A DNA stretch of 33,111 bases, from positions 1-33,111 of the forward strand of contig JALZUR010000040.1 of assembly GCA_023301025.1 (NCBI GenBank), read 5' to 3'. Positions 1 through 33,111 of this stretch are shown here, one piece after another. Origin of the DNA: Bdellovibrionales bacterium. Lineage in GTDB: Bacteria > Bdellovibrionota > Bdellovibrionia > Bdellovibrionales > UBA1609. The position numbers were made by a program, and so were the translations under genes. Below the pieces are notes generated by a model. The model was not told the origin of the DNA. It did no database searches and saw only the letters and a list, made by a program, of their open reading frames with translations. Position 1 is the stretch's first letter; every line of letters starts with the position of its first letter.

Positions 1-182
1 TTTTTGACGGAAATATTTCAAGTTGGAATACAAGAAGTCTTGAGGTTATGGGACGAATGTTTGCATTGGCTTTAAGATTTAATCAAAATCTTTCATCTTG
101 GAATACATCTAATGTCACCAATAGAAATCTGTACGATTCAAGTGCCAATAGATGGCAAAATTCTAATAAGCCAAATTTTTAG
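1..182 (+). CDS. BspA-like / DUF285 repeat surface protein, C-terminal end (partial)
   Basis: The reading frame is open from the left edge (codons from base 3) to a TAG at 180-182 and gives about 59 residues. It contains two copies of the pattern F-x-x-x-(I/L)-S-S-W-N-T, separated by a segment with an M-x-x-M-F core. This is the hallmark of the BspA-like leucine-rich-type surface repeat (DUF285), known from mycoplasma lipoproteins and many secreted bacterial proteins. The last 20 residues are polar, with no LPXTG or membrane anchor, so any anchoring or secretion signal would be at the missing N-terminus. The family is usually surface exposed and linked to adhesion; a specific role cannot be inferred from this fragment. 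Confidence 0.75.
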   Translation, partial: FDGNISSWNTRSLEVMGRMFALALRFNQNLSSWNTSNVTNRNLYDSSANRWQNSNKPNF

Positions 183-203
183 TTCTTCTTTAGTCTTAAA
201 GAA

Positions 204-224
204 GTCTAGATTTTTAATCTAGAC
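204..224 (+). terminator. Stem-loop after the DUF285 gene (weak terminator candidate)
   Basis: An 8-bp perfect inverted repeat (GTCTAGAT / ATCTAGAC) with a 5-nt loop lies 22 nt after the stop codon. There is no U-tract after it, so it may not terminate efficiently. The left arm and loop (GTCTAG then a T run) recur upstream of the paralogous gene at 2189, so it may belong to the duplicated upstream region rather than be a terminator. Confidence 0.3.
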
Positions 225-225
225 C

Positions 226-252
226 TTAGTTAAAGAAAACATATTATATATC
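226..252 (+). promoter_or_regulatory. Duplicated promoter of the first HExxH gene, apparently leaderless
   Basis: TTAGTT (226-231) is followed by an AT-rich TATTATATATC block (242-252). The same order, TTAGTTAAA then TATTATATAAC, occurs at 2153-2180 before the paralogous gene. In both copies the block ends 8 nt before the ATG, and no Shine-Dalgarno sequence is visible. If TATATC/TATAAC is the -10 box, the transcript would start within a few nt of the start codon. The -35 match is poor, so the exact promoter geometry is uncertain. Confidence 0.4.
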
Positions 253-260
253 ATAAGAAA

Positions 261-1679
261 ATGTGGAAGTCTTTTTTTTTTGCATTTCTAATATTTGGCA
301 GTATATCAAATGCAGATGTTTGTAGTGGAATTGCAAAGTATGCATGTTCTGCTGCACCTTTAAACCTTGGGTCTGGAGTTGTTCGGGGTAGTGATCAGCA
401 GGCAAAAAATAGTATTGAAAGACAAAAAAGAAAGAGTTTAGAAGAACTGACAGAGGCTTATGCTAAAGCTCTTAGTTCTGATACAGATCCTATTGATGAG
501 ACTACATTAGAAATAGCTTTTGAGGCTACTGGTTTAATGCTTTTTCCGGATTGTCAAAGCAGAAGAAATCCCCCCAATGATAAAAGAATCACTGCATCTT
601 GTACCGCTGTACTTGCAAAATCAATAGCTAAAAGAGCCTATGCAGATCTGTATGCGAGAGATTCTTTTTACCAGCAAGATGTTTTAGAAGTTGATGGACG
701 AGGTGTTTTAAAATCAGAAGTTATGCTTCGTGGTATTAGTTTTTACTATAATATTTTGGACGCTCAAAGAAACCAAGTTGTTACTCAGAACAAAGAGATT
801 TATAAATCACTTGATGAATCGCTAGAGGTTTCTTTTAAAGAAACAAAAGCTTTAATGTCTTCATTTATAAAAAAATCCATTGCAAACAGATCTGTTCGCG
901 AAAAGTTACTTTTAAGAATTAAAGAAATTAATTTTAGCGGTTCAGACTGTTTGGATAGTTCTGAGGATTCTAACATTTCTTCTATTTTTGAAAGAAACGC
1001 ACATTACAACGCTTTTTCTAATGATGTAAGCTACTGTCGTGGCATGGCAGATTATGGTGTTAGTAAGTATCAGTTATCTTTTGTTTTTGCGCATGAGCTA
1101 GCTCATTCAATTGATCCTTGTCACCTGCAATTTGGATCCCCTAATGTTTCTGTAAATTATCAAAATTCAAATGAAGACGCCTATAAGGCCTATCCTTTTA
1201 AGATTCTTAAATGCTTAAGATCGGATAAATCAATTCTTGCTTATGATCCAAAATTTTATGGTTTAAGTGAAAGTGAGAAGGGTGTGCCAAGTTTTTGTCT
1301 TGGAAATGATCAGATCAATGAAAGTTTTTGTGATTGGATTGCTACTGAAATTTTGTATCGACATATGAAAACAAATTTATCTAAGAATACAAAACAGCAT
1401 CACATAAACGGAATTGCTAGTGTTTGGAGATACAGCTGCAATGAACATCAAAGTCTTGGTCTTTCAAGTTTAGGTCTCCAAGGGGATTCACCACATCCAT
1501 CTAGCGTTGATAGACTTAATAGACTAACGTTGGCTCATCCTGGAATACGAAGAGAGATTGGGTGTGACCCATTAGGTGATGAAGTTGAGTATTGTGATCG
1601 AAATAAAGATTATAGCCTAGAGTTAAATGATTTTCCTGCTAACTCTATAAGAGATGAAGGAGACAAAAGTGTACGTTAA
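261..1679 (+). CDS. Secreted HExxH (gluzincin-like) putative metallopeptidase, copy 1
   Basis: This 472-residue protein starts with a short signal peptide (about residues 1-18, cleavage near SNA|D) and is expected to be exported. H278-E-L-A-H282 is a canonical zinc HExxH motif. E354-S-F-C-D358, about 75 residues later, fits the third ligand and following Asp of gluzincins (ExxxD). I cannot name the peptidase family. Many cysteines, including C98 before an N-P-P-N-D-K block, suggest disulfides. The ATG is chosen because the M-W-K start is conserved in the paralog at 2189 and a promoter-like block sits just upstream; no Shine-Dalgarno is seen. A run of ten T (272-281) lies in the signal-peptide codons. 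The 3' end overlaps the next gene. Proteolytic activity is inference from the motifs. Confidence 0.7.
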   Translation: MWKSFFFAFLIFGSISNADVCSGIAKYACSAAPLNLGSGVVRGSDQQAKNSIERQKRKSLEELTEAYAKALSSDTDPIDETTLEIAFEATGLMLFPDCQSRRNPPNDKRITASCTAVLAKSIAKRAYADLYARDSFYQQDVLEVDGRGVLKSEVMLRGISFYYNILDAQRNQVVTQNKEIYKSLDESLEVSFKETKALMSSFIKKSIANRSVREKLLLRIKEINFSGSDCLDSSEDSNISSIFERNAHYNAFSNDVSYCRGMADYGVSKYQLSFVFAHELAHSIDPCHLQFGSPNVSVNYQNSNEDAYKAYPFKILKCLRSDKSILAYDPKFYGLSESEKGVPSFCLGNDQINESFCDWIATEILYRHMKTNLSKNTKQHHINGIASVWRYSCNEHQSLGLSSLGLQGDSPHPSSVDRLNRLTLAHPGIRREIGCDPLGDEVEYCDRNKDYSLELNDFPANSIRDEGDKSVR

Positions 1680-2091
1680 AGTTAAGTTGTCAATGTGGTT
1701 TATTATTTTTTTTGGCTGTGCATCAGCATCTGCTACAATCTGGGAGTTTAAGTTGGATGCTGAAACTAAACAGTCTAGTTTTACACTTAATTCAAAAAAA
1801 TCTCTATACTATTCACTTGAAGGTAATAAAGGTGAAAAGAAAAAAGGAAGAGTCACTCTTGATAGTGAAGATTATAGCTTTTTGAAGGGTGAAATTTCTA
1901 AAGTTGAGCGAAAACAAATTAAGAAAAAATGTGGACTTGGTACATTTTCTTTATCAAGAAATAAGAAAATTTTCGCACAAGGCTGTTTTAAAGGTAAATC
2001 TAAGATGGAGAAGCAGCTAAGAGAGCTTTCTAATGTTATGCTTTTAGCTAGAGTTAAAACAAAAAAACAGATAAAAAAGACTAAAAAATAA
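1669..2091 (+). CDS. Small exported basic protein of unknown function
   Basis: I do not recognise a family. GTG at 1669 is preferred as the start because a strong AAGGAG (1657-1662) lies 6 nt upstream; the in-frame ATG at 1654 would swallow that site and has no good one of its own. The product is 140 residues with a clear signal peptide (basic YVKVK, hydrophobic WFIIFFGC, likely cleavage after ASASA). The mature part is Lys-rich, with two cysteines in the middle (a K-K-K-C-G segment and a G-C-F-K segment) and a very basic tail. It overlaps the upstream metallopeptidase-like gene by 11 nt, so the two are probably translated together. It could be a partner, inhibitor or chaperone of that protein, but this is only positional. 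The second paralog at 2189 has no such partner. Confidence 0.6.
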   Translation: MYVKVKLSMWFIIFFGCASASATIWEFKLDAETKQSSFTLNSKKSLYYSLEGNKGEKKKGRVTLDSEDYSFLKGEISKVERKQIKKKCGLGTFSLSRNKKIFAQGCFKGKSKMEKQLRELSNVMLLARVKTKKQIKKTKK

Positions 2092-2152
2092 AAGGTCTTT
2101 TAATGTTAATTTATGTGTTAATGACATATAGTCTAGTTTTTAAACCTTAGCA

Positions 2153-2180
2153 TTAGTTAAAAGAATACTTATTATATAAC
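2153..2180 (+). promoter_or_regulatory. Duplicated promoter of the second HExxH gene
   Basis: TTAGTT (2153-2158) and TATTATATAAC (2170-2180) match the block upstream of the gene at 261. The distance to the ATG is again 8 nt, with no Shine-Dalgarno. An upstream GTCTAG followed by a T run and CCTTAG is also shared, so the duplication included the control region. Confidence 0.4.
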
Positions 2181-2188
2181 ATGTATGT

Positions 2189-3607
2189 ATGTGGAAGATT
2201 TCTATATTGCTGTTATGTTTAATAGTTCCCTTTTACAGTGTATTGAGCGCTGCTAACACTTGTAAAGAATTAGCAAACCACACGTGTTCTGGTAAAATCT
2301 TAAATCATGGATCTGGACTTATGCTTGGTAGCGATAAGCACGCTAAGAGTAAAGCTGAGAGTCAAAAAAGGCAAAGCTTTAACGAACTGATAAAAGATTA
2401 TAAGAAAGTCCTTAATTCAACTAAAAACCCAGTAAATCAAAAGACTTTAAATGATTTTCTTGATGCCGCAGAACTTAGAAAAACTAAAGGCTGTCGAAGA
2501 AGAAGAAACCCTCCAAAGGATAAGAGACTTTTAGAGTCTTGTGCAGATGCAGTTGCAAAAGCCCTAGCTATACGGGCCTATGAAGAACTTTATACAGAAG
2601 AGACTTTATATGGCGCCAGTGTTATCAACCTTGAGGGCAGAGGTCCTTTACAATCAGAGATTGCTCTTCGTAAATCAGATCTTTACTTTGCTGTTAAAGA
2701 TGCCCAAAGAAGTAAGGTTATAGCTAGCAATAAAGAAATTTATAAATCATTAGATAAGTCTTTAGAATCGGCGTTTAAAGATACAAAAGAGATTATGTTG
2801 AGCTTTATAAAAAATAACATCAATAACTTATCTGAAAGAAATAAACTTCTTTCAAGAGTTGGTACGATTGAGTTTGATGGTTCAGACTGTGTAGAGGACT
2901 TCCCCTTTGTTTCAAATCTTTCTGTTCTTTTTTTAAGAAATGCTCATTATACTGAGTCTTCTAATTCTGTTAGTTACTGTCGTGGTATGGTAGATTATGG
3001 AGTTAGTAAATATCAATTGGTTTCTATTTTTGCACATGAATTAGCTCATTCTATTGACCCTTGTCGCTTACATCGTGATCTTTCTGATACAAAAATAAAT
3101 GATAAGAATACTTCTGATCTTGAAAAAGATTTTCCTTTTAAAGTTCTTAAATGTCTAAGATCTGAGGAGTCAGTGTTTGCTTACGAAACTGAATCACTTG
3201 GATTAAGTGAGGAAGAAAAAGAAATTCCCAAATTTTGTCATCAAACAGATCAGATAAACGAAAGTTTTTGTGATTGGATGGGTGCTGAAATTTTGTATCG
3301 ATACTTGAAAACAGATCTTTCAAAAAATACGAAACAACATCATTATGATGGAGTTGCAAGTATATGGCGCTATTTGTGTGAGGGTGAAAAAGGGTTAGGA
3401 GCTTCAACCCCTGGGCAAGCCCAAAAAACTGGTCATCCAGCAACTGTTGATAGATTAAATAGAATCTTTTTGGCTCATCCAGGTATACGAAGAGAAGTTG
3501 GTTGCAAACCATTAGATAGTGGTGTCGAGTACTGCGATAAAAATAAAGATCAATCTTTACTATTTACTCCTGAATCAGTTGAAGAAAAAGAACAGAGTAT
3601 TAAATAG
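2189..3607 (+). CDS. Secreted HExxH (gluzincin-like) putative metallopeptidase, copy 2
   Basis: A paralog of the gene at 261, also 472 residues and clearly alignable over its whole length, with small internal indels. The signal peptide is about residues 1-21 (cleavage near LSA|A). H283-E-L-A-H287 and E358-S-F-C-D362 keep the putative zinc site. Other conserved blocks are C-R-R-R-R-N-P-P-K-D-K-R, Y-C-R-G-M-x-D-Y-G-V-S-K-Y-Q before the HExxH, and V-D-R-L-N-R followed by A-H-P-G-I-R-R-E near the C-terminus. Cysteine positions are largely kept. The ATG at 2189 is fixed by the shared M-W-K start. A hairpin lies just downstream, but its U-tract serves the minus strand. The function as a secreted or periplasmic protease is inferred from motifs only. 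Confidence 0.7.
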   Translation: MWKISILLLCLIVPFYSVLSAANTCKELANHTCSGKILNHGSGLMLGSDKHAKSKAESQKRQSFNELIKDYKKVLNSTKNPVNQKTLNDFLDAAELRKTKGCRRRRNPPKDKRLLESCADAVAKALAIRAYEELYTEETLYGASVINLEGRGPLQSEIALRKSDLYFAVKDAQRSKVIASNKEIYKSLDKSLESAFKDTKEIMLSFIKNNINNLSERNKLLSRVGTIEFDGSDCVEDFPFVSNLSVLFLRNAHYTESSNSVSYCRGMVDYGVSKYQLVSIFAHELAHSIDPCRLHRDLSDTKINDKNTSDLEKDFPFKVLKCLRSEESVFAYETESLGLSEEEKEIPKFCHQTDQINESFCDWMGAEILYRYLKTDLSKNTKQHHYDGVASIWRYLCEGEKGLGASTPGQAQKTGHPATVDRLNRIFLAHPGIRREVGCKPLDSGVEYCDKNKDQSLLFTPESVEEKEQSIK

Positions 3608-3617
3608 TATATCAATT

Positions 3618-3645
3618 AAAAAAAAGAGCTTTTTTAAAAAGCTCT
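3618..3645 (-). terminator. Intrinsic terminator of the bacterioferritin-like gene
   Basis: The hairpin AGAGCTTTTT / AAAAAGCTCT (3625-3645) is followed on the minus strand by an eight-T run. It lies about 40 nt past the stop of the minus-strand gene at 3686-4141. It may also slow plus-strand transcription arriving from the HExxH gene, but that side has no T run. Confidence 0.7.
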
Positions 3646-3685
3646 CACAGTTGTATTTTATAATAAAAAATATTTTTAATAAGAC

Positions 3686-4141
3686 TTAAGGAGCATCAGG
3701 CAGTCTAAGCATTTTTCTTACTTCATCAGCATGCTCTGTTTCAGCTTTAACTTGCTCACGTGCTAGCTCTTCTAAAGCGATATCATCAACTTCAACGGCA
3801 AGTTTTGCTAGATCCTTGTAAAGATTTAAAGTGCTGATTTCAAAATCAAGGCTTTCTTGTAATAGCTGTTGCACAGTGTGCACATTAGATTCTTTTGCAG
3901 TGTTTGCTAAGATTGGAGGGTGACCGCCAAGACTTGTGATTTTTTCACCAATCACTGTGGCATGATCCATAGACTCTTGAGCGTTTGACCTAAACCAACT
4001 TTGTATTGGAATTCTATTGTGACCCATGATCATAAAAGAATAGTGAAGGTATCTAGTAATCCCTTCCATCTCGTCTTGGTAGATCTTTCCTAAAAGTCCT
4101 AAGACCTTTTCATTTCTGTAAGAGTTTTCTTCAGTACTCAT
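3686..4141 (-). CDS. Bacterioferritin-like ferritin-superfamily protein
   Basis: This 151-residue four-helix protein is close to the usual bacterioferritin length (about 155-160). Matches to the di-iron ferroxidase ligands are E24 and Y31 in helix A, H60 in helix B, E100 in helix C, and E133-x-x-H136 in helix D. In helix B the usual ExxH is altered: the position of E51 in E. coli Bfr is S57, with E56 next to it as a possible substitute. M58 aligns with the haem-ligand Met52. It probably stores iron or detoxifies iron and peroxide in the cytoplasm. The ATG has AAGGAG about 8 nt upstream. A convincing terminator follows. It could equally be a non-storage Bfr-like oxidase; the altered ligand leaves this open. 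Confidence 0.8.
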   Translation of the reverse strand: MSTEENSYRNEKVLGLLGKIYQDEMEGITRYLHYSFMIMGHNRIPIQSWFRSNAQESMDHATVIGEKITSLGGHPPILANTAKESNVHTVQQLLQESLDFEISTLNLYKDLAKLAVEVDDIALEELAREQVKAETEHADEVRKMLRLPDAP

Positions 4142-4319
4142 ATGGCGCTCCTTAAAAGGGGTTCATTAGTTTAATTAAGAGATTTTACAAATATCACTTA
4201 GCTTTCAATTAGACTATGTCTTCACAGAATCAACAAATCAAGAAAAATTCCAATTTTAAGATCTATTATCAAAGTGATCTATATAATTGTTCAATTGGGT
4301 AGTGAAGTAGCGACTTTAT

Positions 4320-5099
4320 TTAAAGATCTGAAACTCGTTCCATAATGTATATAAAAGGCACCTTAAAGCTGCCTTCACTTGTACCGTATAAGATTCTTAA
4401 AGTCTCATCTGTATATACTTCATTTAAAGTTCCACCCTCAAAGTTGTTTTCAACAATGTGATCAGGAAATATATTAAAAGGCCGTGGTAAATCTTTTGAT
4501 TCTGCAAGAGCTGCAAGCTCCCAAATGGGAGCATTTTTTGGCCTCGTAAAGTTAAAATCAAGATTAGTAAATCTAACGTCTAAGCCGTTTGGTTTTGTTT
4601 CACTAATGCTAAACTCACCTCTAAGAAGGCTAATGTATTCAAAAAAGAAAAACTTACTTGGAGACACATTGTAGTAGTAGCCCTCTTCAAAAACCACTTG
4701 ATAGATCTCATCAACTTTAAACTCATCTGTGACAATTCGCTCTTCACTTCTGTAGTTGTACGGGCCCCACACCTGTCTCCAAACACCTGCAATTGTAGAA
4801 ATACGTTCTGAAGCCGGAGGTTGAGGGTTAAGTGCAATAAGTCTATTTACTAAAGGCACTAAAGAGTTTTGCTTTTCTAAGGTTTCATCGCCCTCTCTTT
4901 CTTCAAGTGCTAGCCTTCCGTATTCACTTGCAAGAGCTAAAATTTCAGCCTTTAACTCTTCAACATCTAAGGTCATTGATAAGGCCTCCATTTGCGAGTC
5001 TGTTGTCGTAGCCTCACTGGGATTTAGAGCGGTAATGGTGTTTGCGCACAAGAGTATGAGTGCTAAAAGAATATTTTTTAAAGTCGATAGTGTTTTCAT
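4320..5099 (-). CDS. Secreted PAP/fibrillin-domain protein
   Basis: The protein has 259 residues with a signal peptide (about 1-24, hydrophobic N-I-L-L-A-L-I-L-L-C-A). The region from about residue 50 to the end resembles the plastid lipid-associated protein/fibrillin domain (PF04755): a helical lead-in ending L-I-A-L-N-P-Q-P-P, then G-V-W-R-Q-V-W, Y-Q-V-V-F with G-Y-Y-Y-N, and a C-terminal L-N-E-V-Y-T-D-E-T-L-R-I-L-Y-G block. The domain is a lipocalin-like barrel thought to bind hydrophobic molecules and is known mainly from plants and cyanobacteria. Here it would act in the periplasm or outside. The ligand is unknown. Identification is by eye from motif order. A G-rich GGGGG stretch just upstream may serve as the ribosome binding site. 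Confidence 0.65.
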   Translation of the reverse strand: MKTLSTLKNILLALILLCANTITALNPSEATTTDSQMEALSMTLDVEELKAEILALASEYGRLALEEREGDETLEKQNSLVPLVNRLIALNPQPPASERISTIAGVWRQVWGPYNYRSEERIVTDEFKVDEIYQVVFEEGYYYNVSPSKFFFFEYISLLRGEFSISETKPNGLDVRFTNLDFNFTRPKNAPIWELAALAESKDLPRPFNIFPDHIVENNFEGGTLNEVYTDETLRILYGTSEGSFKVPFIYIMERVSDL

Positions 5100-5179
5100 T
5101 GGGCCCCCGTTGTTGCAATGATATTAAGCTAATTTTTAAAAAACTCAAGGTAACTTAATTTTTAGAGCCATTTTTAAAG

Positions 5180-5638
5180 TTACCATGTGACAAGTGTTAA
5201 TGAGAAAAGCTTCCAGAATACAGAGTTTAGCGCTTTTAGAATAGCTTTAAGCCATGGGCGGACATAATAAGTCACTTTAATTTTTATTTGGCTGTTGTTT
5301 TTAAAAAACTCTAAACGTGTGGGTCTAATCCATCTAAAGGTTAAAACATAAGACCCATAAAAGTATTGAAGGTCTCGATACGTAGGACTTATTTTTCCAA
5401 TGGCACCGTGGAGGCTTATGAGTGGTCCATGATGACTGTTTAACTCACCCTCTTTAAAAGGGCCTTTTTGAGTGTCTGAATCAAACTCAACCCTAAAAGG
5501 AAACACCTGACTTTTTGTAAACGTTTGTCTTAGCTGTAGTCTTTGCCAAATTTTTTCAATTTTTTCAGGTTTTCTTGAAAACGAGTGCTCAAAAACAAGT
5601 GTTCTCATGTATTTAGGGCATTGAGATTGGTACTTCAT
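5180..5638 (-). CDS. Hypothetical protein, possibly SRPBCC/START-like
   Basis: I chose the ATG at 5638 (152 residues) because AGGAG lies 5 nt upstream of it; a longer frame starting at 5665 lacks this. There is no signal peptide. The pattern resembles the helix-grip SRPBCC/START fold (F-E-H-S-F followed by a helix I-E-K-I-W-Q-R-L, then alternating strands with G-P-L-I-S-L-H-G and a Trp-rich F-R-W-I-R-P strand), but no diagnostic residue supports it. The C-terminal part is hydrophobic and aromatic. It runs in the same direction as the PAP/fibrillin-like gene with 80 nt between, so they may be cotranscribed. No function can be assigned. Confidence 0.5.
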   Translation of the reverse strand: MKYQSQCPKYMRTLVFEHSFSRKPEKIEKIWQRLQLRQTFTKSQVFPFRVEFDSDTQKGPFKEGELNSHHGPLISLHGAIGKISPTYRDLQYFYGSYVLTFRWIRPTRLEFFKNNSQIKIKVTYYVRPWLKAILKALNSVFWKLFSLTLVTW

Positions 5639-5773
5639 AAAGCTCCTGTTAAATTTTAAACTCAAATAGTAGCTCGTTTGGCTTAAAACAGCAAAAGTAC
5701 AATTCTAAGAAAGCTACCAATCCAAAATAGATCTGTAATTTAAAACAAATTGAAGAATCATGAGGTAAGTTTA

Positions 5774-5974
5774 ATGCTATCTACTATGGAGTTTGAATCA
5801 GAGGTGTTTTTTTATTGCCCTTACTGTGCTCAACAGATCTCAATGCTTTTTGAAGAGCTTTATGGAGGGCAGTCTTATATCGAAGACTGCGAAGTCTGTT
5901 GCAACCCCATAGAGGTAAGCTATGAGATTGATGAGGGGAAGGTTGTAAATGTATCCGCAGAAAGATCTATGTGA
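5774..5974 (+). CDS. CPXCG-motif cysteine-rich zinc-ribbon protein
   Basis: A 66-residue protein with two knuckles, C-P-Y-C and C-E-V-C-C, around a G-Q-S-Y-I-E-D-C segment. This matches the Cys_rich_CPXG family (PF14255), small proteins presumed to bind one zinc. The function in the family is not known. The ATG at 5774 is preferred over an in-frame TTG at 5750 because GAGG lies 8 nt upstream of it. It is a single gene facing the minus-strand SDR gene convergently. Confidence 0.8.
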   Translation: MLSTMEFESEVFFYCPYCAQQISMLFEELYGGQSYIEDCEVCCNPIEVSYEIDEGKVVNVSAERSM

Positions 5975-5981
5975 TAAAAAT

Positions 5982-6650
5982 TTACCAGTTTAGATTTTGG
6001 CCGTTTGTGTGCCAAAAGCTTCCAGTTTCTGTAATGCTTTTTTCATTCATCAATTTAATCAATCCAGGTACAGATTCAGAAGGTTTAAGCTCTCCATTGT
6101 GACCTGTCATGTCTGTTTGTACATAACCAGGGTGCAAAATTAAAACAGACTTTTTGTCTTTCTTTAAATCTATAGATAAAGATTTAAGCCCAGCGTTTAA
6201 AGCTGCTTTTGACATACGGTAGCCATACATTCCTCCAGAAGAGTTATCGCTGATTGAACCCATTCGTGATGAGAGCACGCCAATAGTGCCTCCTGTTTTT
6301 AGCTTTGCACTAAAAAGCCTAGCACAGTTAAGAGCGCCTAATGAGTTTACAGAAAACTGATCAACAATATTCTGATTGTCCCAGTCTGATAAAGAATCTG
6401 AATGGAGAACTCCTGAAACAACAAAAACCTGATCATAAAAGCTTTCTTCAACCTGGTTAAGCACGCTAAGCATTTTCTCAGTGTTCGTAGTGTCAAAGTT
6501 CTCAAAAACATTTTTAGTTTTAAGTGATAAGAGCTCACTCGATTTAGTTCTGCAAAATGCATCAATATCGTTATTTGAATCTTCTTTTGCAAGCTGTGAA
6601 ACTAATTCTAGACCTATACCTCTATTTGAGCCAATAACTGCAATTTTCAT
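5982..6650 (-). CDS. Short-chain dehydrogenase/reductase, CsgA/C-factor-like
   Basis: A 222-residue classical SDR. G7-S-N-R-G-I-G13 is the NAD(P) dinucleotide motif, S127/S128 the catalytic serine region, Y144-x-x-x-K148 the catalytic pair, and H-P-G-Y-V-Q-T-D-M the conserved post-strand loop. The short length and C-terminal G-S-F-W-H-T-N-G-Q-N-L-N-W are typical of the C-factor (CsgA)/sniffer-type subgroup. It catalyses an NAD(P)-dependent carbonyl/alcohol conversion; the substrate is unknown. It should not be read as evidence of C-signalling. AAGGA precedes the ATG by 6 nt. It is cytosolic and appears monocistronic. Confidence 0.85.
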   Translation of the reverse strand: MKIAVIGSNRGIGLELVSQLAKEDSNNDIDAFCRTKSSELLSLKTKNVFENFDTTNTEKMLSVLNQVEESFYDQVFVVSGVLHSDSLSDWDNQNIVDQFSVNSLGALNCARLFSAKLKTGGTIGVLSSRMGSISDNSSGGMYGYRMSKAALNAGLKSLSIDLKKDKKSVLILHPGYVQTDMTGHNGELKPSESVPGLIKLMNEKSITETGSFWHTNGQNLNW

Positions 6651-6745
6651 AAAAATCCTTTGTTAATTTTTTTAGCATAAATATGCATTTTTTTCCCGAA
6701 TTTAAATAAAACATTAAGTAATAGACAAATCAAAGACTAGTATAG

Positions 6746-6758
6746 GTTCAGACTGAAC
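6746..6758. promoter_or_regulatory. Short palindrome upstream of the DUF6435 gene
   Basis: GTTCAG-A-CTGAAC is a perfect 6-1-6 palindrome in the divergent spacer between the SDR gene (start 6650, minus) and the small gene at 6826 (plus). Its size and position suit a dimeric repressor operator, but no matching regulator is identified. Confidence 0.25.
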
Positions 6759-6825
6759 TTAAAAGCGTTTATTGATTGCTTTTTACACCACTTTTTAGAA
6801 CTATAAATTATAAGGAGTATTTAGT

Positions 6826-7011
6826 ATGTTTGGATGGTTAAAAAAAGACCCTGCGAAGGATCTGAAAAAAAAGTATGATAAAAAATTTGAAGAGGCTTTT
6901 TTTGCCCAAAGAAATGGTAACATAGCTCTTTATGCTGAACTCACAAAAGAGTGCAGTGAAATTCAAAAAGAAATTGATCGACTCACTGAAGAAAAAAAGA
7001 GTGCGAGATAA
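6826..7011 (+). CDS. Small DUF6435-family protein
   Basis: A 61-residue, highly charged helical protein starting M-F-G-W-L-K-K-D-P and continuing with a coiled-coil-like segment that contains A-Q-R-N-G-N. That start and the A-Q-R-N-G block are typical of DUF6435, a family of small proteins of unknown function found mostly in marine gammaproteobacteria. AAGGAG precedes the ATG by 8 nt. The next gene begins 26 nt downstream, so the pair, perhaps with hemF, is likely one operon. Confidence 0.75.
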   Translation: MFGWLKKDPAKDLKKKYDKKFEEAFFAQRNGNIALYAELTKECSEIQKEIDRLTEEKKSAR

Positions 7012-7037
7012 TAAAAATTAAAGATGGAGTTTAGGGA

Positions 7038-7541
7038 ATGTCTATTGCAACACAGTCACTAGTTAAAATTTTAAAAAAAACAGTTGATCTTTTAAATCAA
7101 ACAGAAGACTACCAGTGGGGTCACATGGGGTCTTGCAACTGTGGTCATTTAGCCCAAGCCATTACTGGAAAAACCCATGCAGAAATTCACAATATGGCCA
7201 TCATGAGTGATGGTGGTGATTGGAGTGAAAAGGCTAAAAACTACTGTCATCAAAGTGGTCTACCTGTAGATAAGATTATTGAAAAGATGTTAAGTGTGGG
7301 ATTAAGCATTGATGATATAAGACACGTTGAATACCTTTCGCACCCTAAAATTTTAAAAAGGTTATCAGGTTCTACTTTTAGACACAGAAGAAACAGTAAA
7401 GTTGATGTTGTTTTATATTTTAAGGCATGGGTCGAAGAGCTTGAAAATAAGAGAAGCACGTTAAGTGAGTGGGATGCAAAAGTTTATGTAGAAAAAGAAG
7501 TTGTCATATACGATTCTGTACCTGAAACAGAATTTGCATAA
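7038..7541 (+). CDS. Conserved-looking hypothetical protein with a GSCNCGH motif
   Basis: A 167-residue soluble protein without a signal peptide. Its most striking feature is W-G-H-M-G-S-C-N-C-G-H-L-A-Q near residues 27-40, a Cys-x-Cys flanked by histidines that could bind metal. A third cysteine (Y-C-H) lies near residue 70. I do not recognise a named family. GGAG is the nearest candidate ribosome site, about 9 nt before the ATG. It sits between the DUF6435 gene and hemF in the same direction; the 63-nt spacer to hemF allows cotranscription. A role with metal or haem is only positional inference. Confidence 0.55.
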   Translation: MSIATQSLVKILKKTVDLLNQTEDYQWGHMGSCNCGHLAQAITGKTHAEIHNMAIMSDGGDWSEKAKNYCHQSGLPVDKIIEKMLSVGLSIDDIRHVEYLSHPKILKRLSGSTFRHRRNSKVDVVLYFKAWVEELENKRSTLSEWDAKVYVEKEVVIYDSVPETEFA

Positions 7542-7604
7542 GTTGATAAGACAGCTGCTAAAAGCTTAAAAGTTACAACCTTATTTAAAAATATCGGAGT
7601 CGTA

Positions 7605-8396
7605 ATGATCCAAACAGATGAAATTATTAAGTATTTAAAAAACTTAAGAGATCAGTACATAGCTTCTTTTGAAGCCTTTGAGAGTGAAAAGCGTTTTGTC
7701 AGAGATAACTGGGACTACTCCAAAGGCACTGGTGGTGGTGAAATTTCAGTTTTAAGAGGTGATGTTTTTGAAAAGGCAGCTGTTAACTGGTCTTGCGTTT
7801 CAGGAGATAAGTTTCCAGGATCTGATGAGTCCACTCCTTTTTTTGCAACTGGTGTAAGTCTTATTACACATATGAAAAATCCAATGGCTCCAACTGCTCA
7901 TTTTAATATTAGGTATATCAAAAGAGGAGATAAAGAGTGGTTGGGTGGTGGTTATGACTTAACCCCAATGGGATTTAAGTTTGATGAAGACACCAAGCAC
8001 TTTCATAAATGTGCAAAAGACACTCTAGATAGCTTTGATTCTAATCTATACACAGATTTCTCTAAAGCTGCTAAAGAGTACTTTACTATAAAGCACTATA
8101 ATGAAGAGCGTGGTGTTGGTGGAATTTTCTTTGATCACTATAATAGCGGTGACATAGAAAAAGATATGAAAATGTGGAAAGGCGTAGGGGATAGTTTTAT
8201 GAATGCACTCCTTCCTATCTACGAAAAAAGAGTAGATCAAGACTACACAGCCGATGATCGACTGAGACAACTTAAATACCGTGCAAGATACGTTGAGTTT
8301 AATCTATTGTATGATAGAGGAACTAAATTTGGCTTTCAGTCTGGTGGAAACCCTAAAGCCATACTGTGCTCTATGCCACCTCTAGTGTCTTGGTAA
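7605..8396 (+). CDS. hemF: Oxygen-dependent coproporphyrinogen III oxidase (C-terminally short)
   Basis: HemF converts coproporphyrinogen III to protoporphyrinogen IX using O2, an aerobic haem-synthesis step in the cytosol. Diagnostic blocks are G-G-G-E-I-S near 43-48, P-T-A-H99-F-N-I-R, G-G-G-Y-D-L-T-P around 114-121, R-G-V-G-G-I-F-F-D-H-Y at 169-179 and the signature R-A-R-Y-V-E-F-N-L-L-Y-D-R-G-T-K-F-G at 226-243. The protein ends at residue 263, immediately after S-M-P-P-L-V-S-W. Family members such as E. coli HemF (299 residues) continue for roughly 30 more residues ending in a D-W motif. A hairpin directly follows the stop. The start ATG has a CGGAG-type site. It is probably functional, as all core blocks are present. 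Confidence 0.93.
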   Translation: MIQTDEIIKYLKNLRDQYIASFEAFESEKRFVRDNWDYSKGTGGGEISVLRGDVFEKAAVNWSCVSGDKFPGSDESTPFFATGVSLITHMKNPMAPTAHFNIRYIKRGDKEWLGGGYDLTPMGFKFDEDTKHFHKCAKDTLDSFDSNLYTDFSKAAKEYFTIKHYNEERGVGGIFFDHYNSGDIEKDMKMWKGVGDSFMNALLPIYEKRVDQDYTADDRLRQLKYRARYVEFNLLYDRGTKFGFQSGGNPKAILCSMPPLVSW

Positions 8397-8414
8397 AGTC
8401 TTTTTTTAAAGACT
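8397..8414 (+). terminator. Stem-loop after hemF
   Basis: AGTCTTT / AAAGACT (7 bp) with a 4-T loop begins on the base after the hemF stop codon. Only a short CTATTT follows, so it is a weak intrinsic terminator candidate, possibly shared with the convergent DUF808 gene. Confidence 0.4.
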
Positions 8415-8458
8415 CTATTTAAGAACTAGAATTTACTAAAAGTTTTTGTTTTTTAAAT

Positions 8459-9277
8459 CTATTTTTTTTTAAGTGCTTTACCAATTTTAGAAAAGATTTT
8501 TAAAGTTAAATACACTAGAAGTCCTGATGCTAATCCCAAGATAAGATTTTGTAAATGCTCATTGGTGTATTTTTTTATATGAAATATATGAACAATTATA
8601 CCGCCACCAACTAGCAGCATAGCAGTTGTACCAACAAAACCTAAAAATTTCATAATGTAGGGCATAGACCTTACAAAAAAGAGACCTAGTTTTTTATACT
8701 TTTTCTTTATTAAATAAAGACCAAAATCATCAATCTTAACTATTAAAGCCACAAGTCCATAAATCAAAAATGAGGCTAAAAGTCCAACTGTGCTAAGCAC
8801 TAAAACCTGCGAGCCAAGTGCACCAGTGATAGTGCTCTTAGCGATCACTATTATTTCAATAGAGAGTATAAGGTCTGTTCTGACAGCACCTTTAATTTTT
8901 AAGTTTTCATCAATATTTTTAAGTTTAGATTTATGATCTTTTTTGGAGGAAAAAAGCTTTTCTGAAATTTTATGAACACCTTCATAAGATAGGTAAAGCC
9001 CACCAATAAGCATTACAGCACTTATAAACGGCGGATAGAGCCATGCAAAAAATACAACCCCTGAAATGGCATAAACCTTATTGATCAAAGAGCCCAAGAA
9101 AATAGATTTAACCATCTTAAGCTCTCTATTTGGCGCTACACCATCAATTACACCAGCGTTTACTGCCAAATCATCAGACATCAAGGCGCTTGTTTTTTTT
9201 ATTGCAAGTTGAGTCATGAAGGCCACGTCATCTAGGGTGCTTGCTACATCATCTAAGAGTGAAAGAAGGCTAAACAT
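8459..9277 (-). CDS. DUF808 (YedI-type) inner-membrane protein
   Basis: This 272-residue protein opens with L-L-D-D-V-A-S-T-L-D-D-V-A-F-M-T and has D-D-L-A-V-N-A followed by A-P-N-R-E-L. These N-terminal blocks define DUF808, represented by E. coli YedI. Several hydrophobic segments (about residues 68-100, 137-185 and 205-270) predict a polytopic inner-membrane protein; E. coli YedI is somewhat longer (about 305). A charged loop, K-K-D-H-K-S-K-L-K, separates the first two membrane blocks. The function of the family is not established. No strong Shine-Dalgarno is seen before the ATG, but the N-terminus fits the family. It is a single gene, convergent with hemF. Confidence 0.85.
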   Translation of the reverse strand: MFSLLSLLDDVASTLDDVAFMTQLAIKKTSALMSDDLAVNAGVIDGVAPNRELKMVKSIFLGSLINKVYAISGVVFFAWLYPPFISAVMLIGGLYLSYEGVHKISEKLFSSKKDHKSKLKNIDENLKIKGAVRTDLILSIEIIVIAKSTITGALGSQVLVLSTVGLLASFLIYGLVALIVKIDDFGLYLIKKKYKKLGLFFVRSMPYIMKFLGFVGTTAMLLVGGGIIVHIFHIKKYTNEHLQNLILGLASGLLVYLTLKIFSKIGKALKKK

Positions 9278-9505
9278 ATAGAAATTATTATATAGGCTTA
9301 AGCCTTCTTAGAGCAAGTGAGTCTTTTAGTATAAAATTATTCTAATTCTGTAGATTGTTAAGTCTTAAAAGTGTTTAAAAGTTTTATAGTTCAGCTGAAG
9401 GAATTACAGGATTTTGTGAAATTTCAAAAAAACATACAAAATACCCAAAGAGCGTGTCAGATTGAATTTGATATAAGTATACGGATAACTAAGGAGCTCT
9501 TTGTC

Positions 9506-11374
9506 GTGAATCTAAAAAATCTTATTTTAAAAACAGTACTGTCATCTTTACTTTTAGTGTTTACAGCTTGTGATAATACCAGTCGAAGAATTGAACACAA
9601 AGACAGTGTTGTTGTGGACTTACAAAATCTAGCTAAGTCTAAAGAGTCTTTAGAAGACATGGGTATTAGAGTTGTTAAAAAGAAAGCTTCAAATGGCACA
9701 GAAACGGTTGAGGTGTCATTAGAAGACTTAGAAAATGAGATAGCTAAAACTCGTACAACTAGCGAGGCAATTTCTTACACACAAAGTGCAATGTCTACTG
9801 TTGATGATTATGTTGAAAATTCAGAAACAGCCTTAAAATCTAGACATCTTGGTACGCCCGAGAAAAAAGCAATCAAAGCAGAACTACTTGCTGTTCAAGA
9901 AGCTACAGAAGTTATGAAGTCAAAACTCCAAAGCTTAAAAAGTAAAAATATCAAAGACGGATCTATTAAAAAAGATGATGACTTGAAAAAAGAATCTGGA
10001 TCTGCACATGCAAACAATGATGATCAGAGCAAAGATGCTACGGTGCAATCTGATTCTCAAGAACACAAAGGTTCAGTTGATAAAGAAGGTTCATTAGAAT
10101 CAACTGAAAAAAGTGATACTGATAAGGTTTTAGAAAAAGATGCATCATCAAACTCTTCTAATACAGCCATAGCTGCGGCTGCCACAGCCGTCGTTGCAGG
10201 AACTGTTTCTGCTGTTGAAGGTTCAGAGAATAAGACTAAAAATGCACCTGATAGCAGTGAAACATCTGCAGAAACTAGTGCTGCAGCTGGTAATGATGTG
10301 ACTGAATCTTCTGATAATGAAGCTGATACAGCTCAAAACGAAGATAGAGAAGAGTTAAAAGAACACTCGTATTCTGATCTAGTCAATGCCATTGAGAACA
10401 AAGAGTGTTCTCAAATAAGCGAGATTTTTTCGGGTATTGAAGTTGCCATGATGTTAGATGGTCTTAATGACTCGAATAGAACTATGCATGATGTAGAAAA
10501 TAAATTTTTTGCTGTAGCGGCTCTTGATGATAAGACCTGTGCAAAAGAGGTGACTGAATCACTCTTAAGTTCGAGAATAGATAAAGATGTTAAAAAACTC
10601 ATGTTTCATCAACTTCAAAATGATGTCGATGTAAACGAAGTATTAGAATCTAAAGTTAACGAAGCTGACGAAAGAAGCACATTATTTGTGCCTGATTTTG
10701 AATTATTAAAAGAAGCAAACTACTCCCTCTTTTCTGAAGAGCCTTTTCCATTAGGTGTATTTTCTGCTGCTGCTAGTGAGGAGTCAAAAACATCTTATAT
10801 GTCTTACCTTTTGACCCATATTCATACCGAAGAAGGAATGTCTGCTGATGAAGTTGAGAGTAAAATGACAGACGTTCTTGATAAGCTCTATGCTTCATAT
10901 CCTGAAGAAACCATTAACTGGGTAAACTCTGAGTCTTCATTCAATGGGCAAAGTCCATTTGTAGCAGCAGCTATGTACAATGAAACAGGAATTTTTAGAG
11001 CCCTTTCTAAAGTTGAAGGTGCAAAGCCTAACACTGTCGACAAAAAAACAGGTTATAACTCTTTTGAATGGCAACATGTTGTAAACCCTTACTATATGAT
11101 GAACCTTAACTTACTTGGAGTTTATGCGGATTCAGAGATCAAAGACGTACTAGAAGAGTCAGGTTTAGATCCAAGAACAGATGTTTTTGGGTACTCCTAT
11201 GAAGTCGGTCAAAATAAAGGCACTCAAATGAGCACAGAGGTAGACTGGATATACACTATTGCAAACAAGCACATTGAAGACATGAAATCTAAACTTTCTG
11301 AGTCTGAGTATCCTTTTGGAAATACTTCTAAAGCTACAAAGCTTGAGTACATCCCTTATAAATTCTTTAAATAA
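9506..11374 (+). CDS. Large acidic putative lipoprotein
   Basis: I chose GTG at 9506 because AAGGAG (9491-9496) precedes it and the product then begins with a lipoprotein signal: N-L-K-N-L-I-L-K, a hydrophobic stretch and V-F-T-A-C with the lipid Cys at residue 22. The longer frame from 9371 would bury this signal. The product is 622 residues. Residues about 25-150 are helical and charged; about 155-290 form a low-complexity Ser/Asp/Glu/Lys/Ala region interrupted by a short Ala/Val-rich stretch (A-I-A-A-A-A-T-A-V-V-A-G); about 295-622 look globular. The C-terminal block P-F-V-A-A-A-M-Y-N-E-T-G-I-F is faintly ankyrin-like. I recognise no family and assign no function. Confidence 0.6.
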   Translation: MNLKNLILKTVLSSLLLVFTACDNTSRRIEHKDSVVVDLQNLAKSKESLEDMGIRVVKKKASNGTETVEVSLEDLENEIAKTRTTSEAISYTQSAMSTVDDYVENSETALKSRHLGTPEKKAIKAELLAVQEATEVMKSKLQSLKSKNIKDGSIKKDDDLKKESGSAHANNDDQSKDATVQSDSQEHKGSVDKEGSLESTEKSDTDKVLEKDASSNSSNTAIAAAATAVVAGTVSAVEGSENKTKNAPDSSETSAETSAAAGNDVTESSDNEADTAQNEDREELKEHSYSDLVNAIENKECSQISEIFSGIEVAMMLDGLNDSNRTMHDVENKFFAVAALDDKTCAKEVTESLLSSRIDKDVKKLMFHQLQNDVDVNEVLESKVNEADERSTLFVPDFELLKEANYSLFSEEPFPLGVFSAAASEESKTSYMSYLLTHIHTEEGMSADEVESKMTDVLDKLYASYPEETINWVNSESSFNGQSPFVAAAMYNETGIFRALSKVEGAKPNTVDKKTGYNSFEWQHVVNPYYMMNLNLLGVYADSEIKDVLEESGLDPRTDVFGYSYEVGQNKGTQMSTEVDWIYTIANKHIEDMKSKLSESEYPFGNTSKATKLEYIPYKFFK

Positions 11375-11387
11375 CTACAGGTTATTT
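11369..11387 (+). terminator. Stem-loop over the lipoprotein stop codon
   Basis: AAATAAC / GTTATTT (7 bp, 5-nt loop) spans the TAA stop. The following sequence is AT-rich but has no long T run. Weak terminator candidate. Confidence 0.3.
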
Positions 11388-11425
11388 AATTTGTTATTAA
11401 ACGAAAAACCCTTGTACTCTTAATA

Positions 11426-11482
11426 TAAGGGAGGGGTTTTATGTTTAGATCCTATATTTTTGTCTTTTTCATGCTTTTTTTC
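11426..11482 (+). other. Strong ribosome site, signal-like leader and slippery T run in a different frame from the following gene
   Basis: A purine-rich GGGAGGGG (11429-11436) lies 4 nt before ATG 11441. That frame encodes M-F-R-S-Y-I-F-V-F-F-M-L-F-F, a signal-like hydrophobic start, but ends at a TGA at 11585-11587 (48 residues). The gene body ending at 11991 is in the -1 frame. A heptamer T-TTT-TTC (11476-11482), phased correctly for the leader frame, would join the two by a -1 shift into Q-F-N-E-L-G-Y. AAAACCC (11405-11411) can also pair with GGGTTTT (11434-11440) and could mask the ribosome site. Confidence 0.5.
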
Positions 11483-11523
11483 AGTTTAATGAATTGGGTT
11501 ATTCAAAAAGTGAGTTTACCACT

Positions 11524-11991
11524 ATGTCAGAAAAGAATACTACTGAAGTTGAAGCTGAAGGTTTTATTTGGATTACGGCCACTTTGAAGGCTTTATATAA
11601 AGAACTAGAGTCTATTAAAGGTGTTTTTGATAACAATTATTTTGTCTCTTATTTATATTTAGGAGATGAGGTTTTAGTGTCACCTATACAAAAGCTTGAT
11701 TCAAAGTCTGAAGTTATAACTTTAATGAAAACTTCGTTGTTTAGCTCTTTTGCTTATGCAAAACTGACAGATTCTGAAAAAGAAGATGCGTCTTTAGAGT
11801 TTTATGAAAAACTTAATACAAAATTTGAAAATCAAAATATTGAGTTTTTTAAAGGTCCTATCTCTAAAGTAAAATTTAAGGTTGAGCTTCACTCAAGTTG
11901 TGATGTCTACACCTCAAAAGACAAAATCTACATCACTTTAAAAAAACAAAGAAATCACGCACTGATGCTAGCCTCTGATGTTTGTGATTAA
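11524..11991 (+). CDS. Hypothetical protein, start uncertain because of a frame break
   Basis: The frame is open from just after a stop at 11446-11448 to the TAA at 11991. The first ATG is at 11524 (155 residues), but it has no good ribosome site. The strong site is at 11429-11436, in front of an ATG in another frame that encodes a signal-like leader. A -1 shift at the T run 11475-11481 would give a 183-residue exported protein. The body is acidic and soluble, with strands and helices and two cysteines near the C-terminus (S-S-C-D-V and D-V-C-D). I recognise no family. It lies between two lipoprotein genes in the same direction, which supports an envelope role. It could be a slightly decayed gene, a phase-variable gene or a programmed-frameshift gene. 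Confidence 0.5.
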   Translation: MSEKNTTEVEAEGFIWITATLKALYKELESIKGVFDNNYFVSYLYLGDEVLVSPIQKLDSKSEVITLMKTSLFSSFAYAKLTDSEKEDASLEFYEKLNTKFENQNIEFFKGPISKVKFKVELHSSCDVYTSKDKIYITLKKQRNHALMLASDVCD

Positions 11992-12091
11992 GTGTGTAGG
12001 TTTTATTGAAGCGCAAGAAATTAAGCTTATTATTTTGTATTTCATTAAAGTAGAGTTTTACTTGAAACGCAGATATAAACTTTAAAAATTA

Positions 12092-12120
12092 TTGAATCAT
12101 AAGAGTTTTTTTGCTAAATT
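12092..12120 (+). promoter_or_regulatory. Promoter of the PAD-like lipoprotein gene, near-leaderless
   Basis: TTGAAT (12092-12097), a 17-bp spacer and TAAATT (12115-12120) fit a sigma-70 promoter. The ATG at 12130 is only 9 nt past the -10 box, so the transcript would begin about 3 nt before it. No Shine-Dalgarno is present (A-rich AAAAAACAA). Confidence 0.45.
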
Positions 12121-12129
12121 AAAAAACAA

Positions 12130-13584
12130 ATGCGTAAACAGTTTCTTTTAATCATAACATTTATTAGCTGCTCTTGTATAAGTTTAAAGAAAAATCCGAG
12201 CTTTGAAAGGCAGCTTAGTAACGTTGCCTCTACGAGTCGCAAAAATTCAAACAAAGCTTGTCCAACTACTGGGTCTAGGTTTTTATCAGATGAGTTTTTT
12301 GAAGAGATTTATATGTTTTCTGATCGTGATTATGGGGCGCCTTTGACTAAAGTTAGCAATTTAAAAAAAATTGTTAGCTTTCTACTTACTGAGTCAGGTG
12401 AAGAGCCGCCAAAGATTGTTTTGGCTGTATCAGAACTAAATTTTAAAGCAATTACTACTGCTGTTGATAGCCTAATTCAAAAAGGTCTTTTAAGTTCATC
12501 TTCTTTAGAAAGTTTAATTCATGTTGCTGGAGAAGATTATCGTACACCATGGTATCAGGATTACATAGTATCACAGTTTGATGCCAAAACAGGCAAGTCT
12601 ATTATGGTGGGGTTAGTACTTACCAACAAAGATTCTGAAATTGGTCAATATTATGAGGGCTATAATAAATTTTTCTCTATTTTAAATCAAAAATTAAATT
12701 TTACTCATAAACCAAGACTCGTCTCGATACCTAAAAATGTTGAGCCCAATTTTTTTAGAGACCAGCAAGGTGGAAACATTGATGGACTGCCAGGGGGACT
12801 TTGTATTCTTGGCGATCAACAAAAAAAAGAGTTTGCATCTAATTTTTGTGGAGATGAAAAGAACTTAGTTTATGTCTACACATCATGGCTTGAAACCAGT
12901 CATCTAGATGAAATTTTTAAAGTTGTTAAACTGCCTTCAGCGCAGAATAGTTGTGTTATAAATATTTATAGAGCCTCTCCAGAAAAAGCTATGTCTTTAA
13001 TGAAGCAAAATCCAAATCTAAAATTTATCAATTATTCAAGTAACAACTTGAGTACTCTAAAAAAAGGTCATGTTTTACCAAATTTTTGTAAAGAAGTTGG
13101 GCTTGATGTTCAGAGTTGTGTTGTAGCCACTAACAAAGAAATACTAGATGCAATCGATCAAAACTCATATTTTTTGAAATCACAAAATTTGCTCGAGAGA
13201 CTTTTAATAAAAGATACCGAAAATGTTAGAGAACGCCTCAAGATAAATAACCCTAACTGTAGAATTGAAGTAATTGATGTTCCAAATTTATTTTATCAAA
13301 AAAGACTAGCAGAAGTCTCAGAGGACGTGCTTTCAAATGGCTACTTTAGATCGGTATTTCCAAGTTTTACAAATTCAGTTACTCTCAATAGAGGTAATAA
13401 ACTTAATTTAATTTATTCAAAGCCTTACAACCTTGCTTTTAATGAGTATATAAATGTTCTTCATGAACAACTTGGCATAGCTTTGCTTGAAGTCGACACT
13501 TGGGTAAATGGTCATGAGCGAGATGGAAATATTCATTGTATGACAAGTGTACAAAGAAGGTGCAAGCCTCAAAATATTAAATAG
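12130..13584 (+). CDS. Putative lipoprotein with a peptidylarginine deiminase (PAD)-like catalytic domain
   Basis: A 484-residue protein with a lipoprotein-type signal (R-K-Q-F-L-L-I-I-T-F-I-S then C14, with C16 also possible). The body matches the C-terminal catalytic domain of animal-type PADs (PF03068) in motif order: R138-T-P-W-Y-Q-D144 equivalent to the W-x-Q-D segment carrying PAD4 Asp350; a G-G-N-I-D-G-L-P-G-G block; S-H258-L-D260-E equivalent to H471-V-D473-E-F; and G-N-I-H469-C470-M-T-S-V-Q-R equivalent to G-E-V-H-C645-G-T-N. All four catalytic positions (D144, H258, D260, C470) are kept. PADs convert peptidyl-arginine to citrulline with Ca2+; whether that is the reaction here, or a related amidinotransferase/hydrolase reaction, is untested. 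It probably sits at the outer membrane. Confidence 0.7.
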   Translation: MRKQFLLIITFISCSCISLKKNPSFERQLSNVASTSRKNSNKACPTTGSRFLSDEFFEEIYMFSDRDYGAPLTKVSNLKKIVSFLLTESGEEPPKIVLAVSELNFKAITTAVDSLIQKGLLSSSSLESLIHVAGEDYRTPWYQDYIVSQFDAKTGKSIMVGLVLTNKDSEIGQYYEGYNKFFSILNQKLNFTHKPRLVSIPKNVEPNFFRDQQGGNIDGLPGGLCILGDQQKKEFASNFCGDEKNLVYVYTSWLETSHLDEIFKVVKLPSAQNSCVINIYRASPEKAMSLMKQNPNLKFINYSSNNLSTLKKGHVLPNFCKEVGLDVQSCVVATNKEILDAIDQNSYFLKSQNLLERLLIKDTENVRERLKINNPNCRIEVIDVPNLFYQKRLAEVSEDVLSNGYFRSVFPSFTNSVTLNRGNKLNLIYSKPYNLAFNEYINVLHEQLGIALLEVDTWVNGHERDGNIHCMTSVQRRCKPQNIK

Positions 13585-13681
13585 AATATCGATCGAAGAT
13601 GATAGTTTACACTTAGTACTAATCCGCACATGATGTAACAGTGGTTTTAGGTCTTATTTGTATTCATATAGGTTCAATCTA

Positions 13682-13711
13682 GAGTTTATCTTTTTTTAAA
13701 AGATTAAACTC
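13682..13711. terminator. Imperfect hairpin between convergent genes
   Basis: GAGTTTA-TCTTT pairs with AAAGA-TTAAACTC (one bulge) between the PAD-like gene and the minus-strand ABC-F gene. There is no clean T run on either side, so this is a weak bidirectional terminator candidate. Confidence 0.3.
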
Positions 13712-13744
13712 ATCATTTGAAGAGTTTAAAGTACATCAAGTTCT

Positions 13745-15349
13745 CTATAATGAAGAAGAATGACTAATTTTACTCTCAATATATTCATTGTATGTGGTGT
13801 ACTTATCTTCAACTAAAGCCACATCAATGTCGATGATTCTATTTGCTATGGTTTGTACAAACTCGTGATCAGGAGATGAGAAGATCACTGTGCCTTCAAA
13901 TCTTTTTACACCATCGTTGACTGCGGTTACGGATTCTAAATCAAGGTGAGCCGTAGGTTGATCTAGTAGTAAAACATTTGCACCTGAGAGCATAGATTTA
14001 GAAAGCATGCAGCGCACACGCTCTCCACCTGAGAGTACTTTTGTGCTTTTTAAAGCTTCGTCTTTTGAAAAAAGTAATTTTCCTAAAAAACCTCTGATAA
14101 AGGTTTCATCTTTGTCTTTTGAATACTGTCTAAGCCAATCAACTAAACTCATGTCTGCTGTCTCAAACTCTTTAGAGTTGTCACTTGGAAAGTAATCTTT
14201 AGTGATCGTTACACCCCAGGTTACAGAGCCTGAGTCGGGTTCTGATTCACCTGAGAGAATTTCAAAAAGAACAGTTTTTGCGATATCATTTTTTCCAAGA
14301 AGCGCAATTTTATCACCCTTCTCTACATTAAAACTTATGTTGTCTAAGACAAGCTTACCCTCAATTGATTTACTTAAACCTTCAACTTTTAAAACATCTT
14401 TTCCGGCTTCACGTTCAGATTTAAAGCCTATAAAAGGGTAGCGTCTAGTAGACGTTGGCATATCTTCTAGGGAGAGTTTTTCAAGTTGCTTTTGTCTTGA
14501 TGTAGCTTGCTTTGATTTTGCAGCATTTGCAGAAAATCTGGCTATAAATTTTTTGAGTTCTTCAGCCTTAGCTGCCGATTTTTTGTTCTGATCGGCTTTT
14601 AGTTTTTGGTTAAGCTGGCTTGTTTGTCTCCAAAACTCATAGTTTCCGGTGTAAGTTGTGATTTTTCCAAAATCAATATCTGCAATGTGGGTGCAGACTC
14701 TATTCATGAAGTGTCTATCATGGCTAACAACAATCACAGTGTTTTCAAATTTTAATAAAAATTCTTCTAACCATTTAATGGCATAAACATCCAAATGGTT
14801 TGTTGGTTCATCTAATAATAATATATCAGGATCTCCAAAAAGGGCTTGTGCTAAAAGTACTTTTACTTTTGAATTTCCATCAAGTTCTTTCATTAGTTTT
14901 TCATTAAGCTCAACTTTAATTCCTAAACCTGCCAAAAGAATTCCAGCTTCAGACTCACACTCGTAACCATTCATTTCAGCAAATTCTGTTTCAAGAAGAG
15001 CTGCCTTTTCACCATCTGCATCAGAAAAATCTGCTTTAGAATAGAGCTCAGCTCTTTTTTGCATGACTTTGTAGAGCTGATCATTTCCCATCAGTACGGT
15101 GTTCATTACAGTTTCTTCATCAAAAGCAAAGTGGTTCTGTCTTAAAAAGGAGAGCCTTAGGTCTTTGTTTTTATGAACGCTGCCTTCGTTGGCTTCTACT
15201 TCTCCAGAGAGTATTTTTAAGAATGTAGATTTTCCTGCCCCATTAGCTCCAATTAAGCCATAGCAGTTATTTTGCGTGAACTTTACATTAACATCATCAA
15301 AAAGAGTTTTTCCGCTAAATTTTAAACCAATATTTGAGGTGCTTATCAT
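13745..15349 (-). CDS. ybiT: ABC-F ATPase, YbiT-type, with a degenerate second nucleotide-binding site
   Basis: ABC-F proteins bind the ribosomal E site and modulate translation; they carry two ABC domains and no membrane part. The ATG at 15349 gives 534 residues, matching YbiT (530), with an N-terminus (I-S-T-S-N-I-G-L-K-F) that aligns with it. ABC1 has an intact Walker A (G34-A-N-G-A-G-K-S-T), Walker B/Glu (L-L-L-D-E-P-T-N-H-L-D) and switch (S-H-D-R). Its signature is degenerate (E-L-D-G-N), as in YbiT. The linker has the S-R-F-S-A-N-A-x-K-S-x-Q-A-T-S-R type block. ABC2 keeps L-S-G-G-E, but its Walker A is G352-K-N-D-I-A-K-T, its catalytic Glu is Gln (Q464) and its switch is S-P-D-H. One composite ATP site therefore looks intact and the other dead. 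Confidence 0.9.
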   Translation of the reverse strand: MISTSNIGLKFSGKTLFDDVNVKFTQNNCYGLIGANGAGKSTFLKILSGEVEANEGSVHKNKDLRLSFLRQNHFAFDEETVMNTVLMGNDQLYKVMQKRAELYSKADFSDADGEKAALLETEFAEMNGYECESEAGILLAGLGIKVELNEKLMKELDGNSKVKVLLAQALFGDPDILLLDEPTNHLDVYAIKWLEEFLLKFENTVIVVSHDRHFMNRVCTHIADIDFGKITTYTGNYEFWRQTSQLNQKLKADQNKKSAAKAEELKKFIARFSANAAKSKQATSRQKQLEKLSLEDMPTSTRRYPFIGFKSEREAGKDVLKVEGLSKSIEGKLVLDNISFNVEKGDKIALLGKNDIAKTVLFEILSGESEPDSGSVTWGVTITKDYFPSDNSKEFETADMSLVDWLRQYSKDKDETFIRGFLGKLLFSKDEALKSTKVLSGGERVRCMLSKSMLSGANVLLLDQPTAHLDLESVTAVNDGVKRFEGTVIFSSPDHEFVQTIANRIIDIDVALVEDKYTTYNEYIESKISHSSSL

Positions 15350-15510
15350 TCCGTACCGCCTTAGCATGATGTATACTCTTGTGCTTTTTTTATGACAAGA
15401 AGCAAACGAACCCAATTAATGACTTTGTATAAATGACTGATTTAGTAAGATGGCGGGTAAATGGGACGTAGTTAGAACAGACGTACTTAAAACCAAGCTC
15501 TCTTAAAGGC

Positions 15511-15924
15511 TTATTTCTTATTCAGATGATATGTTAAAGCAATACTTACGCAATCACTTATGTTCTTTAAATTAAGCTCATCATCAATTTTAAATATTAA
15601 GGCCCTTTTTCCTTCGTAACTAAACTTACTTCCATATCTTTTCTTGAATTGCTCAATCAGATTTGTTTGGCAGTTGAAATATATACCATATTGATCTGGC
15701 TTAGTTTTCAACCAATGAATTCTAACCGTGGTTCCTATGTTTTTTTCTTCAGGCAAATAGCTTGGCTCTCCCCATTTAAGAGTTTCAATTAGCTCGCCTA
15801 TCTGTGGGGTGTTTTTCGCCACTTTTAAAATAATTTCTCTTAGTATGAGCAGTTTTTCTCTGAACTCCATAGGATAGTCTGTGAACGTTTCTGCAACATC
15901 TTTATTTTTAATACTAGAAACCAT
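15511..15924 (-). CDS. DUF1801-domain protein (YdhG-like)
   Basis: A 137-residue cytosolic protein. The pattern F-R-E-K-L-L-x-L-R-E-I-I followed by I-E-T-L-K-W-G-E-P-S-Y-L, then W-L-K-T-K-P-D-Q-Y-G-I-Y-F-N-C and a C-terminal helix, is characteristic of DUF1801. The L-K-W-G-x-P-x-Y motif is the clearest hallmark. The fold is known structurally but no biochemical function is established. It starts 55 nt downstream of the tRNA-Asp gene on the same strand, so it may be read from the tRNA promoter. No strong ribosome site is visible before the ATG. Confidence 0.8.
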   Translation of the reverse strand: MVSSIKNKDVAETFTDYPMEFREKLLILREIILKVAKNTPQIGELIETLKWGEPSYLPEEKNIGTTVRIHWLKTKPDQYGIYFNCQTNLIEQFKKRYGSKFSYEGKRALIFKIDDELNLKNISDCVSIALTYHLNKK

Positions 15925-15978
15925 TGCAAGATTGTATAATAGCTTTGATCTGAATGATACTTTTTTTGAGAAAGTAAA

Positions 15979-16055
<77 letters not shown>

Positions 16056-16075
16056 AGCGATAAGCTAATGCAATA

Positions 16076-16104
16076 TGGTTAGCTAATACCTCTAATTGGT
16101 GCAA
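16076..16104 (-). promoter_or_regulatory. Putative promoter of tRNA-Asp
   Basis: On the minus strand, TTGCAC (16104-16099), a 17-bp spacer and TAACCA (16081-16076) lie about 20 nt upstream of the mature tRNA 5' end. The -35 match is good and the -10 match moderate. Confidence 0.4.
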
Positions 16105-16292
16105 TAGAAAAATTAAAAATGACTTAAGAATAGGCGATCGATTAATATTGCCGAACAATTAGTCTAAGATTGGTTACTCTTATAAAAAATGCTTCTCACT
16201 TTTAAATTATCATTTACTCTCTATTAAGATTCTGATTGTGTAATGTAGTATTTATTTTAGTAAAAAAACAACCTAAATTTAAGGGCTTTTTA

Positions 16293-17651
16293 ATGGAATT
16301 TAAAATTAAAAAAGGTTTAGATCTTCCTATACAGGGTGCTGCAAAAGAAGAGCTAGATCTAAGTAAGGGTGTTAAATCAGTGGCCATCGTTGGGCATGAC
16401 TTTAAGGGCATGAAACCCACTATGCATGTAAAAGTCGGAGACAAGGTTAAAGTTGGTCAAAAACTTTTTGAATGTAAGAAAAATGAAGGTTTAACTTTTA
16501 CAAGCCCCGTGAGTGGTGAGGTAAAGTCATTAAACCGTGGTGCAAAGAGAGTATTTCAGTCTCTGGTTGTTTCAATCTCTGGTAGTGAAGAGCACGTTAA
16601 TTTTAGCGCTCACAAACACACAGAGGCTAAAGCTTACAGCAAAGAGGAGTTAAGAGCTTTACTTGTTGAATCAGGTGAGTGGAGACACTTAAGACAGCGT
16701 CCTTTTGATAAAGTGGCCTCAGTCACAGGTGATGCCAATTCTATTTTTATCACTGCCATCGATACAAATCCTCTTGCTCCTAAGCCAAAATTTATTATCT
16801 CTCAGTTTGAAAAAGAGTTCCAAGAGGGCGTTAAGGCTTTAGCAAAGCTTCCAAAATCAAAGACCTATGTATGTGTTGAAAAAGGCTTTGATGTTTCACT
16901 TGCGGCAGGGGATAGCAACATAGAAAAGGTTGAATTCTCTGGGGTACACCCGGCCGGTAATCCTGGGACACACATACACTTTGTTGATCCTGTAAACATT
17001 GACAAAGTTGTTTGGCACATTGGTTACCAAGACGTCATAGCAATTGGTCACCTTATTTTAAAGGGAGAGATCATGACTGATAAAGTTATCTCTCTTGCAG
17101 GGCCTATTGCTAAAAACCCAAGATATTTAAAAGTTAAGCGTGGGGCATGTCTTTCTGATTTAGTAAAAGATGAAATCAAAGATGGCTTTGAGGCTAGAGT
17201 GATTTCAGGATCTGTCTTTAGTGGCTTAAAATCTGATGGTGGATCTTTTGATTTCTTAGGACACTATTCAAATCAAGTTACACTTATAGAAGAAGACACC
17301 AAAAGAGAACTTTTAGGTTGGCACTCGCCAGGTTTTGATAAATTTTCATTAAAAGGGATTTACGTTTCAGCATTAAAGCCGAGTCTTAAGTTTGCCTTTA
17401 CATCAACCACTAATGGTTCAAAAAGAGCAATGGTTCCGATTGAATCTTTTGAAAAGGTTATGCCTTTAGATATTTTACCAACTCAATTGCTTAGAGCTCT
17501 AGAATCAAGAGATACTGATACGGCTATCAGTCTTGGGGCTTTGGAACTTTCAGAAGAAGATTTAGCATTAGTAACGTTTGCGGCTCCAGGGAAAATAGAT
17601 TTTCCTAGAGTCTTAAGAGAAAACCTAGATATGATTGAAAAAGAAGGATAA
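16293..17651 (+). CDS. nqrA: Na+-translocating NADH:quinone reductase subunit A
   Basis: NqrA is a peripheral cytosolic subunit of the Na+-NQR complex, which oxidises NADH, reduces ubiquinone and pumps Na+. The ATG at 16293 (452 residues, near the usual 446) is chosen for an AAGGG about 8 nt upstream and because the product then begins [13 protein letters not shown]-x-G, the family N-terminus. The barrel-sandwich-like region [16 protein letters not shown] (near residues 49-65), then T-S-P-V-S-G-E-V, and the later [10 protein letters not shown] block are all present. First gene of nqrABCDEF; nqrB follows after 5 nt. Confidence 0.96.
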
Positions 17652-17656
17652 TAACT

Positions 17657-18865
17657 ATGGGTTTAAGAGGTTTTTTAGATAAACAGCATAAGTATTTTGA
17701 TAAAGGGGGTAAACTTGAAAAACTTTACCCACTCTATGAAGCCATCGATACTTTTTTGTACACTCCTGGTGAAGTGAATGAAGGAAGTGTTCATGTAAGA
17801 GATGGAATTGATTTAAAAAGAACAATGGTGAGTGTGGCTATTGCACTTAGTCCTTGTATCATGATGGCCATGTACAACACAGGCTTTCAAGCTTTAAACG
17901 CCTATGAGTCTATGGGTGCCACAAGCATCGGTGGGGGATGGAGAGGTCAACTTTTAGGATCATTAGGTTTTGGTGTTGATCCATCAAGTATAGGTTTATG
18001 TTTTTTACTTGGAGCTTTGTACTTTTTCCCTATTTTTATAGTCACAAACTTAGTAGGTGGTTTTTGGGAAGGTCTTTTTGCTTCTATTCGTAAGCATGAA
18101 ATTAATGAAGGCTTTTTAGTTACAGGTCTTTTATTTCCTTTAACGCTTCCTGCAAGTATTCCATTGTGGCAAGTCGCTATTGGTATCACCTTTGGTGTTG
18201 TTGTAGGTAAAGAGGTTTTTGGTGGTACTGGTAAAAACTTTTTAAACGTTGCACTTACGGCTAGAGCATTTTTATATTTTGCATATCCGGTTAATATTTC
18301 AGGAGATGCAGTATGGACTGCAGCTGATGGATACACTGGGGCAACAATTCTTGGTCAAGCGGCACAAGGTGGGGTTGAGGCTATCACCCATAACTTTTGG
18401 AATGCATTTTTAGGAATAGTCCCAGGTTCAATGGGAGAAACGTCTGTCTTAGCAGCTCTTATTGGTGCAGGATATTTACTGATGACTGGAATAGGCTCTT
18501 GGCGAATCATGCTTAGTGTTGTGCTTTCGGCCTTCTGTTTTGCAGGGCTATTAAACTTTATTGGAAGTGATACAAACCCAATGTTTAGCATGACTCCTGC
18601 TTGGCACTTTGTTTCAGGTGGATTAGCTTTTGGTTTGGTCTTTATGGCTACGGATCCAGTCTCGGCTTCGATGACCTTAAAAGGTAAGTGGTTCTACGGA
18701 GCTCTTATTGGTTTTATGACTATTTTGATTAGGGTGATCAACCCTGCCTACCCTGAAGGGATAATGCTTGCCATTTTATTTGCAAATGTATTTGCCCCTT
18801 TAATAGATTATTTTGTAGTGAACGCAAACATTCAAAGACGGAAGTTAAGATATGCAAAAGGATAG
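17657..18865 (+). CDS. nqrB: Na+-NQR subunit B
   Basis: A 402-residue polytopic membrane subunit that carries covalent FMN and riboflavin and helps form the Na+ path. The FMN attachment motif G-Y-T-G-A-T230 (consensus S/T-G-A-T) is intact, to be modified by the ApbE encoded downstream. The N-terminal soluble segment (about 1-50) with F-L-Y-T-P-G is typical, followed by about ten membrane helices. The [12 protein letters not shown] block and the C-terminal P-V-S-A-S-M-T segment fit the NqrB/RnfD family. AAGGATAA precedes the ATG. The 3' end overlaps nqrC by 14 nt, suggesting translational coupling. Confidence 0.97.
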
Positions 18866-19682
18866 TGTTGTAGGAACAGTGGTTGTAGCCACATTACTGT
18901 GTGTGATCTGTTCAGTGTTGGTCTCAGGTGCGGCTGTTTCTTTAAAAGACAGACAAGATGCAAATAAGGTTTTAGATGTTAAGAAAAACCTTCTACTGGC
19001 TTCAGGACTTTTAAAAGACAAAAAAGCCAGTGCCGAAGTAATCGAAGCTGAATTTTCTAAAATTTCAACTGAAGTTATTGATTTAAGTACCGGTGAAAAA
19101 GTTGAAGGCATAGATCCTGTTATTTTTGATCAAAGAAAGGCTTCTAAAAATCCAGCTGAAAATAAAAGTATTGATCAAAGCAATGATCTTGCAGGTATCA
19201 AATACAGATCAAAGCTTGCCAAGGTTTACAAGCTTATGAAGGGCGAAGATGTTGAACTCTATATCTTTCCTATTCACGGAAAAGGCTTGTGGTCTACTAT
19301 GTACGGTTTTTTAGCCGTTGCGAATGATCTTAACACCATTAAAGGTATCGGTTTTTATGAGCATGCTGAAACTCCTGGTCTTGGTGGTGAAATTCAAAAT
19401 GTAAATTGGCAGGCTCAGTGGATTGGTAAAAAAATCTATGATGAGGCTTCTGCCTTAGATGTTTTATTTAAAGTAACAAAAGGCAGTGTTGTTGAAGGTT
19501 CAAAAAACAGTGAGTACATGGTTGATGGCCTTTCTGGTGCAACAATTACGAGTAACGGAGTAACTGGTACAATTAAATATTGGTTTGGAGCAAATGGTTT
19601 TGGCAAGTATATAGACAATCAAACCAAAGGCTCAGAGCAAGTTAAAAAGACTGTTAACAAAAAATCAGTAGGAGAGGCATAA
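18852..19682 (+). CDS. nqrC: Na+-NQR subunit C
   Basis: A 276-residue subunit with one N-terminal membrane anchor ([12 protein letters not shown], about residues 5-27) and a periplasmic FMN domain. The attachment motif is L-S-G-A-T231 in [11 protein letters not shown]. cholerae NqrC uses Thr225. The block [11 protein letters not shown] and [10 protein letters not shown] are strong NqrC signatures. Covalent FMN is probably added by the ApbE at 22256. The start overlaps nqrB; nqrD follows after 4 nt. Confidence 0.97.
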
Positions 19683-19686
19683 AGTT

Positions 19687-20310
19687 ATGGTATCTGGAAT
19701 TAAAAAAACACTTTTTGATCCTCTTTTTAACAACAACCCTATCGCTTTACAAATTTTAGGGATCTGTTCAGCTCTTGCTGTAACAACTAAAATGGATAAA
19801 ACTTTAGTTATGTGTGCTGCTGTTATCGCAGTTGTTGCACTTTCTAACTTTTCAGTGAGTCTTATTAGAAATTATATTCCTTCAAGCATTCGTATCATTG
19901 TTCAGATGACAATTATTGCATCCCTTGTGATCTTAACTGATCAAATTTTAAAAGCATTTGTTTATGACATTGCAAAAGAGATGGCAGTCTTTATTGGTCT
20001 TATTATTACCAACTGTATTGTTATGGGTAGAGCTGAAGGCTACGCCATGAAAAATGGTCCTGTTATGAGTTTTATTGACGGTATTGGTAATGGTATTGGT
20101 TACAGTATAGTTTTAATTTTTGTGGCCTTTTTTAGAGAGCTTTTTGGAACAGGAAAAGTTTTAGGGATTACAATTTTTAAATTAGTAAAAGATGGTGGCT
20201 GGTATGAAGCAAATGGTTTTGCATTGCTTGCGCCCAGTGCTTTTGTTTTGATTGGACTTTTTATTTGGGCCTTAAGAACTTGGAAAATCGATCAGATTGA
20301 AGAGATGTAG
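19687..20310 (+). CDS. nqrD: Na+-NQR subunit D
   Basis: A 207-residue membrane protein with about six helices, the usual size. NqrD and NqrE together hold the intramembrane iron centre (originally modelled as Fe, later as a 2Fe-2S cluster) between two inverted half-helices. The ligand cysteines are C27 (I-L-G-I-C-S) and C110 ([11 protein letters not shown]). The block [11 protein letters not shown] is the family signature. nqrE follows after 14 nt. Confidence 0.97.
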
Positions 20311-20324
20311 GTAGGAGCTTTTTT

Positions 20325-20936
20325 ATGTTAGAGCATTATATTAGTTTATTTATTAAGGCTGTTTTTGTTGAAAATTTAGCTCTTATGTTTTTCTTAGGCA
20401 TGTGTACGTTTTTAGCTGTATCAAAGCAGGTTAAGACAGCAATTGGTCTGGGTGTAGCAGTAGTTGTGGTTCAGACCATCACCATTCCTGTAAACAATCT
20501 TTTATACACATATTTATTAAAAGAGGGTGCACTTTCTTGGGCGGGCTACCCTGATGTAGACTTAAGTTTCTTAGGACTTATTTGCTACATTGGTGTGATC
20601 GCTGCCATGGTTCAGATCTTAGAGATGGCCTTAGATAAGTATTTTCCGCCTCTTTACAATGCCTTAGGTATTTTCTTACCGCTAATCACAGTGAACTGCG
20701 CAATTTTAGGTGGGTCTTTATTCATGGTCGAAAGAGACTACAATTTTCCTGAATCTGTGGTTTTTGGTTTAGGTTCAGGTGTGGGCTGGGCTTTAGCCAT
20801 AGCAGCTTTAGCTGGAATTAGAGAAAAAATGAAATACTCAGATGTTCCTCCCGGCTTAAGAGGGCTAGGAATTACATTTATCACTGTGGGACTGATGGCT
20901 TTAGGCTTTTTAGCTTTTTCAGGAATTCAGTTATAG
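20325..20936 (+). CDS. nqrE: Na+-NQR subunit E
   Basis: A 203-residue membrane protein, homologous to NqrD in inverted topology. Iron-centre cysteines are C27 (F-L-G-M-C-T) and C125 (T-V-N-C-A-I-L-G-G). The start [16 protein letters not shown] and [10 protein letters not shown] near the C-terminus are characteristic. GGAG lies about 8 nt before the ATG. A 112-nt AT-rich gap without an obvious gene or terminator separates it from nqrF, longer than any other spacer in the operon. Confidence 0.97.
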
Positions 20937-21048
20937 TATTAAAGTGTGTTTTGAGAGCTTAAAAATAGATTTTTAAAGACAAAGATAAAAGTAAAAGATT
21001 AAATTAAATGATTACAATAGATAACATGATTAAAGAAGTGAGACTTAA

Positions 21049-22272
21049 ATGAACGTTATAATTCTTGGTGTAACAATGTTTACACTTGTTGTTTTAGCAT
21101 TAGTTGCAGTGATTTTATTTGCTAAATCAAGACTTGTGTCTTCAGGGGCTGTAAGTATCAACGTAAATGGTGAAAAAGACTTTAGCACAGAAGCTGGTGG
21201 TAAGCTTTTAAATGTACTAGCTGACAATAAGCTTTTTGTCTCAAGTGCCTGCGGCGGTGGTGGAACTTGTGCCCAGTGCAAAGTTCAAATATTTGAAGGT
21301 GGCGGGGACATATTAGAGACTGAAAAATCTCACATTACTAAAAGAGAACAGCGTGAAGGTGTAAGACTTTCGTGTCAGGTGCCAGTGAAGCAAGACATGA
21401 AGATTGCAGTTCCTGAAGAGGTTTTTGGAGTTAAAAAGTGGGAGTGTACCGTTCGTTCTAATCACAACGTTGCAACTTTTATTAAAGAGCTTGTTTTAGA
21501 GCTTCCAAAGGGTGAGGCCGTTCCTTTTAAAGCTGGTGGTTTTATTCAAATAGAGCGTCCAGGTGGATTGGATATTGATTATAAAAACTTTGATGTTGAA
21601 GATGAATACAAAGAGGACTGGGATAAGTTTAATCTTTGGCAGTATAAATCATCTTCTTCTGATGAGGTTGTAAGAGCGTACTCAATGGCTAACTATCCTG
21701 AAGAAGAAGGGATAATAATGCTCAATATTCGGATAGCCACTCCACCACCAAACAAACCAAGCATTCCCCCTGGTTTGATGTCCTCTTACACCTTTGACTT
21801 AAAACCAGGTGACAAGTGCACAATCTCAGGACCTTTTGGCGAGTTTTTCGCTAGAGATACTAAAAAAGAAATGGTTTTTATTGGCGGTGGTGCAGGTATG
21901 GCTCCAATGAGATCACACATCTTTGATCAGTTTAGAAGAATCAATACAGATAGAAAAGTTACCTTTTGGTACGGAGCTCGTTCTAAAAGAGAGATGTTTT
22001 ATGTTGAAGATTTTGATCAGATACAAAAAGACAATGAGAACTTTACCTGGCATGTAGCTTTAAGTGATGCCTTAGAAAGTGATAATTGGGACGGGTATAC
22101 GGGTTTTATCCATAATGTTTTACATGAAAAGTATTTAAAAGATCATCCAAATCCAGAAGACTGTGAGTTCTATCTTTGTGGCCCGCCAATGATGAACTCT
22201 TCAGTTATTGATATGCTTATTAATTTAGGTGTTGAGCCAGAAGACATTATGCTTGATGATTTTGGTGGCTGA
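21049..22272 (+). CDS. nqrF: Na+-NQR subunit F (NADH dehydrogenase flavoprotein)
   Basis: A 407-residue electron-entry subunit. It has an N-terminal membrane helix (about 3-25); a 2Fe-2S ferredoxin domain with C68, C74, C77 and C109 ([11 protein letters not shown] and S-C-Q-V); an FAD domain with R-A-Y-S-M-A-N-Y; and an NADH domain with [11 protein letters not shown] and C-G-P-P-M-M. It passes hydride from NADH through FAD to the 2Fe-2S centre. The size matches V. cholerae NqrF (408). The apbE reading frame begins within or just after its 3' end. Confidence 0.97.
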
Positions 22273-23368
22273 GGTGTTTCCAAAATTAGGTTTAGCTTTT
22301 AAAAGGGGTCCTATTAGGACCTTTTTTTTATTCTTGTTGCTGCTTTTGTTTTTGGGATGCAACCAAAAAATATCTGACAGGCTTGTTGAGATTAAGGGCC
22401 GCACAATGGGCACCACATATTCTGTAAAGCTTGCGACCAATGCTAAAGGGCAAACTGGTTCTGAAGTTATATTAGGTAGCTTAGAGAAAAGCACTTTAGA
22501 GTTAGAGATTACAAAACTTCTAAAAAACATCAATCAAAGCATGTCGACCTACATCCCTGATTCTGAAATTTCTAAGTTCAATCAATCAAAAAAATTAGTT
22601 CCAGTAGTTTTAAGTAAAGATTTTTTTAAAGTCTTAAGCTTTTCTGTTCAAGTCGCAAAAGAGACAAGTGGTAGTTATGATCCAACACTTGGTCCATTGG
22701 TAAATCTTTGGGGATTTGGTCCTGATAAGTCAAAAACTGTTCCTTCGAAAAAAGAAATAGCGCATGCCATGAGCTTAAGTGGTTATAAAAAACTAAGTCT
22801 CTACTCTGATGTAAACGGGCTTAGTGCAGAAAAAAAAGTTGAAGGACTTTATGTTGATCTGTCTTCTAGTGCCAAGGGTTTTGCAGTGGATGAAATATCA
22901 AAGCTAATGCATAGTAAAAACTTAGCTCACCACCTAGTCGAAGTCGGAGGGGAGATAAAGGCACAGGGTAAAAAATTTGATACTGATTGGAGAGTGGCTA
23001 TTGAAAAGCCAAGTCTTGATAATACACGTTCAGTCTTTAAATCTTTCATTTTAAAAGATAAGTGTATTGCAACTTCTGGCAGCTATAGGAACTACTTTGA
23101 AAATGAAGCCAAAAGCTTCTCTCATGTGATTGATGGAGCCACTGGCATGCCGACAGTGCATAAAGTAATTTCTGCTACAGTTATTCATGAAAGCTGTATG
23201 AAAGCTGACGCATATGCCACAGCTTTAATGGTTTTAGGTTTTAAAAGAGCAAAAAAGTTTTCAAATGACAAAGGCCTTTTGAGCTATTTGATCTTTTCAG
23301 ATGACAGTAAAAAACTGACTACATATGGGTCTGATGCTTTTAAAAGCGAGCTTCCCATGATAGATTAA
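22256..23368 (+). CDS. apbE: FAD:protein FMN transferase ApbE (lipoprotein)
   Basis: ApbE transfers FMN from FAD to Thr of the S/T-G-A-T motif in NqrB and NqrC. Diagnostic blocks are [10 protein letters not shown], the G[16 protein letters not shown] region, [20 protein letters not shown] and A-D-A-Y-A-T-A-L (metal-binding Asp). The N-terminus has a lipoprotein signal ending L-F-L-G-C, so it sits on the periplasmic side, where NqrC FMN is attached. The start is uncertain: ATG 22256 is used, but GTG 22265 or 22274 is possible. The segment encoding K-R-G-P-I-R-T-F-F of the signal is also a textbook terminator hairpin (22301-22329). Confidence 0.95.
22301..22329 (+). terminator. Intrinsic terminator-like hairpin inside the 5' end of apbE
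   Basis: GGTCCT / AGGACC (6 perfect GC-rich pairs, 3-nt loop), extended by two G-U and four A-U pairs, is followed by eight T (22322-22329). It starts 29 nt after the nqrF stop. It looks like the nqr operon terminator yet lies within apbE signal-peptide codons, so it may act as a partial terminator or attenuator that lowers apbE/nqrM expression. Confidence 0.65.
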
Positions 23369-23373
23369 TAGAC

Positions 23374-23559
23374 ATGTTAGAGTATTTCGTAATAACCAGT
23401 GTGATCTTTTTACTGTTCATAGCCTTTATGGCTGTTGGTGTTTTTTTTGGAAAAAAACCTTTAAAAGGCTCATGCGGTGGTCTTAACAACGTGACTAATG
23501 AGAAGTGTGGCTTTTGTGGTAAACTTCCCGAGAATTGCGAGAATAAAGAAGAGCAGTAG
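23374..23559 (+). CDS. nqrM: Na+-NQR maturation protein NqrM
   Basis: A 61-residue small membrane protein of the NqrM family (DUF539, PF04400). It has one N-terminal helix (about 4-26) ending in G-V-F-F-G-K-K-P-L-K-G-S-C-G-G, then C-G-F-C-G and C-E-N. The four cysteines (S-C-G-G, K-C-G-F-C, N-C) match the metal-binding set thought to deliver iron for the NqrD/NqrE centre. It lies 5 nt after apbE, so the two assembly factors are cotranscribed. The ribosome site is weak. Confidence 0.95.
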   Translation: MLEYFVITSVIFLLFIAFMAVGVFFGKKPLKGSCGGLNNVTNEKCGFCGKLPENCENKEEQ

Positions 23560-23583
23560 TTAGAGTTTTAACTCACGTATTCA

Positions 23584-23605
23584 AAAAGCTTAAATGTTAT
23601 TTAAG
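23584..23605 (-). terminator. Hairpin terminator of the minus-strand secreted protein gene
   Basis: On the minus strand, CTTAAAT / ATTTAAG (7 bp, 3-nt loop) overlaps the stop codon and is followed by CTTTTTG. Modest stem strength with a five-T run. Confidence 0.4.
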
Positions 23606-25193
23606 TGCCTTGGCCTTTTTGGCTAGCTAAATAAATCAGAATGTACTGCTCACCCATTATTATTAGAGTCCCTGAAAATTCAGATAAAACCTTTTTTTTA
23701 TCTCTTCCGCTAGTGGTTAAGAAGCGCTCAACCTCATCTGTTGAGCCAAATACTTTAATATCACTTGCTTTTATTTTTTGGCCATTTGCAAGTGACAAGT
23801 TTCGTTCATTAAAGCTTCTTGCAATTTCTGAAGGTTGAATCTTAAGCCCCGGATTTCCTGAAAAGCCTGGAACTTTAAAATCAGCAGATTCAACTATTTT
23901 ACAAGCCCCATGAAGACATGAAAGAGATTTTTTACCTTTTGCTTCTTTCATGGACTGAATAACTTTTCTTCTTACTTCTGGTGATGTTTTAAGACTGTAA
24001 ACTATAGAGTTTGGATTAAGTCTTGATTGTTTTGATAGTTTATTAACATTTACAACTGATCCATCTAGTCGAAGAGTTTCTCCTGTGTCAGGGTCCTTCA
24101 TTTTAACGGCATAATGATTGTTTGAGTATAATGTTGCAGATCCTTCGGTTTTTTCAACAACAAATTGAAGATCTCCATCGTCTAAGCTTTTTTGAATTTC
24201 TATCTCAAGCTCACTTGGGTTTTTGTGTAGTGATTTTTTTTTGTTTGCTTGGGCAAGTTTTTTAGCTTTGTTAAATGCTTTTGGAAGTTTACCTGCCAAA
24301 CTCAGAACTCTTGCAGCCGTTGCACCAGCTAGTGGTAGACCTGCTGCTGTTGCAATTGCTGCACACACCATTTCACCTTGTGTTTTTTTATTGTAGCAAG
24401 AAAAACCTTTGTATTTTTTAAAAGAGTTTAAGGTGTTTTCTATAAGTGCTATTCCTATTGGGACTTTGTTCATTATTTCTAAACATTTTGAACATTTATT
24501 AGCATTAGCAAGTTTTTTCATACATGGTCTTATAATATGAGGCAGTCCCGTTCTAGCAAGTCTTCTCTTGTTGGCGCGCCCTTTAATATTTGAACGACAT
24601 TGATTTCTATAATCTTCAATTTGATCTCTAGTATCTTTAGTGATTTTTTCATATTTTCTTTCTGTGGCTTTACTGCAAATAGAGTAGATTTTAATCTTTT
24701 TTCTAAAAGCAACTAGCCGAGAACGATCATTTTTTGTTTTTACTCTTCTTATATTTTTGTCTTTAGGTGGATTTCCGCATTCTTTTAATATCTGTTCATC
24801 GTATTTACCAACACCAAAAACAGTCTTTATGCCATCGATAGTCTCTAAAGGAAGGCCTTTGATAAAATCAGCACAGCCACTCAAATGTTCAGAGAATTTT
24901 TCAATTTTATCACAAGAGTTTGCTTGAAGCACTTCATGGGGTTCAATAATCTGTCTTATTCCGTAACTTGAAAAATCAGTTAAACACTTATTTTGTTTAT
25001 CTTGTCTGTTTTTCAAGGCTTCAGTAGAGCATTTGTGAAGATCCTCTCTTAACGCAAGGTTTGAAAAGTCAGTGCTTGTAGAAATATCAGATATCCTACT
25101 TTTAGCAGAACCCAATTCTGATGCATAAACATTAGATGTAAGTAGTAGAGTTAAAGTTACCTTTAAATAAAACACTAAGTGTTTTCGACACAT
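23601..25193 (-). CDS. Secreted Cys-containing protein of unknown function
   Basis: A 530-residue protein with a signal peptide (residues 1-24, cleavage near V-Y-A|S). Residues about 50-270 are Cys- and Lys-rich and include C139-G-N-P-P-K-D-K146, recalling the C-x-N-P-P-(N/K)-D-K block in the two HExxH proteins at the left of the window. A short hydrophobic Ala/Leu-rich segment (about 281-305) follows. The C-terminal half is a separate, probably globular region with N-H-Y-A-V-K, G-E-T-L-R-L-D-G-S-V-V and S-L-S-C-L-H-G-A-C; the Cys-His pair might be catalytic, but nothing proves it. I recognise no family. A 12-bp inverted repeat sits 9 nt upstream of the ATG, and no ribosome site is evident. 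Confidence 0.55.
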   Translation of the reverse strand: MCRKHLVFYLKVTLTLLLTSNVYASELGSAKSRISDISTSTDFSNLALREDLHKCSTEALKNRQDKQNKCLTDFSSYGIRQIIEPHEVLQANSCDKIEKFSEHLSGCADFIKGLPLETIDGIKTVFGVGKYDEQILKECGNPPKDKNIRRVKTKNDRSRLVAFRKKIKIYSICSKATERKYEKITKDTRDQIEDYRNQCRSNIKGRANKRRLARTGLPHIIRPCMKKLANANKCSKCLEIMNKVPIGIALIENTLNSFKKYKGFSCYNKKTQGEMVCAAIATAAGLPLAGATAARVLSLAGKLPKAFNKAKKLAQANKKKSLHKNPSELEIEIQKSLDDGDLQFVVEKTEGSATLYSNNHYAVKMKDPDTGETLRLDGSVVNVNKLSKQSRLNPNSIVYSLKTSPEVRRKVIQSMKEAKGKKSLSCLHGACKIVESADFKVPGFSGNPGLKIQPSEIARSFNERNLSLANGQKIKASDIKVFGSTDEVERFLTTSGRDKKKVLSEFSGTLIIMGEQYILIYLASQKGQGT

Positions 25194-25201
25194 TTGTGTT
25201 C

Positions 25202-25240
25202 AGGCTTAAGTTTAGGTTCTTAATACAAAAACTTAAGCCT
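25202..25240. repeat. 12-bp perfect inverted repeat in a divergent promoter region
   Basis: AGGCTTAAGTTT and AAACTTAAGCCT are separated by 15 nt. The repeat lies just upstream of the minus-strand secreted gene (ATG at 25193) and about 110 nt upstream of the peroxiredoxin gene. It could be a regulator-binding site or a hairpin in the 5' leader of the minus-strand transcript. Confidence 0.45.
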
Positions 25241-25259
25241 CATATTCATAGGTTTATAC

Positions 25260-25271
25260 TATAGATCTATA
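25260..25271. promoter_or_regulatory. Palindrome upstream of the peroxiredoxin-glutaredoxin gene
   Basis: TATAGATCTATA is a perfect 12-bp palindrome about 80 nt before the ATG at 25351. It contains ATAG and CTAT half-elements, but their spacing (2 nt) does not match the E. coli OxyR consensus ATAG-N7-CTAT, so OxyR binding is only a possibility. Confidence 0.25.
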
Positions 25272-25350
25272 TATAATTATATCTTGTAATTATTAGATAA
25301 GATCACTATGGTTTGTTTATGTTAAATATAACAGTACAAAGGAGTTTTAT

Positions 25351-26079
25351 ATGGGTTTAGAAGATCAAACAGGTAACACTGTTCCACAGGTAGAGTTTAA
25401 GACAAGACATGGTCATGAGTGGGTGACAAAAACGACAGACGATTACTTTAAAGGTAAAAAAGTTGTTCTTTTTGCGCTTCCAGGTGCTTACACACCAACA
25501 TGCTCATCTACTCATCTTCCAAGATACAATGAGCTAATCTCTGATTTCAGAGACGCAGGTATTGATGATGTTATATGTCTTTCTGTTAATGACACATTTG
25601 TTATGAACGCTTGGCAAGAGGCTCAAATGGCTGAAGACATTACAATGCTTCCTGACGGCAATGGTGAATTTACTGAAAAACTTGGTTTTCTGGTAGGTAA
25701 AGAAGATATAGGTTTTGGAAAACGAACTTGGAGATACTCCATGCTTGTAAATGATGGAAAAATTGAAAAGATGTTTATTGAAAAAGAAGTAGATGGAGAT
25801 CCCTTTGACAGCTCTGATGCTGACACAATGCTTGAGTACTTGGGAGCTAAAGCTAGTCCTTCTGTAGCAGTTTACTCTCGTCCAGGATGTCCTTTTTGTG
25901 CTGATGCTAAAAATATGTTGATTGAAAAAGGACATGAGTTTGAAGAGCATGTTTTAAATGAGGATTACACTATTAAAACTTTAAAAGCTATTAGTGGAAG
26001 CACATCTGTTCCTCAAATCTTTGTTCAAGGAAACAGAGTTGGTGGGTCTGATAAACTAAAAAAGTTTTTAGAACTTTAA
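25351..26079 (+). CDS. Hybrid peroxiredoxin-glutaredoxin
   Basis: A 242-residue fusion of a Prx5-type peroxiredoxin (about 1-165) and a glutaredoxin (about 172-242), like the Haemophilus hybrid Prx5. The Prx part has P44-G-A-Y-T-P-T-C51, with C51 the peroxidatic cysteine. The Grx part has Y-S-R-P-G-C180-P-F-C183 and the T-S-V-P-Q-I-F and G-G-S-D binding blocks. It reduces H2O2 and alkyl peroxides with glutathione, the Grx domain recycling the Prx domain, in the cytosol. AAAGGAG lies 6 nt before the ATG. It heads an oxidative-stress block with a flavoprotein disulfide reductase and OxyR. A strong hairpin follows the gene. Confidence 0.95.
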   Translation: MGLEDQTGNTVPQVEFKTRHGHEWVTKTTDDYFKGKKVVLFALPGAYTPTCSSTHLPRYNELISDFRDAGIDDVICLSVNDTFVMNAWQEAQMAEDITMLPDGNGEFTEKLGFLVGKEDIGFGKRTWRYSMLVNDGKIEKMFIEKEVDGDPFDSSDADTMLEYLGAKASPSVAVYSRPGCPFCADAKNMLIEKGHEFEEHVLNEDYTIKTLKAISGSTSVPQIFVQGNRVGGSDKLKKFLEL

Positions 26080-26118
26080 GTTAAAACATATCAAATAAAT
26101 TTTATTTAATACTTTATA

Positions 26119-26152
26119 GAACTTAAAAGTCTAATTCTAGACTTTTAAGTTC
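26119..26152 (+). terminator. 15-bp perfect stem-loop after the peroxiredoxin-glutaredoxin gene
   Basis: GAACTTAAAAGTCTA / TAGACTTTTAAGTTC with a 4-nt ATTC loop lies 40 nt past the stop and 65 nt before the next ATG. No T run follows, so it may terminate only partly, stabilise the upstream mRNA 3' end, or be an operator. Confidence 0.5.
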
Positions 26153-26216
26153 TTACTGTAAGACTAAGGTTCCAAATTCATAAAAAACGTAACACACACT
26201 CATAAAGGAATTTTCT

Positions 26217-27626
26217 ATGGACAAAATATACGACGTAATCATCATTGGTGCAGGAACCTCTGGGTTAACTGCTAGGCGAGAGGTTGAGAAGAAAACAGAC
26301 AACTATTTAGTTGTACATGATGGCCCTACGGGTACTACCTGTGCACGTGTTGGGTGTATGCCTTCGAAAGTTCTTATTCAGGTTGCTAATGACTTTAAGA
26401 GAAGACATGAGTTTTCTAAAATGGGTATTGAGGGGCAAGAAAGTTTACATGTTGATGGCAAAAAAGTGATGTCACATGTTCGCTCTTTACGAGATCGTTT
26501 TGTTAGAGGTGTTCATAGCGGTATGGAGTCTTGGGAGTCTACTCACTTATTAAAAGGACGGGCAGAGTTTAAGGACCCGCAAACCATTATTGTGAATGAA
26601 AAAGAGTACAAGGCAAAAGAGTTTATTCTAAGTCTAGGCTCTAGGCCTTTTATTGTTGGTGATTGGAACACTTATAAAAGTCATATAATGACTTCTGATC
26701 ATATTTTTGAAATGGAGACGTTGCCAAAGTCAATTTTGGTTGTTGGTTTAGGTGTGATTGGTATTGAACTTGGACAGGCTTTATCTCGTTTAGGTGTAGA
26801 GGTTTATGGAGCTACGCTTAACAAATCTATTGGTGGGCTGCAAAACCCAGAGCTTCAAGACTATACAGCAGATTATTTTGAGTCTGAATTTGAAATTTCT
26901 TTTGAAGGTGCATCACCTTTAAAGACGTTGGATAATGGAAACCTTGAAGTTCAGTTCAAGGATAAAACAATAGAAGTTGAAAAGGTTTTAATGGCTGTCG
27001 GAAGACGCCCAAACATAGACCTTATTGGCATAGATAAGCTTGGTTTTGAGAGTGCAAACACTAAACCTGATTTTGATAAAAATACCTTTAGGCTCACTAA
27101 ACATCCCCACATAATGCTTCCAGGAGATGTAAATGCTGACAGACCTATTTTACATGAAGCTGCAGATGAGGGTTTTATTGTAGGTACTAATGCGCTCACA
27201 AAAGATCCTAAGTGTTTTTCTAGACGTACCTCTTTAGGGGTAACCTTTACAGATCCAAACATTGGCTTTGTAGGAAAAAGATATTCTGAATTAGAAAAAG
27301 ATGAGTTTTTAACAGGTTCGGTTTCATATGAGGGTCAGGGGCGTGCCATTGTAAAGCTTAAAGAAAAAGGGGGCTTAAGAGTTTATGTGTCTAAAAAAGA
27401 TTTTAAAATTTTAGGTGCAGAGCTTATTGCTCCTGATGGAGAGCACCTTATTCATTTACTTGCTTGGGCAATAAGTTTAAAGCTTACTGTATTTGAAGCT
27501 TTAAAGATGCCGTTCTACCATCCTGTTATAGAAGAGGGGCTTAGAACAGCATTAAGAGATGCAGCTAATCAGCTTGATCATAAAGAGATGGAACTTTTAA
27601 GGTGTGATGATGCTCCAATCAGATAA
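26217..27626 (+). CDS. Dihydrolipoamide-dehydrogenase-like flavoprotein disulfide reductase
   Basis: A 469-residue class I pyridine nucleotide-disulfide oxidoreductase. Features are the FAD motif G11-A-G-T-S-G; the redox disulfide C42-A-R-V-G-C47-M-P-S-K; the NAD(P) motif G-L-G-V-I-G-I-E-L-G; the second FAD block L-P-G-D-V-N-A-D; and the catalytic pair H435-P-V-I-E-E440. All active-site residues are present. It is not beside 2-oxoacid dehydrogenase genes but lies between the peroxiredoxin-glutaredoxin and OxyR genes. A role reducing glutathione, glutaredoxin or another thiol for peroxide removal is therefore more likely than classic Lpd work; this is inference from context. AAGGA lies about 9 nt before the ATG. 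Confidence 0.88.
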   Translation: MDKIYDVIIIGAGTSGLTARREVEKKTDNYLVVHDGPTGTTCARVGCMPSKVLIQVANDFKRRHEFSKMGIEGQESLHVDGKKVMSHVRSLRDRFVRGVHSGMESWESTHLLKGRAEFKDPQTIIVNEKEYKAKEFILSLGSRPFIVGDWNTYKSHIMTSDHIFEMETLPKSILVVGLGVIGIELGQALSRLGVEVYGATLNKSIGGLQNPELQDYTADYFESEFEISFEGASPLKTLDNGNLEVQFKDKTIEVEKVLMAVGRRPNIDLIGIDKLGFESANTKPDFDKNTFRLTKHPHIMLPGDVNADRPILHEAADEGFIVGTNALTKDPKCFSRRTSLGVTFTDPNIGFVGKRYSELEKDEFLTGSVSYEGQGRAIVKLKEKGGLRVYVSKKDFKILGAELIAPDGEHLIHLLAWAISLKLTVFEALKMPFYHPVIEEGLRTALRDAANQLDHKEMELLRCDDAPIR

Positions 27627-27647
27627 AAACTGTATTGAAGTGTTAAA

Positions 27648-28574
27648 ATGGTAACACTCACTCAACTTAGGTATGTGGTAGCTGTTTTTGAAGAAAAACA
27701 TTTTGGAAGAGCAGCTATTATGTGTCACGTTTCACAACCGTCTTTATCCTTACAGATACAAAAAGTTGAAGATCTTTTAAATATTATACTTTTTGATAGA
27801 TCTAAAAAACCTGTGATGACCACTGCAAAGGGTGAAAAATTTGTTATCAAAGCAAAAAAGATATTGTCACAAATTGAAGACTTAGAGACTTCGCTATCTG
27901 GAAACCAAGAGTTAAGTGGTGTTTTTAAACTTGGCGTGATCCCAACTTTGGGGCCTTATCTTATACCTCTTTTTTTAGAGGCTTTTTCAAAAAAGCACCC
28001 AAAAGTTAGATTAAAGATATATGAAAAGACCACAAAAGATATTGTAAGTGCTCTTAGAGAAGACAGTTTAGATGCAGGGCTTTTAGTTACCCCATTAAGA
28101 GAAGACCAAATTATAGAAAGAGTTTTGTTTTCTGAAAAGCTTTATATTTATGCTTCAAAAGATCATGAGCTTAATTCACTTAAATGTATTAAATCAAAAG
28201 ACTTAAAAGACCAGAGTAACTTTTGGCTTTTAAATGAGGGACACTGTTTAAGAGATCAAGCTCTAAATCTTTGTGATTTAAATACGAGAGACTCAAATTT
28301 TCAGTTCGAAACAGGAAGCTTAGAAACGATAAAAGAGCTCGTAAAAAGGGGAACTGGTTTTACAATTTTGCCTGAAATGGCAGCCCTTGGTCTAAAAGAT
28401 AAAATAAAGCCTTTTAAAACTCCAGAGCCTGCAAGACAAGTGAGTTTAGTGCATTCTAGAGCTTTTTTAAAAGAAGATGAGCTTGATGCTCTAGAAGAAG
28501 TAATTTTAAAGAATCTTCCAAAAACGGTAAAAAACCTAAAAACAACCTCTTTAAAGATTGTTCCTATAAAATAA
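27648..28574 (+). CDS. oxyR: LysR-family peroxide sensor OxyR
   Basis: A 308-residue LysR-type regulator, matching E. coli OxyR in size. The N-terminal winged HTH (about 1-60) has T-L-T-Q-L-R-Y and S-Q-P-S-L-S-L-Q-I-Q-K-V-E. The redox pair is in L-L-N-E-G-H-C200-L-R-D-Q-A-L-N-L-C209, with the same nine-residue spacing as C199/C208 of E. coli OxyR. H2O2 oxidises these cysteines to a disulfide and activates target genes; the neighbouring peroxiredoxin-glutaredoxin and reductase genes are the obvious targets. It follows the reductase by 21 nt in the same direction. A C-terminal tail (about 290-308) is Lys-rich. Confidence 0.95.
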   Translation: MVTLTQLRYVVAVFEEKHFGRAAIMCHVSQPSLSLQIQKVEDLLNIILFDRSKKPVMTTAKGEKFVIKAKKILSQIEDLETSLSGNQELSGVFKLGVIPTLGPYLIPLFLEAFSKKHPKVRLKIYEKTTKDIVSALREDSLDAGLLVTPLREDQIIERVLFSEKLYIYASKDHELNSLKCIKSKDLKDQSNFWLLNEGHCLRDQALNLCDLNTRDSNFQFETGSLETIKELVKRGTGFTILPEMAALGLKDKIKPFKTPEPARQVSLVHSRAFLKEDELDALEEVILKNLPKTVKNLKTTSLKIVPIK

Positions 28575-28651
28575 TTTTAGACTAAACATGTGTGTTTTAT
28601 TAATTTCTTTTCTTTTATGGCGTCTATGATAAAAACAGTTAAGGTGCATTA

Positions 28652-29812
28652 ATGAAACGAGTATTTTTAGATCACAACGCTACTACATTTCCATCAAAAG
28701 ATGTGGTTAAGGCCATAACAGATTTTAAAGATTGGGGAAATCCAAGCTCTATTCACTCATCGGGGAGACGTGCCAGATCCAAAATTCTTCAAGCTAAAAG
28801 AGAGATCGCTAAAATTTTGGGGGTAAGCCCAGGAGAGTTGAGTTTTACCTCAGGTGGCAGTGAATCAAACAACAGTGTAATTAGAGGTCTAGTGAATAGA
28901 CTTATTAGTAAAGGTTCTACACATATAATTTCATCAAGGTCAGAGCACCCAAGTGTTTACAAAACGCTTACTCACATACAAGAGTCTTTTCCTGACATTA
29001 AAGTTCACTACTGTCCTATAGATTATAAAAAAGGACTTGATTATAATTTTTTAGAAGAAACTTTAAAAAATAATCCCGTGGGTTTAGTAAGCTTAATGGC
29101 TGCCAATAATGAAACGGGCGAGATCTATGATATTAAAAAAATTAGATTTTTGATTGAGAAGCACACTCTAAAAAGTCGTAGAACCTATCTTCACTCTGAT
29201 ATGGTTCAGACTTTAGGTAAAATGCCTTTTGATATAAAAGATCTGGGTGTTGATTTTGCAAGTTTTTCTGCCCACAAGTTTTATGCTCTTCAGGGTGTTG
29301 GTGTCTTGTATCATAAAAAAGGTAGTGGATTTGAGCCTTTAATAACGGGTGGGGGACAAGAACGTGGGCGCAGGGCCGGAACTGAGAATCTAATGGCCAT
29401 ACATGCTATGGGACTTCAGTTTAATGCACTTAAAAATTTAGATTCAAAACTTAAAGAGATTGAAAGTCTTCGTGATTATATGGAGACTAAAATCAAATCC
29501 TCTATTGATCGTGTAATGATTTTAGCCTCAGATAGGAAAAGGCTTTGTAATACCTCACTTATTCTAATTGATAGTGCACATGGAGAGACCTTACTTATGA
29601 ATCTTGACCTTATGGGCTTTGATGTAAGCACTGGGGCAGCCTGTAGTAGTGGAAATCCTGAGCCATCTCCTGTCCTTAGAGCTTTGGGTTTGAGCTTAAA
29701 AGAGGCCTCAGAGTCTTTAAGAGTCAGTCTTGGCTGGTCCACAACTAAAGAAGATATAGACAGCTTTGTGGAACATTTGGTAAAGGTTGTTGAAAAGATC
29801 AGGAGCATTTAA
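28652..29812 (+). CDS. Cysteine desulfurase (IscS/NifS family)
   Basis: A 386-residue PLP enzyme that takes sulfur from cysteine to form a protein persulfide. Features are F-L-D-H-N-A-T-T at the N-terminus, S-G-G-S-E-S-N-N near residue 68, H-S-D-M-V-Q, the PLP lysine K209 in F-S-A-H-K-F, G-G-G-Q-E-R-G-R-R-A-G-T-E-N and the catalytic C331 in T-G-A-A-C-S-S-G. No iscR/iscU/sufB genes are near. mnmA starts on the base after its stop codon, so its main job here is probably sulfur supply for tRNA 2-thiouridine; supply to Fe-S clusters is also possible. Confidence 0.95.
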   Translation: MKRVFLDHNATTFPSKDVVKAITDFKDWGNPSSIHSSGRRARSKILQAKREIAKILGVSPGELSFTSGGSESNNSVIRGLVNRLISKGSTHIISSRSEHPSVYKTLTHIQESFPDIKVHYCPIDYKKGLDYNFLEETLKNNPVGLVSLMAANNETGEIYDIKKIRFLIEKHTLKSRRTYLHSDMVQTLGKMPFDIKDLGVDFASFSAHKFYALQGVGVLYHKKGSGFEPLITGGGQERGRRAGTENLMAIHAMGLQFNALKNLDSKLKEIESLRDYMETKIKSSIDRVMILASDRKRLCNTSLILIDSAHGETLLMNLDLMGFDVSTGAACSSGNPEPSPVLRALGLSLKEASESLRVSLGWSTTKEDIDSFVEHLVKVVEKIRSI

Positions 29813-30970
29813 GTGTCCAACACTGAGTATAAAAATTTAAACTCAGACTCTAAGCAGTCGAATGAGTCTATAAAAAAACCAAGGGTATTGGTGGCTATGA
29901 GTGGTGGTGTTGATAGCTCAGTTGCTGCGGCCTTACTTAAAGACCAAGGTTTTGAAGTTATTGGGGCAACAATGCAGGTTTGGAACTATTCAAACAATCC
30001 AGTTTCAGAAGATGAAGACTGTGATGCGCACGGCACCTGTTGTAGCTCCGATGATGTAGATGATGCAAGGTGGGTTTGTGATCAATTGAACATTCCTTTT
30101 TATGTACTTAACTGTGAAGACCAGTTCAAAGCTGAAGTAATTGACCCTTTTGTAGAGTCGTATCTTTCAGGGGAAACTCCAATTCCTTGCGTGAATTGCA
30201 ACACCTTTTTAAAGTTCTCTCATCTGATAAAAAAAATGAAAGAGCTTGATTGTGATTACCTTGCTACGGGACACTATGCTCAAGTGGTTCTAAATAAGAG
30301 CAACAAACCCCTCATACAAACTTCTGAAGACGGTCATAAAGATCAAACTTATTTTCTATTCACTTTAGAACAAGAAATTCTTTCAAAAATTCTATTTCCA
30401 GTAGGACATTTAGATAAAACAGATGTTCGCAAAATTGCTGAAGAGAAAAAACTAGTTGTTGCTAAGAAAAAAGATTCAGTTGGAATTTGTTTTATAGGTT
30501 CACAAGGCTATAAGACATTTGTTGAGGATCATTCAACTGAAGATCTACATGTAAAAGGTGAAATTAAGATATATCCAGACGGTGATGTGATTGGAAAGCA
30601 CTCAGGACTTCACAAGTTCACCCTAGGACAAAGAAGAGCTTTAGGCGTTAGTTTTAGTGAGCCACTATTTGTCAGATCTATGGATTATGAAACAGGTGAG
30701 CTGTGGTTAAGCCGTGAAAAAGATCTTTATAAGGATTCAGTACGTGTAAGAGACACAAATTTTTTTGAAAAATTGAGTCTTGATAAAGAACTAAAGGTAA
30801 AGCTTAGATATCAGCATAAGGGAAGTGCTTGTAAAATCACAAAGATATCAACAAGTGAAATCTCTTTAAAACTTACAAAGCCTGAGCGCTCGATTACTCC
30901 CGGGCAAGCAGCTGTTTTTTATGATGGAGATCTACTTCTGGGAGGAGGCTGGATTGAGTCAGCTTACTGA
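29813..30970 (+). CDS. mnmA: tRNA-specific 2-thiouridylase MnmA
   Basis: MnmA makes s2U34 in tRNA-Lys, -Glu and -Gln using ATP and persulfide sulfur. GTG at 29813 is the start, with AGGAG 7 nt upstream, giving 385 residues. About 23 extra polar residues precede the usual start of the ATP domain, R-V-L-V-A-M-S30-G-G-V-D-S-S (PP-loop). The catalytic cysteines are C126 (P-C-V-N-C-N) and C226 (V-G-I-C-F-I-G), spaced like C102/C199 of E. coli. C-C-S-S-D-D-V-D-D-A-R, A-T-G-H-Y-A and T-L-G-Q-R-R-A-L-G are further family blocks. The gene abuts the cysteine desulfurase upstream and overlaps mtaB downstream. Confidence 0.96.
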   Translation: MSNTEYKNLNSDSKQSNESIKKPRVLVAMSGGVDSSVAAALLKDQGFEVIGATMQVWNYSNNPVSEDEDCDAHGTCCSSDDVDDARWVCDQLNIPFYVLNCEDQFKAEVIDPFVESYLSGETPIPCVNCNTFLKFSHLIKKMKELDCDYLATGHYAQVVLNKSNKPLIQTSEDGHKDQTYFLFTLEQEILSKILFPVGHLDKTDVRKIAEEKKLVVAKKKDSVGICFIGSQGYKTFVEDHSTEDLHVKGEIKIYPDGDVIGKHSGLHKFTLGQRRALGVSFSEPLFVRSMDYETGELWLSREKDLYKDSVRVRDTNFFEKLSLDKELKVKLRYQHKGSACKITKISTSEISLKLTKPERSITPGQAAVFYDGDLLLGGGWIESAY

Positions 30971-32282
30971 ACCATATGACAGTTTTATAGATTTTGAATA
31001 TCACACCTTTGGCTGTAAGGTTAATACCTATGATACGGGCCTTATTCAAAAAGAGTTAAAGCATCTAAAGTCTAAAAGAAAAGTACATATTCTTAACACC
31101 TGTGCAGTTACTAGTGAAGCTACAAAAGATGCTGTAAGACTTTCCAGGCGCTTGAAAAAAAATGATCCAAACTCAATTGTTATAGTCACAGGTTGTTCTG
31201 CTCAAATTGATAAAGAGATGTTTGACCTTGATAAAGATGTTGATCTTTTAGTTGGAAACTCTCACAAAGATCAGCTAAAAGACTTAGTTCAAAAAAAAAT
31301 TGAAGGACAAAAGCTTGAACAGTTTTATCATAAAAATATCTTTAGACAGTCTAGCTTAGGTGAAGGTGGAGGGCTAGAGGACTCTCACTCTAGAAGTTTT
31401 TTAAAAATTCAAGATGGGTGCAACTCTTTTTGCTCTTTTTGTGTGATTCCACACACAAGGGGGCTTAGTAGGTCTTTAGATAAATCAAAACTGATCAAAA
31501 AAATAAAAGAGTTTATTCTCTTGGGCAAACAAGAAGTGGTGCTCACAGGAATTCATTTAGGAGACTACTTGGATTCAGAAAATAACAATCTCGAAGATTT
31601 AATTGAGGCTGTTTTAAAAGAGACAACGCTGCCAAGGCTAAGGCTTACAAGTTTGGAGCCTCTAGAGCTTAGTGAGCGACTTTTAAAACTATCAAAGAAT
31701 AAAAGGCTTTGCTCACACTTTCATATGAGTGTTCAAAGCGTAAATTCTAAAACCTTAAAGAATATGAAAAGAACCTACACAAAAGAAGATGTTCTTGATT
31801 CAATTAGACGAGCTAAAGACTCCGATCCTGAAACTTACATTGGAATGGATGTTATTGTGGGCTTTCCAGGGGAGAGTGAAAAAGACTTTAATGAGACTTT
31901 TGAAGCATTAGCAGACTCTAAAGACTGGGATCGAATTCATGTCTTTCCATACAGTGAACGTCCAAAAACTGGCGCTCTTCTTTTAAAAGAAGACTCTGTG
32001 CCTGTAATTGAGAGAAAAAGACGTTCAAAGCTTTTAAGGCAGCTGTCTAAAGAGCGTTTTTCTACATCCTTAAAGTCTCAGGTAGGTAAAGTGCTAGAAG
32101 TGCTAGTTTTAGAAAATAAGAACTCAAAAAGGATTGCTCTAGAGGGACTGTCAAAAAACTACTGGCCCGTAGTATTTAAAGATTCCTCAAAAGTTAGACC
32201 TAATCAAAATATTTGCGTAAAAGTCATGGATGTCGACTTTGAGCTTAAGTCCTTTGGAGCTTTAATTGTCGAGCCGGTGTAG
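30954..32282 (+). CDS. mtaB: tRNA t6A37 methylthiotransferase MtaB
   Basis: MtaB is a radical-SAM Fe-S enzyme that converts t6A37 to ms2t6A in tRNA. The UPF0004 cluster cysteines are C21 (F-G-C-K-V-N), C50 (N-T-C-A-V-T) and C81 (T-G-C-S-A-Q); the radical-SAM cysteines are C156-N-S-F-C160-S-F-C163. F-G-C-K-V-N-T-Y-D separates MtaB from MiaB and RimO. A TRAM-like C-terminal region follows. I chose TTG 30954 (442 residues) because GGAGGAGG ends 5 nt before it; the ATG at 30921 would place that site inside the gene. The start overlaps mnmA by 17 nt. Sulfur for the second modification could come from the same operon. Confidence 0.94.
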   Translation: MSQLTEPYDSFIDFEYHTFGCKVNTYDTGLIQKELKHLKSKRKVHILNTCAVTSEATKDAVRLSRRLKKNDPNSIVIVTGCSAQIDKEMFDLDKDVDLLVGNSHKDQLKDLVQKKIEGQKLEQFYHKNIFRQSSLGEGGGLEDSHSRSFLKIQDGCNSFCSFCVIPHTRGLSRSLDKSKLIKKIKEFILLGKQEVVLTGIHLGDYLDSENNNLEDLIEAVLKETTLPRLRLTSLEPLELSERLLKLSKNKRLCSHFHMSVQSVNSKTLKNMKRTYTKEDVLDSIRRAKDSDPETYIGMDVIVGFPGESEKDFNETFEALADSKDWDRIHVFPYSERPKTGALLLKEDSVPVIERKRRSKLLRQLSKERFSTSLKSQVGKVLEVLVLENKNSKRIALEGLSKNYWPVVFKDSSKVRPNQNICVKVMDVDFELKSFGALIVEPV

Positions 32283-32295
32283 ATGAGAGTATGGT

Positions 32296-32313
32296 CTTTT
32301 TATGCATAAAAAG
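32296..32313. terminator. 18-bp perfect palindrome after mtaB
   Basis: CTTTTTATGCATAAAAAG is its own reverse complement and lies 13 nt past the mtaB stop. As RNA it would form a weak A-U hairpin without a following T run. It may be a weak terminator or a binding site. Confidence 0.3.
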
Positions 32314-32360
32314 CTCTTGCTTGAAAAATCTTTAAGTCTTAAATCACTGTAAGGCTTTTG

Positions 32361-32389
32361 TTGACAATACGCGTCTTAACCTATATTTC
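32361..32389 (+). promoter_or_regulatory. Promoter of rnc
   Basis: A consensus -35 TTGACA (32361-32366) is followed by TATATT (32382-32387, 15-bp spacer) or TATTTC (32384-32389, 17-bp spacer). It lies just before AAGGAG (32402-32407) and the rnc start, so rnc appears to have its own promoter after the mtaB operon. Confidence 0.6.
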
Positions 32390-32419
32390 ATAGCAAAACG
32401 TAAGGAGTACTTTAGTCCT

Positions 32420-33111
32420 TTGATTAACTTTAAAAACAGCTCTCACCCTGTTCTGGTGAGTCTTTCAGGCTCTTTAATTGAAGAGGCTTTCACACACTCT
32501 TCTCTAGATGAAGACAAAAGCTTTGAGCGTTTGGAGTTCTTAGGGGACTCTTTGATTGAGGCCTGTGTGTCTCAAATGCTCTTTAAAATGTATCCTAAAA
32601 CAGACGAAGGGCGACTTAGTCGTTGGCGCTCTGTTTTAGTGAATCAAAAAACACTTTCAGACATTTCAGATGATTTAGAACTTTCTGAAAAGCTAAGAGC
32701 TAAATCTGATCAGATAGAAGAGCTTAAAAAAAATGAAAGAATTAAAGCTAGTCTTTTTGAATCTTTGTGTGGTGCTATGTTTTTGGAAAAAGGTTTTGGC
32801 GTGTGCTTTTCTTTTATTGAAGAATTGATAAAACCTTTTCTAGAAAATATTGAAGATCTTTTTGAAGAATCGGATCCTAAGACAAATTTACAAGAGTGGA
32901 CACAAAAACACTTTAAAGAAGCTCCTAAATATAAAAAAGAAGATGCTACAGGGCCTTCACACAAGCCTGTGTTTACTGTTTCAGTATGGTTAAACGAAAA
33001 ATGTGTATCATCTGCAAAATCTGGATCTTTAAAAGAATCAGAAAAAAAAGCAGCTCACAAGGCTTTATGTATTCTTAAAGCTAATCAAATATTAACTCTC
33101 AACTCTCAACT
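32420..33111 (+). CDS. rnc: Ribonuclease III (runs off the right edge)
   Basis: RNase III cuts double-stranded RNA in rRNA processing and mRNA decay. The frame stays open to the window end (230 residues, near full length). There is no in-frame ATG; TTG 32420 is the likely start, 12 nt after AAGGAG, and GTG 32456 is an alternative that would cut into the first helix. The catalytic helix E-R-L-E-F-L-G-D-S is intact (E41 and D45 equivalents). In the second motif, A-S111-L-F-E114-S-L-C-G-A, E114 matches the essential E117 of E. coli, but S111 replaces D114, a conserved metal ligand. A dsRNA-binding domain follows (P-K-T-N-L-Q-E-W near 157, then K-E-S-E-K-K-A-A-H-K-A-L). Confidence 0.9.
   Translation, partial: MINFKNSSHPVLVSLSGSLIEEAFTHSSLDEDKSFERLEFLGDSLIEACVSQMLFKMYPKTDEGRLSRWRSVLVNQKTLSDISDDLELSEKLRAKSDQIEELKKNERIKASLFESLCGAMFLEKGFGVCFSFIEELIKPFLENIEDLFEESDPKTNLQEWTQKHFKEAPKYKKEDATGPSHKPVFTVSVWLNEKCVSSAKSGSLKESEKKAAHKALCILKANQILTLNSQ

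Follow-up and report, generated by a model that had tools for sequence, protein, structure and literature searches.

A single-domain, exported and probably lipid-anchored PF03068 peptidylarginine deiminase-type protein in a Bdellovibrionales bacterium

A 33,111-nucleotide stretch of contig JALZUR010000040.1 (assembly GCA_023301025.1) from a Bdellovibrionales bacterium, hereafter the window, encodes a 484-aa protein with a catalytic domain of the peptidylarginine deiminase (PAD) family PF03068. As read from its sequence, this protein is a single-domain, exported, disulfide-rich and probably lipid-anchored PAD. We propose that it would be an envelope-anchored deiminase that modifies the side chains of arginine in external proteins or peptides, a reading of its activity, substrate and location to which we assign a probability of roughly 60%. 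The open reading frame begins with ATG and occupies exactly positions 12130-13584 of the plus strand, with no clear Shine-Dalgarno sequence before the ATG. Its features are:

12130-13584 (+): PAD (PF03068) catalytic-domain protein, 484 aa, assigned by Pfam, phmmer and Foldseek
12130-12177 (+): predicted signal peptide and probable lipobox, MRKQFLLIITFIS-C14-S-C16, from sequence, low pLDDT and the missing partner of the post-signal Cys
12259-12261 (+): C44, predicted disulfide partner of C478, from covariation across 43 relatives
12550-12561 (+): motif W141-Y-Q143-D144, D144 being equivalent to PADI4 D350 (D and W in 43/43, Q in 39/43)
12568-12570 (+): V147, at the position of PADI4 Ca1 ligand E353 (E or Q in 39/43)
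12769-12783 (+): motif G214-G-N-I-D218, D218 lying at PADI4 Ca1 ligand E411 (second G and N in 43/43; E411 position E in 36, D in 4)
12802-12849 (+): C225 (12802-12804) and C240 (12847-12849), predicted disulfide (both in 23 rows, neither in the other 20)
12859-13563 (+): stretch matched by PF03068, profile positions 179-388 of 395
12901-12909 (+): H258-L-D260, equivalent to PADI4 H471-V-D473 (H in 42/43, D in 42/43)
12952-12954 with 13258-13260 (+): C275 and C377, predicted disulfide (both Cys in 43/43, not Cys in PADI4)
13087-13119 (+): C320 (13087-13089) and C330 (13117-13119), predicted disulfide (both in 39 rows, neither in the other 4)
13525-13545 (+): motif G466-N-I-H469-C470-M-T, C470 being equivalent to the nucleophile PADI4 C645 (C in 42/43, H in 42/43, G in 43/43)
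13561-13563 (+): C478, predicted disulfide partner of C44, from covariation

That the catalytic domain belongs to PF03068 is established: Pfam matched the protein at 54.5 bits (E = 1.3e-14), far above chance and above the curated cut-off of 25, and the only other family to appear up to E = 10 was one unrelated DUF at 0.11. PF04371 (PAD_porph), which the initial annotation had named as the family to set against PF03068, gave no match up to the same E = 10. A phmmer search of the PDB matched the window protein to human PADI1 at 2.5e-5, and a profile built from 27 relatives returned PADI4 as best PDB match (3.3e-33), all matches being human-type PADIs save one at chance level (0.22). The AlphaFold model, built on a 16-sequence alignment (pLDDT 79, pTM 0.83), has the PAD pentein fold: Foldseek ranked PADI4 first in the PDB (3.4e-17), and the best 50 matches listed are all PADs or PAD-containing egg lattices or assemblies, such that neither Pfam nor the fold comparison offers a better unrelated family. 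The TM-score of about 0.54 (by query length) and rmsd of 5-7 against PADs indicate that the fold is correct and that parts deviate. Neither PAD_N (PF08526) nor PAD_M (PF08527) was matched in the window protein up to E = 10; residues 8-36 of the model have pLDDT below 50 and order sets in at about residue 41, where the catalytic domain begins, leaving no room for either.

Conservation was counted over 43 sequences, window protein included, with PADI4 as reference numbering. The initial annotation had placed four catalytic residues in order and within the right motifs, and its numbering proved correct: D144, H258, D260 and C470 align with PADI4 D350, H471, D473 and C645, in the contexts TPWYQDYIV (D144), SWLETSHLDEIF (H258 and D260) and DGNIHCMTSV (C470). 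The relatives share 17-29% identity with the window protein, and at this distance D350, W347 and N409 are kept in 43/43 sequences and H471, D473, H644 and C645 in 42/43, which argues that the active site is under selection. The sole exception at the latter four positions is a lipoprotein PAD pseudoenzyme (L016, on G004:C51, minus strand of locus 1381-2889), which reads GMVNE for GHVDE and IQS for IHC and comes from the same family-level group as the window genome. In PAD chemistry, two Asp residues hold the guanidinium group, a His serves as acid/base and a Cys forms a covalent intermediate, from which water yields a ureido group. By analogy with the family, D144 and D260 would bind the guanidinium, H258 would be the general acid/base, and C470 would attack the guanidine carbon with release of ammonia; water would then resolve the covalent Cys intermediate to the ureido group, turning arginine into citrulline. 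That the protein is instead a degenerate or inactive PAD, serving as a binding protein or in the process of being lost, strikes us as improbable: the long branch that it forms in the tree (2.29), the Ca1 changes E353V and E411D, the missing partner gene (see below) and the pseudoenzyme within its own family-level group would all fit, as would the precedent of human PADI6, a PAD without calcium binding and without activity on standard substrates (PMC11402830), but the catalytic residues, W141, N216, G466 and H469 are all intact and the frame is open.

Assuming an active deiminase, as we prefer, its calcium dependence may differ from that of PADI4, whose Ca1 and Ca2 ligands were taken from PMC5445078 and PMC11402830. 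The Ca1 site Q349/E353/E411 reads Q143/V147/D218 in the window protein and is incomplete; across the family it is mostly kept (Q349 is Q in 39/43, E353 is E in 29/43, E411 is E in 36/43), V147 being the sole Val at the E353 position among the 43 sequences. The Ca2 site E351/D369/N373 reads Y/V/K, with an uncertain alignment of the 369-374 loop; the E351 position is non-acidic in the relatives listed, and the family as a whole does not conserve Ca2. Nor does it conserve PADI4 R372 and R374, and the window protein has no Arg at either position under the same uncertain loop alignment. Calcium control may thus be weakened or lost in the window member specifically. The term 'animal-type' used in the initial annotation holds for the catalytic core and fails beyond it: PAD_N and PAD_M are absent, Ca2 and R372/R374 are not conserved and Ca1 is partial, and the window protein is not a three-domain animal-type PADI. 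Considered jointly, its long branch, E353V, E411D and lack of both Ca2 ligands and R372/R374 suggest that the enzyme may be weak, calcium-independent or directed at another guanidine.

R374 of PADI4 contacts the substrate backbone. Small guanidines, on which numerous penteins act, form the main rival substrate class. An envelope deiminase acting on free arginine, agmatine or guanidino compounds in nitrogen or arginine scavenging would be consistent with the non-conservation of R372/R374 in the family and with the window genome, in which no PF02274 arginine deiminase was found. We nevertheless regard this as unlikely, as the protein is closest in both sequence and fold to protein-modifying PADs rather than to agmatine or free-arginine deiminases, and lipid anchoring and the variety of anchors are at least equally compatible with a macromolecular substrate. 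Protein or peptide arginine is judged most likely, and the likeliest substrates would be extracytoplasmic proteins or peptides from prey, neighbours or the bacterium's own envelope. Activity, the arginine substrate, the preference for protein over free substrate, an outer-membrane or surface location and a role in predation are what we infer for the window protein.

Export is indicated by the N-termini of the family: nearly all relatives begin with a signal peptide, lipobox or membrane anchor when judged by eye. The candidate lipobox of the window protein, FIS-C14 (or SCS-C16), is non-ideal, with F at -3. In secreted relatives, the post-signal Cys seems to be paired with a mid-domain Cys; the latter is absent from the window protein (L193 there) and from four of six other lipobox members (L008, L010, L030, L038), which supports lipidation despite the imperfect lipobox. 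Two lipobox members with a spare Cys (L016, L034) keep the mid-domain Cys, and two exceptions (L037, L052) have the post-signal Cys and lack the mid-domain one. The lipid anchor claimed in the initial annotation is therefore plausible or probable, on the strength of the N-terminus and the loss of the mid-domain Cys, and falls short of certain because of the non-ideal lipobox. The lipidated Cys, C14 or possibly C16, would hold the protein on the cell envelope, and four disulfides would stabilise it. These disulfides were predicted from the covarying presence and absence of Cys over 43 relatives (the 'C478' counted for L010, which has an in-frame TAG at the end of the domain, is an artefact). 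The Cys pairs come and go jointly, as expected of disulfides, and cytosolic PADI4 matches none of the four as a pair, which points to an oxidising compartment.

The window genome carries one PF03068 gene. Among sampled Bdellovibrionota, PF03068 occurs in 48/291 genomes, compared with 0/14 control genomes, and in 18 genomes of the near-relatives set; at least three further genomes have PADs that the PF03068 model missed and that adjoin the partner gene described below. Contrary to the initial annotation, such an enzyme is thus not unusual in Bdellovibrionota, and bacterial PADs have already been published (PMC8826395). That survey puts the share of species with PADIs at 0.76% for bacteria and 0.43% for proteobacteria (PMC8826395). 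As the methods differ, the apparent enrichment in Bdellovibrionota is indicative only. A genome scan with the window protein alone returned nothing because the protein is too diverged, and a profile of an eight-sequence alignment recovered relatives. All 18 related loci from this profile search are MAGs, 17 of them named Bacteriovorax, Bacteriovoracaceae, Bdellovibrionales, Bdellovibrionaceae or Pseudobdellovibrionaceae and one only Proteobacteria. These names, together with a phylum that is that of predatory Bdellovibrio-like bacteria, bear out the earlier suggestion that the host may be predatory. A literature search on Bdellovibrio with citrullination or PADs found nothing relevant, and this large group of exported, disulfide-rich PADs in Bdellovibrionota is apparently undescribed. 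One genome (G268) holds seven PF03068 matches in six genes on several contigs, L021 being one of them. Phages and plasmids searched with the window protein gave no match; one relative, L022, had matches to an Embleya plasmid and to a Streptomyces plasmid gene that carries a PAD-domain annotation.

The PAD gene of most relatives bearing an ordinary signal peptide is followed closely by one encoding a secreted protein of 126-210 aa: the second gene begins at the PAD stop codon, in many cases overlapping it, or no more than about 10 bases away. One such partner gene (L041:9500-9937) lies downstream of a secreted PAD and is translationally coupled to it, and equivalents are found at about 25 loci (L006, L012, L014, L017-L019, L023, L024, L026-L029, L031-L033, L035, L039, L040, L047, L048, L050-L053, L055); on a single contig, G054:C26, PAD-partner pairs stand in tandem (L014, L019). 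Four Cys are invariant in 13/13 aligned partners, and a subgroup of five has two or three Cys and weak similarity to the rest. The partner belongs to no Pfam family; its predicted structure (pLDDT 85) is an all-beta small barrel with a C-terminal helix, for which the PDB held no significant match. Partners were found in 22/291 genomes, mostly adjoining a PAD, and G015 (L064, G015:C5) and G242 (L065, G242:C29) carry a partner-family gene with no adjacent PAD. The partner is absent beside the window PAD, and a search of the window genome, within its sensitivity, did not find one either. By raw count it accompanies 0/11 anchored and 25/31 other PADs (Fisher 3e-6); on the tree, the association of anchoring with partner absence reduces to two or three independent changes, and correcting for this leaves it without significance. 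The window protein lies at the base of the partner-carrying clade, which has support of 100/99 (88/71 for the remaining members excluding the window protein), and partner gain and loss are therefore indistinguishable on the tree.

Pentein enzymes include amidinotransferases, whose catalytic set is similar. That the PAD fold of the window protein serves another guanidine reaction, such as amidinotransfer, or that the protein is an effector against competitors, seems to us very unlikely: coupling of many relatives to a small secreted protein, possibly an inhibitor or immunity protein, would suit such a role, but the protein has neither a delivery domain nor a polymorphic-toxin layout, its genome yielded no partner, and PADLOC gave no match, on which a defence-system reading was also rejected. 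For the deiminase that we favour, a wider proposal is tentative: Bdellovibrionota may possess a diverse extracytoplasmic deimination system of single-domain, disulfide-locked PADs, either anchored and solitary or secreted and translationally coupled to a four-Cys small beta-barrel partner (an inhibitor, chaperone or specificity factor). These PADs would citrullinate proteins of prey or of the envelope, and in the window member control by calcium would be weakened or absent.

No conserved neighbours of the window PAD gene are shared with the related loci, and for the 165-aa ORF upstream the other genomes searched yielded no homologue; the neighbourhood thus offers no hint at a substrate. A gene for an ABC-F family ATPase (13745-15415, minus strand) converges on the PAD gene, with no terminator-like hairpin found between the two. 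Elsewhere in the window, 9371-11374 (plus strand) encodes a protein of 667 aa that contains a lipobox-like VFTAC and a long, charged stretch of low complexity and has no credible Pfam match, and 16236-23368 (plus strand) holds a Na+-translocating NADH:quinone reductase cluster, in which NqrA was identified by test and the others from order and size. The window genome also encodes two PF04371 penteins, G000:C3:17845-18999 (L067:846-2000), which has a signal peptide, and G000:C28:2-967 (L068), both far under the agmatine deiminase cut-offs; with at least one of the two bearing a signal peptide, guanidine chemistry by exported proteins may be a recurrent feature of this bacterium. A link between PF03068 and PF04371 was rejected, both occurring in 6 genomes of the near-relatives set against about 4 expected.

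Protein citrullination is viewed as mainly vertebrate, and bacterial cases are few. Were our reading true, about one in six sampled species of the largely predatory Bdellovibrionota would have an exported PAD, amounting to a large unexplored reservoir of single-domain, disulfide-stabilised and perhaps less calcium-dependent deiminases, many with a linked protein, of relevance to the origin of PADs, predator-prey biochemistry and enzymes for citrullination tools. As bacterial PADs are already known (PMC8826395), what is probably new is the single-domain, exported, disulfide-rich and lipid-anchored variant.

With animal PADI1-4 (PADI4 structures such as 1WDA and 8R8U), the window protein shares the pentein fold, the D/H/D/C set, the WxQD, HxDE and GxxHC motifs and the substrate-stacking Trp; it differs in lacking PAD_N and PAD_M, in being exported and disulfide-rich, in its identity of about 16%, in having lost the Ca2 ligands and part of Ca1, and in not keeping R372/R374. 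In the survey of PADIs from bacteria and fungi by Cummings et al. 2021 (PMC8826395), whose main text does not mention Bdellovibrio, the bacterial proteins likewise belong to PF03068, are annotated with PAD_C only and diverge at calcium site 2; they are reported to have a divergent PAD_M, whereas the window protein has about 40 low-confidence residues before its catalytic domain. Porphyromonas PPAD and the agmatine deiminases (PF04371) have the same pentein fold and Cys/His/Asp chemistry, and PPAD is secreted, but the window protein does not match their family up to E = 10. Human PADI6 resembles the window protein in combining the PF03068 fold with replaced calcium ligands; unlike PADI6, which is reported to be inactive, the window protein keeps the full catalytic set.
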